Shown: piece after piece, positions 1 through 64,000 of the stretch
Layout: each line of letters starts with the position of its first letter
Numbering within the stretch: position 1 is the stretch's first letter
Assembly: GCF_000155975.1 (NCBI RefSeq)
Contig: NZ_GG730299.1
Span: 558,305-622,304 of the forward strand
Length of the DNA: 64,000 bases
Direction of reading: 5' to 3'
From: Citrobacter youngae ATCC 29220
GTDB lineage: Bacteria; Pseudomonadota; Gammaproteobacteria; Enterobacterales; Enterobacteriaceae
Notes under the pieces: model-generated
The model's input: only the letters and a program-made list of their open reading frames with translations
Database searches by the model: none
Told to the model about the DNA's origin: nothing
Position numbers and translations under genes: made by a program

Positions 1-2965
1 TTGTTTTTAGCACGTTAGCCGGAACGGTCAGATGCAGCAGCCGTGGCGGTAACGGGCTGCCTTGCAGTTGCTCCAGCAGTTGGTCAACAAGTTCTGTATT
101 CAGCAGTCCGGCGGCGGAAAGGGGCAGAGCAATGCTGAGGCCCTTATTAGCGACGGCCGGAGCAGCACTTTGGAAGAACTCGGTAAATACCCGGCGGTCA
201 AGCGCCTGATTCAGGGTAGGATCGACCAGCCCGGCACGGAAAGCGTGCTCTTCAATAATGCCCCCTTCAGTGGTGCCTAAGCGTAGCGAGAGGAGCCAGA
301 AGCTGAACGTTTCCGGTATCCGCGGGGAGGCCACGCCCCTGGCGATGATTAACATTGGGTTGTGCGTGATGGTGTGTCTTTGTTCATCCAATGACAGTTG
401 GCTTCGCGCCGCATGAGCCTCGCTTTGCTGAGGTTCATAAACGCAGACTCGCCCACGCCCGCTGTTCTTCGCCGCATAACAGGCGATATCCGCCTGAGAC
501 ATGACATCGCTCGCCACATGATTTTTTTCATCAATTAACGTAATTCCCGCACTGGCGCCAATACGGTGCGGGTGGCCTTCCCACATGAAGTGGTAATCGT
601 TGATGGCGTTGATGATGCGACCCGAGATAAAGCGGGCGCTTTCGATATTACAATCCGGCAGCAACAGGCCAAACTCGTCGCCGCCCAGGCGCGCCAGCAT
701 ATCGCTGGAGCGCAACATGCTGAGCATCAGTGAAGATAGTTCGCGCAGCAGGGCATCGCCTGCGGCATGACCGGCGCTATCGTTCACGGCTTTAAAACGA
801 TCCAGATCGATAAAAACCAATACATGACGTTGGTGCGTTTCGTGAACCGTATGCAGCAACTGCTTCAGATGATTTTCAAAGCTGACCCGGTTTGCCAACT
901 GCGTCAGATCGTCATGCGAGGCGCTATAGCTGAGTTGACGCAGCATCTTGCGTGATTCGGTGACATCCTGAATCACCAATACCGAACCAATGCTGCCGCC
1001 ATCAAGGGTGCTGAGGGGCGTTATGCTGTACTGAATATCATAGCTGTTGCCGTTACGACAATGCAGAACCACTTCCTGTTCGATTGCCGTACGCGACATG
1101 TCTGCACTGTAGATATTTTCCATCAGTGGGCCATTATCGCCGAAAGTAATACGCAGTACCGTCAGCAGCGGAATGCCTATCGCGCTTTCCTGCTGCCAGC
1201 CGCTCATTTTTTCAGCCACCGGATTCATAAAGGTCACGTTCATTTCGACATCGATACAAATCACCGCTTCGCCAATCGAATCCAGCGTTATGTGCAGACG
1301 TTCTTTTTCCTGATACAGCGCTTCGTTGAGCTGCTTGACCTCGGTCATATCCATATTGATGCCAAGGAAGCGTTCAACTTCACCCTCTTTATTCAGTACC
1401 CGGTTTGCCAGTGAACGGATATGCCGCACGCCATCTTTTACTGCAATGCGAAACTCGAGCTTAAAGGGAGCCCGGGCGGCCAGCGAATCGCGAATGACAT
1501 TTTCAGCATGTTCACGATCTTCAGGCACAACGCAGTTATACCAGACCTGCCAGCTGGGCTTGATATGCGCAGGGACTTCGTAGAGTTCGAACATACGCTT
1601 ATCCCAACTAATTACGTCTGGCTGCAGTTCCCATTCCCAGATTCCAATTCCCCCGGCTTCATTAGCGAGGGTAATGCGCTCCATCAGTCGTTTGTTAATC
1701 CATTCGGTATGCTTCAGATCGTTAATGTCCTCAACCTGTGCAATAAAGTAGAGTGGGGTATTGTCGCTATGACGTACCAACGAAACGGCCAGCAAGGCCC
1801 AGACGACGTCGCCCGAGCGGGTGTAATAGCGTTTTTCCATGGAGTAGCTGTTGATTTCCCCACGAGTCAGCATATCCAGTTGTTCAAGATCGTTATTAAG
1901 ATCTTCCGGCCAGGTTAATTGCTGGAAGGTCAGTGAGCGTAGCTCCTCCTGGCTGTAGCCCAGAAACTGGCACAACGCTTTATTAGCCTGCAGCCATTGC
2001 CCCTCGGTGCCCACCAACGCCATGCCAATCGCGGAATATTCCATGGCGTTGCGAAAGCGCGATTCGCTTTCAGAGATATGTTTGCGTTCGGCGCGAAACG
2101 CGTACATCACCATCGTCATCATATTGGCTGGCAGCAGGATCATTAAAAACGGCAGCCACGGTATGCTGGTCATCATGTTGGGTCTGGGGGTGTAGAGCAG
2201 CGAAGGGTCGGCGGCCAGCATCAGCGAAACCATCATCACGGTGCTGAGAAAAATTAAAAATGCCTCCATTCGCGGCAGGCGAACAGCGCTCCACATCAGC
2301 AGGACAATCACGCAGGTAAACGGCCATGGAAGATACATCATGGACAGCCAACTGAACGTCAAGGTCACGAGAAGCGTAATCACGGTTTCCAGCAGTAACC
2401 GCGGGTCGCGGTGGCGTAACAGATAGTGTGGCTTAAACAGCAAACCTAACGGCACCAGCGCCAGCGCACCGATGGATTCTGACAGCACCCAAATAAGAAA
2501 TGTATTTAACGAGGTTTCCTTTGGCAGAAATAACCACAGTAATACGCCGCCCAGCAGCGGCGGAACAACGGCGCTGCCAAAGGCCAGGCGCGCCCAGTCG
2601 TTAAGATTTTGTAAGGGGTTGTACCAGGGCAGCAGTTTACGCAATAACATTGCGCCAACGACGGCCTCAATAATGTTGATAGCCGTATAGGTGAAGCTAA
2701 GCGACTGACCGGGAAAGAAGAGTAAAGACGCGCCGATGTTACCGAATGAACAAGCCAGCGCGATTCCCGGCCACATCTTGCCGGCATGACGGTAAAAAGC
2801 CACCATCATGATTGACGTTGGGAACCAAAGCGGTGCCAGCTGCGCACCGAAACGTGACAGTTCCAGCGAGAACAGCGTAAAAATGAAAGCTACCAGACCT
2901 AAACTGGCCATGCGCAGTAGAGGATGAGGTAAGGTAACTAAAACATGTTGGGATTGTTTACTCAT
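1..2965 (-). CDS. dgcE: Diguanylate cyclase DgcE (YegE), C-terminus cut by window edge
   Basis: Inner-membrane enzyme that makes the second messenger cyclic di-GMP from two GTP. The frame reads without a stop from ATG at 2965 to base 1, giving 988 residues; the E. coli protein has about 1100, so the end lies outside the window. The first 300 or so residues are hydrophobic membrane segments (MASE1 type). Next come several PAS-type sensory segments, including the repeated pattern ending in DI/DMT, and then a GGDEF domain whose GGDEF signature is residues 761-765 (bases 671-685). After it comes an EAL-like region with no recognisable EAL motif; the matching place reads IIEEHAFRAGL, so phosphodiesterase activity is unlikely. 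It is divergent from udk. Start chosen by identity with the E. coli N-terminus. Confidence 0.95.
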   Translation of the reverse strand, partial: MSKQSQHVLVTLPHPLLRMASLGLVAFIFTLFSLELSRFGAQLAPLWFPTSIMMVAFYRHAGKMWPGIALACSFGNIGASLLFFPGQSLSFTYTAINIIEAVVGAMLLRKLLPWYNPLQNLNDWARLAFGSAVVPPLLGGVLLWLFLPKETSLNTFLIWVLSESIGALALVPLGLLFKPHYLLRHRDPRLLLETVITLLVTLTFSWLSMMYLPWPFTCVIVLLMWSAVRLPRMEAFLIFLSTVMMVSLMLAADPSLLYTPRPNMMTSIPWLPFLMILLPANMMTMVMYAFRAERKHISESESRFRNAMEYSAIGMALVGTEGQWLQANKALCQFLGYSQEELRSLTFQQLTWPEDLNNDLEQLDMLTRGEINSYSMEKRYYTRSGDVVWALLAVSLVRHSDNTPLYFIAQVEDINDLKHTEWINKRLMERITLANEAGGIGIWEWELQPDVISWDKRMFELYEVPAHIKPSWQVWYNCVVPEDREHAENVIRDSLAARAPFKLEFRIAVKDGVRHIRSLANRVLNKEGEVERFLGINMDMTEVKQLNEALYQEKERLHITLDSIGEAVICIDVEMNVTFMNPVAEKMSGWQQESAIGIPLLTVLRITFGDNGPLMENIYSADMSRTAIEQEVVLHCRNGNSYDIQYSITPLSTLDGGSIGSVLVIQDVTESRKMLRQLSYSASHDDLTQLANRVSFENHLKQLLHTVHETHQRHVLVFIDLDRFKAVNDSAGHAAGDALLRELSSLMLSMLRSSDMLARLGGDEFGLLLPDCNIESARFISGRIINAINDYHFMWEGHPHRIGASAGITLIDEKNHVASDVMSQADIACYAAKNSGRGRVCVYEPQQSEAHAARSQLSLDEQRHTITHNPMLIIARGVASPRIPETFSFWLLSLRLGTTEGGIIEEHAFRAGLVDPTLNQALDRRVFTEFFQSAAPAVANKGLSIALPLSAAGLLNTELVDQLLEQLQGSPLPPRLLHLTVPANVLKT

Positions 2966-3180
2966 TACCACTCTACCCAAATAGCCGATGTCGTCCGGGA
3001 GATATGCGGATACATCATGTTTAATCTGCGATTATGCTAGTACAAACAATTTATACGCCAGCTGCTCATAAATTAACACTCTCAAGCTATTAATTCCTAA
3101 GGCAGGTAGATAAATTTAGCACCTGCTTGAAAACCGATCATTTTAATTTGCGACAAGGAAAGCATTGGTGCAGCCTGGAC

Positions 3181-3209
3181 TGGCATCGAGCCGCTGAAAT
3201 CCCTATAAT
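3181..3209 (+). promoter_or_regulatory. Candidate udk promoter in the dgcE-udk divergent gap
   Basis: The 307-base gap 2966-3272 separates the divergent genes dgcE and udk. A perfect TATAAT is at 3204-3209, with a poor -35 candidate (TGGCAT) 17 bases upstream at 3181-3186. The -10 is followed by a GC-rich stretch before the udk start at 3273. I see nothing else firm in the gap; the dgcE-proximal half is AT-rich and probably carries the dgcE promoter. Confidence 0.45.
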
Positions 3210-3272
3210 TGCCGCGTTTGGCGTTTCGACGCCGCCCTTCCTTACATCCAGGTTAATCAGGTCGCTAAATTT

Positions 3273-3914
3273 ATGACTGATCAGTCCCATCAGTGCGTCA
3301 TTATCGGCATCGCCGGCGCATCGGCTTCCGGCAAGAGTCTTATTGCCAGCACGCTTTACCGCGAATTACGTGAACAAGTCGGTGACGAACATATTGGCGT
3401 TATTCCCGAAGACAGCTATTACAAAGATCAAAGCCATCTGTCGATGGAAGAACGTGTAAAAACCAACTACGACCATCCGAACGCGATGGATCACAGCCTG
3501 CTGTTTCAACATTTGCAAACGCTTAAACGCGGCTGTGCGATTGAACTGCCCGTTTACAGCTATGTTGAGCATACGCGCACGCAAGACACTATTCATATCG
3601 AACCAAAGAAAGTGATTATTCTGGAAGGCATTCTGCTGCTGACAGACGCGCGTTTGCGTGACGAGATGAACTTCTCTATTTTTGTTGATACTCCGCTGGA
3701 TATTTGCCTGATGCGCCGTATTAAACGAGATGTGAACGAACGCGGTCGCTCTATGGATTCGGTGATGGCGCAATACCAAAAAACCGTACGTCCAATGTTC
3801 CTGCAATTTATTGAGCCTTCAAAACAATACGCCGACATCATTGTGCCGCGCGGGGGTAAAAACCGCATCGCCATCGATATTCTGAAGGCTAAAATCAGTC
3901 AGTTCTTTGAATAA
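3273..3914 (+). CDS. udk: Uridine kinase
   Basis: Cytoplasmic pyrimidine salvage enzyme that phosphorylates uridine or cytidine to UMP or CMP with a nucleoside triphosphate. The 213 residues are full length for the family. A Walker A loop GASASGKS sits at residues 15-22, followed by the uridine-binding segment with EDSYYKDQ and the NYDHPNA motif near residue 65. The protein is nearly identical to the enterobacterial Udk. The next gene, dcd, also acts in pyrimidine nucleotide metabolism and follows after 91 bases in the same direction, an arrangement conserved in E. coli. Confidence 0.97.
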
Positions 3915-3954
3915 GTTCAGCGAATTGTGTACCGTTCAGTGATAACCTGGTTCA

Positions 3955-3979
3955 CCCTTAACGCGCCTGGCATTAAGGG
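3955..3979 (+). repeat. Inverted repeat between udk and dcd
   Basis: Seven-base arms CCCTTAA (3955-3961) and TTAAGGG (3973-3979) around an 11-base loop. No T-run follows, so this is not a convincing intrinsic terminator; it may be a processing or pausing hairpin in a udk-dcd transcript. Confidence 0.35.
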
Positions 3980-4005
3980 GTTGAAGCACGAAAGGAGAAA
4001 GTGCC

Positions 4006-4587
4006 ATGCGTTTATGTGACCGAGATATTGAAGCCTGGTTGGATGAAGGTCGCCTGTCGATCAATCCACGCCCTCCTGTCGAGCGAATCAATGGCGCCAC
4101 GGTAGATGTGCGTCTTGGTAACAAATTTCGTACGTTCCGCGGTCATACGGCGGCGTATATCGATTTGAGTGGACCGAAAGATGAAGTCAGCGCCGCGCTG
4201 GATCGCGTGATGAGCGATGAAATCGTCCTCAAGGATGGCGAGGCATTTTTCCTGCATCCGGGAGAGCTTGCGCTGGCGGTGACGTTCGAATCCGTGACGT
4301 TGCCTTCCGATCTCGTCGGTTGGTTAGATGGACGTTCTTCTTTAGCTCGTCTGGGACTGATGGTACACGTTACCGCGCACCGTATCGATCCGGGCTGGTC
4401 GGGCTGCATCGTTCTGGAATTTTACAACTCCGGAAAATTACCGCTGGCCCTGCGTCCTGGCATGCCGATTGGCGCGTTAAGTTTCGAACCGCTTTCCGGT
4501 CCCGCTGCGCGACCTTACAACCGTCGTCAGGATGCGAAGTATCGCGATCAGCAGGGCGCCGTTGCCAGCCGAATCGATAAAGACTGA
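4006..4587 (+). CDS. dcd: dCTP deaminase
   Basis: Deaminates dCTP to dUTP, the main source of dUMP for thymidylate synthesis in enteric bacteria; a soluble homotrimer. The 193 residues match the family length. The conserved [10 protein letters not shown] segment (substrate-binding serine and arginine) and the CIVLEFYN segment holding the catalytic glutamate are present. A strong Shine-Dalgarno (GAAAGGAG) precedes the ATG at 4006. asmA starts 25 bases after its stop, so the two are probably cotranscribed, as in E. coli. Confidence 0.97.
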
Positions 4588-4612
4588 GTGTTTTCAGTCC
4601 ATTGGGGATAGC

Positions 4613-6466
4613 ATGAGACGATTTCTGACGACGCTGATGATCCTTCTGGTCGTGCTGGTGGCCGGTTTTTCTGCGTTAGTACTGTTGGTGAATCCGAATG
4701 ATTTCCGCGCGTATATGGTCAAGCAGGTTGCCGTGCGTAGCGGATATCAGCTGCAGTTGGATGGTCCTCTGCGTTGGCACGTATGGCCTCAACTGAGTAT
4801 CCTCTCGGGGCGCATGGTGCTAACGGCTGAAGGCGCCAGCGAACCCCTGATTCGTGCCGACAACATGCGGCTCGACGTCGCGTTGTGGCCGTTGTTGAGT
4901 CATCAGCTTAGCGTGAAGCAGGTGATGCTCAAGGGCGCAGTGATTCAACTGACCCCGGAAACGGAGGCGGTGCGTGGCAAAGATGCGCCCGTTGCCCCCA
5001 AAGACAATACGTTGCCCGACCTGGCTGAAGACAGAGGATGGTCATTTGATATCGCCCGTCTGCGCGTAGCGGACAGCGTTCTGGTATTCCAGCATGAAGA
5101 CGACGAGCAGGTCACGGTTCGCGATATTCATCTGGAGATGGAACAGGACAACCAGCACCGCGGTACGTTTGATTTCTCCGGGCGTATGAACCGCGATCAG
5201 CGCGATCTTGCGCTATCGTTTAACGGCACGGTCGATGCCTCCGACTACCCGCATAATTTGTCCGCTAACATTGAGCAGCTAAGCTGGCAACTGCAGGGGG
5301 CCGATCTGCCGCCGCAGGGCATTAAGGGCCAGGGACAACTTCAGGCGCAGTGGCTGGAAGAGAAAAAACAGCTCGCGTTTAGCCAGATTCATTTGACCGC
5401 TAACGACAGCTCTCTCGCCGGGCAGGCCAGGGTGTCGCTGTTAGATAAACCAGAATGGGTCGCCGACCTGAAATTTGGCCAGCTCAATCTGGACAATCTG
5501 ATTGTGCAACGAGACGCCGCGGCGGCGGCAAACGGTCAGGATCAGCAAGGCCAGAGTCAGTCACCGCTGGCGCGTCCCGTCATTGCTTCGCAGGTTGATG
5601 CCGTCTCTTACCAGGGGCTCAAAGGATTTTCGGCAGACATCGCGTTACAGGCTGACAAGGTGCTGTGGCGGAAAATGCCGTTTGACAATGTCTCGGCCAA
5701 AATAGAAAACCAGTTCGGCTTACTCAACGTCGCGCAGTTAGAAGGAAAAAGTAACGGGGGACGTATTTCGCTTCCCGGTACGTTGGACGCCAGAAAAGGC
5801 GAGCCGCGAGCGGTCTTTCATCCGCGCCTGGAAGGCGTAGAAATTGGTTCGATCCTGAAAGCCTTCGACTACCCAATCGCACTGACCGGCAAACTGTCGC
5901 TGGCGGGTGATTTCTCTGGCTCAGATATTGATGCCCAGGCATTTCGCCATAGCTGGCAAGGGCAAGCCCATGTTGAAATGAGCGATACGCGAATGGAAGG
6001 GATGAACTTCCAGCAGATGATACAGCAGGCGGTGGAACGCAGCGGCGGTGATGTTAAATCACAGCAAAACCTGGATAACGTGACCCGTCTGGATCGCTTT
6101 GTTACCGATATGACGCTGGATAACGGCGAGGTTACGCTGGATAACATGGCTGGTGAGTCTGCGATGCTTGCGCTGACCGGCAAGGGCACGCTGGATCTGG
6201 TGAAGCAGAATTGCGATACGTTGTTTAACATCCGCGTACTGGGCGGCTGGGATGGCGAAAGTAAGCTGATTAACTTCCTGAAGGCGACCCCGGTTCCTCT
6301 TAGGGTCTATGGTCAGTGGCAGGCGCTGAATTACAGTCTGCAGGTCGATCAGCTTCTGCGTAAGCATTTGCAGGATGAAGCGAAACGTCGTCTGAACGAT
6401 TGGGCCGATCGCAATAAAGACTCCCGCAACGGTAAAGATGTTAAAAAGTTGCTGGATAAACTCTGA
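4613..6466 (+). CDS. asmA: AsmA-family envelope biogenesis protein
   Basis: AsmA is an inner-membrane-anchored periplasmic protein that influences outer-membrane protein assembly and lipopolysaccharide content. AsmA-like proteins are now viewed as bridge-like lipid carriers between the membranes. Start set at 4613 (MRRFLTTLMILLVVL), giving 617 residues as in E. coli; a longer reading from 4532 would run into dcd and adds nothing family-like. One N-terminal transmembrane segment covers roughly residues 5-27, followed by the AsmA N-terminal domain (LVNPNDFRAYMV) and a long beta-rich body ending in the AsmA C-terminal domain with the pattern GMNFQQMI. It lies downstream of dcd. Confidence 0.94.
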   Translation: MRRFLTTLMILLVVLVAGFSALVLLVNPNDFRAYMVKQVAVRSGYQLQLDGPLRWHVWPQLSILSGRMVLTAEGASEPLIRADNMRLDVALWPLLSHQLSVKQVMLKGAVIQLTPETEAVRGKDAPVAPKDNTLPDLAEDRGWSFDIARLRVADSVLVFQHEDDEQVTVRDIHLEMEQDNQHRGTFDFSGRMNRDQRDLALSFNGTVDASDYPHNLSANIEQLSWQLQGADLPPQGIKGQGQLQAQWLEEKKQLAFSQIHLTANDSSLAGQARVSLLDKPEWVADLKFGQLNLDNLIVQRDAAAAANGQDQQGQSQSPLARPVIASQVDAVSYQGLKGFSADIALQADKVLWRKMPFDNVSAKIENQFGLLNVAQLEGKSNGGRISLPGTLDARKGEPRAVFHPRLEGVEIGSILKAFDYPIALTGKLSLAGDFSGSDIDAQAFRHSWQGQAHVEMSDTRMEGMNFQQMIQQAVERSGGDVKSQQNLDNVTRLDRFVTDMTLDNGEVTLDNMAGESAMLALTGKGTLDLVKQNCDTLFNIRVLGGWDGESKLINFLKATPVPLRVYGQWQALNYSLQVDQLLRKHLQDEAKRRLNDWADRNKDSRNGKDVKKLLDKL

Positions 6467-6474
6467 TTCATATT

Positions 6475-6503
6475 GCCGGATGGCGGTTAATACGCCATCC
6501 GGC
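6475..6503. repeat. REP-type palindrome between asmA and yegH
   Basis: Perfect arms GCCGGATGGCG (6475-6485) and CGCCATCCGGC (6493-6503) separated by seven bases: a classic repetitive extragenic palindrome core, located between the converging genes asmA and yegH. It probably stabilises or ends messages from both sides. Confidence 0.85.
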
Positions 6504-6510
6504 TCGTGAT

Positions 6511-8094
6511 TTACACCTCGTAATCCATCTCTTCTTCAGCGTGTAGCGGTATCAGCTGGACCTTTTGCACACGGTGGTTTTCCACCTGCAGGGTTTTTAG
6601 CCGATAGTCACCAACCTGAACTTCTTCCCCGGTTTTCGGGATGCGTTGCAGATATTCCATCAATAGCCCGGCAATGGTGTGATATTCACGCTTATCATCT
6701 AACGGAATAGGGACGTACTGCACCAGATCTTCCAGCGGCATGTGGCCGTTAGCCGTCCATGAACCATCGGCATTTTTCTGGATATCATGGCGGGCATCAA
6801 TCTCCTCTACCTCATTGGGCAGATTACCGGCAATGGTTTCCATTACGTCACTGAGCGTCACGATCCCTTCGACAGAACCAAATTCATCAGCAATAAAAGC
6901 GAAGTGCGTGCGGGCATTACGGAACTGCTCCAGCGCCGGAAGCAGCGGCAGGGTTTCCGGGAACACCAGCGGCTGACGAATCAGGGCGCGCAGGTCGAGC
7001 GCCTCACCGCGCAGGGACTGCTGCAGCAGATCGATGACATGCACTACGCCCAGCAGCTCTTCCTGCTCGTCTTCGCCGGTGACAACCAGACGCGTATGCT
7101 GATTTTTTTCCAGTAACGCACGGATTTCTGCTTCCGGCGCGTTGAGATCGACGTGTTCAATGTCGTGGCGTGAAGTCATGATGCTGCTGACGGTACGCTG
7201 ATTAAGGTTCAGCACGCGTTCAATCATCCGCCGTTCCTGGGGCGCAAAAATCTGACCTTCATGATGATCCGCCAGCATAGCCGCGGTTTCGGCGTCCAGT
7301 TCGGCATCTTCTTTTTGCCCGCTCAGCAGCCGCATTACAGCCTCGGCGGTGCGCTGGCGCAGGGTATGGTTGGCTGACAGGAAGCGACGACGGTTAAAGA
7401 TGGCCAACTGGTTCAAGGCTTCGATCATGACCGAGAAGCCGATGGCGGCGTACAGATAACCTTTCGGGATATGGAAACCGAACCCTTCGGCGACCAGGCT
7501 GAAACCAATCATCAGCAGGAAGCTCAGGCACAGAATGACGATGGTTGGGTGGCTGTTGACAAAGCGAGTCAACGACTTGCTGGCGAGCATCATCAGGCTG
7601 ATGGCGATAATCACCGCCGCCATCATCACCGCCAGGTGATCGACCATCCCGACGGCTGTGATGACGGAGTCCAGAGAGAAGATAGCGTCCAGCACCACAA
7701 TTTGCGCGACCACTCCCCAGAATTTCGCGCCTTTACGCTGGGTGGGATTTTCGCTGTCTTTACCTTCCAGTCGTTCGTTTAGCTCCATTGTGGCTTTAAA
7801 CAACAGGAAGAAACCGCCGAACAGCATGATCAGATCGCGCGCGCTGAAGCTAAGCCCGCGAATGCTGAACAATGGCGTTGTCAGCGTCACCAGCCAGGAT
7901 ATTGATGCCAGCAGCAGCAGTCGCATAACCATCGCCAGCAGGAGCCCGGTAATACGTGCTTTATCCCGCTGGGCTGGAGGCAGTTTCTCCGCGAGGATGG
8001 CAATAAAAACAAGATTATCAATGCCAAGAACAAGTTCGATCACGATTAGCGTGACGAGTCCGGCCCAGATTGACGGATCGGCAATCCATTCCAT
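6511..8094 (-). CDS. yegH: YegH, TerC/CBS/transporter-associated-domain membrane protein
   Basis: Inner-membrane protein of unproven function. The N-terminal half is a TerC-type transmembrane domain of about seven helices (starting [12 protein letters not shown], with the acidic motif GIDNLVF). It is followed by a pair of CBS domains (from about residue 300) and a C-terminal CorC/HlyC transporter-associated domain. I place the start at 8094, giving 527 residues as in E. coli. A start six codons upstream at 8112 is possible, and neither has a clear Shine-Dalgarno. The TerC and CorC parts hint at metal-ion handling, but that is family inference only. It is transcribed away from wza. Confidence 0.9.
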
Positions 8095-8311
8095 AGTAAA
8101 TGCTATACCCATAGTTGTATGACAATTGTCACAATTCGATCATGGGTAAAACTGGCGGAAAATGCAATGCCGGGAAGGGATTTCTCTGCCGGTTATATCA
8201 GGATGCCGACGATATAATAGCCGTAATGTCACTACAGGAAATAATCTTCTTGCGCCAATTATAATTAGGAAATATCGCAGGTGGGGTATTTATTTAGCCA
8301 TATTGTCAATA

Positions 8312-8325
8312 TCAATAAAATCCTA
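8312..8325 (+). promoter_or_regulatory. Possible RcsAB box for the wza promoter
   Basis: TCAATAAAATCCTA agrees at 9 of 14 positions with the RcsAB consensus TAAGAATATTCCTA, including the whole TCCTA end. The Rcs phosphorelay (RcsA-RcsB) is the known activator of colanic acid genes in enterics, so a box is expected in this gap. An equally good match lies on the other strand around 8268-8281, so the assignment is tentative. Confidence 0.35.
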
Positions 8326-8532
8326 AAAATATACAAATTTAACGCTTAATATTAATCTTAAAAGCAGGCTGCCAGCGGCTTGTTATCTTGCCTGATATTC
8401 GCTTAGCTGCAACAATTCTTCCGGTAATAATCAAAAGATAAATATTTCCTCATCAACCCGCCGCGCTATTCCTGATGCGCTGCCGCTATGAATATGATGA
8501 AAATAAAGGAGAAGATAAAAAATTAAATTAAT

Positions 8533-8572
8533 CAGCGCATTGGTAGCTAATGAAGCCAGGGGCGGTAGCGTG
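8533..8572 (+). promoter_or_regulatory. JUMPstart with ops element, colanic acid operon leader
   Basis: Closely matches the 39-base JUMPstart consensus and ends in the exact ops sequence GGCGGTAGCGTG (8561-8572). When transcribed, ops pauses RNA polymerase and recruits the antiterminator RfaH, allowing read-through of long surface-polysaccharide operons. It lies 177 bases before wza, so it is in the leader of the 22-kb wza-wcaM operon. Confidence 0.93.
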
Positions 8573-8749
8573 TCTGGTCGCCTGAAACAAGCCTAAATTA
8601 TTCTGTCAAGAGACCGCAGATGAATTCAATTTTTTTAGGACTGATGCCAGTTAAATTCTTTTTCAATTAACGGCAAGGTAAATGCTTACAGGCGAAATCG
8701 CTATTTAGAACGCACGTGATAATTACTCTGCCAAAGTGATAAATAATCA

Positions 8750-9889
8750 ATGATGAAATCCAAACTTAAATTGATACCCGTGCTGGTATCGGTAATCTTG
8801 ATAAACGGTTGTACCGTGCTTCCGGGCAGCAATATGTCTTCGATGGGCAAAGATGTGATTAAACAGCAGGACGCTGACTTTGATATCGATCGCATGGTGA
8901 ATGTTTATCCACTCACCCCACGACTGGTCGAGCAATTACGTCCCCGACCGAATGTTGCGCAGCCTAACATGTCCCTGGAACAGGAGATTGCAGGGTATCA
9001 GTATCGGGTCGGTCCGGGCGATGTCCTGAATGTGACCGTCTGGGATCATCCTGAACTCACTACCCCGGCCGGGCAGTATCGTAGTTCAAGCGATACCGGC
9101 AACTGGGTGCAGCCTGATGGCACCATGTTTTACCCCTACATAGGCAAAGTCAGCGTGGTGGGAAAAACGTTGGCAGAAATTCGTAGTGATATTACCGGGC
9201 GCTTAGCGAAGTACATTGCTGACCCGCAGGTGGACGTTAATATTGCCGCTTTCCGCTCGCAGAAGGCTTATGTCTCCGGGCAGGTGAACAAATCTGGCCA
9301 GCAGGCCATCACCAACGTACCGCTTACCATTCTTGATGCCATCAACGCCGCAGGCGGTCTCACCGAGGCGGCTGACTGGCGCAATGTTGTCCTGACTCAT
9401 AAAGGGCAGGAGCAACGTATTTCACTGCAAGCGCTGATGCAAAATGGCGACCTGAGCCAGAACCGTCTGCTCTATCCTGGCGATATTCTGTTTGTTCCGC
9501 GTAATGACGATCTGAAAGTCTTCGTGATGGGGGAAGTGAAAAAGCAAAGCACCCTCAAAATGGACTTCAGCGGCATGACGCTCACCGAAGCGCTCGGCAA
9601 TGCGGAAGGTATCGATCTGACCACCTCCAACGCCAGCGGCATTTTCGTTATTCGTCCGTTGAAAGGCGAGAGCGGGCACAACGGGAAGATCGCCAATATC
9701 TACCAGCTTGATATGTCCGATGCGACTTCGCTGGTGATGGCGACATCATTCCGACTCCAGCCTTACGATGTGGTGTATGTCACCACCGCGCCGGTTGCCC
9801 GCTGGAACCGTTTGATCAATCAGTTGCTGCCGACCATTAGCGGTGTTCGCTATATGACGGACACGGCCAGCGACATTCACAACTGGTAA
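8750..9889 (+). CDS. wza: Colanic acid outer-membrane export lipoprotein Wza
   Basis: Octameric outer-membrane channel through which colanic acid leaves the cell. The 379 residues equal the E. coli length. A lipoprotein signal peptide ends in the lipobox LING-Cys21. The body carries the polysaccharide export motif ([19 protein letters not shown] near residue 90) and two SLBB-type ligand-binding segments. The C-terminal amphipathic helix (about residues 345-375, ending DTASDIHNW) forms the alpha-helical barrel. It is the first gene of the operon, with wzb five bases downstream. Confidence 0.98.
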
Positions 9890-9894
9890 TCGTC

Positions 9895-10344
9895 ATGTTT
9901 AACAAAATATTGGTTGTCTGTGTGGGGAACATTTGCCGTTCCCCGACGGCAGAACGCTTGTTAAGGAAATTTCACCCGGCGTTGACGGTTTCTTCTGCGG
10001 GTCTTGGCGCGTTGGTGGGTAAAGGCGCGGATCCCTGTGCCATCAGCGTAGCGCAGGCGCATAGCCTGTCGCTGGAAAATCATTGTGCCCGGCAGATCTC
10101 GGGACGCATGTGCCGGGAGTATGACCTGATCCTGACCATGGAAAAACGCCATATTTCAGCCCTGTGCGAAATGGTGCCGGAGATGCGCGGCAAAGTGATG
10201 CTCTTTGGCCATTGGGATAACGAGCGCGAAATACCCGACCCGTACCGTAAAAGTCGGGATGCGTTTGACGCGGTGTACGCATTACTTGAACGGTCTGCCC
10301 GCCAATGGGCTCAGGCATTGAACGCGGAGCAGGAAAAGCAATGA
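9895..10344 (+). CDS. wzb: Low-molecular-weight protein tyrosine phosphatase Wzb
   Basis: Cytoplasmic phosphatase that removes phosphate from the tyrosine cluster of the Wzc kinase, keeping the colanic acid assembly cycle going. The phosphatase loop CX5R is Cys9-VGNIC-Arg15, followed by SPTAE; the catalytic aspartate lies in the DPYRKSRDAF segment. The 149 residues are normal length. Its stop codon overlaps the wzc start by four bases (ATGA), so the two are translationally coupled. Confidence 0.97.
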   Translation: MFNKILVVCVGNICRSPTAERLLRKFHPALTVSSAGLGALVGKGADPCAISVAQAHSLSLENHCARQISGRMCREYDLILTMEKRHISALCEMVPEMRGKVMLFGHWDNEREIPDPYRKSRDAFDAVYALLERSARQWAQALNAEQEKQ

Positions 10345-12503
10345 CAGAAAAAGTAAAACAGTCTGCCGCGCCGGTAACGGGCAATGATGAAATCGATATT
10401 GGCCGTCTGATAGGGACGGTGGTGGAAGCTCGCTGGTGGGTACTCGGTATTACCGCGACGTTTGCGTTGTGTGCGGCGATCTACACGCTGTTTGCCACGC
10501 CGATCTACAGTGCGGATGCGCTGGTGCAAATCGAGCAAAATACCGGAAATTCTCTGGTGCAGGATATTGGCTCGGCATTGTCGAATAAACCGCCGGCTTC
10601 TGAAGCGGAAATTCAGCTCATCCAGTCACGGCTGGTACTGGGAAAAACGGTAGACGATCTCAATCTTGATATCGCCGTGACGAAAGATACCTTCCCGATT
10701 TTTGGCGCTGGCTGGGATCGGTTGATGGGTCTCCAGAATGAAACGGTTAATGTCACCACTTTCACGCTGCCAAAGGGGATGAATGAACAGACGTTTACGC
10801 TAAGCGTGCTGAATGACAAAAGCTATCAGTTAGTCAGTGACGGGGGATTTAGCGCCCGCGGTCAGGTTGGGCAGTTGTTGAATCACGATGGCGTGACGAT
10901 GCTGGTCGAGGCGATTCATGCCAGCCCTGAGAGTCAATTTACCGTCAGCAAATTCTCCACGTTGGGCATGATTAATACTCTGCAAAATAACCTGATGGTG
11001 ACGGAAACCGGGAAAGATACCGGTGTATTGAGCCTGACCTTTACCGGCGAAGACCGCGAACAAATCCGCCAGATCCTTGACAGTATTACCCGCAACTATC
11101 TGCAGCAAAACGTAGAGCGTAAGTCTGAAGAAGCGGCTAAAAGCCTGGCGTTTCTGGCAAAGCAATTGCCGGAGGTGCGTAACCGCCTGGACATTGCTGA
11201 AAACAAGCTGAATGCCTTCCGTCAGGATAAAGACTCCGTGGATTTGCCGCTGGAAGCCAAAGCGGTGCTGGACTCCATGGTAAATATCGACGCGCAGCTC
11301 AACGAACTGACCTTTAAAGAAGCGGAGATCTCCAAGTTATTCACCAAAGCGCACCCGGCGTATCGCACATTGCTGGAAAAACGCCAGGCGCTGGAAGATG
11401 AGAAAAGCAAGCTGAACGGGCGCGTCACGGCAATGCCGAAGACTCAGCAGGAAATTGTCCGCCTGACCCGCGATGTGGAGTCCGGTCAGCAGGTCTATAT
11501 GCAGTTGCTGAACAAGCAGCAGGAACTGAAGATCACCGAGGCCAGTACGGTCGGAGATGTACGCATCGTCGATCCCGCGATTGCCCAGCCAGGCGTGCTG
11601 AAGCCGAAAAAGGCGTTGATTATTCTCGGCAGCATTATTCTTGGTTTGATGCTGTCGGTGGTGGGCGTATTGCTGCGTTCCCTGTTTAATCGCGGCATTG
11701 AAAGCCCGCAGGCGCTGGAAGAGCATGGCATCAGCGTCTATGCCAGCATCCCGCTTTCAGAATGGCAAAAAGCGCGTGATAACGTTCAGACCATTAAAGG
11801 TGTGAAGCGCTACAAGCAAAGCCAGTTACTGGCTGTGGGGAATCCGACGGATCTTGCCATAGAAGCGGTTCGCAGCCTGCGTACCAGTCTGCATTTCGCC
11901 ATGATGCAGGCGCGTAACAACGTGTTGATGCTGACCGGCGTCAGCCCGTCGATAGGTAAAACGTTTGTCTGCGCCAACCTGGCGGCGGTCATCAGCCAAA
12001 CAAACAAACGCGTGCTGTTGATCGACTGCGACATGCGCAAAGGTTATACCCACGAACTGCTGGGGACCAATAACGTTAACGGGCTGTCAGAGATCCTCAT
12101 CGGCAAGGGCGATATTGCATCCAGTGCGAAACCGACCTCCATTGCGAATTTTGATCTGATCCCTCGCGGTCAAATCCCTCCCAATCCTTCCGAGCTTTTG
12201 ATGAGCGAACGCTTTGGCGAACTGATTGCCTGGGCCAGCTCGCACTATGACCTGGTGTTGATAGATACCCCGCCAATACTGGCGGTGACCGATGCGGCGA
12301 TTGTTGGGCGTCATGTCGGCACCACGCTGATGGTGGCGCGCTATGCGGTTAACACGCTGAAAGAGGTGGAAACCAGCCTGAGTCGGTTTGAACAAAACGG
12401 CATTCAGGTGAAAGGGGTGATCCTGAACTCGATCTTCCGTCGCGCCAGCGGGTATCAGGATTACGGTTACTACGAATACGAATACACGTCGGATTCGAAA
12501 TAG
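10341..12503 (+). CDS. wzc: Tyrosine autokinase and polysaccharide co-polymerase Wzc
   Basis: Inner-membrane protein that controls colanic acid polymerisation and export with Wza. Start at 10341 (MTEKVKQS), overlapping wzb by four bases, gives 720 residues as in E. coli. It has an N-terminal Wzz-type domain with a first transmembrane segment near residues 32-52, a long periplasmic coiled-coil part and a second membrane segment near 425-445. The cytoplasmic BY-kinase domain follows, with Walker A GVSPSIGKT and the Walker A' motif LLIDCDMRKG. The C-terminal tyrosine cluster (YQDYGYYEYEY) is the autophosphorylation target of this family. Confidence 0.98.
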   Translation: MTEKVKQSAAPVTGNDEIDIGRLIGTVVEARWWVLGITATFALCAAIYTLFATPIYSADALVQIEQNTGNSLVQDIGSALSNKPPASEAEIQLIQSRLVLGKTVDDLNLDIAVTKDTFPIFGAGWDRLMGLQNETVNVTTFTLPKGMNEQTFTLSVLNDKSYQLVSDGGFSARGQVGQLLNHDGVTMLVEAIHASPESQFTVSKFSTLGMINTLQNNLMVTETGKDTGVLSLTFTGEDREQIRQILDSITRNYLQQNVERKSEEAAKSLAFLAKQLPEVRNRLDIAENKLNAFRQDKDSVDLPLEAKAVLDSMVNIDAQLNELTFKEAEISKLFTKAHPAYRTLLEKRQALEDEKSKLNGRVTAMPKTQQEIVRLTRDVESGQQVYMQLLNKQQELKITEASTVGDVRIVDPAIAQPGVLKPKKALIILGSIILGLMLSVVGVLLRSLFNRGIESPQALEEHGISVYASIPLSEWQKARDNVQTIKGVKRYKQSQLLAVGNPTDLAIEAVRSLRTSLHFAMMQARNNVLMLTGVSPSIGKTFVCANLAAVISQTNKRVLLIDCDMRKGYTHELLGTNNVNGLSEILIGKGDIASSAKPTSIANFDLIPRGQIPPNPSELLMSERFGELIAWASSHYDLVLIDTPPILAVTDAAIVGRHVGTTLMVARYAVNTLKEVETSLSRFEQNGIQVKGVILNSIFRRASGYQDYGYYEYEYTSDSK

Positions 12504-12533
12504 ATAACGCACAGCAACGCATATCGAATGTAG

Positions 12534-12559
12534 GCCTGATAAGCGTAGCGCCATCAGGC
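12534..12559. repeat. REP-type palindrome between wzc and wcaA
   Basis: GCCTGATAAGCG at 12534 is mirrored by CGCCATCAGGC ending at 12559. This REP-like hairpin sits inside the colanic acid operon, in the 77-base gap between wzc and wcaA. It may protect the wza-wzb-wzc part of the message from 3' decay. Confidence 0.8.
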
Positions 12560-12580
12560 AACTTTATCTGGGAAACGAAA

Positions 12581-13423
12581 ATGACGACAGAAAACCCGCT
12601 AATTTCAATTTACATGCCCACCTGGAACCGCCAGCAGCTGGCCATCAGGGCGATTAAATCGGTGCTGCGCCAGGACTATCCTCATTGGGAGATGATCATC
12701 GTGGACGATTGTTCTTCCTCGTATGAGCAACTGCAGCAGTTTGTTGAAGAGCTCAACGACCCACGCGTGTCTTATACGCTTAACGCGACCAACTCCGGGG
12801 CCTGCGCGGTGCGCAATCAGGCCATCATGCAGGCCAATGGGCAATATATCACGGGGATTGATGATGATGACGAATGGACGCCGAATCGTCTGAGCGTGTT
12901 CCTGCAGCATCGTCATCAACTGGTCACGCGGGCGTTTCTGTATGCCAATGACTATGTCTGTGAAGGCGAAGTGTATTCGCAGCCGACCAGTCTGCCGCTC
13001 TATCCGAAGTCCGTGTATTCACGCCGTAAGTTTTATAAGCGCAATATTATTGGTAATCAGGTGTTTACCTGGGCATGGCGTTTTAAAGCATGCCTGTTCG
13101 ATACCACGTTGAAAGCCGCGCAGGATTACGACATTTTCCTCCGAATGGTGGTGGCGTACGGCAAACCGTGGAAGGTCAAAGAGGCGACGCAGATCCTGCA
13201 TGTGAACCACGGTGAGATGCGCATTACCTCATCGCCGCATAAATTCTCCGGCTACTTTCAGTTCTATCGTAAGCACAAAGGTAAATTTGACCGGGCGAGT
13301 AAGAAATATCAGCTGTTTACGCTCTACCAGATCCGCAATAAACGAATGAACTGGCGCACGCTGCTGACGTTGCTTTCCATTCGCAACAGTAAGCGTCTGG
13401 CCGATGGACTGCGAGGACGCTAA
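12581..13423 (+). CDS. wcaA: Colanic acid glycosyltransferase WcaA (GT2)
   Basis: GT-A-fold family 2 transferase adding one of the sugars of the colanic acid repeat on the cytoplasmic face; which sugar it adds is not shown by the sequence. The 280 residues carry the family start ISIYMPTWNR, the nucleotide-binding VDD (41-43) and an acidic run DDDD at 94-97 at the metal-binding position. It is the first gene after the internal REP element. wcaB begins two bases after its stop. Confidence 0.95.
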   Translation: MTTENPLISIYMPTWNRQQLAIRAIKSVLRQDYPHWEMIIVDDCSSSYEQLQQFVEELNDPRVSYTLNATNSGACAVRNQAIMQANGQYITGIDDDDEWTPNRLSVFLQHRHQLVTRAFLYANDYVCEGEVYSQPTSLPLYPKSVYSRRKFYKRNIIGNQVFTWAWRFKACLFDTTLKAAQDYDIFLRMVVAYGKPWKVKEATQILHVNHGEMRITSSPHKFSGYFQFYRKHKGKFDRASKKYQLFTLYQIRNKRMNWRTLLTLLSIRNSKRLADGLRGR

Positions 13424-13425
13424 GT

Positions 13426-13914
13426 ATGCTGGAAGATTTACGCGCGAACGGCTGGAGTCTGCGCCCCTGCTGCATGGTGGTGGCCTATCGGATTGCCCAT
13501 TTTTGCTCCGTCTGGCGTAAAAAAAATATCCTGAACAACCTGTGGGCGGTGCCGGTGCTGGTGCTGTATCGCCTGATCACAGAATGCCTGTTTGGCTATG
13601 AAATTCAGGCCGCTGCATCTATCGGCCGCCGTTTCACCATCCATCATGGCTATGGCGTAGTGATCAATAAAAACGTAGTGGCAGGGGACGATTTGACCCT
13701 GCGCCACGGCGTCACCATTGGCAATCTTGGCGACAAAGACCTGTCCTGTCCGGTCATCGGTAACGGTGTCGAGCTGGGGGCTAATGTCGTTTTGCTCGGT
13801 GATGTCGAAATTGGCGATAACGTGACCATTGGCGCCGGGAGCGTGGTAGTGGATAGCGTCCCCGACAATGCGCTGGTGGTGGGCGAGAAAGCACGAGTGA
13901 AGGTAATAAAATGA
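13426..13914 (+). CDS. wcaB: Colanic acid O-acetyltransferase WcaB
   Basis: Left-handed beta-helix acetyltransferase of the serine-acetyltransferase-like hexapeptide family, thought to acetylate a sugar of the colanic acid repeat with acetyl-CoA. The 162 residues contain the segment FTIHHGYGVVI, the catalytic-type histidine in LRHGVTIGN, and hexapeptide turns through IGAGSVV. It overlaps wcaC by four bases (ATGA), showing tight coupling in the operon. Confidence 0.95.
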   Translation: MLEDLRANGWSLRPCCMVVAYRIAHFCSVWRKKNILNNLWAVPVLVLYRLITECLFGYEIQAAASIGRRFTIHHGYGVVINKNVVAGDDLTLRHGVTIGNLGDKDLSCPVIGNGVELGANVVLLGDVEIGDNVTIGAGSVVVDSVPDNALVVGEKARVKVIK

Positions 13915-15128
13915 ATATCTTACAATTTAATGTGCGACTCGCAGAAGGTGGAGCGGCGGGCGTGGCGTTGGATCTGCATCTTCGCGCGCTGGAGAAAGGG
14001 TTGTCGTCGCGCTTCGTGTACGGCTATGGCAAAGGTGGCAAGAAAAGCGCCAGCCACGGGAATTATCCGCATGTTATCAAACATACGCCGCGCCTGACGT
14101 CGGCGGCGAATATTGCGCTATTTCGTTTCGCTAACCGCGATCTGTTTGGCAATCTCGACAATTTATACCGTACGGTTACCCGTACTTCCGGCCCGCTGGT
14201 ACTGCATTTTCATGTGTTGCACAGCTACTGGTTGAATCTGGAAGAGGTGGTGACATTTTGCCAAAAAGTGAAGGCGCATAAACCGGACATCACCTTCGTC
14301 TGGACGCTGCACGACCACTGGAGCGTGACCGGGCGTTGCGCCTTCACCGATGGTTGTGAAAGCTGGAAAACGGGCTGCCAGAAATGTCCGACGTTGAGTA
14401 ACTATCCGCCGGTAAAAATCGACAAAGCCCATCAGCAGTTGCCCGGTAAGCGGCAGATGTTTCGCGACATGTTAGCGCTTGGCTGCCAGTTTATCTCTCC
14501 CAGTCAGCATGTGGCCGACGCATTTAACAGCCTGTATGGCGTGGGGCGCTGCCGCATTATTAACAACGGTATTGATGTGGCGACCGAAGCCATTCTTGCC
14601 GAGCTGCCCGCCAGACATGAACCGCACGGCAAACCGAAAATCGCGGTGGTAGCTCATGACCTGCGCTATGACGGTAAAACCAATCAGCGCCTGGTGCAGA
14701 AGATGATGGCGCTCGGAGACAACATTGAGCTGCATACCTTCGGCAAATTTTCTCCTTTTGCTGGCGATAACGTCATCAATCATGGCTTTGAAAGCGATAA
14801 ACGAACGTTGATGAGCGCGCTTAACGAAATGGATGGACTGCTGTTCAGCTCCCGCGTTGATAATTACCCGTTGATTTTATGCGAGGCGCTTTCTATCGGC
14901 GTCCCGGTGATTGCTACGCACAGCGAGGCGGCACAAGAGGTGCTGGCGAAAGCGGGCGGCAAAACGTTCAGTGAAGTGGATGTATTGCGGCTGGTACAAC
15001 TGAAAAAATCAGACATCGCGCAGGCGGTATTCGACACGTCGCTTGCCGCGTTCAGCCAGCGCAGCCGGGTGGCATTCAGTGGGCAACAGATGCTGGAGGA
15101 ATATGTCTCGTTCTATCAGAATCTGTAG
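13911..15128 (+). CDS. wcaC: Colanic acid glycosyltransferase WcaC (GT4)
   Basis: GT-B-fold family 4 retaining transferase of the colanic acid pathway; the sugar added is not evident from sequence. The 405 residues match E. coli. The N-terminal domain starts MNILQFNVRLAEGGAAGVA. The C-terminal nucleotide-binding domain contains DNYPLILCEALSIGVPVIA, which carries the glutamate of the family. It overlaps wcaB by four bases, and wcaD starts 26 bases before its stop. Confidence 0.95.
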   Translation: MNILQFNVRLAEGGAAGVALDLHLRALEKGLSSRFVYGYGKGGKKSASHGNYPHVIKHTPRLTSAANIALFRFANRDLFGNLDNLYRTVTRTSGPLVLHFHVLHSYWLNLEEVVTFCQKVKAHKPDITFVWTLHDHWSVTGRCAFTDGCESWKTGCQKCPTLSNYPPVKIDKAHQQLPGKRQMFRDMLALGCQFISPSQHVADAFNSLYGVGRCRIINNGIDVATEAILAELPARHEPHGKPKIAVVAHDLRYDGKTNQRLVQKMMALGDNIELHTFGKFSPFAGDNVINHGFESDKRTLMSALNEMDGLLFSSRVDNYPLILCEALSIGVPVIATHSEAAQEVLAKAGGKTFSEVDVLRLVQLKKSDIAQAVFDTSLAAFSQRSRVAFSGQQMLEEYVSFYQNL

Positions 15129-16320
15129 CTATCTGGTGCTACCGCTGCTTTATCTGCTGGTTAACGTCAAACTTGCCCAGCTTGGCGAGAGCTTTCCGGT
15201 AACGATTGTCACGTTCTTGCCCGTTCTGCTGTTGCTGTTTGTCGAGCGCATCAATATTAAAAAATTAATGATTGCGCTGGGTGTAGGAGGCGGGCTGACG
15301 GCGTTTAACTATCTGTTCGGTCAGTCGCTGGATGCCAGCAAGTACGTCACGTCCGCGATGCTCTTTGTCTATACCGTGGTGATTATTGGCATGGTATGGA
15401 GCATTCGCTTCAAAACCATTTCGCCGCATAACTACATTAAGATCCTGCGGTTCTTCTGGCTGGTTGTCGCGCTGGTGGTGGGGTTAGCGGCGGTTGAAAT
15501 GGCGCAGATAATTCTCAGTGGCGGCAGCAGTTTAATGGAAGTTATTTCGAAATATCTTATTTACAGTAACAGCTATGTTCTGAACTTTATTAAGTTTGGC
15601 GGCAAGCGTACCACTGCGCTCTATTTCGAACCGGCATTCTTCGCTCTGGCGTTAATCTCAATTTGGCTCAGTATCAAACAGTTTGGTATCAAAACGCCTA
15701 AGTCCGATGCTATGATTCTGGCAGGGATAATATTATCAGGATCGTTTTCAGGGGTAATGACGTTTATTTTGTTTTACCTCCTGGAGTGGGCGTTCCAGTA
15801 TCTGAATAAGGATGCGATAAAAAAGAAGCTACCTCTGGCGATAATCTCATTTAGCGTGTTTTTAGTCGGTGTGATATTCGCGTTTCCGTACATTGCAACC
15901 CGGCTTGGGGATTTAGGAACCGAGGGGTCGTCATCGTATTATCGCATCGTAGGGCCGTTAGTGATGGTCGGTTATTCGTTACTGAATGTTGATGGTGTTG
16001 TGAGATTCGGTTCGCTGTATGAATATGTTGCATCATTCGGAATTTTTAACGGTGCAGATGTGGGTAAAACGATAGACAATGGTTTGTATCTGCTGATTAT
16101 TTATTTTTCGTGGTTTGCTGTGATATTAGCCCTGTGGTACATGGGGAAAATCACGAAAATGATGATTAATGCGTTTGGTGATAATCAGAATTATCGGGTA
16201 CAGCTTTATCTTTTTACGCCGCTATCGCTGTTTTTTACAGGATCAGTATTTAGTCCGGAATACGCATTTTTAATTGTGTGTCCGTTTATTTTGCGCAAGG
16301 CGCTGAATATCGCGAGGTAA
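15103..16320 (+). CDS. wcaD: Colanic acid polymerase WcaD (Wzy-type)
   Basis: Polytopic inner-membrane protein taken as the polymerase that links lipid-bound repeat units in the periplasm. Start at 15103 ([11 protein letters not shown]) gives 405 residues as in E. coli. An upstream in-frame start at 15043 lies deep inside wcaC and was not used. Around ten hydrophobic segments alternate with short loops, and a larger loop around [20 protein letters not shown] is conserved with E. coli. It is slightly more AT-rich than its neighbours, as polymerase genes often are. Confidence 0.93.
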
Positions 16321-16325
16321 ATCAC

Positions 16326-17072
16326 ATGCTGCTCAGTATTATTACCGTCGCCTTTCGCAATCTGGAAGGGATCGTCAAAACTCACGCCTCGCTGGCGCAC
16401 CTGGCGCAGGCGGGCGATATCAGTTTTGAGTGGATCGTTGTTGACGGCGGCTCCTCTGACGGTACGTCGGCGTTTCTTGAAGGGCTCGCTGGAGAGCACC
16501 GGTTACGGTTTGTCAGCGAACCGGACAACGGTATCTATGATGCGATGAACAAAGGGATCGCTATGGCGCGCGGACGGTTTGCGCTGTTCCTCAACTCCGG
16601 GGATATTCTGCATGCGGACGCGGCCCATTTTATCCGCCAGCTAAAAACGCAGAGTGATAAAGCCATGGTTATTGGCGATGCGTTGCTGGATTTCGGCAAT
16701 GGTAACAAAATTAAGCGACGGGCAAAGCCGGGTTGGTATATTTATCACAGCCTGCCCGCCAGCCATCAGGCAATCTTTTTTCCGCTCTCGGGACTGAATG
16801 TCTGGCGCTATGATTTGCAATATAAAATTTCGTCCGACTACGCGCTCGCCGCTCAATTATACAAGTCCGGTTACGCTTTTAAAAAACTGAACGGACTGGT
16901 GTCAGAGTTTTCTATGGGCGGGGTGTCAACGACGAATAATCTGGAATTGTGCCGGGATGCCAAAAAGGTACAGCGGCAGATATTACATATGCCAGGTTTT
17001 TGGACCGGGTTGTCTGAATATTTACGGTTGCGCACCACCGGTAAAACCAAAACCTTATATGGCAAAACGTAA
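16326..17072 (+). CDS. wcaE: Colanic acid glycosyltransferase WcaE (GT2)
   Basis: Family 2 glycosyltransferase of colanic acid assembly. Start at 16326 ([10 protein letters not shown]) gives 248 residues, the E. coli length; an upstream frame start at 16278 is inside wcaD. The nucleotide-sugar motif VDGGSSDG is at residues 39-46, followed by the segment [14 protein letters not shown] and LNSGD at the metal-binding position. It lies between wcaD and wcaF with gaps of under ten bases. Confidence 0.95.
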
Positions 17073-17081
17073 GGGCATATT

Positions 17082-17636
17082 ATGCAGGATCTCAGTGGCT
17101 TTAAAGTACCTGGAGGATTTCGCGGCGGTGGTGCCATTAAAGTGCAATTGTGGTGGGCGGTGCAGGCAACATTATTCCGCTGGTCCCCACAGGTTATGTA
17201 TCGCTGGCGTGTGTTTTTATTACGAATGTTTGGCGCAAAAATAGGAAAAAACGTAGTTATTCGACCTTCAGTAAAAATTACTTATCCGTGGAAATTAACC
17301 CTGGGCGATTATGCCTGGGTGGGCGATGACACGGTTTTATATACGTTGGGTAATATTACGATTGGCGCCCACGCGGTTATTTCGCAGAAAAGTTATTTAT
17401 GCACCGGGAGCCATGATTACGCCAGTCAACATTTTGATATTAACGCCACGCCGATTGTGGTTGGCGATAAATGCTGGCTGGCGACAGATGTCTTTGTCGC
17501 GCCAGGCGTGACGATTGGCGACGGCACCGTCGTCGGAGCACGAAGCAGCGTATTTAAATCGCTGCCAGCAAATGTCGTTTGTCGGGGAAATCCCGCAGTA
17601 GTCACGCGCGAACGCGTTGAGAAAGTTACTCCCTGA
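17082..17636 (+). CDS. wcaF: Colanic acid O-acetyltransferase WcaF
   Basis: Second hexapeptide-repeat acetyltransferase of the operon, expected to O-acetylate a fucosyl residue of colanic acid. The 184 residues show left-handed beta-helix turns (IGKNVVIRPSVKI, ITIGAHAVIS) and a catalytic-type histidine in the TGSHDYAS segment; in E. coli it is 182 residues. It ends 24 bases before gmd, where the operon turns to nucleotide-sugar genes. Confidence 0.94.
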   Translation: MQDLSGFKVPGGFRGGGAIKVQLWWAVQATLFRWSPQVMYRWRVFLLRMFGAKIGKNVVIRPSVKITYPWKLTLGDYAWVGDDTVLYTLGNITIGAHAVISQKSYLCTGSHDYASQHFDINATPIVVGDKCWLATDVFVAPGVTIGDGTVVGARSSVFKSLPANVVCRGNPAVVTRERVEKVTP

Positions 17637-17660
17637 GGGGATCATTTAAGAGGTAATAAC

Positions 17661-18782
17661 ATGTCAAAAGTCGCTCTCATCACTGGCGTAACCGGGCAGG
17701 ATGGTTCTTACCTGGCAGAATTCCTGCTGGAAAAAGGGTATGAAGTACACGGTATTAAGCGTCGCGCTTCATCATTCAACACCGAACGTGTGGATCACAT
17801 CTATCAGGATCCGCACTCAAGCAATCCCAAATTCCATCTGCACTATGGCGATTTGACGGATTCATCCAACCTGACCCGTATTTTAAAAGAGGTCCAACCG
17901 GACGAGGTCTACAATCTGGGCGCCATGAGCCACGTTGCGGTGTCGTTTGATTCCCCAGAATACACTGCGGATGTCGATGCGATCGGTACGTTGCGTTTGC
18001 TGGAGGCTATCCGCTTCCTCGGTCTGGAAAAGAAAACCCGTTTCTACCAGGCCTCCACCTCAGAACTCTACGGCCTGGTACAGGAAATCCCGCAGAAAGA
18101 GACCACGCCGTTCTATCCGCGCTCGCCGTATGCCGTTGCTAAGCTGTACGCCTACTGGATAACCGTCAACTACCGCGAATCTTACGGTATGTATGCCTGT
18201 AACGGCATTCTGTTTAATCACGAATCACCGCGTCGCGGCGAAACCTTTGTCACCCGCAAAATTACCCGTGCGATCGCCAACATCGCTCAGGGGCTGGAGT
18301 CGTGCCTGTACCTGGGCAACATGGATTCACTGCGCGACTGGGGGCATGCCAAAGATTACGTCAGGATGCAGTGGATGATGCTGCAACAGGAACAGCCGGA
18401 AGATTTCGTGATTGCTACCGGCGTGCAGTATTCCGTGCGTCAGTTTGTAGAAATGGCGGCGGCGCAACTGGGGATCAAACTGCGTTTTGAAGGCGAAGGC
18501 GTGAATGAAAAAGGCATTGTGGTTTCCGTAACTGGACACGATGCGCCGGGCGTTAAACCTGGGGACGTGATAATCGCTGTCGATCCGCGTTATTTCCGCC
18601 CGGCAGAGGTGGAAACCCTATTGGGCGACCCGGCCAGGGCACATGAAAAACTGGGCTGGAAACCGGAAATTACGCTGCGCCAGATGATCTCGGAAATGGT
18701 TGCCAACGATCTTGAGGCTGCGAAGAAACATTCCCTGCTGAAGTCGCACGGTTACGAGGTCGCCATCGCGCTGGAGTACTGA
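17661..18782 (+). CDS. gmd: GDP-mannose 4,6-dehydratase
   Basis: Converts GDP-D-mannose to GDP-4-keto-6-deoxy-D-mannose, the first step to GDP-L-fucose for colanic acid. Short-chain dehydrogenase/reductase fold with the NADP motif GVTGQDG (9-15), catalytic Thr133 and Glu135 in ASTSELYG, and Tyr157/Lys161 in the YXXXK motif. The 373 residues are full length. wcaG starts two bases after its stop, and its product uses this product directly. Confidence 0.98.
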
Positions 18783-18784
18783 GG

Positions 18785-19750
18785 ATGAAGAGACAACGTA
18801 TTTTTGTGGCGGGCCATCGCGGGATGGTGGGGTCCGCCATCGTAAGACAGCTGGCCCAACGAGATGATGTTGAGCTGGTGCTGCGTACCCGCGACGAGCT
18901 TAACCTGCTGGACGGAGATGCGGTGCGTCAGTTCTTCGCCGCTGAACGTATTGACCAGGTGTACCTGGCGGCGGCAAAAGTGGGCGGGATTGTGGCGAAT
19001 AATACTTATCCTGCTGATTTTATTTACGAAAACATGATGATTGAGAGCAACATCATTCATGCGGCGCATCTGCATAACGTGAATAAACTGCTCTTTCTCG
19101 GGTCATCCTGCATTTATCCAAAGCATGCCACCCAGCCAATAGCCGAAAGCGAGCTATTGCAGGGGCAACTGGAGCCCACTAACGAACCGTATGCGATTGC
19201 CAAAATAGCCGGTATCAAGCTGTGTGAATCGTATAACCGTCAGTATGGCCGTGATTATCGCTCGGTAATGCCGACGAATTTATACGGGCCGCATGACAAC
19301 TTTCATCCGAGCAATTCGCATGTGATCCCGGCGCTGCTGCGCCGCTTTCATGAAGCCTGCGAACAAAATGCGCCGGATGTGGTGGTGTGGGGAAGCGGCA
19401 CGCCGATGCGCGAGTTTCTGCATGTGGATGATATGGCGGCGGCCAGCATCCACGTAATGGAACTGGCTCAGGAAGTCTGGCAGGAATATACCCAGCCGAT
19501 GCTGTCGCACATCAACGTGGGGACCGGCGTGGACTGCACCATTCGTGAACTGGCCCACACCATCGCAAAGGTAGTGGGTTACAAGGGGCGCGTGGTGTTT
19601 GACGCCAGCAAACCGGACGGCACGCCGCGCAAATTGCTCGACGTGACGCGGCTGCATCAGTTGGGCTGGTATCACGAGGTATCCCTGGAGGCCGGGCTTG
19701 CCAGCACCTGGCAGTGGTTCCTTGAGAACCAGCAGCGCTATCGGGGGTAA
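18785..19750 (+). CDS. wcaG: GDP-L-fucose synthase
   Basis: Bifunctional 3,5-epimerase and 4-reductase that turns GDP-4-keto-6-deoxymannose into GDP-L-fucose with NADPH (also called Fcl). It is an SDR protein of 321 residues with the coenzyme motif GHRGMVGS and the catalytic residues Ser107, Cys109, Tyr136 and Lys140 at the same numbers as in the E. coli enzyme. It follows gmd and precedes gmm with two-base gaps. Confidence 0.98.
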
Positions 19751-19752
19751 GC

Positions 19753-20232
19753 ATGTTTTTACGTCATGAGGATTTTGCCACCGTTGTACGTTCAACCCCG
19801 CTGATTTCCATCGATTTGATTGTGGAAAACGCCGAGGGAGAATTTCTGCTGGGTAAGCGCCTCAATCGTCCGGCGCAGGGCTACTGGTTTGTTCCCGGCG
19901 GTCGGGTGCAAAAGAATGAACCGCTGCACGCGGCCTTTGAACGACTGACTGATGCTGAGCTGGGGTTGCGTCTGCCGCTGACCGCCGCTGAGTTTTATGG
20001 TGTCTGGCAGCACTTCTATGACGATAACTTTTCCGGGGATGATTTCTCAACGCATTACATCGTGCTGGGATTTCGTCTGCGCGTGTCGGAAAACGATCTG
20101 CAACTGCCGGATGTGCAACATGATGCGTACCGCTGGCTGGCGGCGACAGAGATTTTGGCCAGTGACAGCGTGCACACCAACAGCCGGGCTTACTTTTGCG
20201 AAGCAAGCCAGAGCGGAGTACCCGGGCTATGA
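19753..20232 (+). CDS. gmm: GDP-mannose mannosyl hydrolase
   Basis: Nudix-fold enzyme (also WcaH/NudD) that hydrolyses GDP-mannose or GDP-glucose to GDP and free sugar with inversion, possibly tuning GDP-mannose supply. The 159 residues carry the variant Nudix box from about residue 50 ([20 protein letters not shown]). This box lacks the usual REUXEE sequence, as is characteristic of this subfamily. Its stop overlaps the wcaI start. Confidence 0.96.
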
Positions 20233-21455
20233 GGATCCTGGTGTATGGCATCAACTACTCGCCAGAGCTTACCGGCATCGGCAAATACACCGGTGAAATG
20301 GTGGAGTGGATGGCGCAACAGGGGCATGACGTTCGGGTGATCACCGCGCCGCCTTATTATCCGCAATGGAAAGTAAATGGCCGCTACTCATCCTGGCGCT
20401 ACCGTTGCGAGCAGGGCGATGCCACCGTCTGGCGTTGTCCGCTGTATGTGCCCGAGCAACCCTCAACGCTCAAGCGTCTGCTGCATTTGGGCAGTTTCGC
20501 CCTGAGCAGTTTTTTCCCGCTGCTGGCGCAACGTCGCTGGAAGCCGGATCGCATCATCGGCGTGGTGCCAACGCTGTTTTGCACGCCGGGTATGCGCTTG
20601 CTGGCAAAACTCTGTGGCGCGCGCACATTGCTCCACATTCAGGATTATGAAGTCGATGCCATGCTGGGACTTGGGATGGCGGGCAATGGCAAGCGTGGTG
20701 TGGTGGCGAAACTGGCCAGCGCCTTTGAACGCAGTGGTTTGCACAACGTGGACAATATTTCGACAATTTCTCGTTCCATGATGCACAAAGCCGTGGAAAA
20801 AGGCGTTGCGCCAGACAAGGTTATTTTCTTTCCAAACTGGTCGGAAGTGGCGCGATTTCGTGATGTGACCGACGCAGATGCTTTGGCGTTGCGCCAGAAA
20901 CTGGGTTTGCCCGCAGATAAAAAAATCATTCTCTACTCGGGCAATATCGGTGAAAAGCAGGGGCTTGAGAGCGTGATCGACGCAGCTGTCGAGTTGAGCG
21001 AACAACCGTGGCTGTTTGCGATCGTCGGGCAGGGCGGTGGCAAAGCGCGTCTGGAGGCCATGGTCAGCGAACGTGGCCTGCGCAATGTGATGTTTTTCCC
21101 ACTGCAACCTTATGAGGCGCTGCCTGCGCTGCTCAAGTTCGCGGCCTGTCATCTGGTTGTACAAAAGCGCGGCGCGGCAGATGCCGTATTGCCCTCCAAA
21201 CTGACCAATATTCTCGCCGTTGGCGGTAACGCGGTGATTACCGCCGAGCCTGAAACCGAGTTAGGTCAACTGTGCGACGCTCACCCTGGCATTGCGGTGT
21301 GTGTCGAGCCGGAATCAGTGAATGCGCTGGTTTGCGGGATTCAACGGGCGCTAACAATGCCAAAAGTTAACACGGTGGCACGTGAGTATGCCGAACGCAC
21401 GTTGGATAAAGAAAACGTGCTGAGTCAATTTATTGCTGATATTCGGGGTACATGA
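20229..21455 (+). CDS. wcaI: Colanic acid glycosyltransferase WcaI (GT4)
   Basis: Family 4 glycosyltransferase, usually proposed to add the first fucose to the lipid-linked glucose. Start at 20229 ([20 protein letters not shown]), overlapping gmm by four bases, gives 408 residues; a start 11 codons upstream is within gmm. The substrate loop GIGKYTGEM and the C-terminal donor domain ([14 protein letters not shown]) are clear. manC starts at the last base of its stop (TGATG). Confidence 0.95.
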
Positions 21456-22891
21456 TGAGTCAAAGCAAACTCTTTCCGGTAGTGATGGCCGGTGGCTCGG
21501 GTAGCCGTTTATGGCCGCTGTCCCGCGTACTGTATCCAAAGCAGTTCCTGTGCCTGAAAGGCGATCTCACCATGTTGCAGACGACGATTTGCCGTCTGAA
21601 CGGCGTGGAGTGCGAAAGCCCGGTGGTTATCTGTAATGAACAACACCGTTTTATCGTTGCGGAACAGTTACGGCAACTGCACAAACTGACCGAGAACATT
21701 ATTCTCGAACCTGCCGGGCGCAACACGGCGCCAGCGATAGCGCTGGCTGCGCTGGCGGCAAAACGTCAGTGTCCGGGAGACGATCCGCTGCTGCTGGTGC
21801 TGGCGGCCGATCACATGATTGCCGATGAAGAGGCGTTTCGCGAGGCGGTGCGCAACGCGATGCCGTACGCCAGCGCGGGCAAGCTGGTGACGTTTGGCAT
21901 CGTCCCGGACCAGCCGGAGACCGGCTATGGCTATATCCGCCGTGGCGAGGTTTCGCCGTCGAATACCGACGCCGTGGCTTTTGCAGTGGCGCAGTTTGTG
22001 GAAAAGCCCAATCTGGAAACCGCGCAGGCTTATGTGGCAAGCGGCGACTACTACTGGAACAGCGGCATGTTCCTGTTCCGGGCCGGTCGTTATCTGGAAG
22101 AGCTGAAAAAGTATCGCCCCGACATCCTTGAGGCCTGCGAGCGCGCCATGAGTACGGTCGACCCCGATCTTGATTTTATTCGCGTTGATGAACAGGCGTT
22201 TCTCGCCTGCCCGGAAGAGTCTGTGGACTATGCGGTAATGGAACGTACGGCCGATGCGGTGGTGATGCCCATGAACGCGGGCTGGAGCGATGTCGGCTCC
22301 TGGTCATCGCTGTGGGAAATCAGCGCGCATACTGCTGAAGGCAATGTGCATCACGGCGACGTTATTAGCCACAAAACGGAAAACAGCTACGTGTATGCCG
22401 AATCCGGGCTGGTGACGACCGTCGGGGTGAAAGACCTGGTGGTGGTGCAGACCAAAGACGCGGTACTGATTGCCGATCGCAACGCGGTCCAGGATGTCAA
22501 AAAAGTGGTGGAGCAAATTAAAGCTGACGGACGCCATGAGCATCACATTCACCGCGAGGTTTATCGTCCCTGGGGCAAATATGACTCCATTGATGCCGGA
22601 GACCGTTATCAGGTCAAGCGAATTACCGTCAAGCCTGGCGAGGGATTGTCCGTGCAGATGCATCATCATCGGGCCGAGCACTGGGTTGTGGTGGCCGGCA
22701 CCGCGAAGGTGACAATCAATGACGATATCAAACTGCTCGCTGAAAACGAGTCTGTCTATATTCCGCTGGGGGCGACTCACTGTCTGGAGAACCCCGGAAA
22801 AATCCCGCTCGACCTGATTGAAGTGCGCTCCGGATCTTACCTCGATGAGGATGATGTTGTGCGGTTTGCGGACAGATACGGGCGCGCCTGA
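21455..22891 (+). CDS. manC: Mannose-1-phosphate guanylyltransferase
   Basis: Makes GDP-mannose from GTP and mannose 1-phosphate for the fucose branch (also CpsB). The 478-residue protein has the nucleotidyltransferase signature GGSGSRLWP at residues 13-21, the FVEKPN segment for the sugar phosphate, and a C-terminal cupin-like isomerase domain with the [10 protein letters not shown] motif, as in bifunctional type II enzymes. Two adjacent ATGs (21452 and 21455) are possible starts; the second matches the E. coli length. A REP element follows. Confidence 0.97.
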
Positions 22892-22901
22892 TATCGGATG
22901 C

Positions 22902-22938
22902 GCTGCGCTTATCCGGTCATAAGCCCGGTAAGCGCAGC
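22902..22938. repeat. REP-type palindrome between manC and manB
   Basis: GCTGCGCTTATCCGG (22902-22916) is mirrored, with one base missing, by CCGGTAAGCGCAGC (22925-22938). This second REP-like element within the colanic acid operon occupies the 126-base gap between manC and manB. Confidence 0.8.
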
Positions 22939-23017
22939 ACACAGAGCAATGCATTTAACACTCATTAAAAGACTCATTAAGAGTCAGGGCCTCCTGTTGC
23001 CTGAAGAAGGATAAATT

Positions 23018-24388
23018 ATGACGAAATTAACCTGTTTCAAAGCCTACGATATCCGTGGCAGGCTGGGCGAAGAGTTAAATGAAGAGATTGCGTGGCGTAT
23101 TGGCCGCGCTTACGGCGAGTTTCTGCAGCCGAAAACGATTGTCCTCGGCGGCGATGTCCGCCTGACCAGCGAGACGCTGAAGCTGGCGCTGGCGAAAGGG
23201 CTGCAGGATGCGGGGGTGGATGTGCTGGATATTGGCATGTCGGGCACCGAAGAGATTTATTTTGCCACTTTCAATCTTGGCGTTGATGGCGGCATTGAAG
23301 TGACCGCCAGCCATAATCCGCTGGATTACAACGGCATGAAGCTGGTGCGTGAAGGAGCGCGGCCCATCAGCGGCGATACCGGTCTGCGCGACGTGCAGCG
23401 TCTGGCGGAAGCGAATGACTTCCCGGCGGTAGATGAGACCAGACGCGGCCGCTACCAGCGGATTAATCCTCGCGATGCCTATATCGACCACCTGCTGGGT
23501 TACATCAATCCCGATAACCTGAAACCGATGAAGCTGGTGCTCAATTCCGGCAACGGCGCGGCGGGTCCGGTGGTGGACGCCATTGAAGCCCGTTTTAAGG
23601 CGCTGGGCGTGCCGGTCGAGTTGATCAAAATTCACAATACGCCGGATGGCAACTTCCCTAACGGTATTCCGAATCCTCTGCTGCCGGAATGCCGGGCTGA
23701 CACGCGTGACGCGGTGATTGAACACGGCGCGGATATGGGTGTTGCTTTCGACGGAGACTTTGACCGCTGCTTCCTGTTTGATGAAAAAGGCCAGTTTATT
23801 GAGGGGTACTACATTGTCGGCCTGCTGGCGGAAGCGTTTCTGGAGAAGAATCCGGGGGCGAAAATTATCCACGACCCGCGCCTGTCCTGGAACACCGTGG
23901 ATGTGGTGACGGCGGCAGGCGGTAAACCGGTGATGTCAAAAACCGGACACGCGTTTATCAAAGAGCGGATGCGCCATGAAGATGCCATTTACGGCGGCGA
24001 GATGAGCGCCCATCACTATTTTCGCGACTTTGCGTACTGCGACAGCGGAATGATCCCGTGGCTGCTGGTGGCGGAGCTGCTGTGTCTGAAAGGCCAGTCG
24101 CTGGGGGAGCTGGTTCGTGACCGGATGGCCGCGTACCCGGCGAGTGGCGAAATAAACAGCACGCTGGCGGAACCGGCGGCAGCCATTGCGCGCGTGGAGC
24201 AGCACTTTTCGCGTGAAGCGCTGACGGTGGACCGAACCGACGGTATCAGCATGTCGTTTGTCGACTGGCGCTTCAATTTACGCTCTTCCAATACCGAACC
24301 GGTGGTGCGCCTGAACGTGGAATCGCGCGGAGATATTCCGTTGATGGAAGCGCGAACGCGCACTCTTCTGGCGTTGCTGAATCAGTAA
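23018..24388 (+). CDS. manB: Phosphomannomutase
   Basis: Interconverts mannose 6-phosphate and mannose 1-phosphate (also CpsG), feeding ManC. The 456 residues contain the phosphoserine loop TASHN with Ser98, the metal-binding loop DGDFDR (Asp245, Asp247, Asp249), the sugar-binding loop [10 protein letters not shown], and the C-terminal phosphate-binding RSSNTEP. A good Shine-Dalgarno (GAAGGA) precedes the ATG after the REP-containing gap. Confidence 0.98.
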
Positions 24389-24441
24389 TGTCGGTGCTTC
24401 CTTCGCCCGATTATGGGCGAGGGCGACTAACAGGAACCACG

Positions 24442-25836
24442 ATGACACATCTAAAAAAGCGCGAACGCGCCAAAACCAATGCGTCGTTAATTTCGATGGT
24501 GCAACGCTTTTCGGATATCACCATCATGTTTGGCGGGCTATGGGTAATCTGCGAATTAAGCGGTTTGCCTTTCCTGTACATGCACCTGCTGGTGGCGTTG
24601 ATCACGCTGGTGGTTTTTCAAATGCTCGGCGGGATAACGGATTTTTATCGCTCCTGGCGCGGCGTCAAAATATCCACTGAGCTGGTGCTGTTGCTGCAAA
24701 ACTGGACGCTGAGCCTGATTTTTAGCGCAGGCTTAATTGCCTTTAATAACGATTTCGATAACCGTCTTGCGGTCTGGCTGGCGTGGTATTTGCTGTCAAG
24801 CGTTGGTCTGGTGTTGAGCCGTTCGTTTATTCGCTTCGGTGCGGGATGGTTGCGTAATCGCGGTTATAACACCCGTCGGGTCGCGGTGGCAGGCGATCTG
24901 CCCGCCGGACAAATGCTGCTGGACAGCTTTCGCCATGAACCGTGGCTGGGGTTTGAAGTGGCCGGTGTCTATCACGATCCCATCCCGGGGAAAAACTCCC
25001 GCGACTGGGCCGGAAATCTGCAACAGCTGGTGGATGACGCCAAAGCCTCACGTATTCATAACGTCTATATCGCCATGTCGATGAACGATGGCGCCAGCGT
25101 AAAAAAACTGGTGCGCGATCTGGCGGATACGACCTGCTCCGTGATCCTCATTCCCGATGTCTTTACCTTCAATATCCTGCATTCGCGGATTGAAGAGATG
25201 AACGGCGTTCCGGTGGTGCCGCTGTATGACACGCCGCTCTCGGGAATTAATCGCCTGTTAAAACGAGCGGAGGATATCGTGCTGGCCTCGCTGATCCTGC
25301 TGCTTATTTCCCCGGTGCTGTGCGGCATTGCGCTATTGGTGAAACTGACCTCAAAGGGACCGGTAATTTTCCGCCAGACCCGCTACGGCATGGATGGGAA
25401 GCCGATCAAAGTCTGGAAGTTTCGCTCGATGAAAGTGATGGAAAACGACGCGGTGGTGAAGCAGGCAACGCAAAACGATCCGCGCGTTACGCCAGTGGGG
25501 AATTTTCTGCGCCGGACGTCGCTGGATGAGTTACCGCAGTTTATTAACGTGCTGACGGGAGGGATGTCTATCGTCGGACCACGCCCGCACGCGGTGGCGC
25601 ATAACGAACAGTACCGCCAGCTGATTGAAGGGTACATGTTACGCCATAAGGTCAAACCGGGCATTACCGGTTGGGCGCAAATCAATGGCTGGCGGGGGGA
25701 AACCGATACGCTGGAAAAAATGGAAAAACGTGTGGAATTCGACCTCGAATATATTCGCGAGTGGAGCGTGTGGTTCGATATCAAAATTGTTTTTCTGACG
25801 ATATTTAAAGGCTTTGTAAACAAAGCGGCGTATTAA
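24442..25836 (+). CDS. wcaJ: Undecaprenyl-phosphate glucose phosphotransferase WcaJ
   Basis: Starts colanic acid synthesis by moving glucose 1-phosphate from UDP-glucose to undecaprenyl phosphate. Start at 24442 (MTHLKKRERAK) gives 464 residues as in E. coli. Four N-terminal hydrophobic segments and a Rossmann-like middle part are followed by a re-entrant membrane helix (about 280-305). The catalytic domain contains KVWKFRSMK, LRRTSLDELPQ and SIVGPRPH. wzxC begins one base after its stop. Confidence 0.97.
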   Translation: MTHLKKRERAKTNASLISMVQRFSDITIMFGGLWVICELSGLPFLYMHLLVALITLVVFQMLGGITDFYRSWRGVKISTELVLLLQNWTLSLIFSAGLIAFNNDFDNRLAVWLAWYLLSSVGLVLSRSFIRFGAGWLRNRGYNTRRVAVAGDLPAGQMLLDSFRHEPWLGFEVAGVYHDPIPGKNSRDWAGNLQQLVDDAKASRIHNVYIAMSMNDGASVKKLVRDLADTTCSVILIPDVFTFNILHSRIEEMNGVPVVPLYDTPLSGINRLLKRAEDIVLASLILLLISPVLCGIALLVKLTSKGPVIFRQTRYGMDGKPIKVWKFRSMKVMENDAVVKQATQNDPRVTPVGNFLRRTSLDELPQFINVLTGGMSIVGPRPHAVAHNEQYRQLIEGYMLRHKVKPGITGWAQINGWRGETDTLEKMEKRVEFDLEYIREWSVWFDIKIVFLTIFKGFVNKAAY

Positions 25837-25837
25837 C

Positions 25838-27316
25838 ATGAGCTTACGAGAAAAAACGCTGAATGGCGCGAAGTGGTCGGCGATTGCCACGGCGATCATT
25901 ATTGGCCTCGGACTAATCCAGATGACCGTCCTGGCGCGGATTATTGATAATCACCAGTTCGGGTTGTTAACCGTGGCGCTGGTGATCATTGCGCTGGCCG
26001 ATACGCTGTCTGACTTTGGCATTGCTAACTCCATTATTCAGCGCAAAGAGATTGGCTATCTTGAGCTGACCACCCTGTACTGGCTCAATGTCGGACTCGG
26101 TATTGTGGTATGCGTGGCGATGTTTCTGCTTAGCGAGACGATTGCCAGCGTGCTCCACAACCCTGAACTGGCGCCGCTCATCAAAGCGTTATCACTGGCG
26201 TTTGTTGTGATACCGCACGGGCAGCAGTTTCGCGCCCTGATGCAAAAAGAACTGGCCTTTAACAAAATCGGCATGATTGAAACCAGTTCGGTACTGGCGG
26301 GCTTTACCTTTACCGTGGTGAGCGCCCATTTCTGGCCGCTCGCGCTGACGGCCATTCTTGGGTATCTGGTGAACAGTGCGCTACGTACGCTGCTGTTCGG
26401 CTATTTTGGTCGCAAGATTTACCGTCCGGGGCTGCATTTTTCGCTGGCTTCCGTTTCGTCAAACCTGCGTTTCGGCGCATGGCTGACGGCGGATAGCATT
26501 ATTAATTACATTAATACCAATCTTTCCACGCTGGTGCTGGCCAGAACGTTAGGGGCAGGCGTCGCCGGGGGATTCAATCTTGCCTGGAACGTGGCGGTTG
26601 TACCGCCGATCAAACTGAACCCGATCATTACCCGCGTTCTGTTTCCGGCGTTTGCCAAAATTCAGGACGACAGTGAGAAACTGCGGGTGAATTTTTACAA
26701 GCTGCTGTCGGTGGTTGGGATTATCAATTTCCCGGCGCTACTGGGATTGATGGTGGTAGCGAACAATGTGGTGCCGCTGGTATTTGGCGAGAAGTGGAAC
26801 GGCATTGTCCCGATCCTGCAATTGTTGTGCATCGTTGGGCTACTGCGCTCTGTCGGGAATCCGATCGGCTCACTGCTGATGGCGAAAGCGCGGGTCGATA
26901 TTAGCTTTAAATTCAATGTGTTCAAAACTTTTCTGTTTATTCCTGCCATTTTCATCGGTGGACACCTGGCGGGGGCGATTGGCGTGACGCTGGGCTTTTT
27001 GCTGGTGCAGATAATTAACACCATCCTCAGTTATTTCGTGATGATCAAACCCGTCCTTGGCTCCAGCTACCGCCAGTACATGCTTAGCCTGTGGCTACCG
27101 TTGTATCTCTCCTTGCCAACCGTGGTTGTGAGCTATGCGCTGGGTTTTACGCTGCGCACCCAACTGCCGTTAAGCACATTGCTGGGGATCCAAATAGCGG
27201 CGGGGGCGCTGGCGTTTGTGGTGATGATTGTGCTGTCGCGCCACCCGCTGGTGGTGGAGATAAAACGCCAGCTTTGTCGCAGTGAAAAAATGAAAACCTT
27301 GCTCCGTGCAGGGTAA
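25838..27316 (+). CDS. wzxC: Colanic acid repeat-unit flippase WzxC
   Basis: MOP/PST-family inner-membrane flippase that turns the undecaprenyl-linked colanic acid repeat to the periplasm. The 492 residues hold about 12-14 hydrophobic segments with the family N-terminus LREKTLNGAKWSAI and the conserved loop FNLAWNVAVVPP. Full length compared with E. coli. It sits between wcaJ and wcaK. Confidence 0.96.
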   Translation: MSLREKTLNGAKWSAIATAIIIGLGLIQMTVLARIIDNHQFGLLTVALVIIALADTLSDFGIANSIIQRKEIGYLELTTLYWLNVGLGIVVCVAMFLLSETIASVLHNPELAPLIKALSLAFVVIPHGQQFRALMQKELAFNKIGMIETSSVLAGFTFTVVSAHFWPLALTAILGYLVNSALRTLLFGYFGRKIYRPGLHFSLASVSSNLRFGAWLTADSIINYINTNLSTLVLARTLGAGVAGGFNLAWNVAVVPPIKLNPIITRVLFPAFAKIQDDSEKLRVNFYKLLSVVGIINFPALLGLMVVANNVVPLVFGEKWNGIVPILQLLCIVGLLRSVGNPIGSLLMAKARVDISFKFNVFKTFLFIPAIFIGGHLAGAIGVTLGFLLVQIINTILSYFVMIKPVLGSSYRQYMLSLWLPLYLSLPTVVVSYALGFTLRTQLPLSTLLGIQIAAGALAFVVMIVLSRHPLVVEIKRQLCRSEKMKTLLRAG

Positions 27317-27339
27317 GAACAACGCTTTAAGAGGTCATA

Positions 27340-28620
27340 ATGAAACTATTAATTTTGGGCAACCACACCTGCGGGAACCGAGGGGATAGCGCGATTCTGC
27401 GCGGTTTGCTGGATGCCATTAACGCGCAGCGCCCTGGGACCGAAGTGGATGTGATGAGCCGCTACCCGGTAAGCTCATCATGGTTACTCAACCGTCCGGT
27501 AATGGGCGATCCGTTATATTTGCAGATGAAACAGCACAATAACGCCGCGGGGGTCATGGGACGTGTAAAGAAGGTCTTGCGCCGTCGCTATCAGCATCAG
27601 GTCCTGCTCTCGCGCGTCACCGACTCCGGTAATCTGCGCAACATCGCTATCGCCCAGGGATTTACCGATTTTGTCCGTCTGTTGTCGCGCTATGACGCCA
27701 TTATCCAGGTCGGCGGATCGTTTTTTGTGGATTTGTATGGCGTGCCGCAGTTCGAACATGCTCTGTGTTCATTTATGGCGAAAAAACCGTTGTACATGAT
27801 TGGGCACAGCGTGGGGCCATTCCAGGATGAGCAGTTTAATCAACTGGCGAACTACGTTTTTGGTCACTGTAACGCGCTGATTTTGCGCGAATCTGTCAGT
27901 CTGGACCTGATGAAACGCAGCGCAATAACCACGGAAAAAGTGGAAGCAGGCGTGGATACCGCCTGGCTGGTTGACAATCATTATGAGGATTTTGAGCCAG
28001 GCTATGCCGTACAGCACTGGCTGCAAACGGTGGCAAAGCAGAAAACCGTGGCCATTACGTTGCGTGAGCTGGCGCCCTTTGATAAGCGTCTGGGGACTAC
28101 GCAACAGGCCTATGAGCAGGCCTTTGCCGGGGTAGTGAATCGGATCCTGGATGAAGGTTACCAGGTGATAGCGCTGTCAACCTGTACCGGTATTGATAGT
28201 TACAACAAAGATGATCGCATGGTGGCGTTGAACCTGCGTCAGTATGTGAACGATCCGATCCGTTATCACGTGGTAATGGATGAACTCAACGACCTGGAGA
28301 TGGGGAAAATTCTCGGGGCATGCGACCTGACGGTGGGCACTCGTTTGCATTCTGCCATCATCTCGATGAACTTTATGACGCCCGCCATCGCCATTAACTA
28401 CGAGCATAAATCGGCAGGGATCATGCAGCAGCTGGGGCTACCGGAGATGGCCGTCGATATTCGCCATTTGCTCGATGGCAGCCTTGAGAGCAAAGTCGCC
28501 GATACTCTCGGACAGCTACATGAACTGAATATACGGGTAAGTGACGCCGTGATGCGCGAGCGTGAGCGAGGGGCGCGCATGGTGCAATCGGTATTAACGC
28601 GGATTGAGGGTGACAAATGA
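27340..28620 (+). CDS. wcaK: Colanic acid pyruvyl transferase WcaK
   Basis: Polysaccharide pyruvyl transferase family protein, expected to place the pyruvate ketal on the terminal galactose of the repeat using phosphoenolpyruvate. The 426 residues begin MKLLILGNHTCGNRGDSAI, the typical N-terminal glycine-rich motif, and contain MIGHSVGPF and the late VGTRLHSAI motif shared by this family. It overlaps wcaL by four bases (ATGA). Confidence 0.95.
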   Translation: MKLLILGNHTCGNRGDSAILRGLLDAINAQRPGTEVDVMSRYPVSSSWLLNRPVMGDPLYLQMKQHNNAAGVMGRVKKVLRRRYQHQVLLSRVTDSGNLRNIAIAQGFTDFVRLLSRYDAIIQVGGSFFVDLYGVPQFEHALCSFMAKKPLYMIGHSVGPFQDEQFNQLANYVFGHCNALILRESVSLDLMKRSAITTEKVEAGVDTAWLVDNHYEDFEPGYAVQHWLQTVAKQKTVAITLRELAPFDKRLGTTQQAYEQAFAGVVNRILDEGYQVIALSTCTGIDSYNKDDRMVALNLRQYVNDPIRYHVVMDELNDLEMGKILGACDLTVGTRLHSAIISMNFMTPAIAINYEHKSAGIMQQLGLPEMAVDIRHLLDGSLESKVADTLGQLHELNIRVSDAVMRERERGARMVQSVLTRIEGDK

Positions 28621-29837
28621 AGATTGGTTTTTTCCTGCTTAAATTTCCGCTCTCCTCAGAGACCTTCGTACTAAATCAGATCACTGCGTTTATCGATATG
28701 GGTTATGACGTGGAGATTGTCGCGTTGCATAAGGGCGATCTTGAAAATACGCATGCCGCATTTAATACCTACCAATTGGGCGACAAAACGCGCTGGCTGC
28801 TGAATGAACCGGACGGCAAACTGGCAAAGCTGAAATCCAGGGCGGCGGCTGCCTTGCAGGGCATTACCCGTGCAGCCACCTGGAAAGCGCTGAATGTCTC
28901 TCGCTATGGCGACGAGGCGCGTAATCTGATTTTGGCGGCTATTTGTGGGGGGAATCCGCAGGCCTTTCAGGCCGATGTCTTTATCGCGCACTTTGGGCCA
29001 GCAGGCGTAACGGCAGCCAAACTGCGTGAGCTTGGGGCGATTCGCGGCAAAATAGCCACGGTGTTTCATGGCGTGGATGTTTCGCATCGGGACGTATTAG
29101 CCCGCTATACCCCTGAATATCAGCAGCTGTTTCAGCGCGGTGACTTGATGTTACCCATCAGCAATCTCTGGGCCGGACGTTTAAAAAAAATGGGCTGTCC
29201 GCCGCAGAAAATCGCGGTTTCGCGTATGGGTATCGACATGACACGTTTTACCCCACGCCAACTAAAAGCACCAGCCGCACCGCTGGAAATTATCTCCGTT
29301 GCCCGGTTAACTGAGAAAAAAGGGCTGCACGTCGCCATCGAAGCCTGCAGGCAGTTGAAAGAGCAGGGCGTCTTATTTCGTTACCGCATTCTGGGAATCG
29401 GCCCCTGGGAGCGTCGGCTGCGGACGCTGATCGAACAATATCAACTCGATGATGTGATTGAGATGCCCGGCTTTAAGCCCAGTCATCAGGTAAAAGAGAT
29501 GCTTGAGCAGGCGGATGTGTTTCTGCTGCCGTCGATTACCGGCAGGGATGGCGATATGGAGGGCATTCCGGTGGCGCTGATGGAGGCGATGGCAGTGGGG
29601 ATCCCGGTTATTTCGACGGTCCATAGCGGGATCCCTGAGCTGGTCGAGTCGGGCAAGTCCGGCTGGCTGGCGCCGGAAAACGATGCTCAGGCGCTGGCTG
29701 AACGGTTAGCGGCATTCAGCTTGCTCGACAGTGAGCAGGTCCAGCCGATTGTGCAGTGCGCGCGAGAAAAAATTGAAACTGAATTTAATCAGTTAGCGAT
29801 CAATAAACAGTTAGCCAGTCTGCTGCAAACGATGTAA
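28617..29837 (+). CDS. wcaL: Colanic acid glycosyltransferase WcaL (GT4)
   Basis: GT-B-fold family 4 transferase of colanic acid assembly; the sugar added is not shown by sequence. The 406 residues end with a donor domain carrying [18 protein letters not shown] and the family EX7E region in [16 protein letters not shown]. It is coupled to wcaK by a four-base overlap, and wcaM follows after 11 bases. Confidence 0.96.
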
Positions 29838-29848
29838 ATCGAGGTTGT

Positions 29849-31243
29849 ATGTCAGAGAAAAAACTCTCACGTCGTACTTTTCTGGCGGCAGGCTCTGCGC
29901 TTGTCGTATTGCATTCTCCCGTTGGCCGAGCGCTTGAATCATCTGACCGCGTCAATATTCAGGATTACAACCCAAAGGATTGGGTCGCTTCTTTCAGGCA
30001 GGCATTCACGGAAGGGCAAACGGTAGTCGTACCCAGGGGGCTGGAATGTAAGAATATCAATACCGCTATTGTTATTCCGCCAGGCAAAACGCTCTTCCTT
30101 CAAGGCCGCATAAGCGGCAATGGCCGTGGGCGCTTTATTTTGCAGGATGGATGCAGGATCATGGGTGAGCAGGGCGGAAGCCTGAGGAATGTTATCCTCG
30201 ATGTGCGGGGTTCGGACTGCGTAATAAAAGGGATTGCCATGAGCGGTTTCGGTCCGGTGACGCAAATCTATATTGGCGGCAAAACCCCGAGGCGGATGCG
30301 CAATCTTACTATTGATGATATTGCCGTGACGCGCGCTAACTATGGGATCCTGCGTCAGGGGTTTCATAACCAAATAGAGGGTGCAAAGATAACTAACTGT
30401 CGTTTTAGCGATCTGCAAGGTGACGCCATTGAATGGAATGTGGCAATCAACGACAGCAATATCCTCATTTCTGACCATGTCATCGAACGTATCAACTGTA
30501 CGAACGGCAATGTGAACTGGGGCATTGGCATCGGGCTGGCGGGGAGTACCTATGACAATAGCTATCCCGAGGAACTGGCCGTAAAAAACTTTGTGGTAGC
30601 GAACATCACGGGTTCCGACTGTCGACAGCTAGTTCATGTGGAGAACGGCAAACATTTTATCATTCGCAACGTCACCGCGCGAAATATCACCCCGGATTTT
30701 AGTAAGAAAGCGGGCATTGATAATGCAACGGTCGCAATTTACGGATGTGATAATTTCGTTATTGATAATATTAATATGGAAAATTGTGCCGGTATGCTTA
30801 TTGGCTACGGCGTTATCAAAGGACGATATTTATCCATTCCGCAAAACTTTAAGTTAAATAATATTCATCTGGATAACTCGAAACAGGAATACAAATTACG
30901 CGGCATCCAGATCTCTTCCGGTAATGCAACGTCATTTGTGGCTATCACTAACGTGGAGATGAAACGCGCCACGCTGGAGTTGCACAACCAACCGCAGCAC
31001 CTTTTCTTACGAAACGTTAAGGTAATGCAGCACGCCACCACGGGACCTGCGCTCAAGATGCACTTCGATCTCCGTCAGGATGTACGCGGTAAATTTATGG
31101 CTAAACAGAACACTTTGCTATCGCTGGCGAATGTTCATGCGGTAAACGAAACCGGTCAAAGTTCAGTTGACATTGACCGTGTAAACCATCAGGTGGTGAA
31201 TGTTGAAGCAGTGAATTTCCGACTGCCGGGGCAGGGGAGGTAA
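29849..31243 (+). CDS. wcaM: Colanic acid protein WcaM, beta-helix with Tat signal
   Basis: Last gene of the colanic acid operon; its molecular role is unsettled. The 464 residues start with a twin-arginine export signal (SRRTFLA at residues 7-13, then a hydrophobic stretch ending VGRA), so the folded protein should reach the periplasm by the Tat system. The rest shows many short repeats with N and V/I ladders (for example [24 protein letters not shown]), typical of a right-handed parallel beta-helix as in pectate lyase-like carbohydrate-binding or -cleaving proteins. Confidence 0.93.
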
Positions 31244-31372
31244 CTTTGCGACCATTCCTGGCTCGAATTGAACCCACTTAAGCGTAAGATTACTGCATTC
31301 TGCAGATAAGCGGCGTAACATGCGCTGTATCGGTGCAATGTAATTCATACTGGCTAAAACAAGCTAAAAAGC

Positions 31373-31378
31373 TATAAT
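31373..31378 (+). promoter_or_regulatory. Candidate galF promoter -10 box
   Basis: A perfect TATAAT lies 31 bases before the galF start in the 165-base wcaM-galF gap. The -35 is poor (TGGCTA at 31351-31356, 16-base spacer), so it may need an activator. The gap also separates the colanic acid operon from the O-antigen region. Confidence 0.4.
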
Positions 31379-31408
31379 TCAGCAACAATTGAATAGGTGA
31401 ATGACTTA

Positions 31409-32302
31409 ATGACTAATTTGAAAGCAGTTATTCCGGTAGCGGGCCTCGGGATGCACATGTTGCCTGCCACGAAGGCAATCCCGAAAGAGATGCTGCCAAT
31501 CGTAGACAAGCCGATGATTCAATACATTGTCGACGAGATTGTAGCTGCTGGCATTAAAGAAATTGTTCTGGTAACGCATGCGTCAAAGAACGCCGTTGAG
31601 AACCATTTTGACACATCTTATGAACTCGAATCGTTGCTTGAGCAGCGCGTCAAGCGTCAGTTATTAGCAGAGGTGCAGTCTATCTGTCCTCCTGGCGTAA
31701 CTATCATGAACGTTCGTCAGGCGCAATTACTCGGCCTGGGTCATTCAATTCTGTGCGCTCGCCCGATTGTCGGGGATAACCCGTTTGTTGTCGTATTACC
31801 CGACGTTGTTCTTGATAATGCGAGTGCAGATCCTCTGCGCTACAACCTGGCTGCCATGGTTGCTCGTTTTAATGAAACCGGGCGTAGTCAGGTGCTGGCC
31901 AAACGCATGGATGGCGATCTGTCCGAGTACTCAGTTATTCAGACCAAAGAGCCTTTGGACAACGAAGGTAAAGTCAGCCGTATTGTTGAGTTCATTGAAA
32001 AACCCGATCAACCGCAAACGCTGGATTCCGATCTGATGGCCGTAGGGCGCTATGTGCTGTCTGCTGACATTTGGGGCGAACTGGAGCATACACAACCTGG
32101 CGCGTGGGGACGTATTCAGTTAACGGATGCGATTGCAGAACTGGCGAAAAAACAGTCTGTCGATGCCATGTTGATGACCGGCGAAAGCTATGACTGCGGC
32201 AAAAAAATGGGCTACATGCAGGCGTTTGTGAAGTACGGGCTGCGGAATCTGAAAGAAGGACCGAAGTTCCGTAAGGGAATTGAAAAGCTACTTAGCGAGT
32301 AG
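31409..32302 (+). CDS. galF: GalF, UTP-glucose-1-phosphate uridylyltransferase homologue
   Basis: Paralogue of GalU that is thought to modulate UDP-glucose formation; it marks the left border of the O-antigen locus in enterics. Start at 31409 ([12 protein letters not shown]) gives 297 residues, with an AGGTG Shine-Dalgarno about ten bases upstream; an in-frame GTG at 31397 is less likely. The GalU active-site loop GLGTRMLPATK reads [11 protein letters not shown] here, the change typical of GalF and linked to weak catalysis. The sugar-phosphate loop VEFIEKP is kept. Confidence 0.96.
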
Positions 32303-32340
32303 ATATTTACAGATCTTCGTGAAGGTAAGCCAGAAAAAAT

Positions 32341-32399
32341 AACGGCAGTTAACATTCCACCGCCTATGATTTATGCAGCGGAGTGTTACTGTCGTTTTT
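32341..32399 (+). terminator. Likely intrinsic terminator after galF
   Basis: An imperfect long stem pairs AACGGCAGTTAACATTCC (32341-32358) with GGAGTGTTACTGTCGTT ending near 32396, followed by a short T-run. It would end galF transcription before the O-antigen promoter. The rest of the 371-base galF-rmlB gap holds AT-rich promoter-like sequence and the JUMPstart element. Confidence 0.6.
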
Positions 32400-32560
32400 C
32401 ATATAAAAACAAAGAATTACAATAAGTTAACCTACCAGGTTTAATCTGCTTTTTGTTGGATTTTTCCTTGTTTCTGGCTGCATTTGGTAAGACAATTAGC
32501 GTTTGAATTTAGCGTGCTTTGCGATAGCGAGCGAGGCAGGTTGCATCTTTGGATTTTAGG

Positions 32561-32599
32561 TAGTGCTCTGGTTGCTGCAAGGCCAGGGGCGGTAGCGTG
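32561..32599 (+). promoter_or_regulatory. JUMPstart with ops element, O-antigen operon leader
   Basis: TAGTGCTCTGGTTGCTG followed by the exact ops core GGCGGTAGCGTG (32588-32599), almost identical to the JUMPstart consensus. It lies 74 bases before rmlB in the leader of the O-antigen operon and should recruit RfaH for read-through of the long AT-rich cluster. Confidence 0.95.
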
Positions 32600-32673
32600 C
32601 ATAATGCCCAGATGCGTGCATTATGTGCCAGCATATTAATAGTATTAATATAAACGATATTCGGAATTAAAAC

Positions 32674-33756
32674 GTGAAAATACTAGTTACTGGTGGGGCG
32701 GGTTTCATTGGATCTGCAGTAGTTCGTCATATTATTAAAAATACTCAGGATACCGTTGTTAATGTCGATAAACTTACCTACGCCGGTAACCTGGAGTCCC
32801 TTGCCGAAGTCAGCGAAAATCATCGCTATTATTTTGAACACGCGGATATCTGTGATAAAGCGGCTATGGAGCGTATTTTTGCCACTTATAAACCCGATGC
32901 GGTGATGCATCTTGCGGCTGAGAGTCATGTTGATCGCTCTATTACTGGTCCTGCAGCCTTTATTGAAACGAATATCGTCGGCACTTATGTATTACTTGAG
33001 GCTGCTCGTGGCTATTGGAACGGGTTGGATGCAGATAAGAAACAGGCATTCCGTTTCCATCATATCTCCACGGATGAAGTATACGGCGATCTGCCACACC
33101 CAGACGAAGTGGCTGCCGGTGGCGTGTTCCCTCTGTTTACTGAAAAGACGGCTTATGCGCCGAGTAGCCCATACTCTGCTTCAAAAGCATCCAGCGATCA
33201 CCTGGTCCGGGCATGGTTACGCACTTATGGTTTCCCAACGATCGTCACTAACTGTTCCAATAACTACGGCCCGTATCACTTCCCTGAAAAGCTGATTCCG
33301 CTGGTTATCCTGAATGCACTTGAGGGTAAAGCATTACCGATTTATGGCAAAGGAGATCAGATTCGGGATTGGCTGTATGTTGAAGATCATGCCCGAGCGT
33401 TATACACCGTTGTGACTAAGGGCGTTGTAGGTGAAACCTACAATATTGGTGGGCATAACGAGAAGAAAAATCTGGACGTGGTCCATACTATCTGCGACTT
33501 GTTGGACGAGATAGTGCCAAAAGAAGGTTCTTACCGCGATCAACTTACCTACGTAGCTGACCGCCCTGGACACGATCGCCGTTATGCGATTGATGCAGCG
33601 AAAATCAGCAATGAACTGGGGTGGAAACCGCAGGAAACCTTTGAGAGCGGGATCCGTAAGACCGTTGAATGGTATCTCTCGAATACGCAGTGGGTTGAGA
33701 ATGTGAAAAGCGGCGCCTATAAGACGTGGATCGAGCAGAATTATGCAGCACGTTAA
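32674..33756 (+). CDS. rmlB: dTDP-glucose 4,6-dehydratase
   Basis: Forms dTDP-4-keto-6-deoxy-D-glucose from dTDP-glucose, the branch point to rhamnose, Fuc4N, Qui4N, Fuc3N and other deoxysugars. SDR fold with NAD motif GGAGFIG (7-13), catalytic Thr133-Asp134-Glu135 and Tyr167/Lys171. The start is GTG at 32674, usual for this gene in O-antigen loci. It is the first gene of the operon, and its base composition is more like the chromosome than that of the next genes. rmlC and rmlD do not follow, so the intermediate is probably used for an amino sugar rather than rhamnose. Confidence 0.97.
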
Positions 33757-33826
33757 TTTTTTGATTTTATATTATATCAAAAAAACAGCGGCTATACTTA
33801 ATACTAAGTAATATAGAGAAGATTAA

Positions 33827-34900
33827 ATGATAAAGCTAAATTGTCCTATTGTTCCAGATATATCTAAGTATACATCACTAATAGAAAAAATTAATGAAAA
33901 TGGATGGTATACAAATTTTGGGCCAATGCATGAAGAACTAACAGAACGATTATCATTATATCTTGGAGTTGATAATTTACTATTGGTCTCAAATGGAACA
34001 TTAGCGCTTCAGGTTGCGTATGAAACTCTAGGTGTCAAAAGAGCAATAACCACACCATATAGCTTTGTTGCAACTGCATCAACGTTAGCTTGGCAAAAAA
34101 AAGATATTATTTATGCAGATGTTCAAAAAGAAACCGGTAATATTTGTTTCGATAATGTTCAAAATATATTAAATGAAAAAAATGATTATGATAGTGTAGT
34201 AGCGACACATGTATTCGGAAATCCATGCGAAGTTGATAAGTTTATAGACTTAGATAAAAAAGTAAATGTGATATATGATGCCGCGCATGCTTTTGGTGTA
34301 AAGAATAAAGGTAAAAGCATCCTGAGTTATGGAGATGCCAGTACGATTAGTTTTCATGCAACGAAAGTTTTTCACACTATAGAAGGTGGGGCGATTGTTT
34401 TTAAGACAAAAGCTCATTTTGAGGAAGCTAAGCGATTAATCAATTTCGGTATAGAGTTAGATAAAGGCATTCAATCTGTTGGTATAAATGCAAAACTAAA
34501 TGAATACCAAGCAGCTGCAGGCCTTGTGTTAATGGATAATATTGGCGAAATTATAGATAAAAGGGTCAGTTTATTCGAATTATATCGCGAGTCTCTAGAT
34601 GATGTTATTGCTATGCCTAAATGGCTAGAAGGCTCAACCTATAATGGCGCGTATATGCCGATTTTTTGTGATAGTGAAGAACAGCTTATCCTCTTAATGG
34701 AAAAATTAGGAGCTTGTGGTATTCAGACAAGAAGATACTTTTATCCATCATTAAATAATGTTATTAAAGCTAATGATACAAGCTGTACTTCGAATTCGGA
34801 TGATCTGGCCAGACGATCACTGTGTCTTCCACTACATTATTATATGACAAAAAAAGACGTACTAACTGTAACTGAAAATATAAAGAAAGTTTTAAAATAA
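33827..34900 (+). CDS. vioA: VioA-like dTDP-4-keto-6-deoxyglucose aminotransferase (DegT/DnrJ/EryC1)
   Basis: PLP-dependent sugar aminotransferase that by family and context should turn the RmlB product into dTDP-4-amino-4,6-dideoxy-D-glucose (Qui4N). The N-terminal pattern (WYTNFGPMHEELTERLSLYLG) and SNGTLAL fit the VioA group. The cofactor lysine is Lys180 in SFHATKVFHT, and DAAHA (151-155) holds the ring-pairing aspartate. 357 residues, complete, strongly AT-rich. No 3,4-ketoisomerase of the FdtA/QdtA type is nearby, which argues against a 3-amino sugar. The product could instead be the galacto epimer (Fuc4N); sequence alone does not decide. Confidence 0.75.
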   Translation: MIKLNCPIVPDISKYTSLIEKINENGWYTNFGPMHEELTERLSLYLGVDNLLLVSNGTLALQVAYETLGVKRAITTPYSFVATASTLAWQKKDIIYADVQKETGNICFDNVQNILNEKNDYDSVVATHVFGNPCEVDKFIDLDKKVNVIYDAAHAFGVKNKGKSILSYGDASTISFHATKVFHTIEGGAIVFKTKAHFEEAKRLINFGIELDKGIQSVGINAKLNEYQAAAGLVLMDNIGEIIDKRVSLFELYRESLDDVIAMPKWLEGSTYNGAYMPIFCDSEEQLILLMEKLGACGIQTRRYFYPSLNNVIKANDTSCTSNSDDLARRSLCLPLHYYMTKKDVLTVTENIKKVLK

Positions 34901-34913
34901 AAAAGGAATGGAA

Positions 34914-35618
34914 ATGAAAGTAGGAATAATGCAGCCATATTTTTTCCCTTATGTTGGATATTTTCAGCTTGCTAGTGCAGTTGACAAATTTGTTATTTAT
35001 GATGACATAGAGTTTTCAAAGAAAGGGTGGATTCAGAGAAATCGAATATTGATTAATAAACAGCCAACAACCTTTAGTATAGCTCTTAAAAAAGATTCAG
35101 ACTATTTGGACATAGTACAAAGAGAGTTGGCTGATACCTTTGATCGTATGAAACTATGTAGACAAATACAAGGTGCATATAGGAAAGCACCATATTTTAA
35201 TGAAGTATATAAATTACTAGAAGATATAATATTGTATGAGGATAATAATTTATTTAATTATATTAAAAACTCAGTGGTACAGTTATTAAATATATTAAAT
35301 ATTGATGTCGAATTAGTTACTTCCTCGGCTTTAAATTTATCCAGAGACTATAAGTCACAGGAGCGTGTTATTCGTACGTGTATTGCACTGGGAGCTGATG
35401 AATATATTAACCCACCCGGTGGTTTAGAATTGTATACGGAATCTGAATTCGTAAAGAATGGATTAAAGTTAAAGTTCCTGGAACCTGTGATAGAACCTTA
35501 TCAGCAGTCAGTTGATTCATTTATTTCCCATCTTTCTATTATTGATGTAATGATGTGGAATGGTCTCGAAAAGACTCAACAAATGGCGCACAAAAATGCA
35601 TTCATACAAAATAGCTAA
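34914..35618 (+). CDS. WbqC-family protein, candidate sugar N-acylation enzyme
   Basis: Member of the WbqC-like family found next to amino-sugar genes in many O-antigen loci. Signature stretches are MQPYFFPYVGYFQL (6-19) and YDDIEFSKKGWIQRNRI (29-45), with a later NPPGG. I choose the ATG at 34914 (234 residues) because AAGG then has normal spacing; the ATG at 34908 is too close to it. The family's reaction is not known to me with certainty. From memory, wbqC was named in E. coli O121/Shigella dysenteriae 7, whose O-antigen carries N-acetylglycyl-Qui4N, so a role in attaching an aminoacyl group to the 4-amino sugar is an attractive inference. Confidence 0.7.
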   Translation: MKVGIMQPYFFPYVGYFQLASAVDKFVIYDDIEFSKKGWIQRNRILINKQPTTFSIALKKDSDYLDIVQRELADTFDRMKLCRQIQGAYRKAPYFNEVYKLLEDIILYEDNNLFNYIKNSVVQLLNILNIDVELVTSSALNLSRDYKSQERVIRTCIALGADEYINPPGGLELYTESEFVKNGLKLKFLEPVIEPYQQSVDSFISHLSIIDVMMWNGLEKTQQMAHKNAFIQNS

Positions 35619-36054
35619 GGTCGATGAGTTTTCAGCAGCAGGTTTTATTGATTTTGTGGTAAGGAATGATGTTTTTTTTACGCCACCTCTTTCACAACGT
35701 GTGGTGCTACATAATTACATAACGAAACTTTTGGAAAATGCAAGGAGTTATCTTCTTCTTATGGATGAAGATAACGAAATTGCCTGTGCTGTATCCTGCT
35801 ATGTGAATAGAAAAGAGTTTGCTTTTATAACGATGGTACTCACCGATCATAAATTCAAAGGCAAAGGGTATGCTCGAATACTGTTGCAACATGTGTTGTC
35901 TGATATTGGTACATATGGCCACTCTGAGGTACGGTTAGAAGTACACAAAGATAATAAGGCAGCAATCGGATTATACAAAAGTCTAGGTTTTTCGATATTA
36001 CAAACTCATAAAGATGTTTACTATATCATGACATTGGTGTCACATGATAAATAA
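35596..36054 (+). CDS. GNAT-family N-acetyltransferase
   Basis: Small acetyl-CoA-dependent transferase, 152 residues from the ATG at 35596. An in-frame ATG at 35560 would add 12 residues; neither start has a strong Shine-Dalgarno, and both overlap the preceding gene, suggesting coupled translation. The acetyl-CoA loop is LTDHKFKGKGYARILL (GKGYA at 89-93), and the late GNAT motif is VHKDNKAAIGLYKSLGF (117-133). Lying between the WbqC-family gene and wzx, it probably acetylates either the 4-amino group itself or a glycyl group placed on it. Confidence 0.75.
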   Translation: MHSYKIAKVDEFSAAGFIDFVVRNDVFFTPPLSQRVVLHNYITKLLENARSYLLLMDEDNEIACAVSCYVNRKEFAFITMVLTDHKFKGKGYARILLQHVLSDIGTYGHSEVRLEVHKDNKAAIGLYKSLGFSILQTHKDVYYIMTLVSHDK

Positions 36055-37585
36055 GTTATTTGTTAATGTAGTGGCTAACTATATAGGACAAGTATACATT
36101 GCAATCGTTGGGATTGCGGTAGTTCCTATATATCTATCAAAGCTCGGAAGTGAAGGTTTTGGGCTGGTTTCATTTTTCACATTATTGCAATCATTACTAG
36201 TTGTATTAGATTTAGGCATCTCATCCACTTTATCCAGAGAGGTGGCTATTTTAAAATCTAAGGCTGGCTATTTGCCAGTCTTTAAAAAAATATTAAAATT
36301 TGTGATTATTGCTTTTCTGATTGTGGCAGTTTTGATCATTGGAAGCATCAATTTTTCCAAAGAAATAATAGCGACAAAATGGCTGAATACATCAGGTACT
36401 AACTTATTTTTAGTAGAATATTCACTCTCTATCATTGGAGTAATTATTGCTTTAAGGTGGTGTGCTGGTCCATTCAAAAGCGTTATTCTTGGTTGTGAAG
36501 AGCAAATTAAATTCAATATAATAAATACTATAGTTGCTACGTTAAGGTTTGTGATAGTAATACCAGTAATGTCTTTTTATGGTAATAATGTTAAAGTTTT
36601 TTTTACATATCAACTCTTGGCCGCAATAATTGAATTTGTATTATTTTTACTATTGTCTATATTCTGTTTTAAAAAAATAGAGAAAGAAGTCAAAGAAGAT
36701 ACCCACAGTTCATTTACTCATGAGTTTTATTCAGAGATTAAGCGAGTGGGAAAATTCTCTTGTGGCATTGCACTGACATCCGCAGCATGGATAGCGATCA
36801 GTCAATCAGATAAAATAATTCTTAGCAAGTTCTTAACTATCTCTGATTATGGGATGTTTTCTGTAGCTGCAACTATTGCAGGTGGTATATTAATTCTGAG
36901 CACTCCGATATCACAAGCTATATTACCCAGGATGAGCTCATTATATAGCGATGGTGATCTCGATGGCCTATATAATGTATATTCTTTAGCTTCAAAGGGG
37001 GTGATTAGTTTACTTGCGCCGATATCGTTGGTAATGGCAGCAAATTCAGAATTGGTTTTATCTGTTTGGACTGGAAATAATGTTATTGCCACTCACTCAG
37101 CAGATGTTTTAACTTGTTATGCTTTAGGTAATTTATTTTTTGCTATTGCTGCATTTCCATATTATCTGCAATATGCTTTTGGTCAGATTAGATTACATGT
37201 ATATGGGAATATTTTCTTCATAATCATTATTATTCCTAGTTTAATTTTATCAATTAAAACTTTTGGAGCTATTGGTGCTGGTTATGTTTGGCTAATGCAA
37301 AATGCTATTTTCCTTATTCTTTGGAGTTGGTTTATTCATGGGCGATTTATTCGTTCTAAACGTATAGCATGGCTCATAAGTGACGTATTAGTAACTTTAA
37401 TACCTACAATACTAATTATTATAATATTCAAAATAATTTACCCTTCAGAAGAACATGGCCGCATGTTTTCGTTTTTTATTCTGGCATCACAATCTGTAAT
37501 AGCCTTTTTATCAACTATATTAGCAGACGCTAGAGTAAGAAAAATTATAAAAATAAAAATAATTAAGAGGAAATATGAAATTTAA
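36044..37585 (+). CDS. wzx: O-antigen repeat-unit flippase Wzx
   Basis: Polytopic MOP/PST-type inner-membrane protein of 513 residues with about 12-14 hydrophobic segments, starting KLFVNVVANYIGQVYIAIVGI, typical of Wzx. It should flip the finished undecaprenyl-diphosphate repeat to the periplasm. It overlaps the upstream acetyltransferase gene by 11 bases and the downstream wzy by 11 bases. Very AT-rich and rich in rare codons such as ATA and AGA, as usual for serotype-specific flippases. It is clearly different from WzxC of the colanic acid operon. Confidence 0.9.
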   Translation: MINKLFVNVVANYIGQVYIAIVGIAVVPIYLSKLGSEGFGLVSFFTLLQSLLVVLDLGISSTLSREVAILKSKAGYLPVFKKILKFVIIAFLIVAVLIIGSINFSKEIIATKWLNTSGTNLFLVEYSLSIIGVIIALRWCAGPFKSVILGCEEQIKFNIINTIVATLRFVIVIPVMSFYGNNVKVFFTYQLLAAIIEFVLFLLLSIFCFKKIEKEVKEDTHSSFTHEFYSEIKRVGKFSCGIALTSAAWIAISQSDKIILSKFLTISDYGMFSVAATIAGGILILSTPISQAILPRMSSLYSDGDLDGLYNVYSLASKGVISLLAPISLVMAANSELVLSVWTGNNVIATHSADVLTCYALGNLFFAIAAFPYYLQYAFGQIRLHVYGNIFFIIIIIPSLILSIKTFGAIGAGYVWLMQNAIFLILWSWFIHGRFIRSKRIAWLISDVLVTLIPTILIIIIFKIIYPSEEHGRMFSFFILASQSVIAFLSTILADARVRKIIKIKIIKRKYEI

Positions 37586-38762
37586 GATTACTGATGCGCG
37601 AGTGATTATTTTTCTGATCTATCTTGTCCCTAATCTTATCGCTTTTATTTTGTCTAGTAGTCAAGGCAATATCTTGGTAGAAAGTTACTCCTTTAGTTAT
37701 GAATCAATAAATGGGGTTATAGGTTTTGGGTATGTTATCTTTTCATTGATATTTATCACTGTTGGATATTTTGTATTTTCGAATATATGTTATCCAAAGA
37801 ATAAACCCTTAGCAGAATTAGGTTATACCCAATGTACTAGAATTGGATTTTTTATCTTTATCATTCAATTTCTTTTTATCATTTTTAATAGGTATTATGG
37901 GTTAAACATAGCCGGTGCTGAGATCGATATCAGTGCCAGCCCAGTAGTCTTGCGTTATTTTTTTGTTATCTTAAATCCTGATATATTCTTCCTTATCTAT
38001 GCTTGTAAATCTGCTAACAATAATTTATTCAAAGTTAACTGTGTGATCTATTTATCTTCAACCATTTTAAGAGGTTGGAGTGGGGGGATTGTATTTCTGT
38101 TCTTAATATTTCTCTGCAGATCTAACGCAATTAAAATTGGTCTGAAAGCAATACTTCTTTGTTGTCTTCTTATTCTTATTTCACCATTTATAATGGAAAT
38201 TAAATGGTTTATCAGATCTAATGGCATGGAATCTGCTAATTTATTTTCAACGATTCACTATAGCGAAGCTCTTTACCAATTTTTTGAATATTTGGTCTAT
38301 AGATTACAACAGTTAACAAATGTCATTTTTCTTACCGACAGAGTTGGTTATTTCTCTCTTTTATATCAACAGAATGAAATAGTTCCATATTGGGGAGAGA
38401 TTTTAGGACTTAAGAATATTTATCAGGCTTCATATCCAAATGCACTTCCATTAGGCCAATGGCTAGGTGGAAGTATTGAAAATACGGTTGTATCATGGAA
38501 CTCCAACCCAGGTCTCGCAGGATGGATTATCTTACTTTCGAACTATTCGCTGATTTCAGCTGGTCTTGCAATCTTGGTTGTAATTGTTTCTTTATTCTTT
38601 AATATATACTTTTCATCTCTAATTGGTGGTGAGGTTTTAAAGAAATTCTCTTATGTCTTTTGCATTCTCTATCTTTTTCCAGGATGGATGGGAATGTACA
38701 TTAATCTATTATTTTATTTCGTTATTTGGCTTGTGATATGTAAATTCTTAAGGGTTAAATGA
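37575..38762 (+). CDS. wzy: O-antigen polymerase Wzy
   Basis: Polytopic inner-membrane protein of 395 residues with about ten to eleven hydrophobic segments and a long hydrophilic loop around residues 260-315, the usual layout of Wzy polymerases. No catalytic motif is diagnostic. The call rests on topology, the overlap with wzx and the lack of another candidate. It would join repeat units in the periplasm, with WzzB (encoded at 47.7 kb) setting chain length. Strongly AT-rich, so probably serotype-specific. Confidence 0.8.
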   Translation: MKFKITDARVIIFLIYLVPNLIAFILSSSQGNILVESYSFSYESINGVIGFGYVIFSLIFITVGYFVFSNICYPKNKPLAELGYTQCTRIGFFIFIIQFLFIIFNRYYGLNIAGAEIDISASPVVLRYFFVILNPDIFFLIYACKSANNNLFKVNCVIYLSSTILRGWSGGIVFLFLIFLCRSNAIKIGLKAILLCCLLILISPFIMEIKWFIRSNGMESANLFSTIHYSEALYQFFEYLVYRLQQLTNVIFLTDRVGYFSLLYQQNEIVPYWGEILGLKNIYQASYPNALPLGQWLGGSIENTVVSWNSNPGLAGWIILLSNYSLISAGLAILVVIVSLFFNIYFSSLIGGEVLKKFSYVFCILYLFPGWMGMYINLLFYFVIWLVICKFLRVK

Positions 38763-39653
38763 ATGAAACTTAGCGTATGTGTAAGTACATATAACCAAGA
38801 AAAATATATTAAAGAATGTCTTGATAGTATTGATATGCAGGAAATGGAAATTCCTTTTGAAATCATTGTTGGGGTTGATAAATCCTCTGATAATACTTTG
38901 AGAATAGTTTCAAATTTCGCTAAAACAGCAACTAATACTGTAAAAATAATAACGAGTGACACTCAGGTTGGGGCATCCGAAAATTATTTAAGGATTCACC
39001 AAATAGCCAATGGTGAGTATGTTTGTCACATCGATGGCGATGATTTAATGTTGCAGGGAAAATTACAAAAGCAGGTTTCCATATTAGATAGTAATTCAAA
39101 TTTAAGTGCTGTATGGCACAATATGGTATTATTTTCTGATTCAGGCGATGTTTTAAATCCCAGCTATGCGTCTGTGTGGGATGGTGAGATCTCATTAAGT
39201 GATTTTCTTCGCGTTGGATTCGTTTCAGCACATTCTTCGATTATGTACAGGCGTGATTGCAGGAGCACTTACAAATACGACTACCCAGTTCCAGATTATG
39301 CAATATTCTTAGACCTTTTAGCCCATGGCAATGGATACGTTATTAATCAATCCCTTGGTCAATACAGACACAATGTTGTTTCCGGTGTTATTAGCACAGG
39401 ATTTAATAGTTTCAAAGGTAATCTATATCGCTCATTATATGATTTTGTACTGACGGCCGATGGAAGTAGTTATAGGAAAAAAGATATATTTTGTTTCTCT
39501 CTATTGAATTTGTTATCTGACATTAAGTCGAAAAGGGGAGTAGATAGACTATTAATGCTCATTTTGAAAAAAAATATATCACTAGTAAATCCCTTTATAC
39601 TAATTGACAGCTATAAGAAAATGATGCTCGCTAGTGTCAAGAAAAAAGGATAG
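38763..39653 (+). CDS. O-antigen glycosyltransferase, GT2
   Basis: Family 2 GT-A transferase of 296 residues. The fold start KLSVCVSTYNQEKYI, the aspartate-serine segment GVDKSSDNT and the metal-binding HIDGDD near residue 95 are all present. It starts directly after the wzy stop. Donor and linkage cannot be read from the sequence; it is one of two classical transferases in the cluster. Confidence 0.85.
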   Translation: MKLSVCVSTYNQEKYIKECLDSIDMQEMEIPFEIIVGVDKSSDNTLRIVSNFAKTATNTVKIITSDTQVGASENYLRIHQIANGEYVCHIDGDDLMLQGKLQKQVSILDSNSNLSAVWHNMVLFSDSGDVLNPSYASVWDGEISLSDFLRVGFVSAHSSIMYRRDCRSTYKYDYPVPDYAIFLDLLAHGNGYVINQSLGQYRHNVVSGVISTGFNSFKGNLYRSLYDFVLTADGSSYRKKDIFCFSLLNLLSDIKSKRGVDRLLMLILKKNISLVNPFILIDSYKKMMLASVKKKG

Positions 39654-39657
39654 CGTA

Positions 39658-40308
39658 ATGAAAAAAGCTATAGTTGATGTATGTGATACGCTTTATTATA
39701 GTAATACTACGTTTGATTTTCTTGAAAGGATCGCGTCAAAAAAACTGGAAACCCAGCTATTAGCTTTGCGTAGAGTAAGAAGTCTGATGCTGTTGAATTC
39801 AGTACTCTTTAAATTATTTAAAGTAGATATTTATCGACGATTGTGTATTTATAAACTCCTGTCAGGAAAAAAATTATCAGAAATAAAGTCAGAGAGTGAA
39901 TTATTTTATGAAAATGTTTTATGTGCAAAGAAGATTATTGAAACGCATGCAATAATAAAAAAGTTGAGTGAAGATTTTCAATTCATCCTCTGTTCCGCCT
40001 CAATTGATCCTGTAGTCGAAGTGATAGCTGATAAAATGGGGTGTGAACAATTTTTTAGTACTCGCCTTATAGCAAAAGATGGTATTTATACAGGGCAGAT
40101 TTTCGTAGATTTGTTAGGCCGGAAAGGTAAGCATCTAAAAGAAGCAGATGTAAGCTATAACTTAGTTATCACGGACAACAAAAGTGATATAGATTTAATA
40201 GAAACCTGCGGAAAAGCCATAATAATTTCAGAAGAGAAAAATATTAACTTTTGGAATGATTTTAAATTAAAAAATAAGACAATGGATATCAAGGTTGTGA
40301 TTGTATGA
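39658..40308 (+). CDS. HAD phosphatase, candidate phosphoribosyl-phosphatase of a sugar-transfer module
   Basis: SerB-like HAD-family protein, 216 residues from the ATG at 39658, which has a good AAGGA signal; an in-frame ATG at 39634 is inside the previous gene. Motif I is D7-V-C9-D-T-L, motif II the serines of CSAS (113, 115), motif III a lysine in GRKGK, and motif IV TDNKSD with Asp173 and Asp177. The second aspartate of motif I, normally the general acid, is Cys9 here. Its stop overlaps the start of the UbiA-like gene by four bases (ATGA). I infer that it removes a 5-phosphate after that partner transfers a phosphopentosyl group. Confidence 0.7.
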   Translation: MKKAIVDVCDTLYYSNTTFDFLERIASKKLETQLLALRRVRSLMLLNSVLFKLFKVDIYRRLCIYKLLSGKKLSEIKSESELFYENVLCAKKIIETHAIIKKLSEDFQFILCSASIDPVVEVIADKMGCEQFFSTRLIAKDGIYTGQIFVDLLGRKGKHLKEADVSYNLVITDNKSDIDLIETCGKAIIISEEKNINFWNDFKLKNKTMDIKVVIV

Positions 40309-41075
40309 TTTTCTATTATGTGCCAATTTTATATTTATTCCACACGAGATTAAAATCACTCCCGGAAATTATCTCATGGACTATATTTTATTTGCTTCCA
40401 ATGTTTGTAATAGGATGCAATATAGTAACTATAAGTAATGTTATTTATATAATACTTGCAATTTTATTTGTTTATACCTTTTATGAGGTTGGCTATATAT
40501 TCAACGATGCTATTTTAATTAAAAAGGAAAAAAATCCAACGCTACGCCTAACAGATATTGAACTTGAATATGTATATCATAATTTCTCTAAGATTATGAT
40601 TGTTAGGACTGTTTGGGCAATATTAATTCTTTCTTTGTTCTATTTTTCTGGTTTCCACTATATATCGGCTAGCCTAGGTGGCATTGGAATTCTATTGATA
40701 TATTATTTTTATAATACGACAAGAAGTAATTTTAGTGCTATCTTATATTATTTGCTTATTAGTTTTAGGTTTTGTGTTCCTTTTATGATCCTTTACCAAC
40801 ATTTCCCTCTCTTGCTTCTGGTGATGCAGCCACTTTTGGCAACATTGGAATACACTGGAAAGAAAAAACTTTTCAATGGAATGTTTACATGGTTTATAGC
40901 TTACAAGGAGTACACACGATTTATTTGGTATCTCATAATATCCTCTCTTATCTATGTTCTTCCTTTCCCTTTGGGTGAGGATATCCGCTCAAGTATGTTA
41001 TTTGTTGCGTTAATGGGGCTGATGTTTAGAAGTGTGATTTTGTTTAAAATGGTTGTAAAAAAATGTAAGGCTTAG
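40305..41075 (+). CDS. UbiA-like membrane protein, candidate phosphoribosyl (pentofuranosyl) transferase
   Basis: Membrane protein of 256 residues with seven to nine hydrophobic segments. Residues 60-81 (YEVGYIFND, then KKEKNPTLR) resemble the first Asp-rich motif of the UbiA superfamily, as in mycobacterial decaprenylphosphoryl-phosphoribose synthase. N67 and D68 and the PTxR end are kept, but the second aspartate is Leu71 and the third is Glu75. UbiA proteins transfer prenyl groups or, in mycobacteria, a phosphoribosyl group from phosphoribosyl diphosphate. Coupling to a HAD phosphatase inside an O-antigen cluster suggests phosphopentose transfer to a lipid or glycan. The ATGA overlap fixes the start. 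Function is unproven. Confidence 0.6.
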   Translation: MIFYYVPILYLFHTRLKSLPEIISWTIFYLLPMFVIGCNIVTISNVIYIILAILFVYTFYEVGYIFNDAILIKKEKNPTLRLTDIELEYVYHNFSKIMIVRTVWAILILSLFYFSGFHYISASLGGIGILLIYYFYNTTRSNFSAILYYLLISFRFCVPFMILYQHFPLLLLVMQPLLATLEYTGKKKLFNGMFTWFIAYKEYTRFIWYLIISSLIYVLPFPLGEDIRSSMLFVALMGLMFRSVILFKMVVKKCKA

Positions 41076-41084
41076 AACATAGAT

Positions 41085-42230
41085 ATGAAAATTACACTAG
41101 TTACTAACACCGTATCATCAATATTCTATTTTAGGTTAAGGCTAATTTCTAGACTTCTTCAAGACCATCATCAGATATCAATTCTTATTCCAGAAACTGA
41201 GTCCATGAATCCACTAATCGTGGACCTTAAAAAATTAGGTGTTTTGGTGCTTTTTTATAACGCATCAAGAACTGGCATTAATCCCTTTACAGAATTCCTA
41301 ACTATAATTTCTCTTTATAAAGTAATAAAAAAGATCAGTCCTGATGTAGTATTTTCTTTTTTCCCAAAACCAATTATTTTTGGTTCTATAGCCGCAAAGT
41401 TGGCTGGAGTAAAACGTATTGTTTCTATGTTTGAGGGGCTCGGTTTTTGTTTTACTAAACGCCCAGAAAAGGATGGCGTAAAGAAAGTAATTCTTAGGGT
41501 AGTACAACTTTCTCTATATAAAATGTTTTTGAGGTTATCTGATTCTGTTTTATTTTTGAATATTGATGATGCAAATGAACTAATAAAAAAACATAATATT
41601 AAAGTCAGGCATCATCAGGTGGTCGGTGGTATTGGGGTTAATTTGGAAACGTATAGGTTGAAAGACCTGACCTATAAAAATGGACCACTAACGTTTACTA
41701 TGGTATCACGATTGCTAATTGATAAGGGTATTCGTGAGTATGTTTCTGCCGCAGAAATTGTTAAGAGAGAATATCCAGATACGATTTTCCAAGTTATTGG
41801 TGGAATGGATGATAATCTTGGTGGTATATCTTATCCGGAGTTTGAAAAATGGAAATCTGATAATAATGTTGTTTTCACTGGTGTAATTAGCAATGTTATT
41901 GATATTTTGAAGAGTTCTGACGTTTTTGTTCTTCCATCCTATCGCGAGGGAGTGCCACGAAGTAGTCAAGAGGCTCTTGCTGTTGGCTTACCTATTATTA
42001 CTACAGATGTGCCTGGGTGCAAAGAAACGGTAGTTGACGGTGTTAACGGATTTCTCGTACCACCTTGGGACTCAGAATCATTATCCAAAAAAATGATAGA
42101 GCTTATTGAAAACAAAAAATTACTTATAGAAATGGGAAAACAAAGTAGATTGTTAGCAGAGAATAGGTTCGATGAAGAAAGTTTTTGTGACAGGGTGATC
42201 AATATATTGATTAATAGAAAATGTAATTAA
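41085..42230 (+). CDS. O-antigen glycosyltransferase, GT4
   Basis: GT-B-fold family 4 retaining transferase of 381 residues. The donor domain starts near TFTMVSRLLIDKGI (residues 203-216), and the family EX7E is Glu288 to Glu296 in SYREGVPRSSQEALA. The N-terminal half contains PKPIIFGSIAAKLAGV and MFEGLGFCF, patterns common in transferases acting on lipid-linked N-acetylhexosamine acceptors, though that is a loose indication. It lies nine bases after the UbiA-like gene; a 243-base gap then precedes rmlA. Confidence 0.87.
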   Translation: MKITLVTNTVSSIFYFRLRLISRLLQDHHQISILIPETESMNPLIVDLKKLGVLVLFYNASRTGINPFTEFLTIISLYKVIKKISPDVVFSFFPKPIIFGSIAAKLAGVKRIVSMFEGLGFCFTKRPEKDGVKKVILRVVQLSLYKMFLRLSDSVLFLNIDDANELIKKHNIKVRHHQVVGGIGVNLETYRLKDLTYKNGPLTFTMVSRLLIDKGIREYVSAAEIVKREYPDTIFQVIGGMDDNLGGISYPEFEKWKSDNNVVFTGVISNVIDILKSSDVFVLPSYREGVPRSSQEALAVGLPIITTDVPGCKETVVDGVNGFLVPPWDSESLSKKMIELIENKKLLIEMGKQSRLLAENRFDEESFCDRVINILINRKCN

Positions 42231-42473
42231 GCAGTTGGTGGTTTTTGATTGCTGAAATAGTTTGTCTTGTGATAAATCTATTAAGTTCCTTAGGTATCTT
42301 ATGTTTGTATCACTAATCAAAACTCGTTAACATGATTTTCCTCAATATCATCTATTTATTTAATCAGTACTTTATTATTGCTTGTAAGATGATTCTTCTG
42401 TCAGGTCATGCGTTGATTAAATGATGATATATTGTTCAATCGAAATGTAAAGAATGAATTTTTTGGAGCTGAA
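42231..42473. other. AT-rich gap between the GT4 gene and rmlA
   Basis: 243 bases without a gene, the largest break inside the O-antigen cluster, where other genes overlap or nearly touch. No terminator or JUMPstart is evident. It may be a scar of gene gain or loss or carry a secondary promoter for rmlA; I see no remnant that I can name. Confidence 0.5.
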
Positions 42474-43340
42474 ATGAAAGGTATTATATTGGCTGGTGGT
42501 TCCGGATCCCGACTTTACCCCATTACATTAGGTGTCTCAAAACAACTGATGCCGGTTTATGATAAGCCGATGATCTATTACCCCTTGTCAGTGCTAATGC
42601 TTGCAGGTATTCGTGATATTCTTATAATCACTACACCATATGATTTACCCAGTTTCAGACGCTTACTTGGTACTGGTGAACGTTTCGGAGTTAATATTAG
42701 CTATCAAGAACAACCATCCCCTGATGGTTTAGCACAGGCGTTTATTCTTGGTGAAGAGTTTATTGACAATCAAAGATGCGCCCTGGTGTTGGGTGATAAT
42801 ATCTTCTTTGGTCAAAATTTTGCGCCTCGGCTTGAGTTTGTAGCTGAACGTGATATAGGGGCAACGATTTTTGGCTACCAAGTAATGGACCCAGAGCGAT
42901 TTGGAGTTGTTGAGTTTGATAGTTCCAATCGAGCTATTTCAATAGAAGAGAAACCATTAAAACCCAGGTCAAACTGGGCTGTTACTGGGCTTTATTTTTA
43001 TGATAATAATGTCGTCGAAATGGCAAAGAAAATAAAACCATCTGCTCGTGGCGAATATGAAATTACTTCCCTTAATCAAATGTACCTTGAACAAGGTTTG
43101 CTTAATGTTGAACTTTTAGGTCGTGGGTTTGCTTGGTTAGATACAGGAACCCACGAAAGTCTTCTTGATGCGAGCATGTTTGTAAATACTATCGAAAAAA
43201 GACAAGGATTTAAAATTGCCTGTCTTGAAGAGATAGCTTTACGAAAAGGATGGGTTTCACCTGAACAGTTGGCTGACGATGCTAACATATTAGGAAAAAC
43301 AGATTATGGAAGATACATTCTACAACTGATTAATAAATGA
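42474..43340 (+). CDS. rmlA: Glucose-1-phosphate thymidylyltransferase
   Basis: Makes dTDP-glucose from dTTP and glucose 1-phosphate, the substrate of RmlB. Start at 42474 ([17 protein letters not shown]), with GGAG about seven bases upstream, gives 288 residues; a longer frame from 42432 is not family-like. The nucleotidyltransferase motif GGSGSRLYP, the LGDN metal site and the IEEKP sugar-phosphate loop are intact. It is placed at the far end of the cluster from rmlB, next to gnd, and is AT-rich like the central genes. Confidence 0.95.
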
Positions 43341-43496
43341 AGCATACAGCTAAAATCTTATAGTGCTTTTCCTTTTGTCTGATTTATATATTTAATTTAT
43401 TTATGATTTACTAGCTGTAATTTTTTGGGTTAACATTTTAGATACATTCAAGCCGCCCACAAGTCGCGCGGTGAACACACCTGACAGGAGTATGTA

Positions 43497-44903
43497 ATGT
43501 CCAAGCAACAGATCGGCGTCGTCGGTATGGCAGTGATGGGGCGCAACCTGGCGCTCAACATCGAAAGCCGTGGTTATACCGTCTCCATCTTCAACCGCTC
43601 CCGCGAGAAAACTGAAGAAGTTGTTGCCGAGAACCCGGGTAAGAAACTGGTTCCTTATTACACGGTGAAAGAGTTCGTCGAGTCTCTTGAAACCCCTCGT
43701 CGTATCCTGTTAATGGTGAAAGCGGGGGCTGGTACGGATGCTGCTATCGATTCCCTGAAGCCGTATCTGGATAAAGGCGACATCATCATTGATGGTGGTA
43801 ACACCTTCTTCCAGGACACTATTCGTCGTAACCGCGAACTGTCTGCGGAAGGCTTTAACTTTATCGGCACCGGTGTTTCCGGCGGTGAAGAGGGGGCGCT
43901 GAAAGGTCCTTCCATCATGCCTGGCGGTCAGAAAGAAGCCTATGAGCTGGTTGCGCCTATCCTGACCAAGATTGCCGCTGTTGCCGAAGATGGCGAGCCG
44001 TGCGTGACCTATATTGGTGCTGACGGTGCCGGCCACTATGTGAAGATGGTACACAACGGTATTGAATACGGCGATATGCAGCTGATTGCTGAAGCTTATT
44101 CACTGCTGAAAGGCGGTCTGAACCTGTCTAACGAAGAGCTGGCTACCACCTTCACAGAGTGGAACGAAGGCGAGTTGAGCAGCTACCTGATTGACATCAC
44201 CAAAGACATCTTCACCAAAAAAGATGAAGACGGTAAATACCTGGTCGACGTAATTCTGGACGAAGCGGCGAACAAAGGTACCGGTAAATGGACCAGCCAG
44301 AGCTCTCTGGATCTGGGCGAACCGCTGTCGCTGATAACCGAGTCAGTATTCGCGCGTTACATCTCTTCTCTGAAAGATCAGCGCGTTGCGGCATCTAAAG
44401 TGCTGTCTGGCCCGCAGGCTAAACTGGCTGGCGATAAAGCCGAGTTCGTTGAGAAAGTTCGTCGCGCGCTGTATCTGGGCAAAATCGTTTCCTACGCGCA
44501 GGGCTTCTCTCAGCTGCGCGCCGCGTCTGACGAGTACAACTGGGATCTGAACTACGGTGAAATCGCGAAGATCTTCCGCGCGGGCTGCATCATTCGTGCG
44601 CAGTTCCTGCAGAAAATCACCGACGCCTACGCTGAAAATGCGGGCATCGCTAACCTGCTGCTGGCACCGTACTTCAAGAACATCGCTGACGAATACCAGC
44701 AGGCGCTGCGTGATGTAGTGGCTTACGCTGTGCAAAATGGTATTCCGGTACCAACGTTCGCTGCCGCAGTCGCATACTACGACAGCTACCGCGCAGCGGT
44801 ACTGCCGGCGAACCTGATTCAGGCCCAGCGTGACTACTTCGGTGCGCACACTTATAAACGCATCGATAAAGAAGGCGTGTTCCACACCGAATGGTTGGAT
44901 TAA
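43497..44903 (+). CDS. gnd: 6-phosphogluconate dehydrogenase, decarboxylating
   Basis: Oxidative pentose-phosphate enzyme converting 6-phosphogluconate and NADP to ribulose 5-phosphate, CO2 and NADPH. The 468 residues carry [13 protein letters not shown] at the N-terminus, the active-site GVSGGEEGA and the lysine/asparagine stretch [11 protein letters not shown]. It marks the right border of the O-antigen locus, and its base composition returns to chromosomal. The gene has its own good Shine-Dalgarno (CAGGAG). gnd alleles are often exchanged together with the O-antigen cluster. Confidence 0.98.
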
Positions 44904-44930
44904 TCTGATTTAACCCCACTGTAAATCCAG

Positions 44931-44957
44931 GCCCGGAGCGCTCCTCCGGGCTTTTTT
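44931..44957 (+). terminator. Intrinsic terminator of gnd
   Basis: Stem GCCCGGAG (44931-44938) with CTCCGGGC (44944-44951), five-base loop, then six T: a clean rho-independent terminator 28 bases after the gnd stop. Confidence 0.93.
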
Positions 44958-45099
44958 ATTGTCAAAAAATGGGATTCAGTCAGGTCTGATAGTCGGTGCA
45001 GTTGCAAATCACGATATACTGCTGCAATGCAGAGCCGATACGTCACAATGCTGGCGGCGTGTTCACCTCAACGTTTAACTGGAAGAAGTTACAGAGCGA

Positions 45100-46266
45100 A
45101 TGAAGATAACTATCTCAGGAACAGGTTATGTAGGTCTGTCGAACGGTATTCTGATTGCCCAACACCATGAAGTGGTGGCTCTGGATATTGTCCCGGCGAA
45201 GGTCGAGATGCTGAATCAGAAAAAATCGCCGATTGTTGACAAAGAGATCGAAGAGTATTTGGCGACGAAACCGCTGAATTTTCGTGCAACGACCGATAAG
45301 TACGATGCATATCGCGATGCGGATTACGTGATTATTGCGACGCCGACGGATTATGATCCGAAGACTAACTACTTCAACACATCAAGCGTCGAGTCTGTCA
45401 TTCGCGATGTGATTGCCATTAACCCAAATGCGATAATGGTCATTAAATCTACCATTCCGGTTGGTTTTACTCATTCAATTAAAGAACAATTTGGCATTGA
45501 TAATATTTTCTTCTCGCCAGAGTTTCTGCGAGAAGGCCGTGCACTTTACGACAACCTGCATCCGTCTCGTATCGTGATTGGTGAACGTTCCGAACGTGCG
45601 GAGCGCTTTGCCGTGCTGTTACAGGAAGGGGCGATAAAAAAAGATATTCCAACGCTGTTTACTGACTCAACCGAAGCGGAAGCCATCAAGCTATTTGCTA
45701 ACACCTATCTGGCGTTACGCGTGGCCTACTTCAACGAACTGGACAGCTATGCAGAAAGTTTAGGCTTAAGCTCACGGCAGATTATTGAAGGCGTGTGCCT
45801 GGATCCACGTATCGGTAATCATTACAACAATCCCTCATTCGGCTACGGGGGTTACTGCCTGCCGAAAGATACTAAGCAATTGCTGGCGAATTACGCGTCC
45901 GTGCCGAATAACATTATCGGCGCGATCGTCGATGCTAACCGGACGCGCAAAGACTTCATTGCAGATTCCATACTGGCGCGTAAACCTAAAGTGGTTGGCG
46001 TGTACCGTTTGATCATGAAAAGTGGCTCTGATAACTTCCGCGCGTCCTCTATTCAGGGGATTATGAAGCGCATTAAAGCCAAGGGCGTACCCGTTATTAT
46101 TTATGAACCCGTTATGGAGGAAGATGAATTTTTCCACTCGCGGGTAGTACGCGATCTTAACGCGTTCAAAAATGAAGCGGATGTCATTATCTCTAACCGT
46201 ATGACGGCAGAGTTGGCAGATGTAGAAGAGAAGGTGTATACCCGCGATTTGTTCGGTAGTGATTAA
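45100..46266 (+). CDS. ugd: UDP-glucose 6-dehydrogenase
   Basis: Oxidises UDP-glucose twice to UDP-glucuronate, needed for colanic acid and for aminoarabinose of lipid A. The 388 residues show the NAD motif [10 protein letters not shown] near the start, the catalytic Cys253 in YGGYCLPKD and the EFLREG substrate loop. It stands alone between two terminators. Its product is the substrate for the epimerase encoded next door on the other strand. Confidence 0.98.
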
Positions 46267-46275
46267 TATCCCTCT

Positions 46276-46310
46276 CGATAAAAAGGCCTTATTAAAGGCC
46301 TTTTTTATCG
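46276..46310. terminator. Bidirectional terminator between ugd and uge
   Basis: CGATAAAAAGGCC (46276-46288) pairs with GGCCTTTTTTATCG (46297-46310), giving an A-run on one side and a T-run on the other. It serves ugd on the plus strand and uge on the minus strand. Confidence 0.9.
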
Positions 46311-46325
46311 TAAACAGGTCTGGAA

Positions 46326-47330
46326 TTAGACCTTATAAAAATCACGGTACCAGTCGACAAAGTTCCGCACTCCATCCCTAACCGTCGTCTCTGGTTTAAA
46401 ACCAATCACGTCATACAGTGCTTTGGTATCCGCGCTGGTTTCCAGCACGTCACCGGGCTGCAGCGGTAGCATATTTTTTGTCGCGTCAATGCCAAGCGCT
46501 TCTTCCAGGGCCTTGATATAATCCATCAACTCGACCGGTGAACTATTGCCGATATTGTAGACCCGCCAGGGGGCAATACTGGCCGCTGGCGTTCCTGTTT
46601 CAACGGTCCACTGGGAGTCTGCTTGCGGAATGACATCCTGCAGGCGAATGATTGCTTCTGCGATATCATCAATATAGGTAAAGTCACGCTTCATTTTGCC
46701 GTAGTTATAAACGTCAATACTTTTCCCTTCCAGCATCGCTTTGGTGAACTTGAACAACGCCATATCCGGGCGACCCCACGGACCATACACGGTAAAGAAG
46801 CGCAGGCCGGTTGTGGGCAAACCGTACAGATGGGAATAAGTATGGGCCATCAGTTCATTAGCTTTTTTGGTGGCGGCATACAGGGATACGGGGTGATCGA
46901 CGGAATCGTCCGTTGAAAAAGGCATTTTTCGATTCAGACCGTATACCGAACTGGAAGAGGCATAGAGTAAATGCTGAATTTTATTATGCCGACAACCTTC
47001 CAGTATGTTCAGAAAGCCGGTGAGATTTGAGTCTGCGTAAGCATGGGGGTTTTCGAGTGAATAGCGTACGCCAGCCTGTGCGGCGAGATGAATCACACGA
47101 TCAAAATGCCCGGATGCGAAGAGTGCTGACATGCTTTCCCGGTCGGCTAAATCAATCTTATGAAAATGGAAACCGGGGTGTACCAGCAGCCCCAGACGCG
47201 CCTGCTTAAGACTGACGTCGTAGTAGTCGTTCAGATTATCGATACCGACGACTTGATGGCCTGCCTCAAGGAGGCGTTTGCTAACATGGAAGCCGATGAA
47301 ACCAGCGGCCCCCGTAACCAGGTATTTCAT
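46326..47330 (-). CDS. uge: UDP-glucuronate 4-epimerase
   Basis: SDR enzyme converting UDP-glucuronate to UDP-galacturonate (Uge/Gla/LpsL group). The 334 residues have GAAGFIG (7-13), Tyr151/Lys155 in the YXXXK motif, SSSSVYG and the later [11 protein letters not shown]. It runs opposite to ugd and wzzB with an AGAGGA Shine-Dalgarno. E. coli K-12 lacks a gene here, so it is an accessory insertion in the ugd-wzzB interval. UDP-galacturonate could go to the lipopolysaccharide core or to the O-antigen. Confidence 0.92.
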
Positions 47331-47727
47331 GTTCGTTCCTCTTTTTGGCTAAAAGGTAGCCAGGCACTATCTGGTGCAACGAAAAGTGGAATAATACCGT
47401 CAGATGGCAAAAAAGCTAATGGTTATACTTTTTACTCATGCCATTTTTACTGGTAAGGCGATAAATATTCACGGTGTGAATTTAATTGGTGAGAGTATTG
47501 GATATATACGTTTGCTGACATTTCATCCGGAGATTGACAATTTTCCTACAAAGAATGGTCTTTCAGTATTGACACTTTTCTTAAATTCCATCTCTTTTTC
47601 TCCAGCGACTAAAATACCAATCAAAAACGCCTAAACAATTTGATTTTTTTATCATTATTCCTATGGCATTGCCTTAAATTATAGCTAAACTGATTCGAGT
47701 TTAAGTCTTTCCTTATTTAGGGTATCT
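47331..47727. other. AT-rich divergent gap between uge and wzzB
   Basis: 397 bases that should hold the uge and wzzB promoters. wzz genes of enterics are known targets of PmrA and RcsB, and there are CTTAA-like half-sites near 47676-47712, but none is good enough to assign. A 76-codon frame (47404-47634) is not convincing as a gene. Confidence 0.6.
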
Positions 47728-48708
47728 ATGTCTGTAAGTGATAACAACATGTCCGGGCACGGAAACGATCCGGAACAGATTGATCTGATTGATTTGCTGG
47801 TACAGCTATGGCGTGGGAAAGTAACTATCGTTATCGCGATCGTTGTTGCCTTAGTACTGGCTGTGGGCTATTTAGCGGTAGCAAAAGAGAAATGGACCTC
47901 AACAGCGATTATTACTCAACCGGATGTTGGTCAAATAGCGACCTATAACAACGCGCTCAACGTGCTGTATGGAGCCAACGCGCCGAAGGTTACTGAACTT
48001 CAGGTGAACGTTATCGGTCGTTTCAGTACTTCTTTTTCCGCGTTGGCTGAAATGCTTGATAATCAGGAAGAACCACAGAAACTGTCAATTGAGCAGTCTG
48101 TAAAAGGCCAACAGCTGCCGTTAGCGGTCTCCTATGTGGCGAGTACTCCAGAAGAGGCGCAGCGTCAGCTGGCTGAATACATTCAACAAACAGACGAAAA
48201 GGTTGCCAAAGAGCTGGAGGGTGACCTGGCTGATAACATCAAGCTGCAAACCACCACGCTACAGGACTCTCTGAAGACTCAGGAAGTGGTCGCGCAGGAG
48301 CAAAAAGATTTGCGAATTAAGCAAATCCAGGAAGCGCTGCGTTATGCAGAGCAGGCCGGTGTTACTAAGCCGCAAATTCAGCAAACTCAGGATGTCACGC
48401 AGGACAGTATGCTGCTGCTGGGTAGCGATGCTCTGAAGTCCATGATTGAGCATGAGTCTACGCGTCCTTTGATATTGTCTGAAAACTATTTCCAGACAAA
48501 ACAAAAACTGCTGGATATCGACAATCTTAAGCTCGAAGGGAGCGAATTACACGCCTACCGCTACGTGATGAAACCAACCTTGCCGATTCGTCGCGATAGC
48601 CCGAAAAAAGCAATTACCCTGGTGCTGGCCGTTCTGCTCGGCGGGATGATCGGTGCGGGTGTTGTGCTGGGGCGAAATGCGCTGCGTGGTTACAAAGCCA
48701 GAGCGTAG
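47728..48708 (+). CDS. wzzB: O-antigen chain-length determinant WzzB
   Basis: Polysaccharide co-polymerase in the inner membrane that sets the modal number of O-antigen repeats added by Wzy. The 326 residues show a first transmembrane segment near 33-53 and a long periplasmic alpha-helical part with coiled-coil character (about 170-215). The proline-rich stretch MKPTLPIRRDSPKK lies just before a second transmembrane segment near 295-317. The start MSVSDNN matches related WzzB proteins. It converges on the his operon. Confidence 0.97.
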   Translation: MSVSDNNMSGHGNDPEQIDLIDLLVQLWRGKVTIVIAIVVALVLAVGYLAVAKEKWTSTAIITQPDVGQIATYNNALNVLYGANAPKVTELQVNVIGRFSTSFSALAEMLDNQEEPQKLSIEQSVKGQQLPLAVSYVASTPEEAQRQLAEYIQQTDEKVAKELEGDLADNIKLQTTTLQDSLKTQEVVAQEQKDLRIKQIQEALRYAEQAGVTKPQIQQTQDVTQDSMLLLGSDALKSMIEHESTRPLILSENYFQTKQKLLDIDNLKLEGSELHAYRYVMKPTLPIRRDSPKKAITLVLAVLLGGMIGAGVVLGRNALRGYKARA

Positions 48709-48740
48709 TAAGTCGAAAGCAGTTTTACTCTGAGCACAAA

Positions 48741-48767
48741 AAACCGGGCGTCGCCCGGTTTTTTTAC
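48741..48767. terminator. Bidirectional terminator between wzzB and hisI
   Basis: AAACCGGGCG (48741-48750) pairs with CGCCCGGTTT (48752-48761), with T-runs on both strands. It ends wzzB and, on the other strand, the his operon. Confidence 0.93.
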
Positions 48768-48776
48768 GTCTGCAGC

Positions 48777-49381
48777 TTACTGATGGCGTTTGCGTAAGTT
48801 CTCAATAACCGTCGTCAGATCAAGCTCCTGATCCTGCAGCAGAACCAGCAGGTGATACATCAGGTCAGAGGCTTCATTCGTCAGCTCGAAACGATCGTGC
48901 ACGGTGGCGGCCAGCGCGGTTTCCACACCTTCTTCACCGACCTTCTGGGCAATACGTTTAGTGCCGCTGGCATACAGTTTGGCGGTATAGGAGCTTGCCG
49001 GATCGGCAGTTTTACGTTCGGCAAGCAATTGTTCAAGCTGATACAGAAACAGCCATTGGTGGCTGGCGTCGCCAAAGCAGCTTGAGGTGCCTTTATGGCA
49101 GGTCGGGCCAATTGGGTTAGCCAGCACCAGCAGAGTGTCGTTGTCGCAGTCAGGCGCGATGTTCACCACGTTCAGATAGTGGCCGGATGTCTCACCCTTG
49201 GTCCACAGGCGTTGTTTCGTTCTCGAGAAAAAGGTCACTTTGCCGCTTTCGAGCGTTTTATCCAGCGCCTCCGGGTTCATATAACCCAGCATCAATACTT
49301 CGCCGGAGACCGCATGCTGCACGACAACCGGCATCAGTCCGTCGGTTTTTTCCCAGTCCAGTTCGCGGCATTGTTGCTTTG

Positions 49382-49388
<7 letters not shown>
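48777..49388 (-). CDS. hisI: Phosphoribosyl-AMP cyclohydrolase / phosphoribosyl-ATP pyrophosphatase
   Basis: Bifunctional enzyme (HisIE) of histidine steps 2 and 3: the C-terminal part cleaves pyrophosphate from PR-ATP and the N-terminal part opens the purine ring of PR-AMP. The 203 residues include the cyclohydrolase motifs [16 protein letters not shown] and a cysteine-rich metal site ([15 protein letters not shown]), then the pyrophosphatase segment [10 protein letters not shown]. Last gene of the his operon, overlapping hisF by seven bases. Confidence 0.98.
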
Positions 49389-54911
<5,523 letters not shown>

Positions 54912-54936
54912 GGTCGTTACTCCATCATCGGGTGTT

Positions 54937-55031
54937 GCCGGATGCGGCGCTGCCTTATCCGGCCTACAAGACCCGTAATATCAATGATTGTGACAATTCT
55001 TGTCGGCCTGATAAGCGAAGCGCCATCAGGC
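54937..55031. repeat. Pair of REP palindromes (BIME-like) between hisG and hisD
   Basis: Two hairpins: GCCGGATGCGGCG (from 54937) with TTATCCGGC (to 54963), and GCCTGATAAGCG (from 55005) with CGCCATCAGGC (to 55031). They lie inside the his operon and could make hisG message more stable than the rest, or cause polarity. The second resembles the wzc-wcaA element closely. Confidence 0.88.
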
Positions 55032-55037
55032 ATCAGA

Positions 55038-55937
55038 TCACTCCATCATCTTCTCAATCGGCAGTACCAGAATTGAGCTGGCGCCGAGCGCTTTCAGTTT
55101 TTCCATCGTTTCCCAGAACAGGGTTTCGCTGCTGACCATGTGCATGGCAACGCGCTGCTGGTCACCCGCCAGTGGCAGAATGGTAGGGCGCTCAGCGCCA
55201 GGCAGCAGGGCGATGACTTCGTCCAGGCGCTCGCTCGGCGCATGCATCATGATGTATTTGGATTCACGCGCCTGAATAACCCCTTGGATGCGGGTCAGTA
55301 GTTTGTCGATCAGCTGTTGTTTGGCTTCGGCCATTTCGCCGTCGCGCTGAATCAGGCAGGCTTTGGAGCGGTAAATCACTTCCACTTCACGCAGACCATT
55401 GGCTTCAAGCGTCGCGCCGGTTGACACCAGATCGCAGATCGCATCGGCCAGTCCCGCACGGGGCGCGACTTCGACAGAACCGTTTAACAGACAGGATTTA
55501 AACGACACCCCTTTTTGATCGAGGTAACGCTTGAGCAGGTGCGGGTAAGAGGTGGCGATACGCTTGCCGTTCAGGGCGACCGGGCCATCCCAGGCTTCAT
55601 CAACCGGCGTCGCGAGGGAAAGACGGCAGCCGCCGAAATCCAGACGACGCAGGGTAAAATAACGCGGATCTTCACCCTGTGCCCGACGATTGAGCAACTC
55701 TTCTTCCAGAACGTTTTCCCCGATAATGCCAAGGTCAACAACGCCGTCCATCACCAGACCCGGAATATCGTCATCACGCACGCGCAGAATATCAATCGGC
55801 ATATTTTCCGCCATCGCAATCAAGCGCTGGGTGTGAAGATTAATTTTAATGCCGCAACGGGCCAGTAATTCGCGTGAATCGTCGCTTAAACGGCCTGATT
55901 TCTGCATAGCTATGCGTAAGCGGGTGTTGTCTAACAT
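55038..55937 (-). CDS. hisG: ATP phosphoribosyltransferase
   Basis: First, feedback-inhibited enzyme of histidine synthesis, joining ATP and PRPP. The 299 residues are the long-form HisG with a C-terminal ACT-like regulatory domain. The start [21 protein letters not shown] and the PRPP-binding loop near [14 protein letters not shown] are conserved. First structural gene of the operon, preceded by leader and attenuator. Confidence 0.98.
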
Positions 55938-55981
55938 TGTTTGTTCCTCGTTATCCTGTCTGAATCAGTTTGGTCGCGCAC

Positions 55982-56016
55982 AAAAAAAAAGCCCCCGGAA
56001 GAAATCTTCCGGGGGC
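55982..56016 (-). terminator. his operon attenuator
   Basis: On the minus strand a perfect 12-base stem (arms 55991-56002 and 56005-56016) with a two-base loop is followed by an unbroken run of nine T. It lies between hisL and hisG, so it is the intrinsic terminator that forms when the leader peptide is translated without stalling. Confidence 0.96.
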
Positions 56017-56080
56017 TTTCTCATACGCTCATGCACCGCTGGAAGATTTAAATGTCTCCCAGCACACATCGCCTGAAAGA

Positions 56081-56128
56081 CTAGTCAGGATGATGGTGGT
56101 GATGGTGTTTAAATTGAGCGCGTGTCAT
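56081..56128 (-). CDS. hisL: his operon leader peptide HisL
   Basis: A 15-residue leader, MTRAQFK followed by six histidines and PD, ending TAG. Ribosome stalling at the histidine codons when histidyl-tRNA is low favours the antiterminator and opens the operon. The E. coli and Salmonella peptide, from memory, has seven histidines and Val at position 4, so this version is one histidine shorter with Ala4. Confidence 0.96.
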   Translation of the reverse strand: MTRAQFKHHHHHHPD

Positions 56129-56167
56129 AAATTTTCTCGATGAATGTTTATTCATTTGATGTCTTTT

Positions 56168-56197
56168 AACCTAAACCACTTTAGCTACGGAAAGCAA
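56168..56197 (-). promoter_or_regulatory. Primary his operon promoter
   Basis: Minus-strand -35 TTGCTT (complement of 56192-56197) and -10 TAGGTT (complement of 56168-56173) with an 18-base spacer. The sequence closely follows the known his promoter of E. coli/Salmonella, including TTAAAAGACATC at the start region. Confidence 0.8.
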
Positions 56198-56302
56198 GGG
56201 CTTTTTTTGATCATTAATTCATTTCATATTGATACTATGAATTGTCAGCCACCGTGGGCTGGCGTAGCCTTGCGCTATAGGCCAAAAGTCAGGAGAGAAG
56301 GC

Positions 56303-57127
56303 ATGAAAAAGGTCGCAATTGTCGGGTTAGGTTGGTTAGGCATGCCGTTAGCCATGTCGCTGGCGGCGAGAGGCTGGCAGGTTACCGGCAGCAAAACCAC
56401 GCTGGATGGGGTAGAAGCGGCCCGCATGAGCGGTATCGAAAGTTACTCGCTGCGCCTGGAGCCTGAACTGGTTTGTGAGGCTGACGATCTTGACGCCCTC
56501 ATGGACGCCGATGCACTGGTAATTACGCTACCTGCGCGCCGTAGCGGGCCGGGGGAGACATTTTACCTGCAGGCCATGCAGGAACTGGTTGATAGCGCGC
56601 TGGCGTATCGGATCCCGCGGATTATTTTTACCAGTTCGACGTCGGTCTATGGCGATGTCCAGGGCATCGTGAAAGAGGGAACACCGCGTAACCCGGTCAC
56701 CGCCAGCGGGCGTGTTCTGAAAGACCTTGAAGACTGGTTGCATAACCTGCCTGGCACCTCGGTAGATATTTTGCGTCTGGCCGGGCTGGTCGGCCCGGGA
56801 AGACATCCCGGCCGCTTTTTTGCGGGCAAGACGGCGCCAGATGGATACCATGGCGTCAATCTGGTGCATCTGGATGATGTCGTTTCCGCCATCACGTTGC
56901 TGCTGCAAGCGCCTAGAGGGGGACACATCTATAATATATGTGCGCCTATGCATCCGGCGCGTAACGTGTTCTATCCGCAGATGGCCCGCCAGTTGGGTAT
57001 GGAACCGCCGGAATTTCGCGGTGGTGCGGATAACGGTAAAGGTAAAGTCATTGATGGCAGTCGTATTTGCAATGAGCTTGGGTTTGAGTACCAGTATCCC
57101 GATCCGCTGGTGATGCCGATGGAGTGA
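56303..57127 (+). CDS. yeeZ: YeeZ, NAD(P)-binding epimerase-like protein
   Basis: Rossmann-fold protein of the extended SDR type, with no proven substrate. Start at 56303 (MKKVAIVGLGWLGMPLA), behind a clear AGGAGAG, gives 274 residues as in E. coli; an upstream start at 56144 is unlikely. The dinucleotide motif is GLGWLG, and the segment STSVYGD resembles sugar epimerases. yeeY starts 41 bases downstream. Confidence 0.93.
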   Translation: MKKVAIVGLGWLGMPLAMSLAARGWQVTGSKTTLDGVEAARMSGIESYSLRLEPELVCEADDLDALMDADALVITLPARRSGPGETFYLQAMQELVDSALAYRIPRIIFTSSTSVYGDVQGIVKEGTPRNPVTASGRVLKDLEDWLHNLPGTSVDILRLAGLVGPGRHPGRFFAGKTAPDGYHGVNLVHLDDVVSAITLLLQAPRGGHIYNICAPMHPARNVFYPQMARQLGMEPPEFRGGADNGKGKVIDGSRICNELGFEYQYPDPLVMPME

Positions 57128-57168
57128 CAGGCCAGCAGAGTGTCGCTGTATACCGCCAGGGGGTGAGT

Positions 57169-58098
57169 ATGAAACCGTTGCTGGACGTTCTTATCATCCT
57201 CGATGCGTTAGAAAAAGAGGGCAGTTTCGCGGCGGCGTCGGCAAAATTGTATAAGACGCCGTCAGCGCTTAGCTACACCGTCCATAAGCTGGAAAGCGAT
57301 CTTAATATTCAGTTATTAGATCGCAGTGGGCACCGGGCGAAGTTTACCCGCACCGGTCAGATGCTGCTCGAAAAGGGGCGCGAAGTTTTGCACTCCGTCC
57401 GCGAACTCGAAAAGCAGGCCATTAAACTTCATGAAGGCTGGGAGAATGAACTGGTTATCGGCGTAGATGACACATTTCCCTTTTCACTGCTGGCCCCCCT
57501 CATCGAATCTTTCTATCAACGTCACAGTGTGACGCGCCTGAAGTTTATCAATGGCGTGCTGGGTGGTTCGTGGGATGCCCTCACTCAGGGGCGGGCGGAT
57601 ATTATTGTCGGCGCGATGCATGAACCACCGGCGGGGAGCGAATTTGGTTTTGCCCGGCTGGGCGCGCTGGAACAGGTGTTTGTGGTTGCGCCGCATCATC
57701 CGCTGGCGCAGGAACAGGAGCCGTTACACCGGCGTACGATTCGACGTTTTCGCGCCATTGTGGTGGGCGACAACGCGCATCAAGGGAACATCTCAGGCGT
57801 TCAGGCGCTTGACGATCAGGAAGCCATTACCGTTTTTGACTTTAAAACCAAGCTGGAACTGCAGATCAGCGGTCTTGGATGCGGCTATATTCCGCGCTAT
57901 CTGGCACAGCGATTTCTCGACAGCGGCGCTCTGGTTGAGAAGAAAGTGGTCGGACAAATTTTGTTTGAACCCGTGTGGATAGGCTGGAATGAACAGACCG
58001 CCGGGCTTGCCAGCGCATGGTGGCGGGATGCGATTTTAGCAAATAGTGCTATTGCGGGGGTGTACGTTAAAACGGATGCTGATAAATCAATCAGTTAA
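57169..58098 (+). CDS. yeeY: LysR-type transcriptional regulator YeeY
   Basis: DNA-binding regulator with the N-terminal winged helix-turn-helix (residues about 5-65, with SFAAASAKLYKTPSALSYTVHKLE) and a periplasmic-binding-protein-like effector domain. The start at 57169 (MKPLLDVL) gives 309 residues as in E. coli; an in-frame GTG two codons upstream is possible. Its targets are unknown. Probably cotranscribed with yeeZ. Confidence 0.93.
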   Translation: MKPLLDVLIILDALEKEGSFAAASAKLYKTPSALSYTVHKLESDLNIQLLDRSGHRAKFTRTGQMLLEKGREVLHSVRELEKQAIKLHEGWENELVIGVDDTFPFSLLAPLIESFYQRHSVTRLKFINGVLGGSWDALTQGRADIIVGAMHEPPAGSEFGFARLGALEQVFVVAPHHPLAQEQEPLHRRTIRRFRAIVVGDNAHQGNISGVQALDDQEAITVFDFKTKLELQISGLGCGYIPRYLAQRFLDSGALVEKKVVGQILFEPVWIGWNEQTAGLASAWWRDAILANSAIAGVYVKTDADKSIS

Positions 58099-58185
58099 TA
58101 AAAAATATTTTTTTACAGTTGCTTCAATCTCTTGTTATTTCTCCCCAAATTAGTGCAAAATACGCCGCTTGCAAAAAATGACATT

Positions 58186-58219
58186 AACCGACGTTTTAAT
58201 ACGCGTCGGTTATTTTTTT
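58186..58219 (+). terminator. Intrinsic terminator between yeeY and plaP
   Basis: AACCGACG (58186-58193) pairs with CGTCGGTT (58204-58211), followed by a run of seven T (58213-58219). It lies 87 bases after yeeY in the 269-base gap before plaP; the remainder presumably holds the plaP promoter and a leader of about 150 bases. Confidence 0.82.
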
Positions 58220-58367
58220 GCATCAAACCAATCATTCAAAAAAGAGGCCGGGCTTCGTACCGGATAGATACTTACTTAAAAATCGACAGTTGTTGTCGCT
58301 GAGGATTAACAAAAAATGGGGCAATTTTTTGCTTACGCGACGGTTTTCGCCGTAATGGGGGATAACC

Positions 58368-59729
58368 ATGTCGCATAACGCTACTCCAAACACCTCTCGC
58401 GTGGAATTACGTAAAACGCTTACGCTGGTTCCGGTTGTCATGATGGGCCTTGCCTATATGCAGCCGATGACGCTGTTCGATACATTCGGTATCGTATCAG
58501 GAATGACCGATGGTCACGTCCCGACAGCTTACGCCTTCGCACTGATCGCCATCCTCTTTACCGCACTAAGTTACGGTAAACTGGTGCGCCGCTATCCGTC
58601 TGCAGGCTCTGCCTACACTTACGCCCAGAAATCCATTAGCCCGACCGTTGGCTTTATGGTTGGCTGGTCATCGCTGCTGGACTACCTGTTCGCACCGATG
58701 ATCAACATTCTGTTGGCGAAAATTTATTTTGAAGCTCTGGTGCCCTCGATCCCATCGTGGATGTTCGTGGTGGCGCTGGTGGCTTTTATGACCGCCTTTA
58801 ACCTGCGTAGCCTCAAATCCGTCGCCAATTTCAACACCGTGATCGTGTTGCTGCAGGTGGTGCTGATTGCCGTGATCCTCGGCATGGTTGTTTACGGCGT
58901 GTTCGAAGGGGAAGGTGCCGGTACGCTGGCAAGCAGCCGTCCGTTCTGGTCCGGTGATGCGCACGTGATCCCGATGATCACCGGCGCGACCATCCTGTGC
59001 TTCTCGTTCACCGGTTTTGACGGTATCAGCAACCTGTCAGAAGAAACCAAAGACGCTGAGCGCGTGATCCCGCGTGCGATTTTCCTGACCGCGCTGATTG
59101 GTGGCCTGATCTTTATCGTCTCCACCTATCTGTTGCAGCTGTACTTCCCGGATATTTCTCGCTTTAAGGATCCGGACGCCTCGCAGCCGGAAATCATGCT
59201 GTACGTTGCGGGTAAGTTCTTCCAGGTCGGCGCGCTGATTTTCTCTACCATTACCGTACTGGCGTCCGGTATGGCGGCGCATGCGGGCGTTGCGCGTCTG
59301 ATGTACGTGATGGGTCGTGACGGCGTATTCCCGAAAAGCTTCTTCGGTTATGTACACCCGAAATGGCGTACTCCGTCCATGAACATCATTCTGGTTGGTG
59401 CGATTGCTCTGCTGGCAATCAACTTCGACCTGGTGATGGCGACGGCGCTGATTAACTTCGGTGCGCTGGTGGCGTTTACCTTCGTTAACCTGTCGGTAAT
59501 CTCCCAGTTCTGGATCCGTGAGAAGCGTAACAAGACGCTGAAAGACCACTTCCAGTACCTGTTCCTGCCAATGTGCGGTGCGCTGACCGTTGGCGCGCTG
59601 TGGGTGAACCTGGAAGAGAGCTCAATGGTTCTGGGCCTGATCTGGGCGGGTATCGGTCTGATCTACCTGGCTTGCGTGACCAAAAGCTTCCGCAACCCGG
59701 TACCGCAGTACGACGAAGATATCGCGTAA
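58368..59729 (+). CDS. plaP: Putrescine:H+ symporter PlaP
   Basis: APC-family inner-membrane importer of putrescine (formerly YeeF), linked in E. coli to surface motility. The 453 residues form about 12 hydrophobic segments. The substrate-site helix [16 protein letters not shown] and the sixth-helix motif [28 protein letters not shown] are conserved. GGGGGA precedes the ATG. It converges on sbcB through a shared terminator. Confidence 0.95.
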
Positions 59730-59746
59730 TCGGCTGCTTTTAGCTG

Positions 59747-59777
59747 AAAAAAACGGAGACATGTTCTCCGTTTTTTT
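59747..59777. terminator. Bidirectional terminator between plaP and sbcB
   Basis: Stem CGGAGA (59754-59759) with TCTCCG (59765-59770), flanked by an A-run on the left and a T-run on the right, so it can stop transcription from both converging genes. Confidence 0.9.
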
Positions 59778-59788
59778 ATACGTGGGAT

Positions 59789-61213
59789 TTAGACAATCTC
59801 TTGCGCATACTGCCAGAGTGACTTCAGCAGCATCAGCTTCTCTTTGTTGTCCGCATATTGCTGACTCAGCGTCTGCAATTCATTGGCGTAATTTTGCAAA
59901 AACTCCGGCGTAAATACCTGACGACGATGGTCCAGCCAGCGCTGCTGTTCGGCTTCATCCAGCGTGCCGGGGAAGTTACGCGCGCGGTAGTTGAACAGCA
60001 GCTTTTCAATGCGTTTATCGACAAAGGAGATATCCAGCGCCGGTAAATTGCGCGGTTCGGTTTCCAGAACGATTTTCATTGCGGCGCGGTCGGCATCGCT
60101 GAAAAAACCGTTGTACAGCTGGGTGTCTACGTTATCGGATGGCGCAAAGGGCTCCGCATCGGCGAAGATGGCCACCACTTTGTCGCGTACCTGCGGGTTT
60201 TCGCGCAGAAGGTTGAGATTATCCAGACAATGCTGGCGGTTAATGCCAAGGCGGTCGGCATCTTCCGGGCGCAGCGTGTTCGCCTGTGCCAGTACCGGGC
60301 ATTTGTTGATGTGCACCAGTTTAACGGGGACGGCTGGGTTATCACCCAGATCCGCTTTGGCCGTGTAGAGCCGCTCACGCAGGGCATCGCTATCCAGTTC
60401 GAGCAGAGGAGAGATATCGCCCGCTAAGTCGACCATGATAACCGCGTTGCGATTCTCCGGATGCCAGGCCAATGGCGCTACCCAACTGGTGTTGCCGCGC
60501 CATGCGCCAAACATGCCCGAGACATGGACCAGTGGCTTCATTTGCGGGACGTCGATCAGCGCGGCCAGCTTGTGCTTATTACGATGGCTGTAGAGATAAT
60601 CAAACAGGCGCGGCTGGCGCGATTTGACTAATTGCGCCATCGCAATCGTGGCGTACACGTCGGCCATCGCGTCGTGGGCATTGGCATGCTCAATCCCATT
60701 CGCTTTGGTCAAATGTTCCAGGCGGAAGCTGGGCAAACCGTCGTCATTTTCCGGCCAGTTAATACCTTCAGGGCGCAGGGCATAACAGGCGCGCATCACA
60801 TCCAGCAGATCCCAACGTGAATTATCGTTCTGCCAGCTCCAGGCATAGGGATCGTAGAAATTGCGATACAGGATGTTTCGCGTCACTTCATCGTCGAAGC
60901 GCACATTGTTATAGCCAAGAATACAGGTTTTCGGCACGGTGAACAGGGCGTGGATGCGTGCGGCAAAGGCGGCTTCATTCTCTCCCTTTTCACGTGCTTC
61001 TTGCGGCGTGATACCGGTTATCAGCACCGCCTCAGGTTGCGGCAGATAGTCGTCTGCGGGTTTGCAATAAAAGACTTCAGGTTCACCGATAATGTTGAAA
61101 TCGTTATCCGTGCGGATAGCCGCAAACTGCGCGGGTCTGTCCAGCGCCGGATGGGTACCAAAGGTCTCGTAATCGTGGAAGAGAAAACCAGGTTGCTGCT
61201 TGCCGTCTATCAT
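59789..61213 (-). CDS. sbcB: Exodeoxyribonuclease I
   Basis: Processive 3'-5' exonuclease on single-stranded DNA (ExoI), active in mismatch repair and recombination. The 474 residues carry the DnaQ-like site FHDYETFG (Asp14, Glu16) and the DEDDh residues in YNNVRFDDEV and NAHDAMADV. A C-terminal SH3-like and helical region completes the protein. Nearly identical along its length to E. coli SbcB, only one residue shorter at the start. Confidence 0.97.
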   Translation of the reverse strand: MIDGKQQPGFLFHDYETFGTHPALDRPAQFAAIRTDNDFNIIGEPEVFYCKPADDYLPQPEAVLITGITPQEAREKGENEAAFAARIHALFTVPKTCILGYNNVRFDDEVTRNILYRNFYDPYAWSWQNDNSRWDLLDVMRACYALRPEGINWPENDDGLPSFRLEHLTKANGIEHANAHDAMADVYATIAMAQLVKSRQPRLFDYLYSHRNKHKLAALIDVPQMKPLVHVSGMFGAWRGNTSWVAPLAWHPENRNAVIMVDLAGDISPLLELDSDALRERLYTAKADLGDNPAVPVKLVHINKCPVLAQANTLRPEDADRLGINRQHCLDNLNLLRENPQVRDKVVAIFADAEPFAPSDNVDTQLYNGFFSDADRAAMKIVLETEPRNLPALDISFVDKRIEKLLFNYRARNFPGTLDEAEQQRWLDHRRQVFTPEFLQNYANELQTLSQQYADNKEKLMLLKSLWQYAQEIV

Positions 61214-61294
61214 TGTTCAGTTATGTCCGGGATCAATTTAGCGCTCATCCAAGAATACCAAAAAATAGCAAGGTAATCAGCAAGGCGATTATCG

Positions 61295-61492
61295 ATGCTG
61301 GATGCGATACGCAATAAAATTGAGATGAACAGGGATTTAATAGAATTAATTAATAAAATCCGTCCTGTTAACGGAAATTACTGGAATAAATTTTCTGAAA
61401 ACCGTGAGCGGATAAATAATCTAACTGAGAACTATTATTGTTATTTCATTGCCGATTTATGGTGTTCTGGAAATTTTAAAACTCTTTTATAA
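61295..61492 (+). CDS. Small hypothetical protein between sbcB and phsA
   Basis: A 65-codon frame (starting MLDAIRNKIEMNRDLIEL, rich in Asn and charged residues, ending in a Trp/Cys segment) with a weak AAGGCG signal upstream. I do not recognise it. The 400-base gap 61214-61613 is clearly more AT-rich than its neighbours; the rest of it looks like the phsA promoter region. It may be a small accessory gene, a fragment of a lost gene, or chance. Confidence 0.3.
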   Translation: MLDAIRNKIEMNRDLIELINKIRPVNGNYWNKFSENRERINNLTENYYCYFIADLWCSGNFKTLL

Positions 61493-61541
61493 ACAAAGGG
61501 TTTTTATTTTGTCTGATTAGCTACTCTACATTGTAATGAAA

Positions 61542-61583
61542 TGTGAGTGAGGTTAAAAATTAATAATTTAAACGCCATATAAT
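61542..61583 (+). promoter_or_regulatory. Candidate phsA promoter with class II CRP-like site
   Basis: A perfect TATAAT is at 61578-61583 with no recognisable -35. Upstream, TGTGA (61542-61546), six bases, then TTAAA (61553-61557) forms a CRP-type site with one perfect and one weak half. Its centre (61549.5) falls about 41 bases before the expected start of transcription, the position of class II CRP or FNR activators. The phs operon of Salmonella is known to respond to anaerobiosis and catabolite repression. Confidence 0.45.
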
Positions 61584-61613
61584 AATTGGATATATCTAAT
61601 AACAGGAGGTTAT

Positions 61614-63887
61614 ATGAGTATTAGTCGGCGTAATTTTTTACGAGGAGTGGGTATAGGCTGCTCAGCCTGTGCGATAGGAAGTTTTCCGCCAGGCGCGCTG
61701 GCGCGAAATTCCCCCGAGCGCATTAAAGGGAAAACGTCCCTGACGCCAAGCTTGTGCGAAATGTGTTCTTTTCGCTGCCCAATTCAGGCGCAGGTAATTA
61801 ATAATAAGACGGTTTTTATTCAGGGAAACCCTCATGCGCCTCAGCAAGGGACGCGCGTCTGCGCGCGCGGAGGGAGCGGTGTGAGCCTGGTCAACGACCC
61901 CCATCGTATTGTTAAACCCATGAAGCGGACAGGACCTCGCGGGAGCGGTGAATGGCAGGTCATTAGCTGGCAGCAGGCGTATAAAGAAATTGCCGAAAAA
62001 ATGGCGGCAATAAAAGCGCAGCATGGTCCCGAGGGCATTGTATTCTCTTCCAAATCCGGTTCGCTTTCTGGTCATTTATTTCACCTTGCAACGGCTTTTG
62101 GATCGCCGAACACCTTTACTCACGCGTCGACATGCCCTGCCGGAAAAGCCATTGCCGCGAAAGTGATGATGGGCGGCGACTTGGCTATGGATATCGCCAA
62201 TACCCGTTATATGGTCTCTTTTGGCCATAACCTCTATGAAGGCATTGAGGTTGCCGACACCCATGAGCTGATGACCGCGCAGGAGAAGGGCGCGAAGATG
62301 GTCAGCTTCGATCCCCGTTTGTCCATCTTCTCCAGCAAAGCGGGTGAATGGCATGCGCTCAAGCCGGGCGGCGATCTGCCGGTGTTGATGGCCATGTGCC
62401 ACGTCATGATCAATGAAAATCTGTATGACGCGGACTTTGTTGCGCGCTACACCACAGGGTTTGACCAACTGACTGAAGCGGTACAAGAGACCACGCCGGA
62501 ATGGGCGCAAAAGCAAGCGGACGTGCCTGCTGATGTCATTGTTCGGGTCACCCGCGAAATGGCCGCCTGCGCGCCTCATGCTATCGTCAGCCCGGGCCAC
62601 CGCGCGACGTTTTCGCAAGAAGAAATTGATATGCGGCGTATGATTTTTACCCTTAATGCGCTACTGGGAAATATTGAGCGTGAAGGCGGCTTGTATCAGA
62701 AAAAAGCGGCGGCAACCTACAATAAGTTGGCCGGAGAGAAGGTCGCTCCGGTGCTGGCCAAACCCGATGTTAAATTACCCAAACCGACGGCGCAGCGCAT
62801 CGATCTGGTGGCCCCACAGTTCAAGTACATCGCGGCGGGCGGCGGCGTGGTACAGAGCATCATCGACGCCGTGTTAAACCAGACGCCGTATCCGGTGAAG
62901 GGATGGATTATGTCCCGCCACAACCCTTTTCAGACCGTGACCTGTCGACCAGATCTGGTCAAAACCGTTGAACAGCTCGATCTGGTCGTCAGTTGCGATG
63001 TCTATTTAAGCGAAAGCGCGGCGTATGCCGATTATCTTTTGCCAGAGTGCACCTACCTTGAACGCGATGAAGAAGTCTCTGACATGTCGGGCCTGAATCC
63101 CGCCTATGCCCTGCGCCAGCAGGTTGTTGAACCCATAGGGGAGGCGCGTCCGAGCTGGCAAATCTGGAAAGAGCTGGCCGTGCAGTTAGGCCTTGGACAG
63201 TTCTATCCCTGGCAGGATATGCAGACGCGGCAGCTGTATCAACTGAATGGCGATCATGCGTTATCTGCAGAGCTGCGTCAGAAAGGATACCGTGAATGGG
63301 GCGTTCCGCTGCTGCTGCGCGAACCTGAATCGGTGCGCCAGTTTGCGACGCGTTATCCGGGGGCGGCGGCGGTTGACGGCGATGGCACCTATGGCGAGCA
63401 ACTGCGCTTTAAATCCCCATCCGGAAAAATCGAACTCTATTCTGAAGAGCTGGACACACTCCTGCCGGGCTACGGCATTCCTCGCGCCCGCAATTTTGCG
63501 CTCAAAGGTGACAATGAACTCTATTTTATTCAGGGGAAAGTGGCGGTTCACACCAATGGCGCGACGCAATATGTGCCGCTGCTGAGTGAGCTGATGTGGG
63601 ACAACGCGGTGTGGATCCACCCGCAAACGGCCCGTGAAAAAGGCATCAAAAGCGGCGATGACATCTGGCTGGAAAATGCAACCGGTAAGGAAAAAGGCAA
63701 AGCGCTGGTCACCGCCGGGATTCGACCCGATACGCTATTCGTTTATATGGGATTTGGCGCCAAGGCAGGAGCCAAAACAGCAGCGACGACGCACGGCATT
63801 CATTGCGGTAATTTGCTTCCGCATGTCACCAGTCCGGTGTCCGGTACGGTGGTCCACACCGCTGGCGTTACGCTTCGTCGGGCGTGA
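61614..63887 (+). CDS. phsA: Thiosulfate reductase molybdopterin subunit PhsA
   Basis: Catalytic subunit of the periplasmic thiosulfate reductase that reduces thiosulfate to sulfide and sulfite in anaerobic respiration, producing H2S. The 757 residues start with a twin-arginine signal (SRRNFLRG, then hydrophobic to ALA at about residue 30). A [4Fe-4S] ligand set Cys48, Cys51, Cys55, Cys83 follows, and the molybdenum ligand is probably Cys174 in ASTCPAGK. The C-terminal molydopterin dinucleotide-binding domain is complete. A strong AGGAGG precedes the ATG. The close resemblance to Salmonella PhsA separates it from the related polysulfide and DMSO reductases. Confidence 0.95.
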
Positions 63888-63901
63888 GAAAGGAGAACAT
63901 C

Positions 63902-64000
63902 ATGAATCAGTCTACAAACCCTTATGTCATGCTGCATGACGAGAAACGCTGTATTGGCTGTCAGGCGTGTACGGTTGCCTGCAAGGTACTGAATGACGTG
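63902..64000 (+). CDS. phsB: Thiosulfate reductase electron-transfer subunit PhsB, start only
   Basis: Only the first 33 codons lie in the window; the frame is open to the last base. They start [16 protein letters not shown] and include the first ferredoxin cluster motif [13 protein letters not shown]. PhsB proteins carry four [4Fe-4S] clusters and pass electrons from the membrane subunit PhsC to PhsA. An AAGGAGA signal precedes the ATG, 14 bases after phsA, so the genes form an operon. Confidence 0.92.

Follow-up and report, generated by a model that had tools for sequence, protein, structure and literature searches.

A pair of genes encoding a HAD phosphatase and a polytopic membrane protein (MP) was identified inside the Wzx/Wzy O-antigen cluster of Citrobacter youngae ATCC 29220, and we hold with good confidence that this pair adds ribofuranose (Ribf). 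We also favour, if less firmly, the more specific reading in which the two proteins form a two-polypeptide ribofuranosyltransferase of O-unit assembly. MP would be a candidate PRPP-dependent glycan phosphoribosyltransferase, to judge from its modelled fold, and the residue placed on the O-unit of strain ATCC 29220 would be ribofuranose. The evidence comes from the gene content of the window (the whole stretch of DNA that was analysed, 64,000 nucleotides), from the occurrence of the pair in E. coli O5, and from the predicted fold, conserved residues and distribution of the two proteins.

Gene organization of the O-antigen cluster

The cluster has the order rmlB, DegT, WbqC-like, GNAT, wzx, wzy, GT2, HAD, MP, GT4 and rmlA. 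It is preceded by wcaK-wcaL-wcaM-galF and followed by gnd, ugd and the his operon; the wca, galF, rmlB, rmlA, gnd, ugd and his genes are what we take them to be from their translations. The features discussed below are as follows.

33827..36054, + strand: DegT aminotransferase, WbqC-like protein and GNAT acetyltransferase (PF01041, 1.4e-65; PF08889, 4.1e-64; PF00583, 5.7e-15)
36044..37585, + strand: Wzx flippase, the sole flippase candidate of the cluster (PF01943, 3.1e-16)
37575..38762, + strand: Wzy O-antigen polymerase (NF033860, 2e-84, above cutoff)
38763..39653, + strand: GT2 glycosyltransferase, upstream neighbour of the HAD gene (PF00535, 2e-21)
39658..40308, + strand: HAD-IB type phosphatase, 216 aa (ATG at 39658, stop at 40308; PF12710, E 5.3e-10)
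40305..41075, + strand: MP, 256 aa, predicted UbiA-like fold (ATG at 40305, stop at 41075; AlphaFold2 model, Foldseek)
40503..40547, + strand: codons 67-81 of the MP gene, N67-D68...E75..P78-T79-x-R81 (conservation table, DSSP)
41085..42230, + strand: GT4 glycosyltransferase, downstream neighbour of the MP gene (PF00534, 2.2e-31)

The start of the MP gene overlaps the stop of the HAD gene in ATGA, and the ORF coordinates and Pfam matches confirmed the initial annotation, which had placed this overlap with GT2 and GT4 genes on either side. The DegT, WbqC-like and GNAT genes probably constitute, by their family matches, a branch to a dTDP-4-amino-4,6-dideoxyhexose with an acyl substituent in the same O-unit; the best NCBIfam model for the DegT protein was TIGR04427 DesI, below its cutoff. 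Since separate roles can be given to the remaining genes of the cluster, the pair is the part that needs explanation. No GT-C, second flippase or PPPRS could be identified among the cluster ORFs by using Pfam and NCBIfam. The pair and its flanks gave no DNA match in E. coli, neither the HAD protein nor MP was matched by PADLOC, and a plasmid search with MP found no match.

Occurrence of the pair in E. coli O5 and the link to ribofuranose

In E. coli O5 clusters (assigned to O5 by RefSeq wzx/wzy names), the pair is flanked by two GT2 genes, and the rest of the cluster comprises rfbB, rfbA, ketoisomerase, acyltransferase, aminotransferase, wzx and wzy; there are thus two GT2 genes and one flippase, and no GT-C. 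The O5ac antigen contains alpha-D-GalpNAc-(1->2)-beta-D-Quip3NAc-(1->3)-beta-D-Ribf (PMC9912281). The survey that had been proposed, of pairs of this kind against ribofuranose-containing antigens, found the pair at one locus, O5, whose antigen has beta-D-Ribf. If the fourth O5 residue is Gal, as we assume, three cytoplasmic transfers are needed (Gal, Ribf and Qui3NAc), which equals the two GT2 enzymes plus the pair; this count for Ribf is that of one antigen with one residue assumed. Because the other O5 genes cover dTDP-Qui3NAc, Wzx, Wzy and the GT2 enzymes, the pair is the natural candidate for the ribofuranosyl step. The counting also held in a control, O91, which has five residues without Ribf, four glycosyltransferase genes and no pair. 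The O185 cluster has three glycosyltransferase genes and the pair.

The HAD, MP and PPPRS profiles fired in none of 13 other E. coli O loci, which were picked by similarity of their Qui3N genes, with two being O70, several cut before gnd and a structure to hand for O91 only. E. coli O114 is a second beta-Ribf antigen. Its cluster was sought via the Qui3N genes (60 of 312 matching records, 13 loci opened), and none of the loci was named O114, seven being without an O name.

A different possibility is that the pair serves a role other than ribofuranose addition, either with another pentofuranose or in a different modification, and that the helical fold of MP is coincidental. MP has no sequence-profile match at all, O5 is the one locus with an antigen structure to hand, and, by eye, epimerase-like ORFs occur close to the pair in two loci (L018 and L022). 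However, the other genes in O5 are assigned and Ribf is the sugar left without a maker, and we consider such a role distinctly improbable.

The ribofuranose-containing antigen of Hafnia alvei PCM1222 provides a further point of reference. Its cluster was found to be one glycosyltransferase short, which the authors explained via a gtrABC operon; orf04 was ~32% identical to a HAD hydrolase and orf05 ~30% identical to an acyltransferase, both of E. coli MS 119-7 (PMC4869667). MS 119-7 proved to be an O5 strain with a true acyltransferase in its cluster as well, and orf05 could be either MP or the acyltransferase, which leaves its assignment ambiguous.

Predicted fold of the membrane protein

MP had no meaningful match in Pfam or NCBIfam, including PF01040, which also matched none of 11 relatives tested; a PDB sequence profile search with MP gave nothing up to E 10. 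Scanning the C. youngae genome with PF01040 revealed three UbiA genes above cutoff, none of them inside the window. The AlphaFold2 model of MP (14 sequences; pLDDT 89.6, pTM 0.85) was all helix and of membrane type, and it contained no soluble PRTase-like gPRT domain. When this model was compared with the PDB by Foldseek, the nine best matches were A. fulgidus UbiA (probability 0.99-1.00, E 0.037-0.1, with no match at E 0.001), and the mycobacterial PRPP enzyme 8j8k ranked 21st (E 1.0). The MP of Citrobacter sp. FP75 gave weaker results (best UbiA E 1.4, probability 0.84). In VIA-align, the window MP scored Z up to 11.4 with isoprenoid synthases, 10.6 with UbiA 4tq4 and 10.1 with 8j8j, which form a tied group, and the FP75 MP scored highest with 4tq4 (11.3) and 10.6 with 8j8j, all tied within 1; it should be noted that Z near 11 falls within the range of unrelated helical bundles. 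From the models, the fold of MP appears UbiA-like, a conclusion that we hold with moderate confidence.

The comparison by hhalign was extended to several profiles. MP against PPPRS gave P 0.0007-0.004, in register of the PPPRS motifs, and block shuffles sometimes scored higher. In this control, which was run on a 21-member MP alignment with a score of 30.0, that score was exceeded by 3 out of 40 block-shuffled PPPRS profiles; a 20-member alignment scored 33.6 against PPPRS, and two loci with out-of-frame translations (L081 and L084) were left out of the final comparison. MP showed no similarity to a UbiA/CyoE profile of 21 sequences (P 0.7-0.8); for PPPRS against UbiA the value was 2e-11. For MP against CDP-alcohol transferase it was 0.04, and against WecA/MraY 0.36-0.8. 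Because shuffled controls could beat the score and the UbiA/CyoE profile was not matched, a sequence-level kinship of MP with UbiA is not established. The initial annotation had called MP UbiA-like and had proposed a structure-prediction check against UbiA and Rv3806c. This label is favoured by the predicted fold, for which UbiA was the best match by Foldseek, but the E-values were weak, isoprenoid synthases reached similar Z-scores and no HMM agreed.

Candidate active site of the membrane protein

In the MP alignment (n=20), P7, Y60, G63, Y64, N67, E75, P78, R81 and N137 were invariant, and R15, D68, T79, R140 and R155 were kept in 18 out of 20 sequences, with D68 changed to N in two members. 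In the model, R15 precedes the first long helix, N67-R81 runs from the end of the second long helix into the next loop, N137-R140 occupies the end of the fourth helix and its loop, and R155 lies within the next helix. The N67-R81 segment resembles the NDxxDxxxD motif of the UbiA superfamily but lacks its +4 Asp: N was found in 20/20 sequences, D at +1 in 18/20, T at +4 in 16/20 (L in the window protein) and E at +8 in 20/20, which makes the family pattern NDxxTxxxE rather than NDxxDxxxD. The PRPP residues of Rv3806c are Asn73, Asp77, Gln135, Tyr138, Lys143 and Lys28, with Mg bound by Asp77 (PMC10994848). By position, N67 of MP may correspond to Asn73, and N137/R140 to Tyr138/Lys143; the position of Asp77 (the +4 Asp) is not conserved in MPs.

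The HAD phosphatase

The HAD protein matched PF12710 above the cutoff, and TIGR01490 (HAD-IB, 3e-16) and TIGR00338 (serB, 8e-5) both under their cutoffs. Phosphoserine phosphatases were the best PDB matches of the HAD family profile, and its earlier description as SerB-like was a fair one. The features of the HAD class are present (nucleophile Asp, Ser, Lys and an acidic motif IV, D173-N174-x-x-D177), and D7, C9, S113, K156, D173, N174 and D177 were invariant in an alignment of 11 members. Motif I of the window protein reads D-V-C-D-T, with the Ser, Lys and DNxxD motifs kept. The form D-x-C-x-[TS]..NTT was shared by 21 out of 22 loci, in which Cys replaces the second Asp of DxDGT, the usual acid/base; only Paenibacillus has Asp here (DLDGT). 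From these motifs, the HAD protein is a candidate phosphoribose 5'-phosphatase.

Distribution and linkage of the pair

After removal of duplicates, 22 distinct MP loci were obtained. They were distributed in Enterobacterales outside E. coli (the window, Citrobacter sp. FP75, C. werkmanii, Morganella morganii, Buttiauxella noackiae and two other members of the family, L007 and L009), E. coli (O5, O63, O185 and the clusters of strains A36 and ARS-C101), other Pseudomonadota (Acinetobacter genomosp. 15BJ and an Alcanivoracaceae MAG), Bacteroidota (Bacteroidales, Mediterranea, two Phocaeicola, Tannerellaceae and two Niabella) and Bacillota (Paenibacillus contaminans). The relatives were 21-30% identical to the window MP. 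All 22 loci contained a HAD relative, which was directly upstream of the MP gene in 20, and the association of the two genes exceeds chance. Their junctions mostly overlap or touch (the window and 18 loci). In E. coli O63 (L088 6008-9620), a glycosyltransferase gene and wzy separate the HAD gene from the MP gene; since both genes are kept here although apart, their adjacency is not essential. In Acinetobacter genomosp. 15BJ (L023 8782-9738), the MP gene is separated from a short HAD frame by a gene for a DDE transposase. For the five cluster types of E. coli, the annotation is that of an O-antigen locus, and six other neighbourhoods resemble polysaccharide clusters by their translations, six ORFs of which were tested with Pfam.

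Protein searches of related genomes gave matches in 5 out of 60 and 7 out of 392 genomes, including the own genome and a rejected locus, L005. The latter was dropped: its match of 76 residues (E 4.7e-4) has an internal stop and overlaps a 531-aa regulator-like ORF at its end. When named genomes were scanned with a profile of an 11-member alignment, at least 14 loci were obtained; a single-sequence MP scan of the same contigs found no relative. When 274 genomes of the class were searched with a profile, the own genome alone matched, and thus the family is patchy.

Several side observations were made at these loci. In 34 out of 35 E. coli records (at least 80% query cover), no feature is annotated for MP, and SCZE5 alone lists a hypothetical protein. 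The O5 records include L012 (8669-9457), L010 and L198, and in L010 and L012 a locus-tag number is skipped at MP. In E. coli X14-3 (L014 8249-9601), an IS1 element occupies the place of the missing middle part of the O5 cluster, and the MP gene is partial. A GT2-type protein with a similar start by eye, LS[LI]Y.KE, recurs near the pair (L012 9453-10280, L018 10776-11612, L015 7381-8211 and L023 10674-11585); it may make a common acceptor or extend the ribose.

Proposed pathway and alternatives

In the pathway that we propose, MP would take PRPP-Mg at the cytoplasmic face and transfer the 5-phosphoribosyl group, directly and with inversion, onto a hydroxyl group of the O-unit on undecaprenyl-PP, which would yield beta-Ribf-5-P. 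The HAD protein, going by its family and catalytic motifs, would then remove the 5-phosphate. Finally, a neighbouring glycosyltransferase would extend the ribose, or Wzx would export the finished unit, so that ribofuranose would be part of the main chain. Main-chain Ribf must be added before export by Wzx. An inverting first step would agree with the PRPP-dependent glycan Ribf transferases described so far, which invert and give beta-Ribf (PMC11127046).

If the pair does add ribofuranose, it probably does so by transfer straight to the glycan, without a lipid-phosphate donor. Two observations point in this direction. First, the two GT2 genes, the lack of a GT-C and the single flippase of O5, together with the beta linkage, favour direct transfer from PRPP over a lipid-phosphate-ribose donor. 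Second, there is no GT-C, second flippase or PPPRS in the window cluster and no PPPRS fusion in the C. youngae genome, where the search gave two UbiA-type genes only, which favours direct transfer followed by dephosphorylation by the HAD protein.

MP might instead be a divergent polyprenyl-phosphate phosphoribosyltransferase, so that the HAD protein would produce undecaprenyl-phosphate-ribose and a cytoplasmic GT2 or GT4 enzyme would use this lipid donor in O-unit assembly. The normal donors of GT2 and GT4 enzymes are nucleotide sugars, O5 would fall one glycosyltransferase short (with its fourth residue assumed as above), and a double inversion would give alpha whereas the Ribf of O5 is beta. 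We regard this route as unlikely, although the weak profile match lies in register of the PPPRS motifs and the fold and the HAD partner resemble those of ORF15, the maker of farnesyl-P-Ribf (PMC11127046). The mycobacterial analogy of the initial annotation would imply a lipid-phosphate acceptor, which is disfavoured by gene counting in O5 and by the beta linkage. The annotation's proposal that a UbiA-type protein supplies a phosphoribosyl step leading to ribofuranose remains the best reading, given the UbiA-like model and the pair in O5 with beta-D-Ribf, though homology at the sequence level is not part of that support.

A three-component periplasmic system, in which lipid-P-ribose is flipped and a GT-C of GT136 then attaches the ribose as an alpha side chain, would also involve a HAD-UbiA enzyme. 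This route is known in the same genus, and a 483-aa HAD-UbiA fusion is encoded in two other Citrobacter genomes (L061 and L062). Nevertheless, the cluster has no GT-C or second flippase, the own genome has no HAD-UbiA fusion and gives only partial matches to the 652-aa ORF beside that fusion, a putative GT-C (best E 5.4e-6, residues 524-648), and the Ribf of O5 is beta; the periplasmic route therefore appears extremely unlikely for the pair. Elsewhere in the genome, a 777-aa ORF (G000:C9:539748-540125, L093) is similar to the C-terminal part of the ORF next to the Citrobacter fusion (28%, E 5.4e-6), and on this similarity a GT-C gene may lie outside the cluster.

According to the gene assignments in the available text of the Hafnia and Proteus antigen papers, Ribf genes were not found in the clusters of Ribf-containing antigens (PMC4869667, PMC5560731). 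With the pair as a concrete marker, Ribf could be predicted from sequence, E. coli O63 and O185 included, and the question of what adds beta-Ribf in Wzx/Wzy antigens becomes directly testable. If MP acts on glycans, it would represent a new fold among glycosyltransferases and a tool for glycan engineering, as well as a route to beta-ribofuranose addition that is embedded in the membrane, in contrast to the soluble gPRT/CriT enzymes. The general form of this proposal, that a UbiA-fold protein present in glycan clusters from at least three phyla works as a glycosyltransferase and moves phosphoribose directly from PRPP to a lipid-linked glycan, seems to us evenly balanced between true and false.

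Comparison with known systems

HAD-UbiA phosphoribosyl systems are already known in O-antigen synthesis. C. youngae ORF15 is a HAD-PPPRS fusion of a three-component pentofuranose pathway, in which alpha side chains are added in the periplasm via a lipid donor, a flippase and a GT-C (PMC11127046). The earlier claim of a distinct family of pentofuranosyl transfer enzymes is thus narrowed: MP does belong to a divergent membrane family, but the combination of HAD and UbiA proteins had been published. The pair would share with ORF15 a HAD phosphatase, a UbiA-type PRPP enzyme, an O-antigen locus and a ribofuranose product. The ORF15-type fusion of 483 aa (L061/L062) is one protein with a Pfam UbiA match, NDxxDxxxD and a DLDGT HAD motif, and in L062 the seven ORF15 residues D18, N247, D248, D251, D255, R366 and E369 are all in place. 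In contrast, the pair consists of two proteins, MP has no Pfam match and belongs to the NDxxTxxxE pattern, the HAD motif is DxC, and the cluster contains no GT-C.

With Rv3806c, MP appears to share a UbiA-type fold, the Asn of motif I and, by alignment, a Tyr/Asn...Lys/Arg motif after the fourth helix, and PRPP chemistry would be a further parallel; the mycobacterial system differs in its decaprenyl phosphate acceptor, a separate phosphatase of another family, and the Mg-binding Asp77 that is absent from MP (PMC10994848). As proposed here, the pair resembles the gPRT and PRP enzymes (Klebsiella O4/O7, Hib Bcs3 CriT-CrpP and C. jejuni Cj1432) in PRPP, a glycan acceptor, a HAD 5-phosphatase and beta-Ribf. 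The HAD phosphatase is likewise encoded together with the transferase, in 22 out of 22 loci. However, Hib CriT is alpha/beta PRTase-like (PMC10299916), whereas MP is modelled as an all-helical membrane protein. The beta-Ribf enzymes described, those of Klebsiella included, are PRPP transferase-phosphatase proteins of two modules, and those of C. jejuni (Cj1432) and E. coli K13 resemble CriT. Hafnia PCM1222 shares with O5 a Ribf antigen and with the pair a HAD relative (orf04), while its orf05 was called an acyltransferase relative (PMC4869667). PMC11127046 ascribes every beta-Ribf residue that it encountered to PRPP enzymes of an earlier paper, and the O5 pair may have been noted already in that paper. 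The putative Ribf gene names drpA/drpB occurred in none of the papers searched for them. Compared with these systems, what appears to be new in the pair is a divergent membrane family without the +4 Asp, the DxC motif of its HAD partner and, if our reading is right, a use in cytoplasmic assembly.
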